Part shown: positions 1 through 63,349 of the stretch, in pieces
Position numbering within the stretch: the first letter of the stretch is position 1
How the letters are laid out: every line of letters starts with the position of its first letter
Assembly: GCA_021805395.1 (NCBI GenBank)
Contig: JAJZFJ010000280.1
Span: 1-63,349, forward strand
Reading direction: 5' to 3'
From: a bacterium
Lineage (GTDB): Bacteria; Armatimonadota; Chthonomonadetes; Chthonomonadales; Chthonomonadaceae
Length of the DNA stretch: 63,349 bases
Notes under the pieces: generated by a model
The model's database searches: none
What the model was told of the DNA's origin: nothing
Seen by the model: the letters and a program-made list of their open reading frames with translations, nothing else
Made by a program: the position numbers and the translations under genes

Positions 1-440
1 AGGTTGAGTTCCTCCGAGAGTTCAGATGCCTTTTTGCCAGAAGCTGTGAAGTAAGAAACAAATCCCTGTTTGATGAGTTTCATCTGTATATTTTCATCAC
101 GTTCATTCTCGAATTTTTGTTGCATTCTTTGTGAGATCTCATCCAGGCCCTTCTGTAACTCAGGTTCAATGATGCTTTCCTGGTCATCCTCTACAGACAT
201 TGCCATTAGATCTAAACCATAAAACAATAGCGCAGGCTCTTCCTTGATCATGGATTTCATTGTGCTTTCATCGTTATGTATGAAAGCTGCATGGTACTTT
301 GAAAGCAGTTCTTCTGAGATTTCTTTTATCTCATCGGTTTCAGTTGTGAAGTCAATCATGTTAGTGGTCTCTCTATTCAATTCATTGTCTCCAGATTTCT
401 TCTGAATCTTGTTGATAGGTTCTCCTTCGTTTGTAGCCAT
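1..440 (-). CDS. Hypothetical protein, partial (C-terminus beyond window edge)
   Basis: The gene starts at the ATG at 440 and runs off the left edge, so about 146 residues are visible. The start lies 5 bases after the stop of the sigma-like gene and is preceded by AAGGA at a good distance, so the two genes are probably translated from one message. The visible protein is acidic, soluble and helical, with many Glu and Asp, a Met/Gln-rich stretch and a segment like SEELLSKYHAAFIHNDEST. I recognise no family. As the partner of a sigma-like protein it could regulate it or share its regulon, but no anti-sigma motif or membrane segment is visible. Confidence 0.7.
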   Translation of the reverse strand, partial: MATNEGEPINKIQKKSGDNELNRETTNMIDFTTETDEIKEISEELLSKYHAAFIHNDESTMKSMIKEEPALLFYGLDLMAMSVEDDQESIIEPELQKGLDEISQRMQQKFENERDENIQMKLIKQGFVSYFTASGKKASELSEELN

Positions 441-445
441 AATGA

Positions 446-1333
446 TTAATCCTTATCTTGATCATGTAGTTTTATTAAATCATCAATTTTTTTTCTGGCT
501 TGTCTCAAATGATTGTTAACTTGATTGACTGGAATAGAAAGCCTAGTTGAAATTTCCAGTGCCGTATAACCTTGTAATTGCATATTATAAACTTGTAAAA
601 GTATAGGAGATACCTCATTTGATAGGATTGAAAGCAAATCTTTAATATATATTGCATTATCTGGATTAAAGGACTTCATAATGGATTTGACGTCTTTTGT
701 TAATTCTATTCCTTCAATAGATCTAATATTAGATTGAAGTAATTGTTTATGTTTTCTGAGGGTAGTAGAGACAATACACAAAATACATCTATAATGATTC
801 TTCTCATAAAAATCGATATTCCTATTTAGCTCATTAATAAATTGCAGGGAAGCATCGTCAACTATCTGCAAGTAATCATCATTCATAATATTATTTATAT
901 TTCTAGTATTCATCCATTTTCTTACAAATTTTGTAATAAGTTTCTGTGTTCGTCTGTATAATTCTTCGAATACTAAATTTACTTCGCGTCTTTTAGTAAT
1001 AAAATCACGATATAATCTAATATAAATTACTAAACTTTCATCTGGTAAGTAATTCAAATCATTATGAGTAACTTTCAAATGCTTTGATAACATGACAAAT
1101 GGCATATTATACATAGATAATGCAATGGTTTTCTTTTCTAAATCTTTGTCAGTATATTGATTGGATTCTTCCTTCACAACAATATCATCCATTTCATTGG
1201 TCTCCTTCTCTAAACTGTTATCCTGATTTTTATCCTTTCCAGTGGCATAGTGATTAGAGTTTATCTTAAGGCTACTGCATGACTCAGATTCAAACTGTTT
1301 ACTCTGTGATATCTCTGATGCTTCCTGTTCCAT
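446..1333 (-). CDS. Sigma-70-like RNA polymerase factor with acidic N-terminal extension
   Basis: This 295-residue protein is predicted to direct RNA polymerase to specific promoters. Residues 1-65 are polar, Ser/Glu-rich and low in complexity. Residues about 95-185 are helical and basic and could be a diverged region 2. Residues about 235-290 form a clear region-4-like helix-turn-helix: LQGYTALEISTRLSIPVNQV followed by NNHLRQARKKIDDLIK, the ECF/LuxR-type pattern. The family assignment rests mainly on this C-terminal part; region 2 is weak, so a sigma-like regulator remains possible. It lies immediately upstream of the partial gene at 1-440. The base composition is clearly more AT-rich than that of the nearby sugar genes. 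Confidence 0.65.
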   Translation of the reverse strand: MEQEASEISQSKQFESESCSSLKINSNHYATGKDKNQDNSLEKETNEMDDIVVKEESNQYTDKDLEKKTIALSMYNMPFVMLSKHLKVTHNDLNYLPDESLVIYIRLYRDFITKRREVNLVFEELYRRTQKLITKFVRKWMNTRNINNIMNDDYLQIVDDASLQFINELNRNIDFYEKNHYRCILCIVSTTLRKHKQLLQSNIRSIEGIELTKDVKSIMKSFNPDNAIYIKDLLSILSNEVSPILLQVYNMQLQGYTALEISTRLSIPVNQVNNHLRQARKKIDDLIKLHDQDKD

Positions 1334-1461
1334 CTCTATCTCCCTTCAGTCTCAAGTACCCTAAACGCTACTGAGATCAGTATATAGTAGCTGACATTAA
1401 TACTACTATCATTCAATTTGGGTTTCTAGCATTGAGATCAAAGATATTTTTACTGTACCTT

Positions 1462-3240
1462 TCATGGAGAAGGAAACTGGATTTTATACACATCTGCATC
1501 AACATTGGAATATACCTTTGTGAGATAGCTGGGTGGAAGAATCTGACCGCGAAACATTGGAGCAAGGTCGCTAGCCTGTATGTCTGTTGGTGACTTTTGA
1601 GAAAATATGAGGTAACTCACTTTTATGCGTAAAAGAAGAGCCATTCGAGATGCTGTAGTGGTTTGTGGAAGTGCAAAGCGCATCAGATCTCCCAGTTTGG
1701 GACCATACTCGGGGGTTTCTCCCCAGTGACCACACCACACAGCATGGCCCGTTAAGCCCGGCATCACACATGCAAGGGTCATATCGGTAGCCGCCAGATG
1801 CCCCTGACCATTTGCGCCGATGAAGACCTTGACCCAGGGCAATGGCTGCACAGCTGCACCTGCTGGCAGTGAGTGTCGTATCCAGTTAAGTGCTGCTACT
1901 TCACCAGATAACAGGTAGGGGCGCTGCTGCAGGGTTTGTACTCTATCCTGTGCATTATTTGACATCTCACGCTGCAGGAAGCGAATATTTGAGAGTGAAA
2001 GAAACAGCGTTAAGCCTGCTAACGCCATGCTTTGCAGTCTCGGTTTACGCATTCGGGATAATAGATAACCTGCTCCTACACCGGCCAGTATGGCAAGAGG
2101 AAAATGCTCTCCCTGAATCATTTTCCTTTGGAAGGCAACTGGAAGGTAACAGGCAATCAGCTGGGAGATGGCCCAAACCAAAAGCAGACTAAAAGCATCT
2201 CGTGCATTAAACTGCGAGTGAAAACTTATCGAGTCTTCCATCTCCACTTCAGCAGGCTGCAATGTTTTGCGGCCTTTGGAGGCAAGATACACAGGAATCA
2301 GCGCTAGAAGCAGTGTGAAGCCATATCCAATGAGTATCCACTCTATTCCAGGAGCCAGGGTTGGCACTGCAGCACGCTTGTGGAAAATAGAATTACTGTG
2401 AAGTTCCCATGCGATAACGGCTATTCCTGGCAAGCCAAGTATTGCTGCAATAAGAGTATTGTTCCAAGTCTTACGTGATGTAGCCAACGGGTCTTTCATT
2501 AATATTCTGACTAGCAGGAATGCTATCCACGTGAGAGTTAATCCTACTACATCATAGGTATGCACCAATCCTAAAATAAGGATACATAGACCAGCTTTTA
2601 CTGCAAGGTCTGTTCTTCCTGAATGATACGATCTATATAGCAGGAGGATAACGCCAGCCTGTAATAGCATAGATACAGCAAAAAGCGGGCTAAGATAGAT
2701 TGAAAGGAAAGTAACTGCTTCAGGCTGCCAGATATCGATAGGCAGCCGAAATATTGACACACCTTCGTTCGGCCAGAATAGGGGAAGCCAGCCTAAACCA
2801 GAAGCAAAACATACAAAAAGCAGAGAGGCTCTGCGGGAAAGGTTATGCTTTACGGTTTCACAAATTAGCTGCCATACAACGAGCAGGAGAAAAAATGCAC
2901 CTACCAACCTTGCTGCATGGAAGAGAAAGAGCAGTGGGAGATGAGTTATGCCTCCTGTCACACCCAGAATCCAGAATAGAGGGTTAGCCAACATCGGAGG
3001 CTGGCTATCCGTCGTGAACAGATTATACTGATGAATTGACCCATGCATCGCCTGCCTCATCCAGGACAGATATACACAGGCATCATCCAGATTATAACCC
3101 ATCCATAAATATGTTCTCCCATTTGAGAGAAGGTATCCCTGGATATATGGCACCATTGTAAGTGCTAATGTGAAGAATATTACAGGGTAGACAAATTTTC
3201 TGTCTGCCTGATTCGGCCCTTTTAAACTATCCTGCTTCAT
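1462..3240 (-). CDS. Polytopic membrane protein, GT-C glycosyltransferase-like
   Basis: This 592-residue integral membrane protein has about 10-12 hydrophobic segments. After the first segment there is an acidic pair in an apparent extracytoplasmic loop (YNLDDACVYLSWMRQ), the position of the catalytic Asp/Glu motif in GT-C polyprenyl-phosphate-sugar transferases. A soluble C-terminal domain follows (about residues 440-592). It probably transfers a sugar from a lipid carrier to a cell-surface acceptor; donor and acceptor are unknown. The ATG overlaps the stop of the DUF4432 gene by four bases (ATGA), which indicates translational coupling. Confidence 0.6.
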   Translation of the reverse strand: MKQDSLKGPNQADRKFVYPVIFFTLALTMVPYIQGYLLSNGRTYLWMGYNLDDACVYLSWMRQAMHGSIHQYNLFTTDSQPPMLANPLFWILGVTGGITHLPLLFLFHAARLVGAFFLLLVVWQLICETVKHNLSRRASLLFVCFASGLGWLPLFWPNEGVSIFRLPIDIWQPEAVTFLSIYLSPLFAVSMLLQAGVILLLYRSYHSGRTDLAVKAGLCILILGLVHTYDVVGLTLTWIAFLLVRILMKDPLATSRKTWNNTLIAAILGLPGIAVIAWELHSNSIFHKRAAVPTLAPGIEWILIGYGFTLLLALIPVYLASKGRKTLQPAEVEMEDSISFHSQFNARDAFSLLLVWAISQLIACYLPVAFQRKMIQGEHFPLAILAGVGAGYLLSRMRKPRLQSMALAGLTLFLSLSNIRFLQREMSNNAQDRVQTLQQRPYLLSGEVAALNWIRHSLPAGAAVQPLPWVKVFIGANGQGHLAATDMTLACVMPGLTGHAVWCGHWGETPEYGPKLGDLMRFALPQTTTASRMALLLRIKVSYLIFSQKSPTDIQASDLAPMFRGQILPPSYLTKVYSNVDADVYKIQFPSP

Positions 3241-4346
3241 TCTCTAGGCATTCGCTTTACATTTTCACTTTCCTGCATCAATTCACTAATCTCATCCTCA
3301 AAAATTACCTCCAGTATAATGTCGTAATTTTTAATTTCACCTGGTTCCAGGAAGAGCAGTGAACCATTTGCACGCTCAAATGCTCTCCCTAATACTGAGC
3401 AGTTCGAAGGCTCCATACCAACAACGTATGTTCCCGAACCCATCATCTTCCACTGCGTGAATCTTGGTAGCTGTTCAGGCGAGAATGTACACTTTATTCC
3501 AAGACCGTTAGATCCATTGATTTTCAGATTTGGATTCACAATGGCGGTATTCACTGTGGAAAGATCACCAGAAAACGTGTGGAAGTACACAGACTCCGCA
3601 TAAGCTGGATCTGGCAACTGCATTAAGTGGTGGGTCTGTAAACCAGACTTTGCTCTTTCATCGCGAGGTTCCACATTGATTGAAGGAGCGATGAATAGTG
3701 ATTTGGCTGTAACCAGAGGAAATCCGATGTTAATATGATACAGCATCATATGTTCCGCACTGATATACCCAAGGTTTTCAACCTGATCATGAATATCTAT
3801 GCGGTTAGAACCAAGTCTGCTTTGAATGGTTCGCGTGAGTTCCAAGTTCTCTCCAAATACAGTGGCTTCACGCATTTTTCCAGTGATTGATAGTAGATAA
3901 TCATCCCCATCCCATGCACCCGAGTAGGAAACCTGATACGCTGGAGTATTGTTGATTCTCCCATGTAAACCCAGCTTCTGTCCCTTGTCTATGCAGGTGG
4001 CACCTACCTGACTGAGCCCACAGGTTGTAACTAATCCACCGGCAAAAGATCTAAGCCATCCTTTGCCATCTTCACCCTCATGATCGAAAAATGCTGGATG
4101 ACTATCTGAGGTAGCAGACCTCCAGGCTAGGGAACATCCACAATACGAAGCAGAAGAGATATCCAGACCACGGCTGGCTATGACTGAATAGTTAAGTCCA
4201 GAGCCTGTTTTCACTTCGTAGGATAAAACCTGGTCTTCACGACCATCCTGAATACGTACAGGTAGTATTCTGGCAAGCTGCGAGATATCACCCAGGTGCC
4301 GCATCAGTTCAGAACGGGTGTAGTTTTCACCAAATAGCGTTATCAA
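3237..4346 (-). CDS. DUF4432 family aldose 1-epimerase-like protein
   Basis: This 369-residue cytoplasmic protein shows the DUF4432 pattern: an N-terminal SRGLDISSASYCGCSLAW segment, a central GLHGRINNTPA motif, and a C-terminal GMEPSNCSVLGRA motif. The fold is the galactose-mutarotase beta-sandwich, and known relatives bind or epimerise aldoses. Substrate cannot be predicted from sequence. It is transcribed together with the GT-C-like gene, whose start overlaps its stop. It belongs to a minus-strand block with a fucosidase and a deacetylase, which fits a role in sugar handling. No signal peptide is seen. Confidence 0.8.
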   Translation of the reverse strand: MITLFGENYTRSELMRHLGDISQLARILPVRIQDGREDQVLSYEVKTGSGLNYSVIASRGLDISSASYCGCSLAWRSATSDSHPAFFDHEGEDGKGWLRSFAGGLVTTCGLSQVGATCIDKGQKLGLHGRINNTPAYQVSYSGAWDGDDYLLSITGKMREATVFGENLELTRTIQSRLGSNRIDIHDQVENLGYISAEHMMLYHINIGFPLVTAKSLFIAPSINVEPRDERAKSGLQTHHLMQLPDPAYAESVYFHTFSGDLSTVNTAIVNPNLKINGSNGLGIKCTFSPEQLPRFTQWKMMGSGTYVVGMEPSNCSVLGRAFERANGSLLFLEPGEIKNYDIILEVIFEDEISELMQESENVKRMPRE

Positions 4347-4565
4347 TTAGGTCCTCAAATCGTTTATTAGTATGAGTTAATTCTAGTTAGGCGGGGCGTT
4401 ATCCTGCATGTTATTTAGTCAAAAACTGATTATGTCTGAAAGTAATTGATGCAGTTACTAGATGAGATTGAGTAAAGTATTGGTAGAATTCAAGATGTTA
4501 ATAAGTTGCACTTTAAAGGGATTGCTTTTGCTTTGTGTGATGCATCTCCTGAATTAAAATGAAAC

Positions 4566-4609
4566 ATCCTCTCTTCCTGCAGAACTAGATAAAAAGAGGA
4601 AGAGAGGAT
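4566..4609 (-). terminator. Intrinsic terminator after the GH29 gene
   Basis: A perfect 13-bp inverted repeat (4566-4578 with 4597-4609, arm ATCCTCTCTTCCT) lies 14 bases past the stop of the fucosidase gene. On the minus strand the stem is followed by GTTTCATTTT, a modest T tract. The 18-base loop is longer than usual. Confidence 0.7.
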
Positions 4610-4622
4610 TCACGTTACTCCA

Positions 4623-6668
4623 CTATGCTACTTTGGTTAGTGTAATACTTGCCAGATTGATAGGGTTCCAGTTTGCTGGATCAGCTGGCTTTACTGTAAC
4701 AGTCATAACTCCTGGAGTATCAAGGAAAATAGTACCTAGCACTGATTCCTTGAACACAGCCCAATCGCTGGTAGTGGGTACAACAGCCTTCATGGTCTTT
4801 ACACCTACACTTATAAGGACTGAAGGTGACGCTCCCAAACATGCAGTGTTCATGGAAACCTGCCATGGGCCAGTATCAGTTAGCTGAACGGTCCACTGTA
4901 CATAGTCTGAAGAGTTGTTCCAAAAGCCGATATCTGGAATGCCCTTAGTTTCAATCTGTAGATTGCCATGCAGTACGGCCTCTGCTGGTAGTAGTTTAAT
5001 CACGCCATCAGATTCCTGCACTGGAGGAGGAGGTGGCATGACTGGCATAGATTTGGACAGGTCCAGTCCTTCAATTTTAAGCACCCACGCATAATCACAC
5101 GGTGGGTTTTGGGGCAGATCAATCTCCAGACCATCTGCAGTATTTTGGAAGGTAACTTTGCGTTTGCTGCCAAGGAGTGATACATTGGTGACTTTACCCA
5201 CTATTCCTGGTGCCGATGTTCCAAGGCAGCGAATGAGCAGCTTCTGATTGGTTGGCCAGCCAAAAGTTGCAGCATAAAGTGTGTTCCCTTTAGTTGTAAA
5301 TCTATAGTCTTTGTCTGTGAGTGTGTCATTCCCATTATCTGATCCTGGCATTCCAGGACCTTCACCAAATATCTTCCAGGGACGGGTGTCATGAATTGCT
5401 TCGCTATTCACATCCATCCATGCAGTGAGCCCTTCCAGGAAGAGGAACTCATCAGGATCCGGAGATCCATCACCCTTTAGCGGAATATTGAGCATGAGGT
5501 TGCCATTTTTGCTAACGATATCAAGAAGCATGCGAACTACTTGATAAGGAGTCTTATACTGGTGGTTCTCATACAGCGAGAGCAGGTAGTGCCATTCTCC
5601 AATACAGGTGTCTGTCTGCCATGGAATCTCCTCAATCCCAGAAGTTCGTCCTCGTTCATGGTCTTCTACCATACAGCGGCGCTGCTGCGGATTTAAAAGT
5701 TTGCCGTTTAGTACTACATTCACTTTTCCATCACGCTTAACACTCTGGTTATAGTAGTAAGCCATGATTTTGAGCCCGATGTCACTTACCGGATAGATCG
5801 GGAGAACTGTGTCATCAAAGTAGAGTACATCAGGGTGGTATTTATCTATCAGATCAATTACCCTGTTGTAGAACTTGTCTATATATGCCTGGTCTGGTTT
5901 CACACAACCTGGATCTGTGAATTCCCAGGAGAATGTGCCTGTTTTATGGTTCTGAGCATATAACTGCACATTGGGATTGAGACCCTCCCACCATAAGCCC
6001 TTGCCATCCTCTGCTGTCATTACTCCATCATATTTGATACCCTTGTATGGACCATGAGTATCTGCACCCTGTGCTACTTCAAACCAGTTCCATGCATGGG
6101 AAGCATGAACCGATACGCCAAATTTTAAGCCTGCTTCCCTCGCAGCTTCTGCCCATTCACCGACAATGTTTCGCATCGGCCCGATCTTTGTGCTGTTCCA
6201 TGGCTGGTATTTGCTGTCCCAGCAATCAAAGTTATCATGGTGATTTGCAAGAGCAAAGAAATAGCGTGCCCCAGCTGCCTTGTATAGTGAGATCAGTTTC
6301 TTGGGCTCCCAGGAATCTGTTTTCCAGATATGGTCTATGTCTTTGAAACCAAATTTTGAAGGATGACCATAGTGTTTACAGTGATACTCATACTGATAAC
6401 TGCCCTCCTGATACATTCCTCTGGCATACCAGTCCCCCTGTTCAGGCACACATTGAGCACTCCAGTGTGCCCAAATTCCAAACTTGGCATTTCTGAACCA
6501 TTCGGGACATTCATAGTTTTGTAGTGAATCCCAGTTAGGTTGAAAGGGACCGTCTAATTTTGTGCTGATTTGTTCCGCTCTGGAAATCTTTTCTGCTGCA
6601 GGAAGGATAGTAAACCCTGCGGCAAGTGCAGTTCCTTTTCGAAGAAACTTGCGGCGCGATAGTGACAT
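4623..6668 (-). CDS. GH29 alpha-L-fucosidase, Tat-exported
   Basis: This 681-residue enzyme hydrolyses alpha-L-fucosyl residues from glycans. The N-terminus carries a twin-arginine signal (SRRKFLRK then a hydrophobic AAGFTILPAA stretch), so it should be exported folded. The catalytic barrel covers about residues 45-430, with FGIWAHWSAQCVPEQGDWYA and HHDNFDCWDSKYQPWNS motifs. The nucleophile is probably Asp285 in DVLYFDDT. Beta-sandwich sequence follows, and the last 120 residues look like an extra carbohydrate-binding-type domain. An AGGAG site lies 6-7 bases before the ATG. It stands as a single transcription unit ending at a terminator. It could remove fucose from xyloglucan side chains, which fits the rest of the window. 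Confidence 0.9.
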   Translation of the reverse strand: MSLSRRKFLRKGTALAAGFTILPAAEKISRAEQISTKLDGPFQPNWDSLQNYECPEWFRNAKFGIWAHWSAQCVPEQGDWYARGMYQEGSYQYEYHCKHYGHPSKFGFKDIDHIWKTDSWEPKKLISLYKAAGARYFFALANHHDNFDCWDSKYQPWNSTKIGPMRNIVGEWAEAAREAGLKFGVSVHASHAWNWFEVAQGADTHGPYKGIKYDGVMTAEDGKGLWWEGLNPNVQLYAQNHKTGTFSWEFTDPGCVKPDQAYIDKFYNRVIDLIDKYHPDVLYFDDTVLPIYPVSDIGLKIMAYYYNQSVKRDGKVNVVLNGKLLNPQQRRCMVEDHERGRTSGIEEIPWQTDTCIGEWHYLLSLYENHQYKTPYQVVRMLLDIVSKNGNLMLNIPLKGDGSPDPDEFLFLEGLTAWMDVNSEAIHDTRPWKIFGEGPGMPGSDNGNDTLTDKDYRFTTKGNTLYAATFGWPTNQKLLIRCLGTSAPGIVGKVTNVSLLGSKRKVTFQNTADGLEIDLPQNPPCDYAWVLKIEGLDLSKSMPVMPPPPPVQESDGVIKLLPAEAVLHGNLQIETKGIPDIGFWNNSSDYVQWTVQLTDTGPWQVSMNTACLGASPSVLISVGVKTMKAVVPTTSDWAVFKESVLGTIFLDTPGVMTVTVKPADPANWNPINLASITLTKVA

Positions 6669-6912
6669 AGTGTACTCCTGGTTAAAATGGCAGTTAGATC
6701 CAATGAATGGAAAGATAACTATTTAATAATTACAATAATATGTGTGATATTCCTTCCAAATTATTCAAATTATTTCCTGTCCAACCAAATGTCAAGATCA
6801 AGATCGGTATGGCAGATATACATTTTTCCCTCACAAAGGAGATCAATAGTGTATACAGCCTGCTGAAATCTGAGTTGGAGATCAATGTTGCAAATGCTGA
6901 GGAGTTATTTGA

Positions 6913-7821
6913 TTACGATATAATATTTCTGAAAAGCTGTTCTGCCTGAGGATAGGTCGCCAGTTCCAGATCATGCTTGGCTAGTCGTTCTTTCACACGC
7001 ACGTCAAGGAGTGCATTCAGCTCCACATCGTATATACCATCGTGCACATCTTTTGCTGGCAGTTTTCGTGCATATTCTGTGCCGGGATGAAAGTACACTT
7101 CATTGATGTTTCCATTTAATCTATTCAGGAGCTGTAACAGGTATTTGGCATGCATATTTCCAGATTGGAGTGTGCCGTAGGAGCGGTCAGGAACGAACCA
7201 TGGCTCTGATGAACTGGCTTTTCTGAGATTGAGATTTTTCAGATTCCTAAGCGAATACATCTTAAGAATAAGCCCGGCGAGTGGCTCAATAGCAGCCTTC
7301 TGCCCACCATTTTTAATATGAAGACGAAACTCCTCAACAGGTATTCGAAGTCGGTATATGTTGTTCGCAGCACAGAGGGATATCATCGTATCCCAAACGT
7401 AGGGATGCATGTGCATGTGCTGGTGCCCGTCGACATGCGACCAGGGAAGTCCTGTCGATCTGAATTGAGCGAACTGCGCCTCCATCTCTTCCATTAACTG
7501 AGCTCTGGCAGAGGCGGAAAATTTGTACAGCAGGCCAGCTGAGAGCGGATTTGAACGGAAGCGCCCCTGGGCATTCAGAATTTTGGAAACTTTGGCAGGC
7601 GTCAGCACACCATGATCGCAGGAGACTGTTAGGTGCAGGCCAACTCCTAGCGAGGGATGTGAATAAGCAAGCTCCACTGCCTGGGAAAATGCCGGCTCAC
7701 CGACCATGAGCGTTGTAGATGTGAGTGTTCCTGCCTCATGAGCACGAATGATGGCTCTGTTTACATCCTGAGACATTCCAAAATCATCGGCGTGCATTAT
7801 CAAAACCTTCTTATCCGTCAA
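6913..7821 (-). CDS. ChbG/YdjC (HpnK-like) carbohydrate deacetylase
   Basis: This 302-residue protein belongs to the YdjC family, metal-dependent deacetylases of N-acetylated oligosaccharides (ChbG) or hopanoid precursors (HpnK). The metal-site motifs are visible: HADDFGMS at residues 10-17, GLHLTVSCDHG near residue 80, and HVDGHQHMHMHP near residue 150. It starts with TTG at 7821, overlapping the TGA of the upstream gene (TTGA), with a good GAGGTG site a few bases before. No signal peptide is seen. Because it is coupled to a glycosidase gene, oligosaccharide deacetylation is more likely than a hopanoid role, but both remain open. Confidence 0.85.
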   Translation of the reverse strand: MTDKKVLIMHADDFGMSQDVNRAIIRAHEAGTLTSTTLMVGEPAFSQAVELAYSHPSLGVGLHLTVSCDHGVLTPAKVSKILNAQGRFRSNPLSAGLLYKFSASARAQLMEEMEAQFAQFRSTGLPWSHVDGHQHMHMHPYVWDTMISLCAANNIYRLRIPVEEFRLHIKNGGQKAAIEPLAGLILKMYSLRNLKNLNLRKASSSEPWFVPDRSYGTLQSGNMHAKYLLQLLNRLNGNINEVYFHPGTEYARKLPAKDVHDGIYDVELNALLDVRVKERLAKHDLELATYPQAEQLFRNIIS

Positions 7822-9887
7822 AACTTCACCTCAAGGCGTTCGAGCTGGTCGGTTGAGCCTTTAAGCCACCCGTTTACACGAACCTCCAATCCAGCATCCT
7901 CATCCCACTGAACATCAATGCGCCTGTTATGATAGAGCAGATTTTGTATTTTGAACCTGCTGAGTCCAGACATGAGAGGGTGAATAGTGATTATATCTGG
8001 TTCTGCTGAAGGAATAATACCAACAAAATAGCGCATTATCAGATCGAGTGGATAGCCTTTAAGTACACAATCCTTCCCGAGATACGTACTGGGCTTACCA
8101 GTTACAGGATTGTAGTGGTCAAAACTGACAGGACTTCCTAAATCTCCGTGCATGAATTGCAGTTCGGTATATTTCATCATTTTGTCTACTGCCACCGGAG
8201 TTAAACGAGGCTGTGTGGTGCGGGAAACCTCTGCCAATGCCTCCAGGGCTATACAGGTTGAGTGGGGACAGATTATGCCATTCGCCGGATTATTTCTGCG
8301 CACGCCACCTTCGAGACCCAAGGCTGAAAAGTTTGGTGAAGTCCTGCTGACAGAAGGGAATGGATAGCGAGTACCAAAATGCTTTGGGTCAGACAGCAAA
8401 TCTAATGCGGGAAGATGTTTCAGGGTACCAAGTCCTGAAGCAAAAGGTGAGTAGCCTGTTAGAAGAAGTCTTTCACCGTTTACATCTTCTGAAGGAAACA
8501 AGTTACTGAAAAAACTGATTGATGGATCCCACATACCTCTTATTGTATTGGAAAGAGTGAGTGCCTTCTCTGCCCACTGAGTGGCTTCTTCCGTTTCTCC
8601 AAGTATTCGTGCAAACTGCTCAAGTGCACTACAGTTGTTGTAATGGAAACAAGCATTCTCAACATCAAATAACAGAGATTCTCTACTATCCTGCTTCGTG
8701 CATGAGTTGGTATATTCTCTTAATAGCTGAAAGGCACTGGCAGCCCATTTTTTATCCAGCGTAAGCTGATAGCTCTGCAGTGCAATTCGACCGTAATCCA
8801 TGCAGATAGCTGGATGAGAAATGTGATTATGCATCTGTTGGATAATTGCAATCTGAAGTGGGACATGATTTGATAGCCAGCATCTTTCCCTGAGAACATC
8901 ACATATAGAATGCGCAGTTGCACGATCGCTGAAAGCTTCACGTGACGTAGGTCTGGAAGTGTCATTGGAAGATCTGTAGGTTGGAGGATAGCTATTCAGG
9001 AGTATCTGTCTCCACCTGCATGTGGCATCTAAACGATTGTCGTTACTTAAGAACGAAGGAAGTTGAGAAAGGTACGTATCCCAGACTGTGTCATTTTTTT
9101 CGATGGGATTTGTGAATAGCACATCCCTCAGATCATCTTCGCACTCTTCAGCAGCATCATTAATTGAAAATGATGCTGTAATCATATCAGGGGTATCCTT
9201 GTCGAGCTGAATTCGATAGTGAAGCGCGAATGTAACCCATAGATTTTCGTTAGGAGACGCGGCTGGTGCGAACCATCTGCTTAATGAGCCGTTGCTGAAC
9301 TGTTCGGGCAAACCTGATGTCTCATAATCTCCAGATTCACCAACCGGTTCACAGGCTAGACCCAGCCAAGAATCGGGTAATCTATCTGCACCGATGGCAA
9401 TGAAAAGTTTCTCATCCCTATCAATGAAATCGCGTTGTTCCCAGCTAATGAGGTCCAGCGATTTTTGAACATAATCAGCACTGTTATTACTAGTTGGTCG
9501 AGGTTGTTGGGTCCATACTATGAGATGGAGGCTTAACTGCTGTTCTACATCATAACTGCAGCTTATTTCACATACTCCAATACCGTTAGGAGTGATCGCC
9601 TTTCTTACTTCGACTTGAAAATGAGGAATGCTGTTTGCGATGTAGAGGGTTGTGATCAGCCCGGGGCGCCAACGGTGAAGTACCGATTTTAACTTGATCT
9701 CATTGCCATTCTCATCCAGCAAGGAGATAATGAGTGGATGCTGTATCACCCAGTCTTTCCAGACGAGCGTATCTACAAATCCAGCATCATCACTCTTATC
9801 TTGCCTTGTAGATGCGTAGACAATATCTCCACCTGACAGCAGTCTGCATCTGTTGCTTCCTAACTGATTTAAATCTATTAAGGGCAT
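7818..9887 (-). CDS. Predicted (alpha/alpha)6-barrel glycoside hydrolase
   Basis: This 689-residue protein has an N-terminal beta-sandwich (about residues 1-260) and a helical domain (about 280-600) with motifs such as GMWDPSISFFSNLFPSED, LEGGVRRNNPANGIICP and FDHYNPVTGKPSTYLGKDC. These resemble the MGH1/trehalase-like (alpha/alpha)6 hydrolases. A small beta domain closes the protein (PHPLMSGL-type ending). No signal peptide is visible, so it probably acts on imported oligosaccharides. The ChbG-like gene is translationally coupled after it. The family number and substrate cannot be decided from sequence alone. Confidence 0.65.
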   Translation of the reverse strand: MPLIDLNQLGSNRCRLLSGGDIVYASTRQDKSDDAGFVDTLVWKDWVIQHPLIISLLDENGNEIKLKSVLHRWRPGLITTLYIANSIPHFQVEVRKAITPNGIGVCEISCSYDVEQQLSLHLIVWTQQPRPTSNNSADYVQKSLDLISWEQRDFIDRDEKLFIAIGADRLPDSWLGLACEPVGESGDYETSGLPEQFSNGSLSRWFAPAASPNENLWVTFALHYRIQLDKDTPDMITASFSINDAAEECEDDLRDVLFTNPIEKNDTVWDTYLSQLPSFLSNDNRLDATCRWRQILLNSYPPTYRSSNDTSRPTSREAFSDRATAHSICDVLRERCWLSNHVPLQIAIIQQMHNHISHPAICMDYGRIALQSYQLTLDKKWAASAFQLLREYTNSCTKQDSRESLLFDVENACFHYNNCSALEQFARILGETEEATQWAEKALTLSNTIRGMWDPSISFFSNLFPSEDVNGERLLLTGYSPFASGLGTLKHLPALDLLSDPKHFGTRYPFPSVSRTSPNFSALGLEGGVRRNNPANGIICPHSTCIALEALAEVSRTTQPRLTPVAVDKMMKYTELQFMHGDLGSPVSFDHYNPVTGKPSTYLGKDCVLKGYPLDLIMRYFVGIIPSAEPDIITIHPLMSGLSRFKIQNLLYHNRRIDVQWDEDAGLEVRVNGWLKGSTDQLERLEVKF

Positions 9888-9906
9888 AATCGTGCTCAGT
9901 TAGAGT

Positions 9907-11454
9907 TCACTGAGTGGAACCAGGCAACTGTTCAAGCTCCTGCCCTGCAACATATCGAACATCAGAGTTGGTAGATTGAGCCAGCTGCTGCAGTATCGGT
10001 AAAGCACTCGCTCGGCTGCTTTGTCCTATTGCCACTGCTGCCCAGCGCTCGACACGTGTGTCGGGAGAGTTTGCTGCTGCTTTTAAGGCTGTCAGTACAC
10101 TGTCACTATTGGGTCCTAGCGTCTGTTCACCAAGGGCATTTGCCGCATAGTAAGCTAATGTTCCGCCTTTGGAAAGCAGACTCACCAAAGTAGGGGTAGC
10201 ATCTGGTCCGATAGATGCGAGTGCAGCTTGTGCAGCCTTGTTTACCGCTCCTGATTTGGCTGTGAGAGCCTTCACCAAAGGTTGAACCGCTTCTTTATTA
10301 CCCGGAAAACCCAGTGCCGTTGCACATGTAGTCTGTAACTCTTCACTGGAGGCAGGGTTGGACAGGGTAGCAATTAGAGCGCTGTCCGCGAGACGAGAAT
10401 GGATATCCGAAAGAGCAGTAGCGAGGCCCAGCTTGGTTGTCTGTGAAGCAGAAGGAAGTGCAGCTATGATCTGCTGTACAGCTGTTTTGTTTGGAGCAGC
10501 GTGCTCTCCTGGGCGACCTGCTCTGGCAAGAGAGGTGGTTACTGCAAGCCGTACTGAGAGGTCCTCGTCGTTGAGGGTTGCGATAAGTGCGCTTACTGCA
10601 GCAGGAGTTGCTAGAGTTCCCAGTCCACCTGCAGCCTGAGCGCGTACACTTGGCGAATTCGATCTGTCCTGAAGCGCTTCGATAAGCGATGGCTGGCATG
10701 CAGGTGATGCGATAAGTGCGAGCGCTCCGATTGCAGCCTCTCTCGCACCGATAGCCGCTGTTTTTGAGTGCATAAGAGCTATGAGAGGGGGTGCAGCATC
10801 AGGATCTGCTATTTTACCGAGAGCATTGGCAGCTCCCTCCTGGATGGTAACATCTGAATTGTTGAGCAAAGGTAGCAGACCAGCAAGGCTTCGAGAATTA
10901 GCCGAAGGATCGAATAGAGGACTGCCTAGCACATCGCCTACAGAACTTCGGGCATCCGCCGTAGACACAAGTGTTTGTACAAGTGCAGCTACAACGTCAG
11001 GATTTGTGCGGGGACCAATTCCTCCGTATGCATCAGTTAGCACCTGAATAGTTCCGCGTCTGGTATCCAGGCTGCTATCGCTGAGGCCCGCCATTAGTGC
11101 AGTGAGATTTGCCTGATTTGCGGCTCCTATGCGTTTCAGCTGCTGGATGGCAGCTCTGCTGACTGGTCGGTCAACATCGTGAAGCATTGCAAGCAGATGA
11201 GTAACCGCAGCAGCATTTCCCAGATCTCCAAGTGCCTGAACTGCTTCAACTCTTACTGGAATTTTCCCATCTGAGATGGAATCAGAGAATTCCTGAGCAG
11301 CAATAAGACTTGCAGCGGCAGCACTTCGCTGAGCAGGAGTTCCACCTGTGAGGTTAGCCATAAGTTCAGACATGTGCCTGTTATGAACCCAGGTTAATGC
11401 CACTATAAAAAGAACTACAGCACCAAAGATAATGTAGTTGATATACTTTTTCAA
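9907..11454 (-). CDS. Membrane-anchored HEAT-repeat protein
   Basis: This 515-residue protein has one N-terminal transmembrane segment (INYIIFGAVVLFIVALTWV) with the rest outside the cytoplasm or facing it. About 12 HEAT/PBS-lyase-like repeats follow, recognisable as units such as VRVEAVQALGDLGNAAAVTHLLAML and SVRAQAAGGLGTLATPAAVSALIATL split by short turns. Such solenoids are protein-binding scaffolds; no catalytic residues are seen. A GGGAG site precedes the ATG by five bases. It lies 19 bases downstream of nothing but 19 bases upstream of the glycosidase gene in the same direction, so it is probably the first gene of that unit. Confidence 0.8.
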   Translation of the reverse strand: MKKYINYIIFGAVVLFIVALTWVHNRHMSELMANLTGGTPAQRSAAAASLIAAQEFSDSISDGKIPVRVEAVQALGDLGNAAAVTHLLAMLHDVDRPVSRAAIQQLKRIGAANQANLTALMAGLSDSSLDTRRGTIQVLTDAYGGIGPRTNPDVVAALVQTLVSTADARSSVGDVLGSPLFDPSANSRSLAGLLPLLNNSDVTIQEGAANALGKIADPDAAPPLIALMHSKTAAIGAREAAIGALALIASPACQPSLIEALQDRSNSPSVRAQAAGGLGTLATPAAVSALIATLNDEDLSVRLAVTTSLARAGRPGEHAAPNKTAVQQIIAALPSASQTTKLGLATALSDIHSRLADSALIATLSNPASSEELQTTCATALGFPGNKEAVQPLVKALTAKSGAVNKAAQAALASIGPDATPTLVSLLSKGGTLAYYAANALGEQTLGPNSDSVLTALKAAANSPDTRVERWAAVAIGQSSRASALPILQQLAQSTNSDVRYVAGQELEQLPGSTQ

Positions 11455-11739
11455 ACATGAAGCTCCCGTTTAATGGTGGTGAGGCTAAATTGATACATCT
11501 ATAAGACTCCTGTTCGCTGCATACGTTCTGGATTCCTGCTTGAGGGGAGAATCACACAGGTACATAGACACCTTTATGATACCTTAGAGGATCTGTATGC
11601 TGGTTGATCCAACCTGAGCGAATGGCAACTGTGACATAAATCTAAAAGAAGATGATCATATCAACTTAAAATGAGGAAAATGGGATAAACTATTGAATAC
11701 CTAGGTGTTAAAAAATTATATTCGACCAGGATACTCATT

Positions 11740-13366
11740 TTGTTGTTTAGATTAAAGAAAAAGACAAGTACTGTTCCAAAAACTGTCGTGGAGTGGAATG
11801 ACACCCCTGCAACCTTCCCAGTGGAGGAGATCTTCAGGAAGAGCTGTATTAAGCGGAAACGGTACCTAATTATGCCATTAGCAATGCTCGGAATCAGTAT
11901 CGTTGTACTTGCAAAAATGGTCGATGAGACTATGAGTCATATATCAGATCTGAATCCTTATTATCATCCATTCTCCGGTATGTCATATTGCGCAATCAGT
12001 TTGGCATTGTACTTATTGTCTTTAGTATTTATGATCTCATCCATAAGGAAAGAGATTAAGAGGACAAAAACGCAGCGTGACAGAGTTCAACAGTTTGTGA
12101 ATAAGAATGGAACTAATTCCATCCCCCAATTACTTGATTTATTGTTACTCAGAATCAAGGGAGGATATTCATCCAGTCTTCCAGACACCATTGTATATAA
12201 TCTGGCAAGATTGTTCTCTGAAGTTGACACTTCTTCAAAAATGGAGCTTAGCTCAAAGCAAAACGATCTGCTCATTAGTCTCCTTGATCCTGAAGGTGAG
12301 TATAGCAAAGATTTCAACACAAAGCAGAAAAGACAACTTATGCATTTTAGTGTAATGCTTGCTCCTACTCTGCTGAACGTGGTTGGAATATGGGGGGGAG
12401 AGAGAGCTGTGAATGCACTGCTTCTGAAGTTCAAGAGCACATCGTCATATAATGTGAAGAGAAGTATACAGGCGAAGTTAAATGAGCTTTCCTCGGATTA
12501 TCAGATGTTGATATCTGAAACTGAGGCAGGAATTGATGACGAGTTAGTTACCACAACTAATAGGAAATTTAAATCTTTAAAACGTAATTTCTTCTCATCC
12601 TTTCGTTCTAATTTTCGTTTCTTTCTCTTTATACTCCCTTTTATCATTCCTGTGATGATCCTATTGTTTCCGGTCACGTTGAATTCTTCTCCTGTTGATT
12701 TTCTCAGTTTTATGGCAATGGCCATGTCAGGGTGTCTTGCATTGTTCCTATTTTTCACTTTCTTGCCTTTTTACTTTGATATGCATCAAAAATCACTCGG
12801 ATTAAGGAATGCTGTTAAGGACTTACCTGAATCGATCTGTAATTTTTTATCAATCGAATTAAATTTCAATTCATTCTATACTCAAGCTCTGATTATACGT
12901 AACCTTTTGGAAAATACAGATCCCTCCCAGTTAGAGCCACTGAATAGATCTCAACTTAATAAAATACACTTGCTTCTGTCTTCCCCAAACTTACTATAAA
13001 ACCCAGTTAAAAGAATTCCAGCGACTTCCTTTACCTGACATAGGCGTTATCCAAGCTATTTTACGTGGCCTCGTATTCCTTGGAAACTCAAGTTCAATGC
13101 AGGTTATTGAAAAATTTTGCAATACTACTGACAACAAAGAATACAAGATAGTTGCTCTCGAATGTCTGGATGCCCTGAAAGCTAGACTAACGGAGAAACC
13201 TGAACAGCTACTCAGAGCATCTTCCTTTACAAGTGATGCACTGCTTAGAGCTTCCCAATCGATAAGTACTAATGAACAGCTTCTTAAGCCAATGGTAGCT
13301 GAAGAGCCAATAGTGTTCCCACAACCAATAGAAACTAATCCGTTAGAGGTAAAAAACCAGCTATGA
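11740..13366 (+). pseudogene. Membrane/helical-repeat paralog, copy 1, frameshifted
   Basis: I do not recognise this family. The reading frame starts at TTG 11740 with AGGA eight bases before it. It carries a W-x-DTP-x-TFPVEE-I/V-FR-x-SC motif near residue 22, two membrane segments (about 45-65 and 85-105), a cytoplasmic helical region, two more membrane segments (about 290-345), and a C-terminal HEAT-like part. The frame stops at TAA 12997, but alignment with copy 2 shows that the protein continues in the next frame from TAT at 12995 to the stop at 13366. One extra base around 12991-12994 accounts for the break. The restored protein would have about 541 residues. Its stop overlaps the ATG of copy 2 (ATGA). 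Confidence 0.75.
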
Positions 13367-15000
13367 AATGGAAGTTTTGGCGTAGGAACTCGCAGTCACC
13401 AGATAAGGGGGTACCAGAAGATATCTGGCATGACACCCCTGAAACCTTCCCGGTTGAGGAGGTCTTCAGGCAGAGCTGTACCAGTTGGAAACGCTATCTG
13501 ATTCTTCTGTTATCAGCTACTAGCCTGACTGCCGGCATTGTGTTGAAAATGATATCTGACATTACAAGTGACGTATCCGATACTTCAAATACAAACCTTC
13601 ATCCATTTTCAGCAATCCATTATCTGGGAGCAAGTGTGGTATTGGATTTAATTGTTGTAGTATTTATGTTCTCAGCTATGCCATCACAAATCACAAGGGC
13701 AAGAACTCAACGTAAGAGAGTTCAAGAGTTTGTGAATCAGTATGGAACAGATTCAATTCCTCATCTTATTGATTTATTGTTGCTTAGGATCAAGGAGAGG
13801 CGTCCATCGACACTCACTGAAACTATTGCCTATAATTTAACGAGTTTGTTCTCGCAAATAGATTCACACTCAAAATTAGAGCTGAGTACAAATCAGATTG
13901 CTCTCCTCATTGGTCTAATTAATCCGGAATGAGAGTTCAGCAAAGGTCTCAGTAAAAGAGAGAAACGCAACTTAATCCATTTTAGTATAATGGTTGCTCC
14001 TTCTGTGATGCATCTGGTAGGAGTTGCCGGTGGAGAAAGTGGAGCGAATGCTCTGCTTCATAAATTCAGGTGTTCATCATCAGTTAAAGTTAAGCAAAAA
14101 ATATGGGTGCAATTACAGCAGCTTTCCGTGGATTATCATATATTGACTTCAGAATCTGGGGGAGGAACGGATGACCAGTTGCTCACCTTCATTAACGGAA
14201 AGTCTCAGTCTCCTAAGCGATATGACTTCTCCCTATTTCGAACTATATTGCTATTCTCATCCTTCATGTTACCTTCATTCTTTTTTTTGATGATGCTTGT
14301 GATCCCTCATATCAGATTTTCTTCGCCATATGTTTTTCTCCAGGTTTTGTTTGAAACCATGGCAGGCTATGTGGTTTTACTGCTGGTTATCACTTTCATT
14401 CCTCGTTATTATGAGATCTATCAAAGGTCAATTGGATTGAGTAATGCAGTTAAGGACCACTCTGAATCGATCAGTAATTTTTTATCGATTGACTCAAACA
14501 TCAACTCATTTTATATTCAAGCCCTCATTATGCGTAATTTGTTTGAGAATACAGATCTCATACTATTAAAGCCACTTAACAGATCACAACTGAATAAGTT
14601 ACACACGCTGCTATGTCCTCCAAATGTATATAAATTGCAGCTATCTGCATTTCAGCAACCTCCTTTGCCTGAGATTGGCACTATGCCTGCTATACTGCAT
14701 GGGCTTGTGTTCCTTGGAGATAATAGTTCGGTTAAGGTTATTGAAAAGTTCTACAAAACCACTGAGAACGAGGAGCATAAACGTGTAGCTCTGGAATGTT
14801 TGAATGCCCTCAATGCCAGACTCACTGAGAAACCTGAACAACTCCTGAGAGCATCATCACTATCTGGCGATGCACTGTTAAGAGCATCCCAGCAGTCTAT
14901 CACAACGGATGAGCTTCTTAAGCCAATGGTAGCTGAAGAGCCAATAGTGTTCCCACAAACCATAGAGACTGATAAGATAGAGGTAAACAACCAGCTGTGA
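13363..15000 (+). pseudogene. Membrane/helical-repeat paralog, copy 2, in-frame TGA
   Basis: This second copy reads from ATG 13363 to the stop at 14998-15000 with a single in-frame TGA at 13930-13932. Copy 1 has GGT (Gly) at the same place (PEGEYSK versus PE-stop-EFSK), so the change is equivalent to GGA to TGA. Both sides are otherwise open and well conserved, with the same membrane pattern and the C-terminal block EKPEQLLRASS. The restored length is 545 residues. Readthrough of TGA is possible in principle; a recent nonsense mutation is simpler. The stop overlaps the GTG start of copy 3 (GTGA). Confidence 0.75.
13364..13451 (+). repeat. 88-bp identical direct repeat (first copy)
   Basis: The first 88 bases of copies 2 and 3 of the paralog family (13364-13451 and 14998-15085) are identical, while the following sequence diverges quickly. 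This points to recent duplication or gene conversion restricted to the N-terminal coding block. Confidence 0.9.
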
Positions 15001-16657
15001 AATGGAAGTTTTGGCGTAGGAACTCGCAGTCACCAGATAAGGGGGTACCAGAAGATATCTGGCATGACACCCCTGAAACCTTCCCAGTAGAGGAGGTTTT
15101 CAGGAAGAGCTGTTTTAACTGGAAGCCCTTCTTGTTGGTTACCATCGCATCTGTTGTTCCCAATTTCCTGTTGGCCAGGAAGGCAGTAGAAATATCTTCC
15201 AAAAATGCGATGTACTTAAATCGTTATTTTGAAGAAGCATCCAAGAACCCATCCATCTTAAATAAGATGTCCTACCATCATGTATCTTCGTTGCCTTACT
15301 TTCTGATTAGTGCAGTGATCGATATTCTGTCATTCATATTTGTATTTACTTATATAATAAATCCGGACAATAGAAGGAAAGTACAGCATAACAGGCTACA
15401 AACATTTGTAGACCATAATGGTGAATTTGCAATACCCACGCTCCTGGACATGCTACAACTCATGATTTCATCCACTCGCTGTAATTTGTCAAACTTGACC
15501 GACTCATAGCATATAACTTGAAACTGCTTCTTTCACATGTTGATACAGAGAAAAAGTTATTTTTTACTACAGAACAGATTGACTTACTCTATACTCTGAT
15601 AGATGAGAAATCCATTTATAATAGTAATCTTAATTCACTTCAGCTAAGAACACTTGAAATGTTCCGACTAATACTTGCTCCCACAGTGATTGAGAAAATA
15701 TATCTAATTGCTGGATCCAATTGTGCTAATGTGTTAGAAAAAGCCTATCATGATACACAGTCACAAAGAATTCGATATCTTATTAAGAAACAATTTACCC
15801 TGTTTAATTATACAAATCAAAACTTTGAAGTTCATTCTACTTCCATAAATGTGGGAATCAATTTAAATAATGATAAAATAAAACAATTTTCAAATCGAAA
15901 TAAAAAATTAAAATATATTATATTATTTAGACAATTTTCTTTTGTATTGTTTATTATATTACCTGGACTGATAGCAGGTTTATTCAGTGGTTCCAGCTTC
16001 TTGGCACAAGGTATCATTCAGATATCTCTTTGCGCACCTTGTATTTTATTCATATCGATTTATTCTAAATTATATTTTCAAGTTCCTAAAGTAGATTCTA
16101 GAGATATATATTCTCATAAATCAGTAATTGATCATCTTTCAGTATTTAAAAATTATCACTCTTACTTCATCAAAAATATAATCATTAGCAGTATAATAGA
16201 GAACATTGATATTTCTACCATGCACCCTCTCATTTCGACAGGTCTTGATGAATTACATAACATACTATGTCCTCCTAAGTTAATAAAATCACAGTTAACC
16301 AAGCTGTATGCAACACCATTGCCAGATATTGTCTTCATTCCAGTGATCTTGAGGGGATTGGTTTACCTGGGAGACCATAGATCGGTGAAGGTTATAGAAA
16401 AATTCTCTAAATTCACTAATAACGAGAACTATAAGCATCTTGCTCTGGAATGTTTGGAAGCTCTTAAAAACAGGCTAAAGGAGAAACCTGAGCAACTATT
16501 GAGAGCTTCTTCCATGTCTGATAATGGGCTGCTTAAGGCTTCTCAGGCTACGAGCAGAGCTCAGGGGCTTCTGAAACCTGTGAATGATGATGATCACATA
16601 GTCTTCACTCTAGTTGAAAGCATAGTTGAGGAAGAAGTGAATAGGCAACAGCTATGA
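14997..16657 (+). pseudogene. Membrane/helical-repeat paralog, copy 3, frameshifted
   Basis: The third copy starts at GTG 14997 and its frame is closed by TAG at 15507. The family sequence resumes in another frame from GCA at 15509 (A-Y-N-L-K-L-L-L-S-H-V-D, matching VYNLARLFSEVD of copy 1) and runs to 16657. Loss of one base just before 15509 explains the break. The central part is more diverged and more AT-rich than in copies 1 and 2, while the N-terminal block is nearly identical to copy 2. The end again holds a GLVYLGDHRSVKVIEKF / EKPEQLLRASS block. murJ follows after 56 bases. Confidence 0.75.
14998..15085 (+). repeat. 88-bp identical direct repeat (second copy)
   Basis: Second member of the pair described at 13364-13451. 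A further 47-bp identical pair covers the C-terminal coding ends of copies 1 and 2 (13278-13324 and 14912-14958). Confidence 0.9.
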
Positions 16658-16713
16658 ATCAGTCACCGCAATGTTCTTGACTGCTGACTCCTTACTATAG
16701 TAGACTTCATGAT

Positions 16714-18504
16714 ATGACCTCTACAGTTGAAACCGAGAGCCATGCTAAAGCCCATCATGCAGTAATGCGCGGTACAGGCATTATGATGCTTGGGATACTG
16801 GGAAGCAGAATTGCTGCACTTTTTCGTGAGCGGGTGATAGCGCACCAATTTGGTCAAGGTTTTGCTACCGATACATACAGCGGCTCATTCACTATACCAG
16901 ACCTCATTTTTTACCTCATAGCTGGCGGGGCACTCTCAAGTGCTTTCATTCCTGTATTTAGCGAGTATATCACGCAAGGAAATGAAAAAGAGGCATGGCG
17001 AGCATTCAGTGTTGTTGCCACTATTATGACAATGATACTTGTGGTGCTTATTGGACTGGGCGAAATATTTGCTCACTCTCTTGTGAAACTCACAAATCCA
17101 GGTTTTGTATTAATCCCCGGTAAAATTGATGCAACTGTTAAACTTACCAGGATTCTCCTGCCTGCTCAGCTTTTTTTCTTCCTGGGCGGACTCATGATGG
17201 GAAGCCTTACCGCTCGACATAAGTTCTTTGGGCAGGCAACCGGACCAATCATCTATAACATCGGTATTATCTGTGGGGGCTTGTTTCTTACCGCAAGGTA
17301 CGGTGTAGCAGGGCTATGTTATGGTGCGTTCTTTGGAGCGTTTTTAGGTAATTTCCTACTTCAGTGGATCTTAGTTCGCAGAAGTGGAGGTTACTTTATA
17401 CTGCCTCCATTTAAATCTACATTTATCTGGTTAATATCTAAACTTCAGGGTAGTCGGGAAACTATGCCAGCAAAACTGCAAGCCTACTGGAAGCATCCTG
17501 GAGCTGCGAAAGTGTGGAAGCTCATGCTGCCAGTAATTCTAGGGCTGGCACTTCCTCCAGTTGCCACTCTAATCAACAAAATATTCGCTTCGTCGCTTGG
17601 TAACGGACCACAAACTGCTCTCATGAATGCGAATAAATTAATGAACATCCCCATTGCAATTTTTGGACAGGCATCAGCGATCGCTATCTTCCCATTAATG
17701 TCTGCTCAGGCAGCCAAGACGGATATGCCAGGATTACGGAGAAGCATAAACTTTGGTGTGAGATCCATACTTTTTCTTACTGTGCCTGCATCCATGCTGC
17801 TGTTTGTGCTTGCTCTGCCGATAGTGCAACTGATGCTGCAGACCGGAAAGTTTAATCTTGCAGATGCGCAACTTGCCGCTGCAGTGCTGAGATGTTTCTC
17901 ACTTGGAGTGTGTGCATGGTCGGCACAGGCAGTGGTAGCCCGTGGATACTATGCGCTACAGGATACTCGGACCCCGGTGATAGTTGGGACTGCGCTCACA
18001 GCCATTTTCTTCCTTGCCAACGTGCTTTTTATCCATTTCATAGGGCATCAGCATACTGTCAGAGCTACTGCAGGCTTGGCACTTCTCACCTCCTGCTCGG
18101 CTACCATTCTGATGCTTGTATTACTGTATTTGTTGAACCGTAGACTGAGTGGTATCAATATGAAACGATTGACACTGTCTACAATCAGGATATTTATTGC
18201 TTCCAGTGTGATGGCAGTATGCTGCGTGTTGCTTAAACAGCATATTGCAAACTATTTTCCTCTTCTTAATGCATCCCATCCTTCTCAAAGCGTGTTCACA
18301 TCAGCGCTTGCTCTCATTCTAATCTGTATCGCGGTAAGTATATGTGTCTACCTCTTCATAGCAAGATTAATTAAAATGGAAGAGATGGAAGTACTTTATC
18401 CTCTAGTGGGAAGAATGCAAACTGCAGCAATCAAATCACTAAATGCTAGTTATGTTACCATAAGCAAAATAATATCAAGAATAACAGGAACTCGTCGAAA
18501 ATAG
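16714..18504 (+). CDS. murJ: MurJ/MviN lipid II flippase
   Basis: This 596-residue polytopic membrane protein is the flippase that moves lipid II across the inner membrane for peptidoglycan synthesis. It shows the MOP-superfamily signature of MurJ: an early RIAALFRERVIAHQFGQG segment followed by TDTYSGSFTIPDLIFYLIAGGALSSAF (split here across loop 1), Arg residues in the central cavity, and about 14 hydrophobic segments. The length is somewhat above the usual 510-540, partly because of an N-terminal extension of about 20 polar residues. There is no strong ribosome site before the ATG; an ATG at 16783 or nearby could also serve, but the chosen start keeps the first segment whole. Confidence 0.9.
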   Translation: MTSTVETESHAKAHHAVMRGTGIMMLGILGSRIAALFRERVIAHQFGQGFATDTYSGSFTIPDLIFYLIAGGALSSAFIPVFSEYITQGNEKEAWRAFSVVATIMTMILVVLIGLGEIFAHSLVKLTNPGFVLIPGKIDATVKLTRILLPAQLFFFLGGLMMGSLTARHKFFGQATGPIIYNIGIICGGLFLTARYGVAGLCYGAFFGAFLGNFLLQWILVRRSGGYFILPPFKSTFIWLISKLQGSRETMPAKLQAYWKHPGAAKVWKLMLPVILGLALPPVATLINKIFASSLGNGPQTALMNANKLMNIPIAIFGQASAIAIFPLMSAQAAKTDMPGLRRSINFGVRSILFLTVPASMLLFVLALPIVQLMLQTGKFNLADAQLAAAVLRCFSLGVCAWSAQAVVARGYYALQDTRTPVIVGTALTAIFFLANVLFIHFIGHQHTVRATAGLALLTSCSATILMLVLLYLLNRRLSGINMKRLTLSTIRIFIASSVMAVCCVLLKQHIANYFPLLNASHPSQSVFTSALALILICIAVSICVYLFIARLIKMEEMEVLYPLVGRMQTAAIKSLNASYVTISKIISRITGTRRK

Positions 18505-18676
18505 AGTTGCGATTTAAAAAATAATTGGACATTTATAGAAAATGTGGAACAATTTTCTGAGAATCGGCCAATAATTCAGTCACAGGAACACCCGAGTAGC
18601 GTCATTAAAGTACAAGGCAATTTATGCCTATATTGTCCCCTGTGAGTTTCCTGAGCTGCAAAAGGAGCCAGGCATT

Positions 18677-20188
18677 ATGCAAAATCGTAACACTATTTCA
18701 GTCGGCGTTTTACTCTGCGCTTTGTCGTTATGTCAGACAGGAGTTCGGGCCGACTCGCGTTCATCAACTACATCTGTCCCCGTTATTGCAGTGACAGATT
18801 TTCGTGGACGAAGTTCATCCACAGGTAAATTTATTGCAGATACTCTTGTTACAGACCTTGATCAATCGACAGGAATGCGTTTGTTAGATCGCTCACTGGT
18901 TGAAAGAACCTATAGAGAGTTCCAGAAAACGGTTTCTACCAGTCAGGATCCTAATCTGATGCAGCATATTGGCCAAATGGTGTCTGCTGATCGACTAATT
19001 GAAGGTCGCTATCTTCTACAGGACGGCACTCTATTTCTGAATGCTCAGATGCTGGATGTTCATACAGGTTTAATTCAGCGGGGAGCAGCTTTTATGGTTG
19101 CTGGCCCGGCTGCTAATCTTCCCCAACTAATACAGCAGATAGCACAAAAACTTAACCTGGCCGTTACCGGTGAGGTGCTTTCTGGAAACTCTGCCAGCAC
19201 TCAGACGATTCCAGAAGCTATATCACCTGCTTCAAGCAGTAGTCTGCTTCCTATCAATATTCCAAATCCAATGATTGCAGATAACCCGATTACGCTTCCA
19301 ACGATCCATCCAGACTATGCAGATGGGCAGGGTGAGAATGGTTCTGGCAGGGCTTCCTATCTTTCCAATTTGGTGATGGGAAGGGGAAATGAGACTGTAA
19401 CAGAAGAAGATATGGCAAGGATTACCAGAGCTATATCACAGAATGGTGAAGGCATCTTTACGGTTCAGCATCCTGGAGAGGTTGTCACACGAGTGCGAGC
19501 ACTTGTTGGTTTAATGAGGGCAGTGCTTCCGCTTTCCAGACGTGCACTACTTGCAGAGGCATCGGAAGTAGTGATGCCGACCCCAGATACCAGCAGTGTT
19601 CCATTTTGGGCACTGCCTTATCTACAGGTTGCTGTATCGAGATCATTTTTTCCATCAGACAGGAATTTGGCTCCATTTCATCCAGCAACATGGACTTTTG
19701 TGAAACGATTCCTCGAAAGATGGTCTGGTACTCCTATTGGATCTGGACAGGGTGAGACAGGAATATCGCCTCAGGCAATGCAGGTTCCAATACCACCCGT
19801 CATCATTCCGCCGGCTGCAGTTCAGCCTGCACCGCCAGCGCCATATACTGGGCCAATAACAGGTTTAGTGCTGGATGTACGCGGACTGGGTGCCAACAGG
19901 TACATGAGCCTGCAGGTAGTTGATCAACAGGGGAATCTGGTATATCCCAGACCAAGCCATATGCCCTCCCCAGATTATGTGGAGCAGAATGGGACTGCTC
20001 ACTATGTGCATCATGTAGGTGCTGCAACGCATGTTGGTGAGCATCCTCTGGTAGTTCATGCTATCTCAGCACATAACGATGTGGTGATGATTAGTGATGC
20101 AGATGCCCAGCGTATTCTTGCTGCCAACCAGTCTGATCATTTTCTGTGGTTCTGGCATGTGTGTATGGTGATGGACCCAGGTCATTAA
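18677..20188 (+). CDS. Exported CsgG/FlgO-like protein with SLH-like middle part
   Basis: This 503-residue protein has a Sec signal peptide (residues 1-25, ending GVRA). Residues about 30-170 match the CsgG/FlgO-type fold: VIAVTDFRGRSS, a DLDQSTGMRLLDRSLVER segment and a LIEGRYLLQDGTLFLNAQML core. Residues about 230-335 contain helical blocks ending in FHPATWTFVKRFLERW, reminiscent of S-layer homology repeats. A Pro-rich linker (about 350-390) precedes a C-terminal domain starting GPITGLVLDVRGLG, like those of LPP20/FlgT-type envelope proteins. It probably works at the cell envelope. The SLH reading is weak. It is transcribed alone and ends at a strong terminator. Confidence 0.65.
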   Translation: MQNRNTISVGVLLCALSLCQTGVRADSRSSTTSVPVIAVTDFRGRSSSTGKFIADTLVTDLDQSTGMRLLDRSLVERTYREFQKTVSTSQDPNLMQHIGQMVSADRLIEGRYLLQDGTLFLNAQMLDVHTGLIQRGAAFMVAGPAANLPQLIQQIAQKLNLAVTGEVLSGNSASTQTIPEAISPASSSSLLPINIPNPMIADNPITLPTIHPDYADGQGENGSGRASYLSNLVMGRGNETVTEEDMARITRAISQNGEGIFTVQHPGEVVTRVRALVGLMRAVLPLSRRALLAEASEVVMPTPDTSSVPFWALPYLQVAVSRSFFPSDRNLAPFHPATWTFVKRFLERWSGTPIGSGQGETGISPQAMQVPIPPVIIPPAAVQPAPPAPYTGPITGLVLDVRGLGANRYMSLQVVDQQGNLVYPRPSHMPSPDYVEQNGTAHYVHHVGAATHVGEHPLVVHAISAHNDVVMISDADAQRILAANQSDHFLWFWHVCMVMDPGH

Positions 20189-20201
20189 CCATTCAGATGC
20201 A

Positions 20202-20237
20202 AGTGGCTGCAATTCCAGATTGCAGCCACTTTTTTTG
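20202..20237 (+). terminator. Strong intrinsic terminator
   Basis: A perfect 12-bp stem (20202-20213 AGTGGCTGCAAT with 20219-20230) has a five-base loop and is followed directly by seven T residues. It lies 13 bases after the stop of the CsgG-like gene. Confidence 0.95.
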
Positions 20238-20409
20238 TTTGAAACATGTATCTTGCCATTTTATTGTTTGTGTAAACTCACTATGTGCATTCCATGTAGT
20301 TACTGAATTATATTCCTCACTTTATCAAACCATACAGCTTAAACGTAGTTATTACGTGAGTCCCACAATCACTATGATACAATGAACTAGATTTCCATTA
20401 AGAGGGTTT

Positions 20410-22800
20410 ATGCACGCACACTCGTTACATGTACTGGAGTATAGCAAAGTAGTTGAACTTCTAAAAGAGCACACATCCAATGCTCTAGGGCGCGAATATG
20501 CTTCCCACTTACAGCCTGTATCAGCTCCAGAGATGGTGGTGCGCCGGCTCCAGGAAACACGGGAAGCCAGACTGTTGCGAGAAGAAGAGAATGGCATACC
20601 ACTGGGTTCTATTTACGACATCCGCGTTTTTAATGAACAGGCAAGAGTTGGTCAGCGATTGATGGGAGTAGAACTCAATCAGATACGTTATACAGTGAAC
20701 GCTGCGCGTCGTCTTCGTTCAACTCTCCAGTCTCACGCCTCAAGAACTCCACTGCTTGCGGAGATGGCCACCAATATCCCCATTCTTCCACAGTTGGAGA
20801 CACGCCTGGAAACCTGCATAAACGAAATAGGGGATGTAACCGATAGAGCCTCATCTGAACTTGCAAGGCTCCGGTCCCAGCGAAAGTCTACTCATGCTCG
20901 TCTGACAGACAGAGTTCAGGCAATTATCTCAAACGAACAGTTTAGACCATATATTCAGGATGCCGTGGTTACGTTAAGAGAGGGCAGATACTGTGTGCCA
21001 GTGAAAGCGGAGTTTGCTCGTGCATTTGGAGGCATAGTACACGATTCATCTTCTTCGGGAGCCACAGTCTTCATTGAGCCGAGTGGAACCGTGGAGATGG
21101 GAAATGAGCTGAAGCAGCTTATTGTGAAAGAGGAGCAGGAGGTGGATCGCATCCTACGTGATCTTACCAGCCTGGTTGGGAGCTGCTACGAGCCCATTAA
21201 AGAGATGCTTGCACTTTTAGGGCATCTGGACCTGATTAATGCTAAAGCCATTCTGGCTTCCGAGATGCAGGGCATAGAGCCTGAAATCAATAACAGAGGT
21301 GTTGTAAAACTTTATCATGCCCGGCATCCATTGCTGGAAGGCAATGTTGTACCTATTGACATTGAGTTGGGAGAACGATTTTCTACGCTGCTTATTACTG
21401 GACCAAATACTGGAGGCAAAACTGTCGCGCTCAAAACAGTCGGCCTTCTAACTCTTATGACTCTGGCAGGTTTACAAATCCCTGCAGGTGCAGACAGTCA
21501 GATTGCTCTATTTAATGAGGTGTGGGCAGACATTGGTGATGAGCAGGATATCAGGCAGAGCCTGTCTACTTTCAGTGCTCACATGAAGAACATTGTCTAT
21601 ATTCTCAAAAGAGTGAGCACCAACAGTCTGGTTTTGCTGGATGAAGTGGGAGCTGGCACTGATCCTGCTGAAGGTGCGGCACTTGCAAGGGCGATACTGG
21701 ATTCGCTATTGCAAAGAGGGTCAAGAGTTATAGCTACTACCCATTATGGTGAGCTGAAGGAGTATGCTTATGCTCGTCCTGGAGTAGAAAATGCATCGGT
21801 TGAATTCAATCGTGAAACACTGTCTCCTACATACCGGATACTACTTGGCGTACCTGGCTCTTCGAATGCACTTTACATTGCCGGTCGTTTGGGATTGACA
21901 CAAGATCTTATTGAAGCAGCAAGAGGTTTTCTTTCCAACCGGGATCTGGAGACTGGCGAACTCCTACAGCAAATTGAGAAATCCCGCCGAAAAGCTGCCG
22001 AAGCAGAGCGCGATGCAATGCGAGCCAAACATGCGGCAGAGAGAGCTCAGCGTGAATATGAAACCCGTGTAATGCAGATAGCGGATGTCCAGCGAAATGT
22101 TAAGCGGCAGGCACAGGAAGAGGCACAAGAGGTGCTTCGCAGAGTATCGGACAAAGCTGAAAACATCCTGAAAGAGCTACAGCGTGTGAACAAAACGGGA
22201 GTGAAGGCATCTCGGCCAAGACAAAAGCTGAACAGCCTTCGGAATGAGGCTTTTGACGCGCTAGCAGCTAATCCAGAACCAGTCCACGAGCTTTCTGCAG
22301 CAGACAAAAGCCATGTGTATCATAAGGGCGAGACAGTGAGAGTAACTAGCCTGGGAGTTGATGGCAACCTGCTAACCGAGCCAAAAGATGGTCATGTAGC
22401 CATACAGGTTGGGGCCATGCGGATAACACTACCACTAGCGCAACTCCGACCCATTCAACCATCTGAAGTGAAAGCACCTGTCTCTGTGAGCAGCTATAGG
22501 CCAGAGAAATCCTCTGGTGCCAGCAAAATAGCATTGGCTAAAGCCATGCACATCTCACCAGAGCTGATGTTAAGGGCATTAAGAGCTGAGGAAGCTCAAT
22601 CCCTGCTAGACAGATACCTGGATGATGCATACACAGCGGGACTGTCTACTGCCCGCATCATACACGGTAAAGGAACAGGTGCCCTGCGGCGTGTTGTACA
22701 CGAAATGCTGTCAACACATCCTATGGTGATGTCTTTCCATATCGCGCGCGAGGATGAGGGTGGAGATGGAGCAACGGTGGTGAAGTTCAGGGAGGAGTAG
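20410..22800 (+). CDS. mutS2: Endonuclease MutS2
   Basis: This 796-residue protein matches MutS2, which binds branched DNA or collided ribosomes and, through its Smr domain, cleaves nucleic acid. The helical core/clamp covers about residues 1-290, the Walker A motif is TGPNTGGKTVALK near residue 330, the Walker B/ABC region is SLVLLDEVGAGTDPAEGAAL near 415, and a coiled coil spans about 515-610. The C-terminal Smr domain (about 715-796) has IIHGKGTGALRRVVHEML. The length is normal for the family. The small membrane-protein gene follows after two bases, with its ribosome site inside the end of mutS2. Confidence 0.95.
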   Translation: MHAHSLHVLEYSKVVELLKEHTSNALGREYASHLQPVSAPEMVVRRLQETREARLLREEENGIPLGSIYDIRVFNEQARVGQRLMGVELNQIRYTVNAARRLRSTLQSHASRTPLLAEMATNIPILPQLETRLETCINEIGDVTDRASSELARLRSQRKSTHARLTDRVQAIISNEQFRPYIQDAVVTLREGRYCVPVKAEFARAFGGIVHDSSSSGATVFIEPSGTVEMGNELKQLIVKEEQEVDRILRDLTSLVGSCYEPIKEMLALLGHLDLINAKAILASEMQGIEPEINNRGVVKLYHARHPLLEGNVVPIDIELGERFSTLLITGPNTGGKTVALKTVGLLTLMTLAGLQIPAGADSQIALFNEVWADIGDEQDIRQSLSTFSAHMKNIVYILKRVSTNSLVLLDEVGAGTDPAEGAALARAILDSLLQRGSRVIATTHYGELKEYAYARPGVENASVEFNRETLSPTYRILLGVPGSSNALYIAGRLGLTQDLIEAARGFLSNRDLETGELLQQIEKSRRKAAEAERDAMRAKHAAERAQREYETRVMQIADVQRNVKRQAQEEAQEVLRRVSDKAENILKELQRVNKTGVKASRPRQKLNSLRNEAFDALAANPEPVHELSAADKSHVYHKGETVRVTSLGVDGNLLTEPKDGHVAIQVGAMRITLPLAQLRPIQPSEVKAPVSVSSYRPEKSSGASKIALAKAMHISPELMLRALRAEEAQSLLDRYLDDAYTAGLSTARIIHGKGTGALRRVVHEMLSTHPMVMSFHIAREDEGGDGATVVKFREE

Positions 22801-22802
22801 CT

Positions 22803-23081
22803 ATGTGGTGGTGCTTCATTGTGCTAACAGGTGTTGGGTTGGGGGCTTTCGCTGCCTGGAGCCAGGGACGGATGAGACTGTTCATGAAGACTTTAAGTGT
22901 TCCTGCCACTATGCTCATTATTCACTCAGTATTCAAGAGTTATGCACCCACAAAGATTCTGATGATATTCCTGGAAATGGTGGTACTCGCAACTTCAGGC
23001 TTCCTCGCAGACTATCTCGTTGGTCTCCGTTTAGGCAGACATGGTGTGGATGGCATGCGTCAGGATTCAGTCGGGCATTAA
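22803..23081 (+). CDS. Small hypothetical membrane protein
   Basis: This 92-residue protein has three hydrophobic stretches (residues about 3-20, 31-45, 51-72) and a basic C-terminal tail. An AGGGAGGAG ribosome site overlaps the end of mutS2 and lies six bases before the ATG, so it is very likely translated with mutS2. I recognise no family; it could be a small channel-like or accessory membrane protein. Confidence 0.7.
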   Translation: MWWCFIVLTGVGLGAFAAWSQGRMRLFMKTLSVPATMLIIHSVFKSYAPTKILMIFLEMVVLATSGFLADYLVGLRLGRHGVDGMRQDSVGH

Positions 23082-23487
23082 TTGAACAGAACGATATGCT
23101 CTCTCATGGGGACTAAATTACGCACTCTATTACTTTGAGGTTCCACGCAAAATTCACATCATTCGGAATGAAATGTTATTTGGCAAATCATATGTGTATA
23201 GGTCAACGATCCGAATTTCCATTTGATCAATAACTATTTAATTGCTTCGTATTTGTAGATCCCACCTAAAATAATTAAGACCTATCTGTCAGCCTATGAA
23301 TAGCTTATCATTAATGACAAAAATCCTATTCAATAGGTCTCCAGTCTACTCAGATTTAATCAGCTATCACAAACCTATCGACAGAAGATGAGAAGATAAG
23401 AACTATGAAAAGACATTGAACCTCCATTTTTTTGCCGACTAGAATAATCTGTAATGACATCTTATATTGCGAACAGAAACTTGGTAC
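23082..23487. other. Intergenic stretch without a recognised gene
   Basis: About 400 AT-rich bases between the mutS2 unit and the purA promoter. Short open frames on both strands lack ribosome sites and family signatures. I see no tRNA or terminator with a T tract. Confidence 0.6.
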
Positions 23488-23516
23488 TTGACGCAAATGC
23501 TTATCTGTCTTATAAT
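23488..23516 (+). promoter_or_regulatory. Consensus sigma-70 promoter for purA
   Basis: TTGACG (23488-23493) is followed by a 17-base spacer and a perfect TATAAT (23511-23516). Transcription should begin near 23523, leaving a leader of about 157 bases before the purA ATG. It is the best promoter match in the window. Confidence 0.9.
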
Positions 23517-23534
23517 AGTGATATCCGGCAAAAT

Positions 23535-23679
23535 CTGTCAGAGTGTTTACTTGCTCGACAGTCAATTAAATTGATCGCCTCCGAATCCCCTCAAACCCGG
23601 CAGAGGGAAAAGGGAGGTCTAAACCGCCCTGCGGGTATCCCGCTACAGGTTTCGACTTCCGCAGGGCATGTAGAGCGAT
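23535..23679 (+). promoter_or_regulatory. Highly structured purA 5' leader, possible cis-regulatory RNA
   Basis: The leader can fold into consecutive stems. Stem A pairs CTGTC 23535-23539 with 23557-23561, extended by GAG/CTC. Stem B pairs TCAAT 23562-23566 with 23570-23574. Stem C pairs CCTCC 23578-23582 with 23613-23617, with an inner CCCTC/GAGGG. Stem D pairs GCCCTGCGG 23626-23634 with 23659-23667. Stem D competes with a smaller hairpin, GCGGG 23631-23635 with CCCGC 23639-23643. ATCGC at 23574-23578 can also pair with GCGAT just before the ATG, closing a junction that would hide the weak ribosome site. I cannot match it to a known riboswitch class. Confidence 0.6.
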
Positions 23680-24975
23680 ATGGCAAACATAGTTGTTGTT
23701 GGCGCGCAGTGGGGAGATGAGGCTAAAGGCAAAATAGTAGACTATCTTGCACACGACGCCCAGATGGTAGTACGTTACAGCGGTGGAAACAATGCAGGAC
23801 ATTCAGTTATTGTAGGAGATCAAACGTACAAGTTCCATCTTGTTCCTGCTGGCATTCTTCATCCACACCTCACTTGCGTTATTTCAGATGGCGTTGTCGC
23901 TGATCCATTTGTGCTGGAATCGGAGTTGCGAGGGCTGCTGGATAGAGGCATTTCTCTAAAAAATCTCAAAATCTCTGGATCATGTCATGTCATCATGCCA
24001 TACCATGTTATTCAGGATCAACTGGAAGAAGAAGCCAGAGGATCCTCCAAAATAGGAACCACTGGCAGAGGTGTTGGTCCAGCCTATGCTGATAAAGCTG
24101 CTCGTTCTGGAATTCGAATGAGCGAGTTTGTTGACCCGGAGCGGTTTGAAAAAAGATTAAATGAGATTGTTCAGTTCAAAAACAGGCTCTTTCAGGGAGC
24201 ATATAATGTAGAGCCGGTATCGGTAGAATCCATACTTGAAAAGGGCAAAGAGTGCGCTCTCTTCCTGAAGCAGTTTGTTGCAGATACACCACATATAATT
24301 TACAATGCAGCTAAGCAGGGTGGTGTCATCTTCGAAGGTGCACAGGGTACACTTCTGGACCTGGATCTGGGAACGTATCCATACGTTACCTCTTCACACC
24401 CAATTGCCGGAGGGGCATGCCTAGGGACTGGTGTTGGTCCCACACTTATCGGTGGTGTTATTGGAGTTGCAAAGAGTTATACAACGCGTGTTGGTGCAGG
24501 AGCCTTCCCAACTGAGCTCCTTGATGATATTGGTGACCACATCCGCGAAAAAGGGCATGAATATGGTACAACCACCGGACGACCAAGAAGATGTGGATGG
24601 TTGGACACTGTTGTTCTTAGGTATTCCGCTCAAATAAACGGACTAACCTGTCTGGCTTTAGGTCATGTAGATGTATTGACGGATCTGCCAGAAATAAAAA
24701 TATGCACTGCTTACAAGGACAGTCAGGGAAATAGAATAGAGGAGATGCCTTCTGACCTGGCAACCCGAGAAGATCTAACGCCGATCTATGAGGTTTTTCC
24801 AGGCTGGAATGATGATGTTGCCGAATGCAAATGCTGGGACGATCTGCCTGAGGCTGCAAGGAATTTTGTAAACAGAATAGAAGAATTAGTGAATGTCCCG
24901 ATATGTTCTATTTCGGTAGGTTCTGCCCGGCATCAGACCATGATTATTAATCACAAGCTTCTAAAAGGTGAATAG
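23680..24975 (+). CDS. purA: Adenylosuccinate synthetase
   Basis: This 431-residue cytoplasmic enzyme joins IMP and aspartate with GTP, the first committed step from IMP to AMP. Signatures are present: VVVGAQWGDEAKGKIVDYLA at the N-terminus, the GNNAGHSV loop, GRGVGPAYADKAAR, GAQGTLLDLDLGTYPYVTSS and TTGRPRRCGWLD. The length matches the family. It has its own strong promoter and a long folded leader, and the ribosome site is weak (GAG four bases from the ATG), which suggests control at the leader. Confidence 0.97.
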   Translation: MANIVVVGAQWGDEAKGKIVDYLAHDAQMVVRYSGGNNAGHSVIVGDQTYKFHLVPAGILHPHLTCVISDGVVADPFVLESELRGLLDRGISLKNLKISGSCHVIMPYHVIQDQLEEEARGSSKIGTTGRGVGPAYADKAARSGIRMSEFVDPERFEKRLNEIVQFKNRLFQGAYNVEPVSVESILEKGKECALFLKQFVADTPHIIYNAAKQGGVIFEGAQGTLLDLDLGTYPYVTSSHPIAGGACLGTGVGPTLIGGVIGVAKSYTTRVGAGAFPTELLDDIGDHIREKGHEYGTTTGRPRRCGWLDTVVLRYSAQINGLTCLALGHVDVLTDLPEIKICTAYKDSQGNRIEEMPSDLATREDLTPIYEVFPGWNDDVAECKCWDDLPEAARNFVNRIEELVNVPICSISVGSARHQTMIINHKLLKGE

Positions 24976-25125
24976 TTTGCATTAAATAACTAAAAGTACT
25001 CCATTTTACAAAATGTGAACGTTGAAGACGGTTGATGTGCTTTATGCGTAAAGAAATCTACCTGATAGTTCTCAGATTGTCTGACGGTACTTTTTCACCA
25101 AAAGAAAACGGGAGAAGATACATCG

Positions 25126-25833
25126 TTGTTCGTGCTTCTCAAAGAAGATATACGAAATGTAATGGCAAAGGATCCTGCTGCAAGGTCGGTAATGGATGTA
25201 CTTACATATCCAGGCTTACATGCGATAATATTTCATCGTATTGCCCATCGATTGTGGAACAGAAAACGATACTTCCTAGCCAGAGCAATTTCACAGCTAA
25301 GCAGGTTCTTAACACACATTGAAATCCACCCTGGTGCTACAATAGGCAGGAGATGCTTTATTGACCATGGGGATGGAGTTGTGATTGGTGAAACGGCAGT
25401 CGTTGGGGACGACGTATTAATGTATCATCAGGTTACGCTTGGTGGTACAACTCTCTCTAAGGGTAAAAGACATCCTACCATTGGAAACGGCGTAATGATA
25501 GGTATGGGAGCCGCAATACTCGGTCCAATATCTGTGGGTGATCGCTGCAGAATTGGATCGAATGCTGTAGTAAACAAAGACATTCCATCGGATTGTACGG
25601 TTGTTGGTATACCGGGCAGAATTGTGAAACGGAACGGAGAATCTGTAACAACACAAATTGTTATGGACAATGATATCAATAGAGTGGATCCTCAGGACAA
25701 CACAATCCGAGAGATGCGGCAGAGGATAGAGATGCTGGAACAGCATAATGAAAAACTGGAAGAGTTGATTCAGCGGATTGAAGAGCATGAACGACATCCT
25801 CATTGCTGGTCAGTTAGTATTGAAGAGTCCTAA
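25126..25833 (+). CDS. cysE: Serine O-acetyltransferase
   Basis: This 235-residue enzyme makes O-acetylserine from serine and acetyl-CoA for cysteine synthesis. The left-handed beta-helix repeats include [40 protein letters not shown] and the C-terminal [19 protein letters not shown]. It is of the short (EpsC-like) type with a C-terminal charged coiled-coil tail (about residues 195-230). The frame opens at TTG 25126, with GGAG 11 bases before; GTG at 25132 is an alternative start. The VanW gene follows 30 bases later. Confidence 0.93.
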
Positions 25834-25863
25834 CTATTGTCGAACATACATGGACCTACATAA

Positions 25864-27300
25864 ATGAAAAAAATGTTGAGAAGCAGAGTATTAGCTTTTA
25901 TCACTATCCCTATTGTAATCGGCGTTGTAGTTATCAGTGAATTTATCCATGCACTGGATGATCAAGGAAAAGTTGCATCTGGAGTAATGTTAGGTCAAAC
26001 TCAGGTTGGAGGTCTCACTGCTGTTCAATTACAGGACGTAGTGAACACCCTGGCTCTTAAATTAGAGCATCAGCCAGTAGTACTGCTTGATATCTCCAAC
26101 AAACTTCATCACCGCAGCTGGGCAACAGATGCTCAGCATATGGGGCTGGGAATTGATGTCACAGGTACGGTCAACAAATTAATGCAGGCTGGCCAAAACG
26201 GTTTGATTGGTACAGTAGTTAATCAGATATCTGCTCCAAAACCCATAGTCATAGAGCCAGTTCCAGAAATCAATACAGAGCGATTGAGTCATGAACTACG
26301 TTTAGTATCAAAAACCTTCGATATACCTGCTGTTAACGCAAAGATACTGATGTTAAAGAGTGGTGGATTTGGCATACAGCATGGTTCAAACGGCAGCGTT
26401 GTGAACCAGAGTGAAGCAATAACTGAAATCCAGACACAATGGAACAGTTTTATCAGCAATACTGTAACTCAGCCAGATTCTTCCACGGCATCCAATGGCA
26501 GCTCAGCCCCTCTACAACCCATTGATATTACGCTTCCTTTCATGATTTCACAGCCTGCCATAAACGACTCAACATTAAGAACAATTAACGGAGAACTTAG
26601 CAGCTATACGAGTTATTACCGAGTTGGATTGAGAGGTGATAATATCAGTGTTGCAGCGAGTCATATCAACGGGATGATTCTTATGCCTGGTCAGACCTTT
26701 TCTTACAACAACGTTGTTGGACCAAGAACAACAGAAGATGGGTTCAAACCAGCACCTGTTATAATAGACGGCCAATTGAAGCCTGGAATTGGCGGCGGTG
26801 TCTGTCAAGTATCCAGCACTCTGTATAACGCCGCACTTTTGGCAAATATGAAGATCGTAGAGCGAGTCCACCATGGATTTCCAGTGGAATATCTTCACCC
26901 CGGTAGAGATGCAACTGTTGCCTATGGAGCCATAGATTTCCAGTTTCAAAACAGTTCAAAGTATCCGATTCTATTGCGAGCCATTGCTAAAAACGGAGTG
27001 ATGCAATTTATAATCTTTGGACACAAAATTCCAGGTGAAGTAGTAAAACTGGTGCGTGGATATATCAAATATGGAGATATACCCACTCAGATAATTAAAG
27101 ACCCTGAATTACCAAAAGGTGATAGAGTAATAGAAAAGGCCGGACATCCTGACATTAAGGCACTCTGGTATCGGACAGTTACTTTGGATGGTAAAGTGAT
27201 TAAGAACCAGCCTATTCTTACTCATTATGATGCATTTCCGACTATCGTTGACGTGGGTACCAGAGGATCAGCCATCTCTCATACCTCAGCGCAGCAATAA
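25864..27300 (+). CDS. VanW family protein (YoaR-like), membrane-anchored
   Basis: This 478-residue protein has an N-terminal transmembrane segment (residues about 9-28) and an extracytoplasmic remainder. Residues about 35-250 resemble the peptidoglycan-binding-type repeats found before VanW domains. The VanW domain spans about 260-400, with LMPGQTFSYNNVVGPRT, GGGVCQVSSTLYNAALLA and VHHGFPVEYLHPGRDATVAY. The biochemical role of VanW is not established; relatives are linked to cell-wall processes. The rsmI start lies seven bases past its stop, so the two are probably co-transcribed. Confidence 0.88.
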   Translation: MKKMLRSRVLAFITIPIVIGVVVISEFIHALDDQGKVASGVMLGQTQVGGLTAVQLQDVVNTLALKLEHQPVVLLDISNKLHHRSWATDAQHMGLGIDVTGTVNKLMQAGQNGLIGTVVNQISAPKPIVIEPVPEINTERLSHELRLVSKTFDIPAVNAKILMLKSGGFGIQHGSNGSVVNQSEAITEIQTQWNSFISNTVTQPDSSTASNGSSAPLQPIDITLPFMISQPAINDSTLRTINGELSSYTSYYRVGLRGDNISVAASHINGMILMPGQTFSYNNVVGPRTTEDGFKPAPVIIDGQLKPGIGGGVCQVSSTLYNAALLANMKIVERVHHGFPVEYLHPGRDATVAYGAIDFQFQNSSKYPILLRAIAKNGVMQFIIFGHKIPGEVVKLVRGYIKYGDIPTQIIKDPELPKGDRVIEKAGHPDIKALWYRTVTLDGKVIKNQPILTHYDAFPTIVDVGTRGSAISHTSAQQ

Positions 27301-27307
27301 CTGGAGA

Positions 27308-28009
27308 ATGCTCACACTTGTCGCCACTCCTATAGGAAATTTACAGGATATCACACTACGTTCTCTCGAAGCTCTTAGAGATGCGGATGTGATTGCATGT
27401 GAGGATACTCGAACAACTAGAGTACTTTTACAAAAGCACAATATTACTGGTCGTCTGGTGTCGTTCCATGCCTACAATGAATCTAATTCAGCTAATGGAT
27501 TAGTGCAGCTAATGTTGGCTGGACAGTCAGTCGCCTTAGTAACTGATGCTGGCACCCCGGGGATTGCAGATCCTGGATACAGTTTGTTAAAACTGGCACT
27601 GGCAAATGGAATCGAGTGCACCATGACTCCGGGGCCGTGCGCCCTGGTGATGGCACTTGCCTTGTCGGGCCTTCCCTCCCATAGTTTTACATTTCGCGGA
27701 TTTCCTCCTCGCAAATCCGCTGCCAGAAAAAAATTCTTTGCAGTCGACCAGCATTCAGAACATACACTTATTTTTTATGAAAGCCCACACAGAATTATAA
27801 AATCAATCCAGGATGCATTTGAGATATATGGTGACAGAGATGCAGCTATAGGCAATGACCTTACTAAAAAATTCGAAAAAATTGAGCGGGGAAGTCTCAG
27901 TAATTTAACGTCATTAATTGCTTCAAAATCTCCAAAGGGAGAATATGTTCTCCTGATTGCCGGGAATTCTGGTAATTTTCTTCCAGCGGATGAAGCAGTT
28001 ATCGAATGA
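27308..28009 (+). CDS. rsmI: 16S rRNA (cytidine-1402-2'-O)-methyltransferase
   Basis: RsmI methylates C1402 of 16S rRNA in the decoding centre using S-adenosylmethionine. The start at 27308 gives MLTLVATPIGNLQDITLRSL, the family's typical N-terminus, rather than the longer frame that overlaps the VanW gene. Other motifs are CEDTRTTRVLL, LVTDAGTPGIADPG and GPCALVMALALSGLP. The protein has 233 residues and lacks the last 45-50 residues seen in the E. coli enzyme, although the catalytic tetrapyrrole-methylase fold is complete. A GGAG lies very close to the ATG, so initiation may be weak or coupled to the VanW gene. Confidence 0.92.
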   Translation: MLTLVATPIGNLQDITLRSLEALRDADVIACEDTRTTRVLLQKHNITGRLVSFHAYNESNSANGLVQLMLAGQSVALVTDAGTPGIADPGYSLLKLALANGIECTMTPGPCALVMALALSGLPSHSFTFRGFPPRKSAARKKFFAVDQHSEHTLIFYESPHRIIKSIQDAFEIYGDRDAAIGNDLTKKFEKIERGSLSNLTSLIASKSPKGEYVLLIAGNSGNFLPADEAVIE

Positions 28010-28244
28010 AAAATGATTATATGTTACTAAGTAACCTCGAATAGTACTCTGAATATATTTGATTAACATTTTTTGTTCATACAAATAACAGAATATTCAA
28101 AACTATTTCTAAGCTTATCTTCAGCACTTATTTTATACTAAATGATTTTTATTGTATTTTATATTTCGCCTTATGTATAGTCTATATCTTTGATTCTTGA
28201 AAACCGACAATACCTTAAAGAGAAAGAAGATCTACATTTAATTT

Positions 28245-28261
28245 AAGGAGGTACAATGTAA
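28245..28261 (+). promoter_or_regulatory. Start-stop element (Shine-Dalgarno plus ATG-TAA)
   Basis: A perfect AAGGAGG (28245-28251) is followed four bases later by ATG directly joined to TAA (28256-28261). The real start of the nuclease gene lies 23 bases further with its own weaker AGAGG site. The better ribosome site therefore serves a minimal open frame of one codon. Confidence 0.55.
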
Positions 28262-28283
28262 CTCAAAATGCGAAGAGGTAACT

Positions 28284-29174
28284 ATGGCTGGCATAAGTGA
28301 TCCTATAATTAAATCGATGGTTTCGGCATCTCCAGCAGGTTTGCTTCAAATGTTAAACAAACCGGGAAGCACAGCTGTTCTCATGCCAACCGAAATTAAC
28401 CAGACTTCCAGACGTGGTGATGTACTTCTCAAAATAGAAGATCTCAATTATTTTATCCATTGTGAATTCCAGGCTACAAGTGATCCTGAAATGGATTTTC
28501 GCATCCATGACTACAACTTCGGCTATGGTAGAGACTACTATCCTTCGCGAGTAGAAAGTGTTCTCATTCTTCTCACTCCTAAAGCTGATAACAAAAGCAT
28601 AAAAGGTATCTCTGTAATAGGAAACTGTTATCACAGTTATGATATACTCAGAGTGTGGGAACACTCTGTTGAAGATGGATTAAATCTGCCACTATCACTA
28701 CTTCCTTTAGCACCACTATTTGGCAAAGGTACAAAAGATTTACGACGTATAATAAAGAGGATGAAGGAGCGTATTGAAACCGAAGCAACTCCAGATGAGC
28801 AAGAGGAGTTGTGGACACACACATTATTTATATTAGGGCTTAAAGTTAGCAAAAATACAGCTAAATCACTATTGAAAGGGATAAGAGGAATGGAAGAATC
28901 AGCAACATATATGGAAGTTCGCAATGAAGGGCGAGAGATAGGTAGGCAGGAGGGGTTACAGGAAGGATTACAGGAAGGATTACAGGAAGGGCGTCAGGAA
29001 GGTATCCATCTTTTTGTGCGTTCAATGAAACGACATTTCAAAGCTGACATACCTGAAAGTATTGAAACCCAAATCAGGTCACTTTCCATGGATGCGTTGA
29101 GCGTTCTGGCAGATGTATGGGGTGAAATGAACTCACTGGATGAACTTCAGACCTGGCTTGCTGCTAACAGATAA
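28284..29174 (+). CDS. Rpn/PD-(D/E)XK family recombination-promoting nuclease-like protein
   Basis: This 296-residue protein resembles the Rpn (transposase_31-like) PD-(D/E)XK nuclease group. The core is about residues 35-110 with RRGDVLLKIEDLNYFIHCEF followed by Q, giving the Asp and the Glu-x-Gln of the active site. The C-terminal part has a short Gly/Glu-rich repeat tract (E-G-L-Q units) before a helical end, as is common in this family. Such proteins cut DNA and promote recombination in E. coli; some are mobile-element linked. It stands alone between two gene-poor stretches, and its start is preceded by a start-stop element. Confidence 0.75.
   Translation: MAGISDPIIKSMVSASPAGLLQMLNKPGSTAVLMPTEINQTSRRGDVLLKIEDLNYFIHCEFQATSDPEMDFRIHDYNFGYGRDYYPSRVESVLILLTPKADNKSIKGISVIGNCYHSYDILRVWEHSVEDGLNLPLSLLPLAPLFGKGTKDLRRIIKRMKERIETEATPDEQEELWTHTLFILGLKVSKNTAKSLLKGIRGMEESATYMEVRNEGREIGRQEGLQEGLQEGLQEGRQEGIHLFVRSMKRHFKADIPESIETQIRSLSMDALSVLADVWGEMNSLDELQTWLAANR
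28950..28997 (+). repeat. 12-bp in-frame tandem repeat in the nuclease gene
   Basis: Four units of GAAGGATTACAG or close variants encode Glu-Gly-Leu-Gln (the last Glu-Gly-Arg-Gln). The two central units are identical. The period is a multiple of three, so copy-number change would keep the frame. Confidence 0.9.
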
Positions 29175-29890
29175 TCTCGCTTTAGTACATGCAGTAACAC
29201 AGTAATAAGTAACTCGTCCGGAAAGCATGATCTACCACACCCAACTAATGGCACGTCATAGATTCCTCAACGTGAAATTGTCTCCCTGCGTTAGCTGATA
29301 GTGGTGTCATATAATACCTGACACAACGGGATCCAATGAACCACGACTTGGACTTATGCCATTTTAAATAGAACATGATGAAGAAATACATAAAATGAGC
29401 TCTTTCAGAGACTGGAAGTGTCAAGATTTAAGAGCTTGCGCATCGCTGAAATCATGTAGTCCTTTTTGATTACACGGCTCCCAATTTTTCTATTTCACCA
29501 TGGTATAGGTAATCCAACACTCCCAAAGCTCATTGTACTCAATCTACTAGCTGGCAGATGGTTTGATGGCTTGTATGTTAAACAGACCATGAGTCTTTTT
29601 CTAATTTCCATAGAGTAGTAGAATCACCCTCCATTACAAGGAATCCTGCATTTCCCCAGCACGTAATTCATCCTACACAGGAATACGGATGCTGCATTGT
29701 ATTAGGACTTAATTCTCAACGCTGAATTCAGTTTGACAATAGTTAGAGCCATTTTGCTTTAAGGTTAAATGTATTTCCGCTGTTTTGTGATTTACCTGAA
29801 GGACATTTACTCTTCGTCGGTGAAATAGAAAAATGAATATATTCTTTCAGGGTGAACTTCCCTAGTACACAATCATACATGAGGTGAGAA
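29175..29890. other. Gene-poor stretch before the CAZyme operon
   Basis: About 700 bases with no supported gene. A TTGACA at 29733-29738 with a poor -10 (CTTTAA, 18-base spacer) might be the operon promoter. GAGGTGAGAA before the GH3 ATG is a good ribosome site. The minus-strand frame here has no start context and overlaps the GH3 gene. Confidence 0.5.
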
Positions 29891-32575
29891 ATGACGGACG
29901 AACCGATGCAGGATAAGCTGACGATAAATCGGCGAGATTTTATTTCGGGTGCAGTATCTGCTGCTGTGCTAATCTCGATGAGTGCCGGAAGTAGTGTTGA
30001 TGCTGAGTCTGTTGGAGAGTTGTACAAAGGTATGCAGAGGAGAGAGGTTGGTATCTCGGAGGCTGCATTCAAGCGCGCAAGGAAGCGTGCTGAAGATCTC
30101 GTATCCAAGATGACCCTTGCTGAAAAAGTCAGTCAAACTGGTACATCTTCTCCAGCTATTCCAAGATTAAAAATTCCAGCTTATAACTATGGCGGGGAGG
30201 CACTCCACGGTCTTGTGAGAGGGGGGCCTGTTACATCATTCCCTTTGCCCTTTGCTCTAGCTGCAACTTGGAACCCTGCACTGATTCATACCATTTACAC
30301 CGCTGTATCAGATGAAGCACGCGGTTGGAACAAGCATGATGGAAGCGGAATGTTGTTCTTCTCTCCTACAGTTTTGAATCTGGATAGAGATCCTCGGTGG
30401 GGCAGATGCGAGGAAGGTCTGGGTGAAGATCCTTGTCTTGCATCAACCATAGCAGTACAGCAGGTAAGAGGTATGCAGGGTGATAACCCAAACTATCTTA
30501 AAACATCCTGTTGCGCCAAACACTTTATCTGCAATAACACCGAGGATGATCGACTCTCAGTGAGTGCTCCAGTCGACGATCGTAGCTTCTGGGAATACTA
30601 CACGCGCGCATATCAGGCCTGCGTAGAAGAAGCTGGTGTGTTCAACTTTATGGGAGCTTACAGTGCCATCAATGGTATCCCTTGCTGTGCAAATGAGTTC
30701 TTGCTTACACAGCTGTTGAGAGATCGCTGGGGTTTTAAAGGTTATGTTGTGTCGGATTGTGGAGCTATTGAGTGCATCTCCGAAAATCACCACTATGTCC
30801 CCACTCTTGAACAGGCGGCTGCACTGGGAATACAGGCGGGATGTGATATAAACTGTGGAGACGCTATGCCAGCGCATCTTGCTAATGCTGTGGCTTTGGA
30901 ACTGGTAAGCGAGAGTGAAATTGGTCACGCAGTAGCCAGAGTGTTTACAGCACGGTTCCTGCTTGGCGATTTCGATTCACCCGAGAGTGTACCATACACA
31001 TCAATCGGCTTTGATGTTTGTAACTCTAAACCTCATCAGGAATTAGCAGTGAAAGCAGCGCGCGAAAGCATTGTGCTGCTGAAAAATGACAGAAAACTGC
31101 TGCCAGTAGATAAGTCAATATTGAAATCTGTAGCTGTAATCGGACCCACCGCAGGGTTCCACCTAGGCGGCTATAGTGGTACACCATCCATAAGTATTTC
31201 TACTGTGGCTGGAATTGCAGAAGCATTGGGAGTATCTCTGCCATTCACTCATGTTTGGGGTAACGAGCTGGTCAATAGTCATAATGTGCAAACTCAGTCT
31301 TCAAGCGAAGGTGGAGTGAATGTTGACTATATCTATGATGGCTCCTGGGTTGAATATCCTGCACAGGATTTCACAGGAAAAACCTCGATTGTTATTCGTG
31401 TTTCAAGTGGTGCTTCCGGCGGCACGATAAACGTGCACCTGGATAGTTTGACCTCGCCATCAATTGCCAGCGTACAAGTGTCATCTACTGGAGATTGGCA
31501 AAAGTGGGTTGATACTAGTGCTCCTTTAAACGGTATCACTGGTGTTCATAAGGTCTTCTTCACATTTGCAGGTGGAGGAGGACCACTTCTAAATGTTGAG
31601 TGGTTCCAGTTGCGGCCGGTTACGCCACCAACTCCAGAGCCAGGTAAACCCGTTTTGGTGTATGAACCAGGATGCAGCATTGTTGGTCCCAAAGATGAGA
31701 CTATGTTTAATGCCGCAGTGAATGCTGCTACCCATGCAGATCTTGCAATTTTGGTGTGCGGCGTAAACCAAGCCGTGGACAGTGAGGGGAATGACCGGCA
31801 GGATATTAAACTAACTGGAGCTCAGCATGAGCTTATTCAGGCAGTGTTCGCAGCAAATCCGAATACTATCCTTGTCCTGAACACGAATAATACTTTAGCA
31901 TGTAACTGGGAACAGGAAAATATGCCAGCAATTGTATATTCTGTATTCGCAGGACAGGCTCAGGGTACTGCCATTGCAGATGTCATTTTTGGTAACTATA
32001 ATCCCGGCGGAAAGCTGCCAAGTACATGGTACAAATCGATAGATCAGCTACCAGACTTCCATGATTATGATATAAGCAAGGGCAGAACTTACATGTACTT
32101 CACTGGCGATGTAATCTATCCCTTTGGTTTCGGATTAAGTTATACACAGTTTGAACTTTCAGACTTCAAAGTAGAGAATACTTCTCTTAGCCCATCGAAT
32201 TCAGTGAATGTCACTGTGAAAGTACGTAACACTGGCTCAATTACTGGTTCAGAGGTAGTGCAGCTGTATGTTGCTGTGCCTTCTACCACTATGAAACGAC
32301 CAGTTAAGCAGCTTGCGGCTTTTGCCAGAGTAGAGTTGAAGGCAGGAGAGGCTAAGACTGTCACCCTCATGCTGCCTTATAATCACTACTCTTTATGGTT
32401 TTGGGATGAAGCAGTGAGAGATTTTAATGTGGAACCTGGTGATTTCGAGATACATGTAGGTACATCATCGGCTGACATACAGTATAGATCCACGATTCAC
32501 CTTGAGGCGGCAACTGGTGAGTACGGCAAACCTCGCTCGTTAACATGTACCGCAGCCAGCCCCGTAATCAGTTAG
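29891..32575 (+). CDS. GH3 beta-glucosidase/beta-xylosidase with inserted CBM6-like module, Tat-like signal
   Basis: This 894-residue enzyme removes beta-linked sugars from the non-reducing end of oligosaccharides. The N-terminus has NRRDFISG and a hydrophobic stretch, a twin-arginine-type signal. Domain order is the GH3 barrel (about 60-370; GGEALHG and nucleophile Asp289 in GYVVSDCGAIE), the start of the alpha/beta sandwich (about 390-460), a CBM6-like insertion (about 470-575, with YDGSWVEYPAQDF and the end NVEWFQL), the rest of the sandwich, and a C-terminal fibronectin-like domain (about 760-890). EALHG favours a xylosidase-type subgroup. It is the first gene of a six-gene operon. Confidence 0.9.
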   Translation: MTDEPMQDKLTINRRDFISGAVSAAVLISMSAGSSVDAESVGELYKGMQRREVGISEAAFKRARKRAEDLVSKMTLAEKVSQTGTSSPAIPRLKIPAYNYGGEALHGLVRGGPVTSFPLPFALAATWNPALIHTIYTAVSDEARGWNKHDGSGMLFFSPTVLNLDRDPRWGRCEEGLGEDPCLASTIAVQQVRGMQGDNPNYLKTSCCAKHFICNNTEDDRLSVSAPVDDRSFWEYYTRAYQACVEEAGVFNFMGAYSAINGIPCCANEFLLTQLLRDRWGFKGYVVSDCGAIECISENHHYVPTLEQAAALGIQAGCDINCGDAMPAHLANAVALELVSESEIGHAVARVFTARFLLGDFDSPESVPYTSIGFDVCNSKPHQELAVKAARESIVLLKNDRKLLPVDKSILKSVAVIGPTAGFHLGGYSGTPSISISTVAGIAEALGVSLPFTHVWGNELVNSHNVQTQSSSEGGVNVDYIYDGSWVEYPAQDFTGKTSIVIRVSSGASGGTINVHLDSLTSPSIASVQVSSTGDWQKWVDTSAPLNGITGVHKVFFTFAGGGGPLLNVEWFQLRPVTPPTPEPGKPVLVYEPGCSIVGPKDETMFNAAVNAATHADLAILVCGVNQAVDSEGNDRQDIKLTGAQHELIQAVFAANPNTILVLNTNNTLACNWEQENMPAIVYSVFAGQAQGTAIADVIFGNYNPGGKLPSTWYKSIDQLPDFHDYDISKGRTYMYFTGDVIYPFGFGLSYTQFELSDFKVENTSLSPSNSVNVTVKVRNTGSITGSEVVQLYVAVPSTTMKRPVKQLAAFARVELKAGEAKTVTLMLPYNHYSLWFWDEAVRDFNVEPGDFEIHVGTSSADIQYRSTIHLEAATGEYGKPRSLTCTAASPVIS

Positions 32576-32587
32576 TAAGATAAGGGT

Positions 32588-32610
32588 GAGGGTATCTAAA
32601 AGATGCCCTC
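32588..32610 (+). promoter_or_regulatory. Intercistronic hairpin between GH3 and GH31
   Basis: GAGGGTATC (32588-32596) pairs with GATGCCCTC (32602-32610), nine pairs with one T-G wobble and a TAAAA loop. No long T tract follows, so it may be an attenuator or a processing or mRNA-stability element. Confidence 0.6.
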
Positions 32611-32643
32611 CCTTTAACTTAGCTATTTTCCCAAGGAGTTTAT

Positions 32644-35433
32644 ATGTCCGAAATAGATAGAGATGCACCCTCCAGGAGAGATTTTCTAAAAACCACTTTA
32701 GCCTCATCACTCCTTCCTGCTCTCGTAACTGAAACCCGTGCATCAGACTTGAATTCGTTTGCCCTTGCTGGTGAGACTGAAATTCTCAAAAAAGAATCTG
32801 ATGGGGTAATTCTGAAATTACCAGACGGGTTTATGAAGATTCAATTCTTCTCAAAAAATATAGTTCGAATATTATTCAGCACTAACAATCCGAATCCCAA
32901 TCGGGACAGTTTTGCCCGCATCTCTGAACCTGAGAAAACTGAGTGGAAATCCAGGGAAGATAATCAAAATATAAAGCTATATTCTCATGATATCGAAGTA
33001 GATATCAACAAAAATACTGGTTCCATAAAATTCCTTGATGGCAAAGGAAAACTTCTGCTTGCAGAATATCCTCACAATGCAAGATCATTAACTCCCATCA
33101 AATTTAAGGAGCAGGATACATTTCTGATACAGCAGAAATACACGCTCGATACTAACGAAGCTTTTTATGGACTAGGTCAGCATCAACAAGGGACCATGAA
33201 CTACCAGGGTTCAGTTGTACACCTCGAGCAGCAGAATATGCACGTGGCGATTCCAGTAATGTTATCAAACAAAGGCTATGGCATATTCTGGGATAATCCG
33301 GCAATAACAGATGTTTCAATTGGAGGAAACAGTTTTGAGGTTATTCCCTCAGAAAATCTCTGGACAGATGATCAGCCTGGAGGCCTGAAGGGCACATACT
33401 TCAATGGCAATGACTTTCAAACAGAAGTAGGAAGCCGTATTGACTCCGAAATCGATTTTGTATGGTCTGGATCTTCTCCCATTAAAGGAACAGGTATCTA
33501 TAACTTTTCAGTTCAATGGACAGGAGAACTGGTTCCCAATATTACTGGCACATACAAAATTCAGACCATATCCGATGACGGGTGCAGACTTTGGCTAGAT
33601 GATAAACTTCTGATTGATGACTGGTTTAACCAGGCAGCGACTGTTACAAACGCAACCGTTGAACTGAAAGCTGGTGTTCATTATAATATCAAAGTTCAGT
33701 ATTTCCAGGATGGTGGTGGGTCTTCAATGCAGCTAAACTGGTCACTGCCCGAAGCTAATCCCTCATTATCGTGGAAATCAAATGTTGGAGAGATGATAGA
33801 CTACTATTTTATGGTTGGTCCCGAACTAGATGAAGTTATCGCGGCTTACCGAAAACTCACAGGTGCTGTACCAATGTTTGGCAAGTGGAGCTGGGGCTTC
33901 TGGCAGTGTAAAAACCGCTATGAGACACAGGAAGAGATCCTTGGAGTGGCGTCGGAATATCGGTCGATGGATATTCCAATCGATGGAATAATTCAGGATT
34001 GGATGTATTGGGATCCATATCCGTGGGGATCTAACAGATTTAATCCACTTCGATATCCTGATCCTCATGGAATGATTGCAGAACTTCATAAGATGAAAGT
34101 TCATTTTATGATCAGTGTCTGGGCCAAATTTCAACCGGGTTCAAGCAACTATGCTCTCCTTGCAGCAGCAGGTGTTCTGTACCCATCGCCATGTACCGAC
34201 CGGTTTTATGATCCGTTTAATCCTCTAGGTAGAAAGCTCTACTGGCAGTGCATGAACAGAGAGCTGTTTGATCTTGGAGTAGATGGCTGGTGGCTGGACG
34301 CTTCTGAGCCAGAGTTATGCTCAAACTGGGGTGAGTTTGCAAATATCAAAACCTATGCTGGCTATGGCGCTTTTGTCTATAATGCCTATCCGTTAATGCA
34401 TACCAAAGCTGTGCATGATGGTCAGAGGAGTACATCTAATTCCAAGCGAGTGATGATATTAACAAGATCAGCATGGGCAGGGCAGCAGAGAAATGGAGCA
34501 ATCACCTGGTCGGGAGATGTAAATGGCGACTGGGGAACTTTTGCACGCCAAATCCCTGCGGGAATAAACTTTGCAATGAGTGGTATCCCTTATTGGAATA
34601 CCGATATCGGAGGCTATATCAGCGGTAATCCTCAGGATCCAGCCTATGCGGAACTCTTTGTGCGCTGGTTTCAGTTCGGATCTTTTTGCCCGCTGTTTCG
34701 TGTGCACGGCGTGAATTATGGCAAGGAGATGTGGAAATTTGGTGCTGAAAAGATGGCTATTCTTGTCAAGTTTAACCATCTAAGATACCTGTTGCTACCA
34801 TATATCTATTCAGTAGCATGGATGGTTACATCCCAGGGATATACCATGCTTCGAGGGTTAGTAATGGACTTTAGGCTCGACAAAGAGGTCTATTCTATCC
34901 CGGATCAGTTCATGTTCGGACCGGCACTAATGATCTGCCCTGTAACCACACAGGATGCAACTGAACGTTCCGTCTATCTGCCACATGGTGAAGGATGGTT
35001 CGATTTCTGGACTGGAGAGAAGCATGGAGGTGCAACCAGGGTGACCGCGCAGTGTCCTCTTAACTCCATGCCAATCTATGTGAAGGCAGGTTCCATAATT
35101 CCAATGGGAACTTTGGTTCAAAATGCTGAAGAAGATGAACAGCCGTTTGAAGTTCGAATCTATCCTGGTGCAAATGCTGAATTCGTTCTCTATGATGACG
35201 AGGGTGACGGATACGGTTATGAGAAAGGCGAGCATACTACTGTAGTGCTTCACTGGGCTGATGCCGCAAAGAAGTTGACAATTGAAACCAGACAGGGCTC
35301 GTTTTCCGGCATGAAAAAGAAGATTGTTTTCAATCCTGTGCTAGTAAAACATGGTCAGGGAGTGGGTACTGAACAGTCTTCACCAGATCATAAAGTTGTA
35401 TACAGCGGTACTCAACTGCAAATTTCCCTGTGA
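32644..35433 (+). CDS. GH31 alpha-xylosidase-type enzyme with inserted PA14 domain, Tat-exported
   Basis: This 929-residue enzyme is predicted to release alpha-xylose (or alpha-glucose) from oligosaccharides. SRRDFLKTTLASS gives a twin-arginine signal. The N-terminal beta-sandwich is interrupted at about residues 245-370 by a PA14 domain (TGTYKIQTISDDGCRLWLDD). The barrel follows, with nucleophile Asp552 in WWLDASEPE and acid/base Asp625 in WSGDVNG. A PA14 insert at this place is known from the Cellvibrio xyloglucan alpha-xylosidase CjXyl31A. AAGGAG precedes the ATG by seven bases. GH3 lies upstream and an esterase gene follows after 65 bases. Confidence 0.9.
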   Translation: MSEIDRDAPSRRDFLKTTLASSLLPALVTETRASDLNSFALAGETEILKKESDGVILKLPDGFMKIQFFSKNIVRILFSTNNPNPNRDSFARISEPEKTEWKSREDNQNIKLYSHDIEVDINKNTGSIKFLDGKGKLLLAEYPHNARSLTPIKFKEQDTFLIQQKYTLDTNEAFYGLGQHQQGTMNYQGSVVHLEQQNMHVAIPVMLSNKGYGIFWDNPAITDVSIGGNSFEVIPSENLWTDDQPGGLKGTYFNGNDFQTEVGSRIDSEIDFVWSGSSPIKGTGIYNFSVQWTGELVPNITGTYKIQTISDDGCRLWLDDKLLIDDWFNQAATVTNATVELKAGVHYNIKVQYFQDGGGSSMQLNWSLPEANPSLSWKSNVGEMIDYYFMVGPELDEVIAAYRKLTGAVPMFGKWSWGFWQCKNRYETQEEILGVASEYRSMDIPIDGIIQDWMYWDPYPWGSNRFNPLRYPDPHGMIAELHKMKVHFMISVWAKFQPGSSNYALLAAAGVLYPSPCTDRFYDPFNPLGRKLYWQCMNRELFDLGVDGWWLDASEPELCSNWGEFANIKTYAGYGAFVYNAYPLMHTKAVHDGQRSTSNSKRVMILTRSAWAGQQRNGAITWSGDVNGDWGTFARQIPAGINFAMSGIPYWNTDIGGYISGNPQDPAYAELFVRWFQFGSFCPLFRVHGVNYGKEMWKFGAEKMAILVKFNHLRYLLLPYIYSVAWMVTSQGYTMLRGLVMDFRLDKEVYSIPDQFMFGPALMICPVTTQDATERSVYLPHGEGWFDFWTGEKHGGATRVTAQCPLNSMPIYVKAGSIIPMGTLVQNAEEDEQPFEVRIYPGANAEFVLYDDEGDGYGYEKGEHTTVVLHWADAAKKLTIETRQGSFSGMKKKIVFNPVLVKHGQGVGTEQSSPDHKVVYSGTQLQISL

Positions 35434-35498
35434 GAGGGATGTGAATTGCTGAATGGGAAATAGTTAGACACTGAAAATTATAAGAATGGGAGAAATGA

Positions 35499-36407
35499 AT
35501 GTCCGCACGTCTATTAGCTCTGATATGTTTTGTTGGGTGCTTCGCAGTGGGAGTGAGAGCTGACACGCTACCTCCAACTGGTACAGTAATGCCTCTATGG
35601 CAAGGCAAAGCTCCTGGTGCAATCGGTGATACCCCTGCAGACATTCCCACACTTACTGTTTATGATGCGGCTCCTGGCACTGCAACAGGCGCGGCTGTAG
35701 TGGTATGCCCTGGTGGAGGATATGTTTATCTCGCAAAACACGAAGGTGGACCACCAGCTGAGATGCTTAGTAATGTGGGAATTACTGCATTTGTGCTGAA
35801 ATACAGATTAGCTCCACGCTATCATTATCCTGTAATGCAGGAAGATATGATGCGAGCGATGAGACTTGTGCGATATAACGCATCAGCATGGGGTCTGAAT
35901 CCCGACATGATAGGAGTCATGGGTTTCTCAGCTGGGGGTCACATGGCTGCAATGGCTGCTACATGCTGGGATAAAGGAAACCCTGCCGCCACCGATCCTG
36001 TGGACAGAGTAAGCTCACGCCCCGATCTTGCCATGCTCCTCTATCCTGTGATTACTATGAACCATCCCTTTTGCCATCAGGGATCACGGGATGCATTACT
36101 TGGGCTTCATCCCAGTCACAGTTTGGTAAATGCTATGTCTTTGGAGACAAGGGTAACTGCAGATACTCCACCCTGCTTTGTGGTTTGTACTAATGACGAT
36201 AATGTTGTTCCAGCACAAAATAGTCTCTCCTTCGTAACAGCATGTATGAAGAACCATGTACCTGTTGAGTTCCATATGTATCTGGATGGACCTCATGGAT
36301 TTGGATTAGGATTGTTTAGCCCTGTACTGAAAAGATGGGATTCAGCCTGTATTCTTTGGCTTCAACATTACAAGTTTGCTTCAGCAACCGCATCAGTGAG
36401 CAAATAG
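35499..36407 (+). CDS. Exported alpha/beta hydrolase, probable acetyl/xylan esterase
   Basis: This 302-residue protein has a Sec signal (residues 1-21) and an alpha/beta-hydrolase fold of the BD-FAE/esterase type. CPGGGYVYLAKHEGGPPAE holds the oxyanion-hole glycines, GVMGFSAGGHMAAM the nucleophile serine (about Ser147), and DGPHGFGLG near residue 268 the catalytic histidine. Relatives remove acetyl or other ester groups from hemicellulose, making the backbone accessible to glycosidases. A GGGAG site lies close to the ATG. A 14-bp inverted repeat follows the gene. Confidence 0.88.
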   Translation: MSARLLALICFVGCFAVGVRADTLPPTGTVMPLWQGKAPGAIGDTPADIPTLTVYDAAPGTATGAAVVVCPGGGYVYLAKHEGGPPAEMLSNVGITAFVLKYRLAPRYHYPVMQEDMMRAMRLVRYNASAWGLNPDMIGVMGFSAGGHMAAMAATCWDKGNPAATDPVDRVSSRPDLAMLLYPVITMNHPFCHQGSRDALLGLHPSHSLVNAMSLETRVTADTPPCFVVCTNDDNVVPAQNSLSFVTACMKNHVPVEFHMYLDGPHGFGLGLFSPVLKRWDSACILWLQHYKFASATASVSK

Positions 36408-36419
36408 CCGCGCAGTCCG

Positions 36420-36461
36420 CATTCTCATACTAAGTGATTTTGATCGTTTAGTATGAGAATG
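36420..36461 (+). promoter_or_regulatory. 14-bp perfect inverted repeat before the aldo/keto reductase
   Basis: CATTCTCATACTAA (36420-36433) is repeated inverted at 36448-36461 with a 14-base loop. Neither strand has a following T tract, so it is not a standard terminator. It could be an operator or an mRNA hairpin. Its right arm contains an upstream ATG of the reductase frame, which supports the later start at 36483. Confidence 0.7.
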
Positions 36462-36482
36462 AAAACCAGAAAGAAGAATTCT

Positions 36483-37463
36483 ATGAAATATCGAAGTTTA
36501 GGCACAAGTGATGTGAAGGTTTCGGAGATCAGTTTTGGCTGCTGGACAATGGGAGGGCTAAACTGGGTGAATGGAAGCCCGAACGGTTGGGCAAATGTGG
36601 ATGAAGATGAAGTGATGGCTGGCATTAAAGCCGGACTTGATGCTGGTGTTAATCATTTTGACAACGCGGACGTTTATGGAAACGGCCGGGCAGAACGAAT
36701 GCTTGCAAGAGTACTCAAGAAGCTTGGTGTCAAATCGGAAAGCCTGATAATAGCTACTAAAATAGGGCATTTCCCCGGCACAGCTGCTCATGCATATGAG
36801 CCTGCGCATATCCGTCATCAATGTGAGCAGTCTCTTATAAACCTTCAGCGCGACTATATAGATCTCTACTATTTTCACCATGGAGATTTTGGCAAAAATA
36901 GTGAGTATCTGCAAGAAGCTGCTGCGACCATGAATGCACTGGTGGCTGAGGGGAAAGTGAGACTTAAGGGACAGAGTGCTTACTCAACGTCAGACTTTGA
37001 GAAGGCGGTTCCTATTGTGCAGCCCGTAGCACTTCAGAGCTGGGCACATGCACTGGATGACCAGTTTATAAGAGAGGGCTCGCCATTACAAAAACTAATG
37101 GAAGATCATAACTGCACATTTGTTGCATTCAGTCCATTAGCCCAGGGAAGACTACTGGACAAGTTCAACCCGGACAATCCTCCTCAATTTGAAGAGGGAG
37201 ACCATAGAAAAGGCAGCAGTGCATTCTCTGCAGAGGCGATAAATGCGCTTAAACCTAAATTGGAAAAATTGAAGGCGAGATTTGGTGCTACGACAGAGGA
37301 TCTGGCAGCTGTTGCCCTGGGATATGTGCTAGCACACCCGCTTGTTGCCTGTGTGATTCCTGGTTTCAGGAATGAGCGTCAGGCAAAATGTAACTTGGCA
37401 GGTGAAGGCAGAACATTCACCCAGGATGATATCGCTTTCATTAAAGAGACTCTTCACGGCTAA
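36483..37463 (+). CDS. Aldo/keto reductase
   Basis: This cytoplasmic NAD(P)H-dependent oxidoreductase (326 residues from 36483) has the AKR barrel with the catalytic tetrad region FDNADVYGNGRAERMLARVL (Asp, Tyr), ATKIG with the Lys, and YYFHHGDFG with the His. The C-terminal part ends with the cofactor-binding ACVIPGFRNERQA. It is likely to reduce a sugar or a keto derivative made by the operon's hydrolases; the substrate is unknown. The frame opens at 36453, inside a hairpin arm; MKYRSLGTSDVKVSEISFG is the usual start. A second, distinct reductase lies at 53150. Confidence 0.9.
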   Translation: MKYRSLGTSDVKVSEISFGCWTMGGLNWVNGSPNGWANVDEDEVMAGIKAGLDAGVNHFDNADVYGNGRAERMLARVLKKLGVKSESLIIATKIGHFPGTAAHAYEPAHIRHQCEQSLINLQRDYIDLYYFHHGDFGKNSEYLQEAAATMNALVAEGKVRLKGQSAYSTSDFEKAVPIVQPVALQSWAHALDDQFIREGSPLQKLMEDHNCTFVAFSPLAQGRLLDKFNPDNPPQFEEGDHRKGSSAFSAEAINALKPKLEKLKARFGATTEDLAAVALGYVLAHPLVACVIPGFRNERQAKCNLAGEGRTFTQDDIAFIKETLHG

Positions 37464-37485
37464 AATGAGAAGATCTGGCTTGAAA

Positions 37486-37511
37486 TCATGCACTGCTCAG
37501 GTAGTGCATGA
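37486..37511 (+). promoter_or_regulatory. Intercistronic hairpin between reductase and GH5
   Basis: TCATGCACT (37486-37494) pairs with AGTGCATGA (37503-37511), a perfect nine-base stem with the loop GCTCAGGT. No T tract follows. It is the third such hairpin within the operon. Confidence 0.6.
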
Positions 37512-37526
37512 ATAACCACTATAACT

Positions 37527-38567
37527 ATGCAGATAACTGAAAAGACACATAATCACATCACGCGCTATGGATTCAATTTCCTTTGGATGTATTCTTGGGC
37601 GCCAGCGAGAGATGCTCAGCCGCCAGACGAGAAAGCACTTGATTTTATGGCGGCTTATGGGTTTAACTTTGTTCGGATTCCCACAGATTACCGTTTCTGG
37701 ACTAAAGACTTCGATTACTTTCATCCAGAGGACAAATTCTTACAGAATTTTGATACAGTACTGGAGGCATGCAGGAAGCGAAACTTTCAGATGAGCCTGA
37801 ATATCCATAGGGGTCCTGGCTACTGTATTAATAACAACAATCTGGAAAAGCATAATCTATGGCTGGATGAAGTCGCTCAGGATGCATTTGTGTTTATGTG
37901 GGAAACATATGCCAGCAGATATGCTGATGTTCCTGGCGAAGTGCTGAGTTTTGATCTTTTGAATGAACCCCCTAATATAGGCCAGTATGGACTGACCCGG
38001 GAGATCCACGCAAAACTGATGCGACGCACTGTGAGTGCCATTCGAGCAATAGATCCTGATAGGGAGATAGTAATAGATGGTTTGGGTGGTGGGCATCTCG
38101 CTATGCCCGAGTTGGCCGATTTAGGTGTTATACACAGTGGTAGAGGGTATCAACCGATGCCTGTGAGTCACTACAAGGCAGCATGGTGGGACGGCTATTC
38201 TTCGGCACCTCCGCCAGTATATCCAGGAGTAATATGGCAGGAAACGGAGTGGGATAGGGAAACCTTGAGGGAGTTCTACAAACCGTGGCTAGAGGTGGAA
38301 GCCAGTGGAGCTAGAGTACATATCGGTGAATGTGGCTGTTACAACAAAACACCGAATGATGTGGCAATTCGCTGGTTGCGGGATTTGTTTGGAGTTTTTG
38401 GAGAGTTTGGCTGGGGGTATGCATTGTGGAACTTCGCTGGCGATTTTGGCATTGTAGAACACGGACGACCAGGTGCGTCGTATGAAATGCTGCATGGTTA
38501 CAAAGTTGATAGAGCACTTCTTGATCTTCTTGTGGAAAATCGAGTAAACATGGCTGATGCCAAATAA
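37527..38567 (+). CDS. GH5-type beta-glycanase (cytoplasmic)
   Basis: This 346-residue protein matches cellulase-family GH5. The general acid is Glu147 in FDLLNEPPN and the nucleophile probably Glu268 in VHIGECGC. RIPTDYRFW, LNIHRGPGY and a C-terminal YALWNFAGDFGI complete the barrel motifs. There is no signal peptide, so it probably acts on short imported oligosaccharides rather than polymers. No clear ribosome site is seen before the ATG. It follows the reductase in the operon and precedes the CE2-type esterase by 27 bases. Confidence 0.88.
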   Translation: MQITEKTHNHITRYGFNFLWMYSWAPARDAQPPDEKALDFMAAYGFNFVRIPTDYRFWTKDFDYFHPEDKFLQNFDTVLEACRKRNFQMSLNIHRGPGYCINNNNLEKHNLWLDEVAQDAFVFMWETYASRYADVPGEVLSFDLLNEPPNIGQYGLTREIHAKLMRRTVSAIRAIDPDREIVIDGLGGGHLAMPELADLGVIHSGRGYQPMPVSHYKAAWWDGYSSAPPPVYPGVIWQETEWDRETLREFYKPWLEVEASGARVHIGECGCYNKTPNDVAIRWLRDLFGVFGEFGWGYALWNFAGDFGIVEHGRPGASYEMLHGYKVDRALLDLLVENRVNMADAK

Positions 38568-38594
38568 CTTTAAGATAGATAGGATGTACATAAC

Positions 38595-39683
38595 ATGAAA
38601 AAGTGGACTGTAATTGTACTGTGTATGATTGAGCTATTTTGCCTGTCACCTTCCAGCAATTCTCAAGCCAGTAATGGCTCTATGCATAATTTTATTCCGG
38701 CCAATAACAAAGATATCCAGTATATCGGCAGGATGGATTTCTCCAATCCTTTGGCTCCAAAATTTTGGGCACCTGGCGCATACATAAAGGCAAAATTCCG
38801 AGGCACATACTGTAATGCTGTCATTAAAGATCAGCATCAATACGGCAATAACAACAACTATCTTGAAATTAGAATTGACCATGGCACCCCCACCCGGATA
38901 CAAACAACTGGTACAACCAATGACATCAGTCTGGCTAAAAACCTTTCCCCTGGTGTGCACACTGTAACAATTTGTAAAGATACCGAAGCGAGTATTGGAT
39001 ACATCGAATTTATCGGGTTCCAGTGCGATGGTCTTCTTCCTCCTGGCAAAGAGCCGAAAAGAAAGATAGAGTTTATTGGGGACTCAATCACATGCGGTTT
39101 TGGCGACGACACCTCCAAGGTGCCATGTGGTAAAGGACAGTGGTACGATCAGCATAACGCCTATCTAAGTTATGGACCGATTACAGCCCGGGCACTAGAT
39201 GCTCAATGGCATATTACTGCCTATTCTGGTATCGGCCTAATTCATAGCTGCTGTAATATGACATTCACGATGCCTGAACTATGGGATACCGTTAATCTTC
39301 AACTAAATGGTCCCATCTACAATGTAAAGGAATATCAGCCAGATGTGGTTACAATCTGCTTAGGCGAAAATGATGGAATTCAGCCAGAAGAGGAGTTTGT
39401 GGGTTCATATATCCGGTTCATCAGCAACCTCAGAAAGGCATACCCTAAAGCAGAAATCGTCTGTTTAACCAGCCCTATGGCTTGGCCTGCTCTTAATACA
39501 GCCTTACAGAAGGATCTCACAATAATCGTGAACAGATGTCATTCTTTAGGTGATAATCGAGTACACAAATTCTTCTTCACGCAGGATTGGGGAGGAGGCT
39601 GTGGGGGACATCCTGATCTGGCAGGACAGAGGGCGATGGCAAATGAAGTGACAGCTTACCTCAAGAAATTAATGCACTGGTAA
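38595..39683 (+). CDS. CE2-type GDSL/SGNH esterase, exported
   Basis: This 362-residue protein has a Sec signal peptide (about residues 1-26). An N-terminal beta jelly-roll domain (about 45-150, with YIKAKFRGTYCNAVIKD) precedes an SGNH hydrolase domain with Ser164 in FIGDSITCGFG, the block-III GEND motif near residue 257, and a catalytic His in GCGGHPDLAGQ near 347. The two-domain layout is that of CE2 acetyl esterases, which deacetylate xylan or mannan oligosaccharides. It is the last gene of the operon and is followed by a terminator. Confidence 0.88.
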   Translation: MKKWTVIVLCMIELFCLSPSSNSQASNGSMHNFIPANNKDIQYIGRMDFSNPLAPKFWAPGAYIKAKFRGTYCNAVIKDQHQYGNNNNYLEIRIDHGTPTRIQTTGTTNDISLAKNLSPGVHTVTICKDTEASIGYIEFIGFQCDGLLPPGKEPKRKIEFIGDSITCGFGDDTSKVPCGKGQWYDQHNAYLSYGPITARALDAQWHITAYSGIGLIHSCCNMTFTMPELWDTVNLQLNGPIYNVKEYQPDVVTICLGENDGIQPEEEFVGSYIRFISNLRKAYPKAEIVCLTSPMAWPALNTALQKDLTIIVNRCHSLGDNRVHKFFFTQDWGGGCGGHPDLAGQRAMANEVTAYLKKLMHW

Positions 39684-39750
39684 AAGAAATATGTCATTTC
39701 CTTTATCGTTGTGCATTTTGTAGCTAGAATCGAATTTTTACAACTGACCC

Positions 39751-39788
39751 GGCGTGTGAAGTGTATGAAATCTTCACACGCCATTTTT
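39751..39788 (+). terminator. Operon terminator after the CE2 gene
   Basis: GGCGTGTGAAG (39751-39761) pairs perfectly with 39772-39782 across a ten-base loop and is followed by ATTTTT. Confidence 0.9.
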
Positions 39789-39908
39789 AGAATACATGTT
39801 CGTGTATATGAAATTATTATGATAAATATATCTGGAAGATGTATGTATGCAAATAATTCAATGCTACCACTGACAATATATCAGCACATAAGTGATTAAA
39901 AATAGACT

Positions 39909-39934
39909 GCTTTCAGTTATAATGTACTGAAAGC
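39909..39934. promoter_or_regulatory. Inverted repeat carrying TATAAT in its centre
   Basis: GCTTTCAGT (39909-39917) is inverted at 39926-39934; the eight-base centre is TATAATGT, a consensus -10 sequence. No good -35 lies at the usual distance. A palindrome enclosing a -10 box suggests an operator over a promoter for the following gene. Confidence 0.5.
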
Positions 39935-40088
39935 TATGTTGTACTCTTTCTTATGTCACTATACTGCCAATAGGAGCAAAGACAAACGCTTGACACTTCC
40001 TTTAATGAAGAGTCAACAGAAACGCACTCTGCTGTCTTCTGCAGTTGACTGTCTCTATGTACTATTATCCTTTAAACCGAGAATATCA

Positions 40089-41228
40089 ATGAAGGTAGCT
40101 ACACGAATGAAACACACAAAACCCCTGATACAAGCAATTGGAATATTATCCCTCTTCATCATAATGAGTAATCAACTCTGTTATGGATCTTCCATTCAGC
40201 TTAACTGGAATAAGCCTGCAGCCATCAACTATCTAACTCGGCGCACGTCAGAGTGGTTAACCTGGCCGGGTGCTGCACGTGGATCGGGATCAGCTTGTAT
40301 CTCGTGTCATACTTCCATGCCTTTGGCTCTGGCACTCTCCACATTGTATAATGCATCAAGTGGTGGAAACGCTGAAATCGCAGAAAATTCGCTGGTAAAG
40401 AATGTAAAAATGCGAGTACAGAACTGGAATACAATCTCTTCTTTAAAGCCAGTTGCCATTCAGTGTTATTATGGTGACAAGCAGTATTCGTCATTAGGAA
40501 CTGAATCCGTTATGAATGCACTCGTACTTGTTAACTATTCCCGAGAATCAGCTAATGATACACTTTCTCCTGTCACTAAAAAATCGTTGGAATATCTTTG
40601 GCAGCAAGAGCAGCCCGATGGTTCCTGGAAATGGCTAAATTTTGGATTAAGTCCGTGGGAAAATAACAACATCTATTACGGGACTGCATTAGCAGCTATG
40701 GCAGTTGGCATGGCAGGCAAGAACTACTATACTCAACCAGATTTGAAATCCAAGCTTTTTTTGATGAGGCAGTATCTTAATATTGGATACCCCCAGCAGA
40801 GACTTCACGATAAGGTGGTCTATATGCTGGCATCAACATGGTTGCCTGGATTAATGAACAGAACAAGTAAGCTAGCCCTTATCCAGCAGCTATATACGCT
40901 CCAAAAACCTGATGGAGGCTGGAGCCTTCAAGATCTTGGCTCTACTCCTGCAACCACAGCGGGATGGGGTGGTGCAGGTATCTATCCAAGCACCTCACTC
41001 AGCGATGGATATGCAACTGGGCTTATAGTTCTCACACTTAAACGAGAGGGAGTATCCGTCAATAATCCCGTTTTGCGGAAAGCATTGCTTTGGCTGACAT
41101 CGCATGAAAATAACGGAACATGGCCAGCAAATTACATCAATGGGTCCAGAGATCCGCACAGCATGACTGGCAAATTCATGAGGGATGCCGCATCTGCATT
41201 CGCTGTAATGGCTCTGAATGCCCGATAA
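40089..41228 (+). CDS. Exported squalene-cyclase-fold (alpha/alpha toroid) protein with haem c motif
   Basis: The open frame extends upstream to 39936, but ATG 40089 (or 40107) fits better because it places a Sec signal peptide at the N-terminus (KHTKPLIQAIGILSLFIIM and following). The mature protein has repeats like those of prenyltransferase/squalene-oxidase toroids: QEQPDGSWKW, QKPDGGWSLQDLG and NNGTWPA. Near the mature N-terminus there is CISCH, a single c-type haem attachment motif. Export makes haem attachment possible. It is not a normal squalene-hopene cyclase, since it lacks a DXDD motif and is too short (about 379 residues). Function unknown. Confidence 0.7.
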   Translation: MKVATRMKHTKPLIQAIGILSLFIIMSNQLCYGSSIQLNWNKPAAINYLTRRTSEWLTWPGAARGSGSACISCHTSMPLALALSTLYNASSGGNAEIAENSLVKNVKMRVQNWNTISSLKPVAIQCYYGDKQYSSLGTESVMNALVLVNYSRESANDTLSPVTKKSLEYLWQQEQPDGSWKWLNFGLSPWENNNIYYGTALAAMAVGMAGKNYYTQPDLKSKLFLMRQYLNIGYPQQRLHDKVVYMLASTWLPGLMNRTSKLALIQQLYTLQKPDGGWSLQDLGSTPATTAGWGGAGIYPSTSLSDGYATGLIVLTLKREGVSVNNPVLRKALLWLTSHENNGTWPANYINGSRDPHSMTGKFMRDAASAFAVMALNAR

Positions 41229-41338
41229 GCAAACCAGGAAATTGAAAGTTACCTGGTCTTTCTCTGTGTTGGATACATGTTATAGTCCCTGCGGACTGAA
41301 TTGCTTTATAAATTGTATTGAATACATTGGAAACCACG

Positions 41339-43768
41339 ATGAGGTTCATCACAATGCATTGTTACCTTAAATGCCCCTCGCTTTTAGGATTAATGCTGTT
41401 AATTCTAACAGCACCACGAGCATCTCGGTCAGATTCCTATAGACATAATTACCCTCTTCCACAACCGGGTGTACCTCAATCTCTTGGTGTTAATATTCAC
41501 TTCACCCAACCGGGACCAGGAGAGATGAAATTACTTGCTCAGGAAGGATTTAAGTGGATTCGAATGGATTTCTCATGGGGCGGCACGGAGCAGGTGAAAG
41601 GAGTGTATAACTTTTCGCCATACGATGTGTTAATGAAGTATCTGGATAGGTACCACATTCGGCCAATTTTCATTCTTGATTATGGCAACGATCTTTATCA
41701 GAAAGGATCCCCCACAACACCAGATTCGAGGAATGCATTCTGTAGTTGGGTAGCAGCTGCAATGAAGCATTTTAAAGGTCAAGGGATCGTTTGGGAGATG
41801 TGGAATGAGCCCAATGGTGACTTCTGGCTGCCACATCCCGATGTGCAGCAATATGCTTCTATTGCATTACAAGTCGGCAGGACGATTCGCAAGGTTGCAC
41901 CTGAAGAGTGGTTTGTGGGACCAGCAACAAGTGGTATGGACCTCAAATTCATGGAGTCTTGCTTTCAGCGAGGTTTACTGAAATACTGGGATGCGGTCTC
42001 ATTTCATCCATACAGGGATTCAAGTCCTGAGACCGCAGCAGCTGACTTTCGCAATGTGAGGGCGCTGATTGCCCGCTATGCACCAAGGGGAAAACACATT
42101 CCGCTGATATCCAGTGAGTGGGGGTATTCAGAGCTCTACCCTGGTCTCAGTGTTGCAAGGCAGGCACGATGGGCAGTACGTGAAATGCTCTCTAACATGG
42201 CATCACATATCAGATTCAGCATCTGGTATGACTGGCACGATGATGGTACAAATCCAAAGGATCCAGAAGCGCATTTCGGGACAGTTTATTATGATTACAG
42301 GAAAAAACCAGCATACATTGCAATGCAGACTTTAGCACAAACACTGCATGGTTACAATTTCAACAAACGTCTGATCTTGTCTTCTACAAAAGATTACTGC
42401 TTACTTTTCAGCAATGGTAAAAATGAGAAACTCGCAGTATGGAGCACAGATTCGTCACCTCATCAGGTCACAATACCAATGAGTAAAGGGGATGTGACAA
42501 TTGTATCTATGCTAGGCGATAAAACCACGACATCCGCTGGAAAGAATGGTCTAAAACTCACAATTTCAGATATGCCTCAATATATAGTGCCAAGTTCATA
42601 TAACCCGCTTTTATCATTAGGAGCAGCCTGGAAATCAGTTCCTCCAGTAGTTCTGTATACATCCCATACAAATCTCACAAACGATTTTTTCTCACTTAAC
42701 ACAATGCAAAAGCCCAAGAGGGGGACCGTCCCTAAAGCTACTGTTGAACTGTATTCGCGTATTCCAAGTCCACAGTCCAGCACTTTAGAGTTGAATAATC
42801 AATTAACCGAGACCAGTGAAATTCCAAAAAACTACAAAATAGTAATACTACCGCAGGATGATGTTCACATCTCAATTACTGCCACCTTACGAATGGCATC
42901 TGGCGGACCTCCACTTGTGCAGGAACTGAAAGTTCAGCCGATCTATCCGGTTAGTCTTTCACTTCAGCCTCCCATGGGGCACATGTTTACCGTAAACATC
43001 AACAATCCATCAGGCAGAGCGATAAGAGGAGAACTTAATCTGTATTGTGACAATAATATCGACAAAACTCTCCCAATTAAACTGTTACAGGGAACATATC
43101 ATGCGGCGTATCAGATTCCCAGTAATAAAAGTATCAACCATGTCTTTATGGTTAGTCTATCTTCTCGAAAAATAGTACATGTGGAAATGCCGTTAGGTCT
43201 ATATAAGTCATGTGTTCCTCCAATACTTTTTAAGCCTCTCCCATTTTTTAGGGAATCAGCAGTGGGTTCTTCATTGTCCAGCGTGGGGCTTCAGGTTGTA
43301 CCAGATGGTAATCCTGCTATTGGCTCACACATAATGTCCAGTATCGCAATACCTCCTGTGGAGCCAGGGAAGATCAAGCAGGCGGTTGCATGCGTTACGT
43401 ATTCATTTGACGAAGGCTGGAAGTTTCTGCGAATTTCACCAATAAAACCATTGCACTTCGTTGGCCGACCAGTAGCTTTAGGCGAATGGGTGTATGGTAA
43501 TGGAACTGGTAATGGTTTACGTCTGAGGTTCACAGATAGTACCGGGCAAACTTTCCAGGCGGATGGAGGACAAATGGACTGGACAGGTTGGCGGTATGTG
43601 CAGTTTTCTCTAACTGGAAGTGACAGCTACTGGGGTGGTGCTGATGATGGAACAGTCCACTATCCAATCTCCCTTGATACACTTTTATTGGTGGATGGTT
43701 TGCGTAAAGCATCTGAAGGAACTGTGTATTTAGCAAGAGCCACACTTATCTACCCATCCAGACTATGA
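41339..43768 (+). CDS. Clan GH-A glycoside hydrolase (GH39/GH5-like), exported
   Basis: This 809-residue protein has a Sec signal peptide near its start; the frame opens earlier at TTG 41318, but ATG 41339 or 41354 is more likely. The catalytic barrel covers about residues 45-330, with acid/base Glu157 in EMWNEPNGDF and nucleophile Glu260 in LISSEWGYSE, the pattern of GH39 and related families. The remaining 450 residues form several beta-rich domains, the last resembling a carbohydrate-binding module (about 620-800). Beta-xylosidase or another exo-glycosidase activity is plausible; the family number is uncertain. Confidence 0.75.
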   Translation: MRFITMHCYLKCPSLLGLMLLILTAPRASRSDSYRHNYPLPQPGVPQSLGVNIHFTQPGPGEMKLLAQEGFKWIRMDFSWGGTEQVKGVYNFSPYDVLMKYLDRYHIRPIFILDYGNDLYQKGSPTTPDSRNAFCSWVAAAMKHFKGQGIVWEMWNEPNGDFWLPHPDVQQYASIALQVGRTIRKVAPEEWFVGPATSGMDLKFMESCFQRGLLKYWDAVSFHPYRDSSPETAAADFRNVRALIARYAPRGKHIPLISSEWGYSELYPGLSVARQARWAVREMLSNMASHIRFSIWYDWHDDGTNPKDPEAHFGTVYYDYRKKPAYIAMQTLAQTLHGYNFNKRLILSSTKDYCLLFSNGKNEKLAVWSTDSSPHQVTIPMSKGDVTIVSMLGDKTTTSAGKNGLKLTISDMPQYIVPSSYNPLLSLGAAWKSVPPVVLYTSHTNLTNDFFSLNTMQKPKRGTVPKATVELYSRIPSPQSSTLELNNQLTETSEIPKNYKIVILPQDDVHISITATLRMASGGPPLVQELKVQPIYPVSLSLQPPMGHMFTVNINNPSGRAIRGELNLYCDNNIDKTLPIKLLQGTYHAAYQIPSNKSINHVFMVSLSSRKIVHVEMPLGLYKSCVPPILFKPLPFFRESAVGSSLSSVGLQVVPDGNPAIGSHIMSSIAIPPVEPGKIKQAVACVTYSFDEGWKFLRISPIKPLHFVGRPVALGEWVYGNGTGNGLRLRFTDSTGQTFQADGGQMDWTGWRYVQFSLTGSDSYWGGADDGTVHYPISLDTLLLVDGLRKASEGTVYLARATLIYPSRL

Positions 43769-43885
43769 TGAAATACCACAGGAACATCAAGCAGCATCAA
43801 CTCAAAAAATCATACTGTGATAGTGATTGCACATCTGACAAATCATATTTCAGGAAATATTTGAATTGAATGCTTTTAGGGATAA

Positions 43886-45757
43886 ATGAACAGACGTACA
43901 TTTTTAAAGAAGTCCGTACTTGCGGGAACGACATCAGTGCTCTTTCGCATTGCAGATGGTGCAACTGCCGAATCTTCATACCCTCATATTCATACAATTG
44001 ATATGACCTATACTATGAAGCTGAATCCAGAGGATTTGGTTCAACGGAGACGGATTTGGGATGATGCACATGTAATGGCAGCATTACAGGGGCTGGTGAA
44101 CAGAGAGACTGCTGACCTATATCAGTTCTTTGTGGGTGATCAGACGGGGACACTGGACCACTACTGGCTGAACTGGATGAGTGATCCAGATAACTGGTTG
44201 GGGCACACTAGACAAATTAAAACGGACAGTCTCCGTTCCTTAGTGATGCATTATCGTCATATTGTTAAAGGATTGGTGGTATATGATGAAAATGTGCCAT
44301 CAACATCGAATGTTGCATCTACCGCAGCAGGAGTAGAAGACCTTCTGCCAGTTAGATATGACTCTTCGATTGACTCACTGTACAACTGGCTTACGCTAGA
44401 TCCCGAGGGGCCCATGTTCGAGGTCGCACTCTGGCTGGTTCATCCCGATGGATCATCACTATTTACCGGGACTGGAAACATTCCTGGTAGTGCCACACCT
44501 TCCACGAAAAGCAGCAAATGTGATGCGTACATCTGGGCTAAAGAGCGATATCTAGACACTGGCAGGTGTAACCCAGCCAAAATGGGGTTTTACATTGATG
44601 CCTACTGGCTGCAAAAACCGTTTGGGTATATTCCAAATCACACACTATCGAATCACGACTATTTCATCGCCCATCGTGGTTTTTTTTGGGATCTATCGCC
44701 ATGGGAGGATGAAGAACCGATAGATGACCCCAAACAGCCATTAGGAACTGATCTGTCTACACTTAAAGCAATCCTTCACTCAGCCTGGAGGCAAACTGAG
44801 GGAAATAGTATGATCCATATTGGAGGTTTTATTCCCTGGGACAAGAAATATACGAAACATGCTGGGGGAGTGCATGGAGGTGTTGAAACTGAGTGGCAGA
44901 TGTCTTACATAATTTCGTGTTTTAATGCATATCTTGATGCCGATGCTCTCGGATTGGGAGCAATGGCTAATGCTTCATTCTTTCAGCACTATCCTCTCAA
45001 GAAAAGTTATCCTCAGAACATTCCAGTGCATAATGATATCCATAGTGATAAGAAAATATCATATATAACATTCTATGTTGGTGACTATGACTCTGCAGCA
45101 TGGTTATATCAGAAACTACCATCTATTTGGAACGATTCTGCCCGTGGCTCAATCCCTCTAGGATGGGCATTCAATCCTAACTTATCAGATAGATTTGCGC
45201 CTGGTATGGCATTCGTACGAGAGACAAAGACATCAAATGATCATTTTATATCGGGAGATTCAGGAGCTGGATACATCAACCCAGGAGCATTACAAGTTCC
45301 CAGAAAGTTCTCCGGGTTACCATCTGGAATTGAAACCTGGCGTCGCCATTGTAAGAAGTACTACAATTTATGGGACATTGGCTTAACAGGATTCATCATC
45401 GATGGTAATGCCCCACCTATGGATAGTGCTGTTAAAGATTCCTATGCATTTTTCTCACCTCGTGGTATTGTTGCTCAAAAAATCCCCCAAAACGGTGTGT
45501 GGAAGTCGATGCCTTTTATAAGAATGACAAGCGATATTGGGGGTTCACCTGAAGATGTCGCAAAGCTCATTATCTCCCAGACATCCATCTCAGGTATCCA
45601 GTTTCGTATCTATCGCTCCATACTGCAAACACCTTCTTGGCACAAGCGCGTGGTCGAGTTGCTGAAAGCGAGTGATCATGGTAAATATATAGAAGTGCTG
45701 GATCCATATTCATTTATGCAGCTTATTGGGAAGCATTCTGAAACGGAGGTCAGTTAG
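43886..45757 (+). CDS. GxGYxYP-domain putative glycoside hydrolase, Tat-exported
   Basis: This 623-residue protein begins NRRTFLKKSVLAG, a twin-arginine signal. It matches the GxGYxYP putative glycosidase family: VMAALQGLVNRETADLYQFF near residue 70 and the naming motif in GDSGAGYINP near residue 460 (here Gly-Ala-Gly-Tyr-Ile-Asn-Pro, with Asn in place of the second Tyr). Another conserved segment is HAGGVHGGVETEWQMSY. The substrate of the family is not established. An AGGGA site lies close to the ATG. It shares the plus-strand block with the clan GH-A hydrolase, 117 bases downstream of it. Confidence 0.8.
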   Translation: MNRRTFLKKSVLAGTTSVLFRIADGATAESSYPHIHTIDMTYTMKLNPEDLVQRRRIWDDAHVMAALQGLVNRETADLYQFFVGDQTGTLDHYWLNWMSDPDNWLGHTRQIKTDSLRSLVMHYRHIVKGLVVYDENVPSTSNVASTAAGVEDLLPVRYDSSIDSLYNWLTLDPEGPMFEVALWLVHPDGSSLFTGTGNIPGSATPSTKSSKCDAYIWAKERYLDTGRCNPAKMGFYIDAYWLQKPFGYIPNHTLSNHDYFIAHRGFFWDLSPWEDEEPIDDPKQPLGTDLSTLKAILHSAWRQTEGNSMIHIGGFIPWDKKYTKHAGGVHGGVETEWQMSYIISCFNAYLDADALGLGAMANASFFQHYPLKKSYPQNIPVHNDIHSDKKISYITFYVGDYDSAAWLYQKLPSIWNDSARGSIPLGWAFNPNLSDRFAPGMAFVRETKTSNDHFISGDSGAGYINPGALQVPRKFSGLPSGIETWRRHCKKYYNLWDIGLTGFIIDGNAPPMDSAVKDSYAFFSPRGIVAQKIPQNGVWKSMPFIRMTSDIGGSPEDVAKLIISQTSISGIQFRIYRSILQTPSWHKRVVELLKASDHGKYIEVLDPYSFMQLIGKHSETEVS

Positions 45758-45791
45758 TCCAGTGGTTCAATGTGAGCAAAAAAATATATCT

Positions 45792-47855
45792 TTACTTTTT
45801 GGCGATTGTAGCTGGATTTTGAAAAGCTCCTATGCTTGGGTGAACGTTTCCTGATACCCAATGCCCTGCATAATCCTTAACGCCAGCATTGTCAATTATC
45901 TCTCCAGCAGAAAGACAAGGGGAGTGTTTTTGAAGTTCATAGTCCCGCGGCAAATTGCCTCCAGCATTCACGAACTGAGGGTTATGTAGAACAGCTGCAG
46001 TATCTTTTGGGTAGTTAGTAAAATTACCCCAAAAACAGTTGTGATTCCATTGAAGGTTAGTCATGTCACCAAAATCGAAGGTACTTTTAACTCCCATCGC
46101 ATAGTAGAAGATATTGTTTGCAAACAGAGTATTACTTGGCCATGGTCCATCCCAGTTTGTGGATGACAATGTCAGCAGCGTCTGCGGAACTCCTACATAG
46201 ATCGTGTTATTGTAAATCTGGGTGTTGTTGCATGGACCGTAAATACTAAAGGTGTGAAATCCATCATTAACACTTACATTATAGCGAATGATGGATCCCT
46301 GGTTGCCTGCACTTAGAGGTGATTTAAACGTTCCATCGTCACAGATAAGCATGAATCCTCCGGCATTGTTATGGCTGTAGTTGTACTGCATTACTGTATT
46401 TCTACAGTTGAAATCACAGTCATAGCCCTGTCCATCCCGTGTGAATTCCACACCGCTAACATCATTGTATTGCACAATAGTATTATCACAACTCCAGGGA
46501 AAAATTCCCACAGCATAACCACTTGTGCGCATGCATGCACCCTGCACGGTGTTGTGTTCTACTAACGCTCCATCACAGGCAATTGGTACTATCCCGCTGC
46601 CACCTATATCTTGCAGTAGATTGTTACGAATGATGACATGCAGGTTGGGGTGCCAGTGAGTTCTCCACACATTGCCCTCCATAATAATTCCATCCCTATC
46701 GATATGAATTAAGCGGCAATTTGCAATAATAAGCCCATCATAGCAGCTAGGTTTACCTGCATCATCACGGATACACCTTATACCCGCACCTCCAACAGGA
46801 CTTGTGTTTAAACTGCCATCCACGTTATGAATTGTAAGTCTGTTCATCACAATATTATGAGCTGTCCCGAAGTTTCCAATTTCAAACTCAACACCCGTCA
46901 GTTCAGGAAGAGGATAGGAGCCAGCATTGGAGATGCTTAAATTATCCAGCTGAATATATTGTGAGTTGTGGATATAGACAGCTGCTCTATATTTTTCAGC
47001 GCAATCGATACGTGGCTGTCTGCCAGATCCATAACTGCTGATAATAATTGGTCTGGATACGGTACCGCTTCCAGTTGGTGCCAGACAATCGTTCCATACA
47101 CTTCCACAGTGCAGCAGAATTTTGTCTCCTGAAGTGAATATGCCTGTGTTAATGTGCCTGAACGATTTCCAGGCAGATTTTGGACTCAGACCGTTTGAAG
47201 AGTCGTTTCCTGAAATGGAATCTATATAGTAGGTTCTATCTTTAACAGCTCTCCATACACGATCACTGTGGGGTAACGGAATGATGGGTAGGTTTGCTTT
47301 AGGATCGGTTTTAATGATTATATCATTGATAGATATCTCCCCTTTATTCTTAATTCCAAAAATCAGTGCGAAATCGTCATAAGGTGCAGCCGGAAACGAT
47401 AGCATAACTTTTTGAGTAGCACCTGCAGTACCGTGTAAAACGGTGAACGAGCTTAATGGAGCAACTCCTGTTCCATCCCTTCGAAAGAGAGCATAGAATT
47501 CGGTATCTGGATTATCGGAAACAATTTTGTATTTAAAGGTAACTGTGTAAGCTGTATTTGCCTTAAATATTCCTGGTTTAGAATGGAAGAACTCATTCCA
47601 CTGGTTACTGCTTCCTAGAGAATCACCCATCAGTGAAGGAGTACCATACACTTCCTGTGAAGGTTGTGTAGTGATGATAGAGAATGCCAGCGGTTCATGT
47701 GCCGTAACGTCTGATAGTTTCATTTTGCCAAAGTTAATGACCAATACAGTTCGGGCTTTCATTTCTGATTTTACATCAGAACTTACAGACAGAGATATTA
47801 CACATGATAGTAATGAAAGGGTACAAAATAAAAAGACACGATTGATCGATAGCAT
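45792..47855 (-). CDS. Exported right-handed parallel beta-helix protein
   Basis: This 687-residue protein has a Sec signal (about residues 1-26), an N-terminal beta-sandwich of carbohydrate-binding type (about 40-190), then a DSISGNDSSNGLSPKSAWKS segment and many short repeats of the right-handed beta-helix type (for example HNIVMNRLTIHNVDGS, IIRNNLLQDIGGSGI and VQYNDVSGVEF). These are typical of polysaccharide lyases and related hydrolases, including those with the GNDSSNG entry motif. No catalytic residues can be assigned. It is convergent with the GxGYxYP gene. Confidence 0.85.
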   Translation of the reverse strand: MLSINRVFLFCTLSLLSCVISLSVSSDVKSEMKARTVLVINFGKMKLSDVTAHEPLAFSIITTQPSQEVYGTPSLMGDSLGSSNQWNEFFHSKPGIFKANTAYTVTFKYKIVSDNPDTEFYALFRRDGTGVAPLSSFTVLHGTAGATQKVMLSFPAAPYDDFALIFGIKNKGEISINDIIIKTDPKANLPIIPLPHSDRVWRAVKDRTYYIDSISGNDSSNGLSPKSAWKSFRHINTGIFTSGDKILLHCGSVWNDCLAPTGSGTVSRPIIISSYGSGRQPRIDCAEKYRAAVYIHNSQYIQLDNLSISNAGSYPLPELTGVEFEIGNFGTAHNIVMNRLTIHNVDGSLNTSPVGGAGIRCIRDDAGKPSCYDGLIIANCRLIHIDRDGIIMEGNVWRTHWHPNLHVIIRNNLLQDIGGSGIVPIACDGALVEHNTVQGACMRTSGYAVGIFPWSCDNTIVQYNDVSGVEFTRDGQGYDCDFNCRNTVMQYNYSHNNAGGFMLICDDGTFKSPLSAGNQGSIIRYNVSVNDGFHTFSIYGPCNNTQIYNNTIYVGVPQTLLTLSSTNWDGPWPSNTLFANNIFYYAMGVKSTFDFGDMTNLQWNHNCFWGNFTNYPKDTAAVLHNPQFVNAGGNLPRDYELQKHSPCLSAGEIIDNAGVKDYAGHWVSGNVHPSIGAFQNPATIAKK

Positions 47856-47921
47856 ATTTTGAAGACATCCTTCTTTGGATTTTAAAGTAAAATTATTTTA
47901 CAATACAGCATAGAACTATAT

Positions 47922-48860
47922 TTACATGACATTAAGCTTTGTGAAAAAATCTTTGAATATTGCATCACGGTTTACTCTATAAGCTTCTCTGATAAAATGC
48001 CGGGTAGTATCTACTGCCCACACACACTGTTGGCTCGCATTCTGTCTTATCGCAATTGCTGGAGCATGAATGAGGGATGTCTGGACCCATTCTGATTGAA
48101 TTAGCCATGCAATTGGTGTCATATCCCAAATGGGGCGGGAATCGGAGAAGGTTTCATCAGCATATTTAAGAAACTCTTTTGCAAGATACTCACCGACTGG
48201 GTTAGAATAGTCGATTCTGTTGATGACATCCTCTCGGGTAAGTAAAAGATGTTCTGCTACATTAGCACATGGCATCATCACCAGCGGCACTCCGCTATCC
48301 AGAATGATGGAGGATGCAACTGGATCCTGTTTCAAATTGAACTCATCTGTGTGGTGATGATTATGAGGATGTCCTCCGAGCCATACAACAACAATCCTAT
48401 TGAGGATAGCAGGCTCCATCTGGATAGCTGAAGCAATGTTGGTGATTGCTGCGATAGCAACCACATACAGCAGATCTCCATCTGCCTGATTCATCGCCAG
48501 TTCCACAAGCTGTGAAGCTGCATCACTCTTGACTGCAAACTGATCGGAATGCATCCACCTGTCAGAACCTTTGAAAACAGGAGGGGAGGTGCATTTATCT
48601 CCCAGCTTAGCAAGAAGGGTCAGTATTTCCTGATAGCTTCTTTCCATGCCTTCAACAGGACTGCTGGATCTACTGTTTACAAAGGGGGCAGCATAAATTG
48701 ACTTCACATCCAGTTTTGATGGAGAGAGCAGGGAATAGATAAGTGCAAACTGATCATCAATCTCATTATAGGTATCAGTATCCAGTACCATTGAGATCTT
48801 GCCGTGGGGGGCATGCGTTCTTTGAATCCTGAGTACATCTGAGATAGCTGGATAATCCAT
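47922..48860 (-). CDS. Inosine/uridine-preferring nucleoside hydrolase family protein
   Basis: This cytoplasmic protein (312 residues from ATG 48860) belongs to the IUNH family, which hydrolyses the N-glycosidic bond of ribonucleosides. The calcium-binding motif is VLDTDTYNEIDDQFALIYSL, close to the canonical DTDxxxDDxxA with Glu-Ile-Asp-Asp. HPHNHHHTDEFNLKQDP is the conserved substrate-site loop. The frame extends to 48878, but AAGGGCGG six bases before the ATG at 48860 makes that start more likely. A role in scavenging ribose or a non-nucleoside glycoside is possible. It is divergent from the GH62 gene. Confidence 0.85.
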   Translation of the reverse strand: MDYPAISDVLRIQRTHAPHGKISMVLDTDTYNEIDDQFALIYSLLSPSKLDVKSIYAAPFVNSRSSSPVEGMERSYQEILTLLAKLGDKCTSPPVFKGSDRWMHSDQFAVKSDAASQLVELAMNQADGDLLYVVAIAAITNIASAIQMEPAILNRIVVVWLGGHPHNHHHTDEFNLKQDPVASSIILDSGVPLVMMPCANVAEHLLLTREDVINRIDYSNPVGEYLAKEFLKYADETFSDSRPIWDMTPIAWLIQSEWVQTSLIHAPAIAIRQNASQQCVWAVDTTRHFIREAYRVNRDAIFKDFFTKLNVM

Positions 48861-49016
48861 ACAGTTACCGCCCTTCATAAATCAACTGATACTATTGTAT
48901 TCTATATATCTGCGAAGTTGAAGTGACTGCTGGCAGGATATTTTGTTGCAGAATAAAAATAACTGGTAAGCAAAGCAGGGGAATTGAATCAAAAACTCAT
49001 ATAAACAGGATGTTTC

Positions 49017-49937
49017 ATGGACACAGTTCAGCATTCAAGAGGCTGGTTATTAAAAGATGTGGTTTTAAGTCATGGAGTGGATGATACATTTCACGAAACC
49101 GCCATAAAGGACCCCTCCATAGTATACTTTGAAAATTCATGGCATATTTTCTACACTGCTAGAGGGAAGGGCAGATATTCTATTGGCTATTCATCATCTC
49201 CATCACTTTCACAGTTTGCCAATGCAGAGCGACACCAACTCAAGCTCAGTGTTGATGTTAGCAGAATTGACTGTGCACCTCAAATTTTCTACTTTACACC
49301 TCACAAACTTTGGTATCTAATTTTTCAGACAACTGAGGCCAATTACCAACCAGCTTTCTCTACCAATTCTTCGCTGGCTAATCCGAATAATTGGACTAAG
49401 TCACAGAACCTTGTGCAGAAAGATACTTCAGAAAAGTGGATTGATTTTTGGGTGATTTGCGATGATACACATGCTTACCTGTTCTATACTCAAGAACATA
49501 ATGAGGTTTTTGTCCGAACTACAAAGCTGGAAAATTTTCCATCGCAATGGGGTGATGCCATTAAAGTGTTTTCAGGGGTGCATGAGGCAGTGCATGTCTA
49601 CTCGGTACCAGCTGAGAACAGATTTATTATGGTATATGAAATCTCTACAGACGGAGTTCGATCCTTCGGACTTGCAACTGCTGCACATCTAACAGGTCCA
49701 TGGAAGGATACTGGACACGAGTTTGCAAGCGGCTCAATGCTTATTCCAGGACATGTGAGGAATATCTGGACTGAAATGGTTTCTCACGGAGAGGCTATAC
49801 GTTCGGGATATAACGAGAAGTTTGAAGTAGAATCTGAAAATGGAGAGTGGATCATTCAAGGCATGATGAAACATGACATGAACAAGGAATATGCCGAACT
49901 CCCTTGGAAGATTGGCTTAATCTCCAGATACATATAA
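49017..49937 (+). CDS. GH62 alpha-L-arabinofuranosidase
   Basis: This 306-residue protein matches GH62, five-bladed beta-propeller enzymes that release arabinose side chains from arabinoxylan. Family motifs are KDPSIVYFENSWHIFYT (the catalytic Asp), SRIDCAPQIFYFTPHKLWY, EKWIDFWVICDDTHAYLFYT and a closing ESENGEWIIQGM-like segment. There is no signal peptide, which is unusual since most GH62 enzymes are secreted; it may act on imported oligosaccharides or use an unrecognised export route. AGGATGTTTC precedes the ATG. Confidence 0.88.
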   Translation: MDTVQHSRGWLLKDVVLSHGVDDTFHETAIKDPSIVYFENSWHIFYTARGKGRYSIGYSSSPSLSQFANAERHQLKLSVDVSRIDCAPQIFYFTPHKLWYLIFQTTEANYQPAFSTNSSLANPNNWTKSQNLVQKDTSEKWIDFWVICDDTHAYLFYTQEHNEVFVRTTKLENFPSQWGDAIKVFSGVHEAVHVYSVPAENRFIMVYEISTDGVRSFGLATAAHLTGPWKDTGHEFASGSMLIPGHVRNIWTEMVSHGEAIRSGYNEKFEVESENGEWIIQGMMKHDMNKEYAELPWKIGLISRYI

Positions 49938-50002
49938 CTCTCCATTCCCAGAAGTTCGTGTTGAAGTAAAGGAACGTTCAAGTTTACTCTTGCTTCATTT
50001 AG

Positions 50003-50242
50003 TCAGTTCTTGACTGGTGGTGGAGGTGTAGATGCTTTTCCAGCCTGAGTACCTGGGAACTTCATAGGTAAAACTTGTGGGCCACCTCCTTCTGTTTTGC
50101 TGCAACCGGCAAGTACAGTAATAAGAAGAATGTTTATGATGATGATAATAATTGATGAAGAAATCCGTTTATTCTTAAGAATGTAGCCCCGGTTCAATGT
50201 TTTATCTCCAGATACAGGATTGATCAGGGATGGTGAATTCAT
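50003..50242 (-). CDS. Small lipoprotein following the pseudopilin gene
   Basis: This 79-residue protein (from ATG 50242; a TTG at 50254 is an alternative) has a hydrophobic run of isoleucines and the lipobox LAGC, then a short Gly/Pro-rich mature part with PPPPVK at the end. It should be anchored to a membrane through the cysteine. It follows the DUF1559 gene by 26 bases; in related bacteria a small lipoprotein often accompanies DUF1559 genes. A perfect hairpin covers its start codon. Confidence 0.7.
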   Translation of the reverse strand: MNSPSLINPVSGDKTLNRGYILKNKRISSSIIIIIINILLITVLAGCSKTEGGGPQVLPMKFPGTQAGKASTPPPPVKN

Positions 50243-50252
50243 ACACCATCCC
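50227..50252 (-). promoter_or_regulatory. Hairpin enclosing the lipoprotein start codon
   Basis: GGGATGGTG (50227-50235) is inverted at 50244-50252 with an eight-base loop. On the minus-strand message the ATG at 50242 falls in the loop and the GGGATGG ribosome-like sequence in the stem, so the hairpin may limit initiation. Confidence 0.6.
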
Positions 50253-50268
50253 AATTAGTAAGAAAAGG

Positions 50269-51105
50269 TTACCACCAGGGTTTTTCACTTCCAGAACAAG
50301 GCGGATCACTTGTTACATCCTTAATTGAAAAGTAATGATAGATACAGCCGTTTACACTAGAATCGTAATTGGATTGTGAAAGAGCACCGAGTGTCAACCA
50401 TTTGGAATGTCCATCAAAGAAAACTGTATTTGCTCCTCCCATGTGTCGTCCAAAGATAGCACCCTGTGAGTAGGTTCCAACTGCATAAAGATAAGGCGGA
50501 TTATTTGTTGTGTTGATGTCCATGCCTGCATACTGAGTTACAATCTGTTCAGGATCCCATGCAGTGATCGGGCTCTGACCTCCATCAGCACAGAAAATCA
50601 ACTGGGATGGTGCATCGAAGGAAGCAATAGAATCGGGTGGTGACTGGAATATGCCTCCATAAGTTGAACTGTAGTTGTAATAATTGTTTAATGTGTAAGA
50701 TGATTGGATGTGGCCCTGGTTTGGACCACTAGTCCATGGACTGCTTGGTGAGTAGTCATAGCCTGCATAAAGTCCAGAGTTGATTGAAGCGCTAGGACAT
50801 ACCCATATAGCATAATTTTTCAAGTAAGGCTCAAGAAGGGTTTCCCAGGTGTTAAGATATGTGTTTGCGCTGCCAGCAGGTTGATGAAACCAGTTTCCGT
50901 CATTATTCATGCATACATGCTCATCATAATCCTGTGTATACATCATGAGAGCAATCCCAATCTGATTGGTATTTGATAGACATGAAATTGATCTTGCTTT
51001 TTCTCTTGCTTGAGCAAAGACTGGAAAGAGAATTGCTGCAAGAATCGCAATAATTGCGATTACTACTAACAGTTCGATAAGAGTGAAACCAGAGCGACGT
51101 TTCAT
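50269..51105 (-). CDS. DUF1559 pseudopilin with prepilin-type N-terminus
   Basis: This 278-residue protein starts at ATG 51105 (a longer frame to 51141 is rejected because GGGGAGG lies just before 51105). It opens [20 protein letters not shown], the class III prepilin-peptidase signal with Gly-Phe at the cleavage site, followed by [13 protein letters not shown] and YTQDYDEHV, the DUF1559 pattern frequent in Armatimonadota and Planctomycetota. The C-terminal part has [19 protein letters not shown], the usual H-x-G-G-N/A motif. These proteins probably form pseudopili or surface assemblies; the job is not established. A candidate operator lies upstream. Confidence 0.92.
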
Positions 51106-51190
51106 TGGAACCTCCCCAATACAAGAAATAATGGACCTCATCGTGTGAGATCGGGCAGGATATAACTTACAATCTTCCAGATACCGGAAG

Positions 51191-51218
51191 ATACCATATA
51201 ATAATATGATATACCATT
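51191..51218. promoter_or_regulatory. Candidate operator upstream of the pseudopilin
   Basis: ATACCATAT (51191-51199) and ATATGATAT (51204-51212) form an imperfect palindrome, overlapped by a further ATACCATT (51211-51218). The same ATACCAT core appears twice before the GntR-LacI gene. Confidence 0.45.
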
Positions 51219-51311
51219 TTTGTCAATACCTATTTTGGATACAATCATACATGGATAATTTCAGGTTGGTTTATGTCACAAGTGATGGTCAATATAGGAG
51301 GCATACAGTTT

Positions 51312-52457
51312 TTAGCGAGGGATAGCAATTGTAGAGGCGTTTGATTGAAATGTTGTTTCGAGGATGATATGCCTGGACGGAAATTCGCTTTCTACTTCAT
51401 ATCTTTCAAGTAGCAATTCCATAGCATGTGAGCCAATTCTATCAAATGGCTGCAGAGAAGTGGTTAAGAATGGTGGATTTGGTAACCATCTTTCAACGCC
51501 ATCAAAACCCATAACTGAAATGTCTTCAGGAACACGAAGTCCAAGTTTTTTGATGGCTGAGATCACTCTGAATGCTGTAATATCATTCACGCAGGCTATC
51601 GCAGTAGGAGGTATGGGGAGTGCAAGAAGCCTTTCAATTAGCGATTCGCATCCCTCCTGCTGATCCTCACCTGAAGGACCGGGATCGATCTCCACTAATT
51701 CGGGACGGAAATTCACTCCTGAATGTTTGAGCGCACTTTTATAGCCATCTACTCGGTCCGATACCGTGGAGTATTCATCGTAATTTGATACATATGCTAT
51801 ATTTTTGTGGCCGAGCATATAAAGCGAACGAACTGCTTTTTCCATAGATTTTTTATTGTTTACGCCCACATAATCGCCAATAATGTCTTTGGGAGGAAGA
51901 TGATCAATGAATACAAGGGGGATATTCAGTGATTGAATAGCCTTTAGTGCGGGAACACTTTCTACCCCGCCCATACAGGAGATAATGAGCCCTTCTACAT
52001 CATTATCCTGATATATCTGTTGTAGAAATCGAATTTCAGACGCTTTAATATCTGCCTTGGTTTCACCTACCGGACTTCCCAGAACTACCCTCCAGTCACC
52101 TGCAGCAGCTTCCTGAATCCCTTTCATCACCATAACAGTACCTGGCCATTGGGGGTTGGGAGAAATCCAGAGCGCCAGACTTTTAGTTCGATTCTTACTG
52201 GTCCTACGCTTTGCGCAGGAAATATTCGCAACTCTAGGCCTGTGGTGTGCATTACAGATGATGAGTTTCGACTTCTCCAACTCTGTAATAGCAGCACGAA
52301 TTAAGATACGACTTACTGAAAACTCTGTGGCGAGATCCCTCTCTGATGGTAACCAGGTTCCAGATGGATAGTAGCCAGTAATTAAACGTTCACGCATTGT
52401 AGAGATAATTGCGGCTACGGTAGGTGATACGGAAGTTTGTTTTACTACCGGCGTCAT
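51312..52457 (-). CDS. GntR-LacI hybrid transcriptional repressor
   Basis: This regulator (381 residues from ATG 52457) has a GntR winged helix (about residues 15-80: SGTWLPSERDLATEFSVSRI) fused to a LacI-type periplasmic-binding-like sugar domain (about 95-370; ALWISPNPQWPGTVMVMKGI, ACVNDITAFRVISAIKKLGL, DISVMGFDG). AraR of Bacillus subtilis has the same layout and binds arabinose. AAGGA seven bases before 52457 supports that start over the frame opening at 52550. Two ATACCATT boxes lie upstream, suggesting autoregulation. The ligand is likely a pentose or hemicellulose sugar. Confidence 0.88.
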   Translation of the reverse strand: MTPVVKQTSVSPTVAAIISTMRERLITGYYPSGTWLPSERDLATEFSVSRILIRAAITELEKSKLIICNAHHRPRVANISCAKRRTSKNRTKSLALWISPNPQWPGTVMVMKGIQEAAAGDWRVVLGSPVGETKADIKASEIRFLQQIYQDNDVEGLIISCMGGVESVPALKAIQSLNIPLVFIDHLPPKDIIGDYVGVNNKKSMEKAVRSLYMLGHKNIAYVSNYDEYSTVSDRVDGYKSALKHSGVNFRPELVEIDPGPSGEDQQEGCESLIERLLALPIPPTAIACVNDITAFRVISAIKKLGLRVPEDISVMGFDGVERWLPNPPFLTTSLQPFDRIGSHAMELLLERYEVESEFPSRHIILETTFQSNASTIAIPR

Positions 52458-52488
52458 CGTGGAGTCCTTATAAGATGAATGTCGCATA

Positions 52489-52509
52489 TATATACCATTA
52501 TATACCATT
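52489..52509. promoter_or_regulatory. Candidate operator before the GntR-LacI gene
   Basis: TATACCATT occurs twice in direct orientation (52491-52499 and 52501-52509), spaced by exactly ten bases, one DNA helical turn. The position is in the promoter or leader of the regulator gene. Confidence 0.45.
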
Positions 52510-52761
52510 TTAATGATGTTAAATAAGGCTAATGCATCATTTCTTAACAAATTGATACCTTGCGTTATATCGGGTTATAAATACCGAATGAGGTGTATTT
52601 GGTAAATTTAGAATTCACTGTGTGATGTAGGCATCTTAAGTGAGGTCTATAGTGTAAGAATATGCTTTCTTTATTATAGCCTGGCACGTTTCAAAATGCG
52701 ATGAGGTACATTTATATTAGTCATGCGGAATCTTCCAATCTAACCAGAGGAATTAAAGCTT

Positions 52762-53103
52762 ATGAGCTTGGAGTGTGTATTTTGTGGAATTGCATCCGGC
52801 AATATTCCAGTGCAGCCAGTTTATCGTAATGAAGAGTTTATGGCTTTTGCTGATTTAAATCCACAAGCACCTGTACATGTACTGGTTATACCTTTAAAAC
52901 ACTTCACATCTCTTATGGATGTTGAGGATGTTTCATACCTTGGTAGAGCTATGGACGCAGTACGCGAAGTGGTGAGGATCCTTGAAGTGGATGAGTTCGG
53001 TTTTCGTGTTGTAGTCAATACTGGCAACAATGGAGGACAGACAGTGCCTCATCTTCACTTCCACATTCTGGGTGGAAGGGTAATGACCTGGCCGCCTGGT
53101 TAA
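52762..53103 (+). CDS. HIT-family nucleotide hydrolase (HINT-like)
   Basis: This 113-residue cytoplasmic protein is a histidine triad phosphoramidase-type hydrolase. The N-terminal zinc-ligand pattern ECVFCGIASGNIP and the catalytic triad in GQTVPHLHFHILGGR are both present. Length is normal for HINT. AGAGGA lies about ten bases before the ATG. The aldo/keto reductase follows 46 bases later, probably with its own ribosome site (GAGGTGAA). Confidence 0.95.
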   Translation: MSLECVFCGIASGNIPVQPVYRNEEFMAFADLNPQAPVHVLVIPLKHFTSLMDVEDVSYLGRAMDAVREVVRILEVDEFGFRVVVNTGNNGGQTVPHLHFHILGGRVMTWPPG

Positions 53104-53149
53104 CTAATTCAAAAATGAGTAATGGCACTCAATAACAAAACGAGGTGAA

Positions 53150-54100
53150 ATGTTGCAAAAGCGACGATTAGGCAATAGTGATATGGAAATCACACCCATT
53201 GGATTTGGAGCGTGGGCAATTGGAGGACCAGGATGGGAGTATTCGTGGGGAGCTCAGGATGATCAGGATTCAATCTCGGCTATTCATGCTGCCCTCGATG
53301 CTGGTATTAACTGGATTGATACCGCTGCTGTATACGGAATCGGCCACTCTGAGAAGATCGTTGCCAGAGCCCTGCAAGGTCGGTCTGAAAAGCCTTACGT
53401 CTTCACAAAGTGTTCATTGCTATGGGATGAACAGGGAAATATAAGGGGATGTCTCAAAGCAGAATCCATTCGAAAAGAGTGTGAAGATAGTCTGAAGAGA
53501 TTGAATGTGGATACAATAGACCTCTACCAGGTTCACTGGCCAAATCCCAATGAGGACATTGAGGAAGGGTGGACAGAGCTTGCTGAGCTTCAGAAACAGG
53601 GCAAATTGCGCTATATTGGCGTATCGAACTTTAATGTAGAGCAGATTAAGAGAGCTCAGTCCATTGCTCCAGTTACATCACTGCAGCCTCCCTATTCACT
53701 GGTTGCCCGAGGCGTAGAGGATGAGATACTACCATACTGTTTGGATCAGAATATCGGAGTTATTGTTTACTCTCCAATGCAGGCAGGTCTTCTTTCAGGG
53801 AAGATGACCAAAGAAAGAGCCGCCAACTTACCAGATGATGATTGGAGAAAATCCAGTCAGCATTTCAAAGAGCCAAACCTGTCACGTAATTTGAGATTAG
53901 TAGAAGTCTTGAGAGGGATCGGTAATAGGCACAATAGAACACCCGGTGAAGTTGCAATTGCATGGACACTGAATAATCCAGCAGTTACTGCTGCAATCGT
54001 TGGATTTAGAAATGCAGATCAGGTAGAGGGGATGAAAGGAGCGTTGGATTTCCGATTAAACAGCTCTGAAATATCCGAAATTGAAGCATTCAAAGAGTAG
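53150..54100 (+). CDS. Aldo/keto reductase (second)
   Basis: This 316-residue oxidoreductase has the AKR barrel with WIDTAAVYGIGHSEKIVARA (Asp, Tyr), FTKCSLLWDEQG (Lys) and YQVHWPNPNEDIEEGW (His). The C-terminal NADP-binding motif is AAIVGFRNADQV. The SD GAGGTGAA lies directly before the ATG. The substrate is unknown; it resembles bacterial general-stress AKRs of the YhdN/IolS type more than the reductase at 36483. The GNAT gene follows after 28 bases. Confidence 0.92.
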   Translation: MLQKRRLGNSDMEITPIGFGAWAIGGPGWEYSWGAQDDQDSISAIHAALDAGINWIDTAAVYGIGHSEKIVARALQGRSEKPYVFTKCSLLWDEQGNIRGCLKAESIRKECEDSLKRLNVDTIDLYQVHWPNPNEDIEEGWTELAELQKQGKLRYIGVSNFNVEQIKRAQSIAPVTSLQPPYSLVARGVEDEILPYCLDQNIGVIVYSPMQAGLLSGKMTKERAANLPDDDWRKSSQHFKEPNLSRNLRLVEVLRGIGNRHNRTPGEVAIAWTLNNPAVTAAIVGFRNADQVEGMKGALDFRLNSSEISEIEAFKE

Positions 54101-54128
54101 TTCTTGAACAAAAGGGGAGGGGGATCAA

Positions 54129-55292
54129 TTGGAAATTAGACGAATATCACCAGAAGAGATGCAAGCGGCATCAGATCTCTCTTCCCAGGCATTTTGCCAC
54201 GGTGAAATTCAGCAGTTTACTGGTGAATCCGAAAATCGCGTTGTCGACAGATATGGAATTTTCGATGAGCATGGTTTAGCAGCACAGGTTTCAGTAATTC
54301 AGTATCAGATTCACCTGGGTGCAGGCAGATTGGCTGCAATGGGTGGAGTTGCTGGTGTTGCCTGCTACCCAGAGAAGCGGGGTAGAGGTTATGTTGGGAT
54401 GTTGCTTAAATACTCTCTGGAACAGATGAGGTTACAGGAACAGAGTATTTCCATGCTTTTCCCATTTTCTCAGGCGTTTTACAGGAAATATGGGTGGGAG
54501 TGGGCTGGTGAGGTGCGAAGATATTCCGTACCTGCTTACTCCTTAAATGCATGTCCGGAAACGGATAAGTTTCGTAGAGCTTCAATGGCTGATATGGAAG
54601 CAATCAAAGAATGTTATACCTCGGTGGCAAATCGATACAAAGGCATGATATTCCGCAATGACGAAGAATGGCGAAATTTGCTTGAGAATGGGGATAAACT
54701 CACGAACTATACCTACATATATGCTCCAGACGGTGAGGTTAGGGGTTATCTAATTATGAAAGATGGCATTAGAGACAAAACCTCTATTCGTGAATTTTTA
54801 TGTACCGAGATTGTTGCCCATAAAGCACTGATGGGAATGCTGCGCAGGATGAATATGCAGGTAGAGCAATTTAAGTGGAAAGCGCCTAGCGATGATTTGA
54901 CCTGGTGGAGTATGGGGCACAACGACATTCACACTAATGTAACTCCTGTATGTATGGTCAGAATAGTGGATGTGAAGAAAGCTTTATCAGTACTAAACCC
55001 TTCGAAAAGTCAGTGTAGTAGTTTCTCATTTCTGATAAACGATGAACACGCCCCATGGAACAGTGTATGCTGGAAAGTTGAATTTCATGATGACGCGCTA
55101 ATCGTCGAGCAGTCCAATGACGAGCCTGATTTTCAATTATCTATTCAGGCATTCAGTCAGTGTTACCTGGGTAGTCCTCAATGTAGTCAGGTAAGAATAG
55201 CTGGCGGCATTTCTGTTTCAAATGAGGAGGGCTTCCACAGTTTTGAGCAGCTGCTAAGTACATCGCAGTTTTATCTAGCTGACAATTTTTAA
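54129..55292 (+). CDS. GNAT acetyltransferase, Eis-like
   Basis: This 387-residue protein starts at TTG 54129, with GGGAGGGG six to eight bases before. Residues about 1-150 hold the first GNAT domain with VACYPEKRGRGYVGMLLKYS, the acetyl-CoA-binding R/Q-x-x-G-x-G/A loop. A second diverged GNAT-like part and a C-terminal SCP2-like domain (about 285-385) complete the Eis-type layout. Such proteins acetylate amines, including aminoglycosides in some species; the substrate here is unknown. The stop overlaps the stop of the convergent receiver gene. Confidence 0.85.
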   Translation: MEIRRISPEEMQAASDLSSQAFCHGEIQQFTGESENRVVDRYGIFDEHGLAAQVSVIQYQIHLGAGRLAAMGGVAGVACYPEKRGRGYVGMLLKYSLEQMRLQEQSISMLFPFSQAFYRKYGWEWAGEVRRYSVPAYSLNACPETDKFRRASMADMEAIKECYTSVANRYKGMIFRNDEEWRNLLENGDKLTNYTYIYAPDGEVRGYLIMKDGIRDKTSIREFLCTEIVAHKALMGMLRRMNMQVEQFKWKAPSDDLTWWSMGHNDIHTNVTPVCMVRIVDVKKALSVLNPSKSQCSSFSFLINDEHAPWNSVCWKVEFHDDALIVEQSNDEPDFQLSIQAFSQCYLGSPQCSQVRIAGGISVSNEEGFHSFEQLLSTSQFYLADNF

Positions 55293-55669
55293 ACAAGTGC
55301 AAGCTTAATCCGTTCTATCAAGCTTGATGATCTGAAAGGCTTTCTGAGAACATCTACCACATTTTTAGCATTCTCATTTTCAGTAATGTCATGACCGGTA
55401 AGCACTAGAACTGGCAGTTTGGGATAGTTTTTTCCCAGCTGAACTATTAAATCATCTCCATTCATGTCTGGCATACTGATATCCGTCACAACCATCGATA
55501 TAGTGTTGTTACGCTCATTCAGAATGCTCATTGCTTCCTGTCCATTACTAGCCAAAATTACTTCATACCCTTCACGAGCAATCATCATTTCCAGCAGTTG
55601 TGATACAGCAGGATCATCCTCTACTACCATAAGTAGTTTAGTGTCTTTCTGAGTATGTGAATCCATCAT
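55289..55669 (-). CDS. Receiver-domain-only response regulator
   Basis: This 126-residue protein is a single REC domain (CheY-like). It has the acidic pocket VVEDDPAVSQ, the phosphoacceptor Asp in VVTDISMPDMNGDDL, and the conserved Thr/Lys region VLTGHDITEN and LRKPFRS. There is no output domain, so it probably acts by protein contact or phosphotransfer. No histidine kinase is nearby. GAGGAGG precedes the start. Its stop shares bases with that of the GNAT gene (TTTAAA). Confidence 0.93.
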   Translation of the reverse strand: MMDSHTQKDTKLLMVVEDDPAVSQLLEMMIAREGYEVILASNGQEAMSILNERNNTISMVVTDISMPDMNGDDLIVQLGKNYPKLPVLVLTGHDITENENAKNVVDVLRKPFRSSSLIERIKLALV

Positions 55670-55793
55670 GGAGATTCCTCCTCAATCAACTCGCAAGGTT
55701 AATGTTAACCCTGATTACGATATAATTCCAGAAACAAATTTACAACCAATAAGTATAATAAAGATACCTTATATCAAAGTAAAGCAATATATA

Positions 55794-57437
55794 TCATTTT
55801 ATTTTGTCAACTAAAGCTCTAGAATTGCGATATGAGAGCGCAAGAATTGTTAATACAGGATTAAATCCTCCGTTTGTAACATGAACGGAGCCATCCATTA
55901 TGTACAAATTCGATTGAGAATGAACTCTGCCCCACTTATCGGTAACCGAAGTTTTAGGGTCATTGCCCATCCTGCAGGTTCCTGCCTGATGCTGTCCGCC
56001 GCTTAATCCAAGGTAGTTTGGAGGATCACCCCACAACTTTTCTACACCACATGCTTTTAACCATTCCTGTGATCTTTCCCACATAAACTTCGCTGTTCGT
56101 ACTGTTTCCTTATGCGTTGTTCCCGAGAGATGAACAACAGGCAAACCATAGACGTCCCGCACAGATGTATTAACAGTAACACGACCTTCAGGGCTGGGGA
56201 TTTCCTGAACAGGGCCAGTTATATGCAGTGTGCGCGTAAAATATCTCTTCATCCATTCCTTGTTTTCTTTACCCCACCGTGGAACGTCGGGAGGCATTGC
56301 TCGATACCAGTGTATGATGGGTAGCCTGATGAATTCATTGGCAAGCATTCCTCCACCTATAACACCTTCGTTCCCATGGTTAAACTGACAGGTTGCAATA
56401 GAAGGCCCTGGTCCTATACCATCGTAAACAGGTTCTTCTGTTACTCCCATGCTGCCAGGATAGTAGTGTCCCTGAAGGTTTCTGCCAACAAAGTCGTTAT
56501 CGTTACCAATTCCATTGGGATGATGTGTTGATGACGAGTTCAGCAGCAGCCGAGCTGTCTCAATCGCGCCAGCGCATACCACTACTGCCCGCGATTTCAC
56601 CCTGACTGCAGTCATGTTTTCATGCATGTTTGATAGGTATGTCACACCATTGGTTTGACCTCGCGAGTCCACCTCAATGCGAACAACCATAGAATCTGTC
56701 TGAAGGGTACATAACCCAGTAGCTAGAGCTCTTGGAATTACAGTGTTATGAGTGCCGTTTTTTGAATTGGAGGGACAGGCAAATCCCACGCAGTGCTGGC
56801 ATTTCACGCAGCCTGGACGTGACTGATATGTTTTAGAGTTTATCAGCAGTGGTACCGGAAATGTATTCCATCCCAGTTGATCTGCACCTTTTCTTAACTT
56901 CTCAGAGCAGAGTGTTGGATCCATGGCAGGCATTGGGTAATCAGATGTGCGGTTTGATTGGTATATGTTTGCTGTGCCATTGCCACAAACCCCTAATTCG
57001 TTTTCGGCCTGCGTATAAAACGGCTCTAAATCCTCATAGGTAATGGGCCAGTCAGCGAGTGAACTACCTTCAGGGATGCCATAGGTGCTAGCCATTCTGA
57101 AGTCCTGTGCCATGAATCGCCATGCCTGTGCACCGTACACCCTGGTGCCACCACCTACACATGAAGCATTATTGTGATAGTCACCTTCCCATGGTTTAAT
57201 GGCTACAAGCTCACCCCGGCTATTGTAACGAGTACGCGGATTTCCATCATCTGGACCAGCATTATTCCCATAGAGTGAGATCCGCTGGTTTCTCAAATGG
57301 TCTCTTCCAACATCTTCATTGCTTAAATTTCGTCCGCGTTCAATCAGCAGCACGCTTAATCCTGCTTCAGCCAGTACACAGGCAGCAACTCCACCTCCAG
57401 CGCCAGCTCCCACAACTACTACATCGTAGTCTATCAT
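55794..57437 (-). CDS. GMC-family FAD oxidoreductase with Cys-rich motif
   Basis: This 547-residue flavoprotein belongs to the glucose-methanol-choline superfamily. The N-terminal FAD motif is VVVGAGAGGGVAACVLAEAG, with the flavin segment CVGGGTRVYGAQAWRF, and the C-terminal GMC signature GGQHQAGTCRMG holds the conserved His. Four cysteines occur in GCVKCQHCVGFACP near residue 212; such clusters carry a [3Fe-4S] centre in FAD-glucose dehydrogenases, which would pass electrons on. The ATG overlaps the stop of the gluconate dehydrogenase subunit 3 gene (ATGA). No signal peptide is seen. Confidence 0.88.
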   Translation of the reverse strand: MIDYDVVVVGAGAGGGVAACVLAEAGLSVLLIERGRNLSNEDVGRDHLRNQRISLYGNNAGPDDGNPRTRYNSRGELVAIKPWEGDYHNNASCVGGGTRVYGAQAWRFMAQDFRMASTYGIPEGSSLADWPITYEDLEPFYTQAENELGVCGNGTANIYQSNRTSDYPMPAMDPTLCSEKLRKGADQLGWNTFPVPLLINSKTYQSRPGCVKCQHCVGFACPSNSKNGTHNTVIPRALATGLCTLQTDSMVVRIEVDSRGQTNGVTYLSNMHENMTAVRVKSRAVVVCAGAIETARLLLNSSSTHHPNGIGNDNDFVGRNLQGHYYPGSMGVTEEPVYDGIGPGPSIATCQFNHGNEGVIGGGMLANEFIRLPIIHWYRAMPPDVPRWGKENKEWMKRYFTRTLHITGPVQEIPSPEGRVTVNTSVRDVYGLPVVHLSGTTHKETVRTAKFMWERSQEWLKACGVEKLWGDPPNYLGLSGGQHQAGTCRMGNDPKTSVTDKWGRVHSQSNLYIMDGSVHVTNGGFNPVLTILALSYRNSRALVDKIK

Positions 57438-57847
57438 GCAGTCACCTCAAAGCCTATCATTTTCCATGATAGTGTTTCAGGATTTCCCCCATTCTCTGGA
57501 TTGGCGTAGTAACCTTCCGCAGTATGCCTAACTGCATGGGTTATCCATGCTGGCGGTGAACCTGAAATAGGGCTCGCTATGGTACCGTTTTCAAGTTCTT
57601 TTATAATTCTGTATCGCTGCTGTTCATTCAGTTCATAATAATCCATCTGATACTCTGCATTGGACACGATTTTAAGGACTTTAACTGCTTCTTTATAGAT
57701 CGGCATCTCATCCTTCAAATTGGAAGCAATCTGGTTAAGCAGATAGTTTCCTGCATCATCCCAGCCTCCAGGGTATTCATCTGGCGGAATGAGAGTGTCC
57801 ATAAAAGCAGCTAGAGTTCTAAGTTCTTGTTCATTAAATAGCATCAT
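57434..57847 (-). CDS. Gluconate 2-dehydrogenase subunit 3 family protein
   Basis: This 137-residue protein is the small subunit that pairs with GMC flavoproteins (LRTLAAFMDTLIPPDEYPGG, WDDAGNYLLNQI motifs). In known systems it helps assemble or export the flavoprotein; here it has no twin-arginine signal, so the pair may be cytoplasmic. The GMC gene overlaps its end by four bases. The initiation region carries a 13-bp tandem duplication that places the only good ribosome site before an upstream ATG in another frame. Confidence 0.88.
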   Translation of the reverse strand: MMLFNEQELRTLAAFMDTLIPPDEYPGGWDDAGNYLLNQIASNLKDEMPIYKEAVKVLKIVSNAEYQMDYYELNEQQRYRIIKELENGTIASPISGSPPAWITHAVRHTAEGYYANPENGGNPETLSWKMIGFEVTA

Positions 57848-57860
57848 TAAATAGCATCAT
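57835..57860 (-). repeat. 13-bp tandem duplication over the start codon
   Basis: On the minus strand ATGATGCTATTTA occurs twice in succession (57860-57848 and 57847-57835). AGGAG (57866-57870) is five bases from the upstream ATG but 18 from the ATG of the real frame. The upstream frame ends after eight codons. Confidence 0.9.
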
Positions 57861-57912
57861 TTCTACTCCTGTTAATCGAGAGTATTATAAAGTTTGAGTT
57901 CACTATTCACCT

Positions 57913-58326
57913 TTAGGCTGCTGCATCGTGGTGAAAGTCATCTGGTGCATGGTGACCTATTAGCACAAACGGAATAGGGAGTCCCATAATATATTCAACA
58001 ATCCTGAGCAGATCATAGTACCTGTAAAAAAGAACTGGCATGTGTCCTGTAAGTTGAATAGTATCTGCAGAGACATGTGGCCATTCGTATACAACAGGGA
58101 GAAATGTCAGAACGAACAGAATGAGCCATGAATAGATCATGAGAGGCTTAGGCGTACGAGTGATTAAGCCCAGAAAAACTCCTCCCAGACAGCCTGTGAC
58201 AAGTGCACAGATTGCTACATATGCAGCATATGCAGGTACCTTTAACCAGAGTGAAAAGCTCCAGACTACAATTGAAACTAATACAACCAGAATTGTTGTC
58301 TGAACTGCACTCAGTTTCAAGTTCAC
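57913..58326 (-). CDS. Small polytopic membrane protein in the hpn operon
   Basis: This 137-residue protein starts with GTG 58326, with GAGGTAG from the end of hpnD as ribosome site. It has four membrane segments (about residues 8-30, 35-57, 62-82 and 100-122) and a His-rich C-terminus (GHHAPDDFHHD). The His run could bind a metal or haem, but no known cytochrome pattern is clear. It lies between hpnD and the gluconate dehydrogenase subunit gene, with four bases to hpnD, so it is co-transcribed. Unknown family. Confidence 0.75.
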   Translation of the reverse strand: MNLKLSAVQTTILVVLVSIVVWSFSLWLKVPAYAAYVAICALVTGCLGGVFLGLITRTPKPLMIYSWLILFVLTFLPVVYEWPHVSADTIQLTGHMPVLFYRYYDLLRIVEYIMGLPIPFVLIGHHAPDDFHHDAAA

Positions 58327-58330
58327 AACT

Positions 58331-59230
58331 CTACCTCATACGTGAGCGAACCCACGCCTTTGCTACCAGACCTAACTTTTTGACCGTTGGTACAGAAGCT
58401 CTCTTGTTGAGAATCTCGTAGTCAGACCGTTTTATTTCAGATAGAATTCCATAGTAAATTTCTATCATAATCCTTAGAGTAGATTGTCCGTCCTTATGTA
58501 ACAGCGGCATAAGTTTCCATGCGTCTTCATAAAGCAGTTCTGCTCTGTGCACTTCATATTTAATTAACTCTCGAAGTTCAGTTGTAACCTGGGATGCTCC
58601 CAGCATGTCCTCAGACACTTTAAACTGTTGCATCTCATCAGCAGGCAGATAGATTCGGTTTCGCTCGTGGTCTTCTTTAATGTCTCTCAGAATGTTGGTG
58701 AGTTGAAACGCCAAACCACAGGCTTCTGAATATTCCAGAGCTTTTCCCTCTGCAGGATCAAACCCCCAAACATGAATGCACACGAAGCCTACCAGACATG
58801 CTACTCGATAACAGTAGACCCTTAACTCTTCCCATGTGGCATATCGGTTAATGGTGAGATCCATTTCCGTTCCATCTATGAGTTCGTGAAAGTAGCTCTC
58901 GGGTATCTTGTATTTCATTACTGTATCGTGAAAAGCTGGCAGAATAAGATTATCGGCATACTCTCCGTTTAATGCATTTGTGAGAGCTTTTCTCCATGCC
59001 TGCATCTCCTCTGCCTTCGAGGTATTGATCGCAGCTTCATCGGAGACATCATCACTATAACGCATGAATGCATAGATTGCGCACATCGCAGCTTTCTTGT
59101 CTGGCGGAAGTGTAACGAAGGAAAAATAGAAATTTCTAGCCTGAGTTTTTGCCACATATTCACAATGGCGATAGGATTCCTGAAGTTTTTCTTCAGATAG
59201 CTTTTGGATGGTTGAATTCATTGAGTTCAT
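58331..59230 (-). CDS. hpnD: Presqualene diphosphate synthase HpnD
   Basis: This 299-residue trans-isoprenyl synthase matches HpnD, which joins two farnesyl diphosphates into presqualene diphosphate. The Asp-rich motifs are YAFMRYSDDVSDE (first) and LTNILRDIKEDHERNRIYLP (second). The start overlaps the stop of hpnC (ATGA). The HpnD/HpnC assignment rests on the order and on the YAFMRYSDDVSDE versus YAYCRISDDLGDE forms; the two could be exchanged only with low likelihood. Phytoene synthase is a related alternative. Confidence 0.85.
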   Translation of the reverse strand: MNSMNSTIQKLSEEKLQESYRHCEYVAKTQARNFYFSFVTLPPDKKAAMCAIYAFMRYSDDVSDEAAINTSKAEEMQAWRKALTNALNGEYADNLILPAFHDTVMKYKIPESYFHELIDGTEMDLTINRYATWEELRVYCYRVACLVGFVCIHVWGFDPAEGKALEYSEACGLAFQLTNILRDIKEDHERNRIYLPADEMQQFKVSEDMLGASQVTTELRELIKYEVHRAELLYEDAWKLMPLLHKDGQSTLRIMIEIYYGILSEIKRSDYEILNKRASVPTVKKLGLVAKAWVRSRMR

Positions 59231-60135
59231 CGTTTCAGCAATCGTCCAAAGAGCATTGCAAGCTGTCGATTTTTTGAAATGGATGGTCTGGATGATAATG
59301 TATCGTAACCCTGTTTTTGGATGCGCTTTAAGACTTCGGTACCGCCTTGAGAAAACATCGCAATATCTAATTTCACTCTTCTGTCAACTAAATCCAGAAG
59401 CGCTTCGCCCTTCTGAAAAAGGGTAAATGTGCGTTCGACCTGATATTTCATGAGATCAGCAAACTGAGGAGTAAATTTTCTGAACTTGATCTGTTCTTCG
59501 GTGACATCAAATTTTCGCATATCCTCCAGAGGTATATAGATACGGTCCTTTTCATAATCCCTAACAATATCCTGCCAGAAATTCGCCAGCTGGAGAGCGG
59601 TGCATGTATAGTCAGACAGCTTTTGACGCTGCTCATCTTTGTAACCTGACAGATACAGCACAAGATGCCCTACCGGATTTGCTGAATTCACACAGTAGCC
59701 CTGCACATCCTCAAAAGTCTCGTATCTTGTGGTAATTTGATCCTGCCGAAAGGCTGTCAGGAGGTTACGAAATGGAGCAATTGGAATGTCGAACTTTTCA
59801 ACAGTCTCCGCTAATGCTATAAACACGGCATGACGTGGATGTCCACTGTAGAGGGCCGTAAGTTCACCCTCCCACCAATCCAGAAGCTGCAGAGATTTTG
59901 CTGGGTTTCCAATCTCGTCTCCAAGGTCATCACTGATTCGGCAATAGGCATAAAGATTGTAGAAATGCTGTCTTAGTGGCTTAGGCAGGAACAATGTTGA
60001 AACGAGAAAATTTTCATAGTGCGAAGTGGCTAATTTTTTACAAAACAGCTTTGCATCCTCAATCGAAGATACATTAGATGCAAGATATGCTGGTGGAACA
60101 TCATTAATCAGAGATTGTGGGATTTGAATACTCAT
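59227..60135 (-). CDS. hpnC: Squalene synthase HpnC (hydroxysqualene-forming)
   Basis: This protein (302 residues from ATG 60135) matches HpnC, which converts presqualene diphosphate to hydroxysqualene. Motifs are YAYCRISDDLGDEIGN and LANFWQDIVRDYEKDRIYIP, with HYENFLVSTLFLPKPLRQHF at the N-terminus. The frame is open to 60249, but the extra 38 residues are basic and aromatic and unlike the family, so MSIQIPQSL is the preferred start; neither site has a strong ribosome site. It is the first gene of the operon. The third gene of the usual route, hpnE, is not in the window. Confidence 0.85.
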   Translation of the reverse strand: MSIQIPQSLINDVPPAYLASNVSSIEDAKLFCKKLATSHYENFLVSTLFLPKPLRQHFYNLYAYCRISDDLGDEIGNPAKSLQLLDWWEGELTALYSGHPRHAVFIALAETVEKFDIPIAPFRNLLTAFRQDQITTRYETFEDVQGYCVNSANPVGHLVLYLSGYKDEQRQKLSDYTCTALQLANFWQDIVRDYEKDRIYIPLEDMRKFDVTEEQIKFRKFTPQFADLMKYQVERTFTLFQKGEALLDLVDRRVKLDIAMFSQGGTEVLKRIQKQGYDTLSSRPSISKNRQLAMLFGRLLKR

Positions 60136-60301
60136 GTCTTTAGAATACCATCTGAAGTGAAAATGAACAAACATCAGACTCTTCTTTTTCGCATACTTAT
60201 CATAAAGACGAGAGAGCAGCTCACATTGAAGTATCAGTTTGACATTCATGTTGTGGAACCATCGAAAAGTTTATCTTTTCCAAATGCTTAAATTATTCGG
60301 T

Positions 60302-60328
60302 ATTCTATAATTCGATCCATTCTATAAT
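60302..60328 (+). repeat. Tandem TATAAT direct repeat before GH130
   Basis: ATTCTATAAT occurs at 60302-60311 and 60319-60328, a 17-base period. Either could be a -10 box of the GH130 promoter; no good -35 is seen. Confidence 0.5.
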
Positions 60329-60354
60329 GGTGAGTTAAAGGAGCATAACGGGTA

Positions 60355-61335
60355 ATGGCAACAATCATAGGTGATGCGCTTCCGAATATTCCATGGCAGG
60401 AAAAGCCTTTGGGAGATCATAACGTCGTTTGGAGATACTCCAGTAATCCAATTATTCCTAGAAATCTGATACCTACTTCAAACAGCATTTTTAACAGTGC
60501 AGTTGTTCCATTTGAAGGTGAGTTTGCTGGAGTATTCAGATGTGACGATACTCGCCGAGAAATGCAGCTGCATTCGGGTAGAAGCAAAGATGGCATCTCA
60601 TGGGAACTATCACACGAAAGAATTCATTTTGAAGGTGATGATCAGGAAAGTCTTCGCTGGGAATATGGGTACGACCCAAGAGTATGCTGGATTGATGACA
60701 GATACTATGTTACATGGTGCAACGGATATCATGGTCCAACGATTGGCGTCGCATATACTCATGATTTTAAAACATTCACAAAGCTGGAGAATAGTTTCCT
60801 TCCATTCAACCGTAACGGGGTTCTATTTCCCAGGAAACTAAATGGTAAGTATGCAATGCTCAGTCGTCCCAGTGATAATGGTCATACACCCTTTGGCGAC
60901 ATCTTCTACAGCGAGAGCCCGGACATGGCATATTGGGGAAAGCATAGATGGGTGATGGGTAGAAAAGGCGGCTGGCAGTCAACGAAGATCGGTGCCGGAC
61001 CGACGCCAATTGAGACCACTGAAGGATGGCTGCTTGTCTATCATGGTGTATTAACATCGTGCAATGGCTTTGTGTATAGTGCTGGTGCAGCACTGCTCGA
61101 CATAGACGAACCTTGGAAAGTTATATACAGGACTGCACCGTACATTATGTCTCCTCAGGCTTTATACGAGTGTGTTGGAGACGTGCCAAATGTGGCCTTC
61201 CCGTGTGCTGCTCTCACGGACGCTCCCACAGGACGTATCGCTTTCTACTATGGATGTGCAGATACAGTTACGGGTCTGGCATTTGCACAGGTGGATGAGC
61301 TGATCGATTTTGTAAAAAATAACTCCAGCGTTTAA
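60355..61335 (+). CDS. GH130 beta-mannoside phosphorylase/hydrolase
   Basis: This 326-residue cytoplasmic protein has the GH130 five-bladed propeller pattern: [20 protein letters not shown], a [18 protein letters not shown] segment with the likely general acid Asp, [12 protein letters not shown], and [20 protein letters not shown]. Members phosphorolyse beta-1,4-mannosyl-glucose or mannan oligosaccharides; a few hydrolyse beta-1,2-mannosides. Phosphate-binding residues cannot be assigned with certainty. It is divergent from the hpn operon and adds mannan use to the hemicellulose set. AAGGAG lies 11 bases before the ATG. Confidence 0.9.
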
Positions 61336-61356
61336 TTCACTATATGAAAGACATGT

Positions 61357-61394
61357 GGAGAGCGGAAAGCCTGATTATAAACTTTCTACTCTCC
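61357..61394 (+). terminator. Hairpin after the GH130 gene, weak terminator
   Basis: GGAGAG (61357-61362) pairs with CTCTCC (61389-61394), and GAAAG (61365-61369) with CTTTC (61382-61386), separated by a two-base internal loop. It is followed by GCTTTC rather than a T run, so termination is uncertain. Confidence 0.45.
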
Positions 61395-61538
61395 GCTTTC
61401 AAACAGGAGCTAGGAATGGATCTATTTCAAAGAGAGCAGTTGGAATAACACCTTCACCTGTATCCAACTCTTTGAGAATTCACAGTTCCATGAGATGGAT
61501 ATATTTATTGTATTAAACATCGTATACTATTAATTAAC

Positions 61539-61919
61539 ATGCTCACCTTCAATCGAATTAAAAATCTTCTTTTAATATGGGCTCCTGCTCTGTTTATTAT
61601 TCTCAATACAGGGTGGGGGGTGAGTGCATGTCCTTGCTGTCATACATGCACAGGTTGTGCAATGGTAGAGCATAAACCTTCCCATTTGCTTCAACCCTGT
61701 TGTGCCGAACCCCAATGTGTCTGTAGAGATGGTAAAGCACCGCTATCTAAACCTTACCAGATAACGAGCGTAATCGATAGACATATTCCCTTCATCAACA
61801 GTGACTATGGCTTCTGTGTTTCATCTATAATCTCACGCAAAATACCTAAAGCATCTGATCTTCTTTTAGAGAGAAGCATCCTCACCACATCCGTACCTCC
61901 ACGAGCTCCCCCAATCTAA
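61539..61919 (+). CDS. Exported Cys-rich protein, putative copper-binding
   Basis: This 126-residue protein has a Sec signal (about residues 5-30) and then a dense cysteine cluster: ACPCCHTCTGCAMVEH and QPCCAEPQCVCRDGK, ten cysteines within about 40 residues, together with His. The C-terminal half is plain. It lies 116 bases before a multicopper oxidase gene, so copper binding or delivery is a reasonable inference. No known family is recognised. The ATG has no strong ribosome site. Confidence 0.65.
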   Translation: MLTFNRIKNLLLIWAPALFIILNTGWGVSACPCCHTCTGCAMVEHKPSHLLQPCCAEPQCVCRDGKAPLSKPYQITSVIDRHIPFINSDYGFCVSSIISRKIPKASDLLLERSILTTSVPPRAPPI

Positions 61920-61954
61920 TACATTTACCAGGTTTTGACTCTTTTACTGTAATA

Positions 61955-61981
61955 AATACCAATATGTAAATATATGGTATT
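61955..61981. promoter_or_regulatory. Palindrome upstream of the multicopper oxidase
   Basis: AATACCA (61955-61961) and TGGTATT (61975-61981) are exact inverted arms. The complement of 61971-61980 reads ATACCATATA, identical to 51191-51200 before the pseudopilin gene. It is a candidate repressor site. Confidence 0.45.
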
Positions 61982-62035
61982 GTTTCAGTTCGCTGATTAG
62001 CTTTTCACTTAAAATAATATATGGGGAGTGCTAGA

Positions 62036-63265
62036 ATGACTGAAAGTAAACCAATTGCAAGACGAGGGTTTCTTGGTGCAATTGCAGGAGCATTTGGTGC
62101 TGCTGGTTTAGGATTAACTGATACCCAGAGTACCGAAGCATCTCCTGCCAGTGTGAGTATTTGGCCATCCGAATTTGATCCACATGCTACCAGGCCGCAC
62201 TGGAATCCTAGAGGAATGCCCTCAGCTGGTGATACTATTCATGAGTATACAGTGGATGTTACACTCATGAAACACGAGATTGTCCCGCTGGTTGAAACAT
62301 ACGTTTATGCTTATGGAGGATCTGTCCCAGGTCCAGTTTTACAGGTAAATGAAGGTGAGTGGTTAAGTGTTAATTTGGTGAACAAGACTCACGATTTCCA
62401 TACCATTCATTTCCATGGGATGGAGATAGCCTGTGAGATGGATGGTGTTCCGCTGAGCACGCAATGGCCGGTGGGCTACAATCAGAGTTATAAGTACTTG
62501 TTCAGGGCGCAGCCAGCCGGAACGCATTACTACCACTGTCACAATATGACTCCCCTCCATATTCAGGCAGGATTGTATGGTGCACTTATTGTGAACAGCG
62601 ATGATGATCCCATCAAGAAGCTGTTTCCATATACACGGGACTATACACTGATACTTTCTGAAATAGATACTGAATATGTTCGGGAGCAGTTAGATATGAT
62701 GCAGCAGATGGGACAGCAAATGGATTACATGATGGGATCACCCAAGCTAATGAAAGAGATGAACGGCAATATGATGGGATGGTTCACGGACAAAGCTGAA
62801 TTCCTGAAAGCTATTAAGAATGGATACATTCCTCCCTATGCTCAAAGTATGACTGGATATGTTAGGCCGATTAGAATGAACTATTTCATGATAAATGGTA
62901 AATCATATCCGATGACTGATCCTCTTTACATCAAGATGGGAGAATACATACGTGTAAGGCTGATTGGCGCAGGAATGATGCCTCACTTCATGCATCTGCA
63001 TGGTCACGATTTTTGGCATGTTGCACAGGATGGTGCACCTTTGGCTTCTCCTGTTCGACATAACACCATACAGGTCTCACCGGGAGGTACTACAGACATA
63101 ATTATTGAGGGTACAAACCCTGGAAACTGGCATTTCCATGATCACAGCGATTACTGCACATCCAATAATGGGGTAGCCCCGGGCGGAATGATGACGATGC
63201 TGATGTATGAGGATGCTGCTGACTATGGGTTTACCTTTAAAGACATATTAGCGGTGAATTCATGA
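62036..63265 (+). CDS. Two-domain multicopper oxidase, Tat-exported
   Basis: This 409-residue enzyme (start 62036, with GGGGAG before it, rather than 62021) oxidises a substrate such as Cu(I) or a phenol and reduces oxygen. ARRGFLGAIAGAFGA is a twin-arginine signal. Domain 1 has HTIHFHGME and HYYHCHNMTPLHIQAGLYG; domain 2 has HFMHLHGHDFWHV and NWHFHDHSDY. Thus the type 1 copper Cys lies in domain 1, and the usual HCHxxxH at the C-terminus is HFHDH. A Met-rich loop (residues about 221-247, ten Met) resembles that of CueO. It is probably part of copper resistance; nitrite reductase is a related alternative. Confidence 0.85.
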   Translation: MTESKPIARRGFLGAIAGAFGAAGLGLTDTQSTEASPASVSIWPSEFDPHATRPHWNPRGMPSAGDTIHEYTVDVTLMKHEIVPLVETYVYAYGGSVPGPVLQVNEGEWLSVNLVNKTHDFHTIHFHGMEIACEMDGVPLSTQWPVGYNQSYKYLFRAQPAGTHYYHCHNMTPLHIQAGLYGALIVNSDDDPIKKLFPYTRDYTLILSEIDTEYVREQLDMMQQMGQQMDYMMGSPKLMKEMNGNMMGWFTDKAEFLKAIKNGYIPPYAQSMTGYVRPIRMNYFMINGKSYPMTDPLYIKMGEYIRVRLIGAGMMPHFMHLHGHDFWHVAQDGAPLASPVRHNTIQVSPGGTTDIIIEGTNPGNWHFHDHSDYCTSNNGVAPGGMMTMLMYEDAADYGFTFKDILAVNS

Positions 63266-63349
63266 TGAAAAAGGAGAAAATATTGCACAAAATGCACATG
63301 TGTACACTTGTACCTTTACTGCTTGTTATGTCACCTGGGTGCACAATGG
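63262..63349 (+). CDS. Putative lipoprotein, partial (continues beyond right edge)
   Basis: The frame starts at ATG 63262, overlapping the stop of the oxidase gene (ATGA), or at TTG 63283, which has AAGGAG six bases before and gives a more normal signal peptide. The visible residues include LVPLLLVMSPGC, a lipobox-like ending. The gene is cut by the window edge. By position it may be an outer copper protein of the CopB/PcoB or RND type, but this cannot be judged. Confidence 0.5.
   Translation, partial: MMKKEKILHKMHMCTLVPLLLVMSPGCTM

Follow-up and report, generated by a model that had tools for sequence, protein, structure and literature searches.

The stretch of DNA analysed here (the window; 63,349 nucleotides) contains, at positions 11740-16657, three paralogs of a membrane-protein gene arranged head-to-tail on the plus strand, and the list of open reading frames (ORFs) together with an alignment of the copies showed that each carries exactly one lesion. 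Judged from the sequences, the three copies are probably young pseudogenes in a birth-and-death family.

Three tandem paralogs with one lesion each

Copy 1 (11740-13366) has an open frame from 11740 to 12999, covering an N-terminal transmembrane segment and HEAT-like sequence, and the remainder up to 13366, which comprises a C-terminal HEAT pair and an LLRP tail, lies in a different frame; its HMM match runs over 14-426 in one frame and 424-535 in the next. The alignment places the frame shift at about 12991-12999, within a site at 12987-13002 where copy 1 is one base longer than its paralogs. Copy 2 (13363-15000) is broken by a single in-frame stop, the ORF extending from 13363 to 13932 and the same frame reopening from 13933 to 15000, with HMM matches over 15-192 and then 195-535 in an unchanged frame. 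The TGA nonsense codon (13930-13932) is aligned with the glycine codon GGT of copy 1, which makes the original prediction of a GGA-to-TGA-like change a fair description. In copy 3 (14997-16657), the first frame is open from 14997 to 15509 and a different frame leads on to 16657 (HMM matches 12-150 and then 155-536), the shift being located at about 15503-15509, within a site at 15500-15512 where the sequence is one base shorter than in the paralogs. The ORFs and the alignment thus bear out the earlier proposal of three tandem paralogs with one lesion each at different sites, including the extra base in copy 1 and the lost base in copy 3. The stop-start overlaps are also unbroken, as had been noted, with ATGA intact between copies 1 and 2 (13363-13366) and GTGA between copies 2 and 3 (14997-15000). 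The lesions had been described as lying outside long single-base runs, and neither a long homopolymer nor a short repeat was found in the sequence and alignment at any of the three sites.

Selection history and age of the lesions

Mutual alignment of the three copies over 1.6 kb is far beyond chance. Copies 1 and 2 are alignable end to end (E = 4.5e-123), with amino-acid identities of ~50% before, 51% between and 70% after the lesions; copy 3 is ~36-55% identical to the other copies and is more diverged in its middle. Most differences between the copies are at third positions. The lesions divide the copies into three segments, for which dN/dS of copy 1 versus copy 2 was 0.32, 0.39 and 0.19, and the segments with unsaturated dS gave 0.31 and 0.20 for copy 2 versus copy 3. 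Coding sequence aligns with dN/dS well below 1 on each side of the lesions, in agreement with the earlier claim that the sequence is kept on both sides. Because dS between the copies is near 1 or above, these ratios reflect the history of the copies and not its last stretch. Values of 0.19-0.39 before, between and after the lesions, in every segment with unsaturated dS, indicate that selection acted on the copies over most of their past and, since both sides of the lesions still show it, that inactivation was recent.

Random substitutions in the array sequences yield stops in 3.4% of cases. Taking three lesions in 4.9 kb as input and assuming an indel/substitution ratio of 0.05-0.2, we estimate that the array would have been inactivated ~0.3-0.7% neutral divergence ago (95% range, ~0.05-2%). 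Intact alleles may therefore persist in sister strains.

A clade-restricted family of HEAT-like membrane proteins

The genome, an Armatimonadota metagenome-assembled genome (MAG) of 4.16 Mb in 319 contigs with 94% completeness, contains at least 22 recognisable members of the family, ~16 of which have open frames. Open full-length relatives of ~500-590 aa are located on contigs C247 (two), C6, C35, C52, C80 and C310 (two), and more distant members of ~280-530 aa on C250, C76 (two), C309, C11, C108, C284 and C306. On predicted features, these are clade-restricted membrane proteins that combine HEAT-like repeats with spaced LLRP motifs in a C-terminal tail. The family had been called unrecognised, which is correct at the level of curated families, where only weak HEAT matches were obtained: HEAT_2 (PF13646) matched 8 of 9 members weakly (best E = 0.00084), and the best single member, at 20 bits, did not reach the Pfam gathering threshold of 27.7. 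A nine-member profile gave weak matches to HEAT_2 and to designed alphaRep HEAT-like proteins (E = 2e-8 to 2e-6 for the latter). The predicted structure consists of helices throughout, among them two hydrophobic pairs of long helices (mean pLDDT 69, moderate confidence), and a structure search with this model matched armadillo and alphaRep proteins, none of them with E < 0.001. The weak HEAT_2 matches and the alphaRep profile match are shared ground with HEAT_2/HEAT_PBS proteins (PF13646, PF03130), but those models are without the two predicted hydrophobic helix pairs and the LLRP tail. A match in a defence library (E = 0.003, 15 bits) was set aside as chance or transmembrane similarity. Given the HEAT repeats, the likeliest guess at the role of the family is a membrane-anchored protein-binding scaffold.

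Nearly every sampled member ends in a C-terminal module, in which a HEAT-like helix pair precedes approximately three LLRP/LLRAS motifs, spaced apart and close to the extreme C terminus; in the array, the alignment places it at 13016-13306, 14647-14940 and 16313-16597. The search of curated families did not return this module as a family of its own. In a 151-genome sample of the phylum, it was present in all ten genomes of the same taxonomic family, in seven genomes from a second family within the order and almost nowhere else. Genomes that have the module gave 2-25 matches each, in proteins of ~280-1020 aa. The module might serve as a tail for docking or sorting.

The occurrence of this module in relatives as short as ~280 aa, together with frames that are open downstream of the lesions and have possible starts at 13097, 13990 and 15518, would suit functional split genes, whose halves would be made separately by reinitiation at a downstream ATG or TTG and would act together or singly. 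However, the breakpoints fall within domains and differ in each copy, so that three split points would be needed, ~16 paralogs retain a single frame, and by eye no clear ribosome-binding site precedes the internal starts. We regard functional splitting as improbable and favour pseudogenes.

Lesions elsewhere in the family

Three further members were found to carry exactly one lesion each: the middle gene on C310 (L031 3868-5505) has an in-frame TAA, and two genes on C250 (L033 1106-2616 and 4414-5981) have one frame shift each. Two other members are fragments, namely a remnant on C6 and an N-terminal half on C2. Beside the C250 array, and divergently transcribed from it, are two tandem paralogs of ~655 aa without recognised function (L033 6197-10172). 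Entries of related genomes flagged as having stops inside were left out of the lesion count, since most of these stops are the ones that normally end the genes; in G004, two genes (C61 and C81) seem to carry an in-frame stop within the tail.

Six of the ~22 members thus bear a single lesion, and no member bears two. For six lesions over 22 genes, the Poisson expectation of genes hit at least twice is ~0.7 (the formula, computed for 18 genes, gave 0.8, and the 22-gene figure follows from the same formula), indicating that one lesion per broken gene reflects a low random lesion rate across the family and not a mechanism. A special mechanism for exactly one lesion per gene was rejected on this family-wide expectation. 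By contrast, the probability that all three array copies are broken is ~0.01-0.02 if 6 of 18-22 members break at random. Since three of three exceeds independent scatter, we have to assume a common cause, and loss of selection on the array as a whole is suggested.

The single interruption in each of six family members might also be expected if programmed recoding or phase variation preserved possible full-length products. Yet three kinds of interruption occur (longer, shorter and nonsense), at six different alignment positions, and no conserved recoding site common to the family members was found, positions and lesion types being different. By eye, neither a slippery heptamer nor a common motif or repeat tract is present at the array frame shifts; intact paralogs are read through the corresponding positions without any shift, and TGA and TAA also terminate other genes in the window. 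We give recoding and phase variation hardly any credence.

Errors of assembly or consensus deserve more weight, although we still consider them unlikely. The cell would then carry unbroken frames, and wrong bases would have entered the MAG through a mixture of strains at a repeat locus that evolves fast. The assembly is in 319 contigs, the closest named relatives are also MAGs, strain mixture is likely where family members are repetitive and fast evolving, and one C250 frame shift, outside the array in the window, sits at a run of six T. The other five of the six lesions, however, are outside base runs, and those of the array are also outside the 88-base identical tract described below. Two of the six are nonsense codons, the lesions are confined to one family, the ORF list of the window shows no obvious break in its other ORFs of at least 120 aa, and the paralogous proteins, at ~36-70% identity, are too distant for reads to be mixed up.

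Genomic context and possible gene conversion

The array lies between murJ and a HEAT-repeat gene on the opposite strand. The latter (9907-11454, minus strand) encodes a HEAT-repeat protein of typical kind whose N terminus has a hydrophobic segment, and its position adjoining the array may mark a partner or be a coincidence. The adjacent MurJ is 62-68% identical to MurJ of four MAGs, two of them named Chthonomonadaceae. In three related MAGs, the array is absent from the murJ locus and unrelated genes lie upstream of murJ. A scan of the named genome collection with the C-terminal part of copy 2 found no close relative of this copy; the three-copy alignment is too variable to serve as a query. 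The absence of the array from the three MAGs and the negative scan indicate that it is lineage-specific.

The start of copy 2 after its start base (13364-13451) is identical over 88 bases to the start of copy 3 (14998-15085), whereas identity between the two copies outside this tract is ~33-78%, depending on the alignment window. The sequence points to a putative recent gene conversion or to a duplication edge. On C310 (L031), the C-terminal tails of the first two gene copies of that contig (~3500-3606 and ~5400-5502) are nearly identical and their bodies only ~36% identical, a pattern that resembles conversion, as in the array of the window.

Discussion

Of the explanations first put forward for the array, very recent inactivation is supported by the low dN/dS on both sides, the single lesion in each copy and the intact paralogs. 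Phase switching and recoding find no support, six genes being broken at six sites with neither a repeat tract at the array sites nor a common motif, and read errors are disfavoured by the nonsense codons and the restriction to one family. Pseudofinder (PMC9336565) uses as its working definition of fragmented genes adjacent fragments that recruit the same homologs. The array resembles young bacterial pseudogenes in having such fragments, one lesion per gene when compared with intact homologs, and the low dN/dS of past purifying selection on both sides; it differs in that all its members are hit, along with several family members elsewhere in the genome.

We propose that the family turns over by tandem duplication, rapid divergence and loss, to which patchy gene conversion at gene ends would contribute, and that the three paralogs formed an operon-like array. 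The substitution pattern indicates that all three copies were functional until recently. Selection on the array may then have relaxed, whether because one copy had already been broken or because other paralogs covered its role, and random lesions would have landed once per gene; we infer the timing and the independence of these disabling mutations from the lesions observed. Tandem arrays, the coexistence of intact members with broken ones and fragments, and conversion-like identical tracts are all features of birth-and-death multigene families. If the broken copies were instead silent cassettes, with conversion at the shared ends feeding variation to expressed copies, the family would be a diversifying, variable membrane protein system; unlike such families, however, the silent copies here give no sign of acting as donors, and we think this very improbable.

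With the array read as young pseudogenes, a clade-restricted bacterial family would have been caught losing members, and its lesions are sparse enough for the loss to be dated. Taken by itself, the triple lesion is a common case of young pseudogenisation. The family of HEAT-like proteins with an LLRP tail is undescribed; it abounds in Chthonomonadaceae and the order to which they belong but hardly occurs in other sampled Armatimonadota, and it may merit a separate look.
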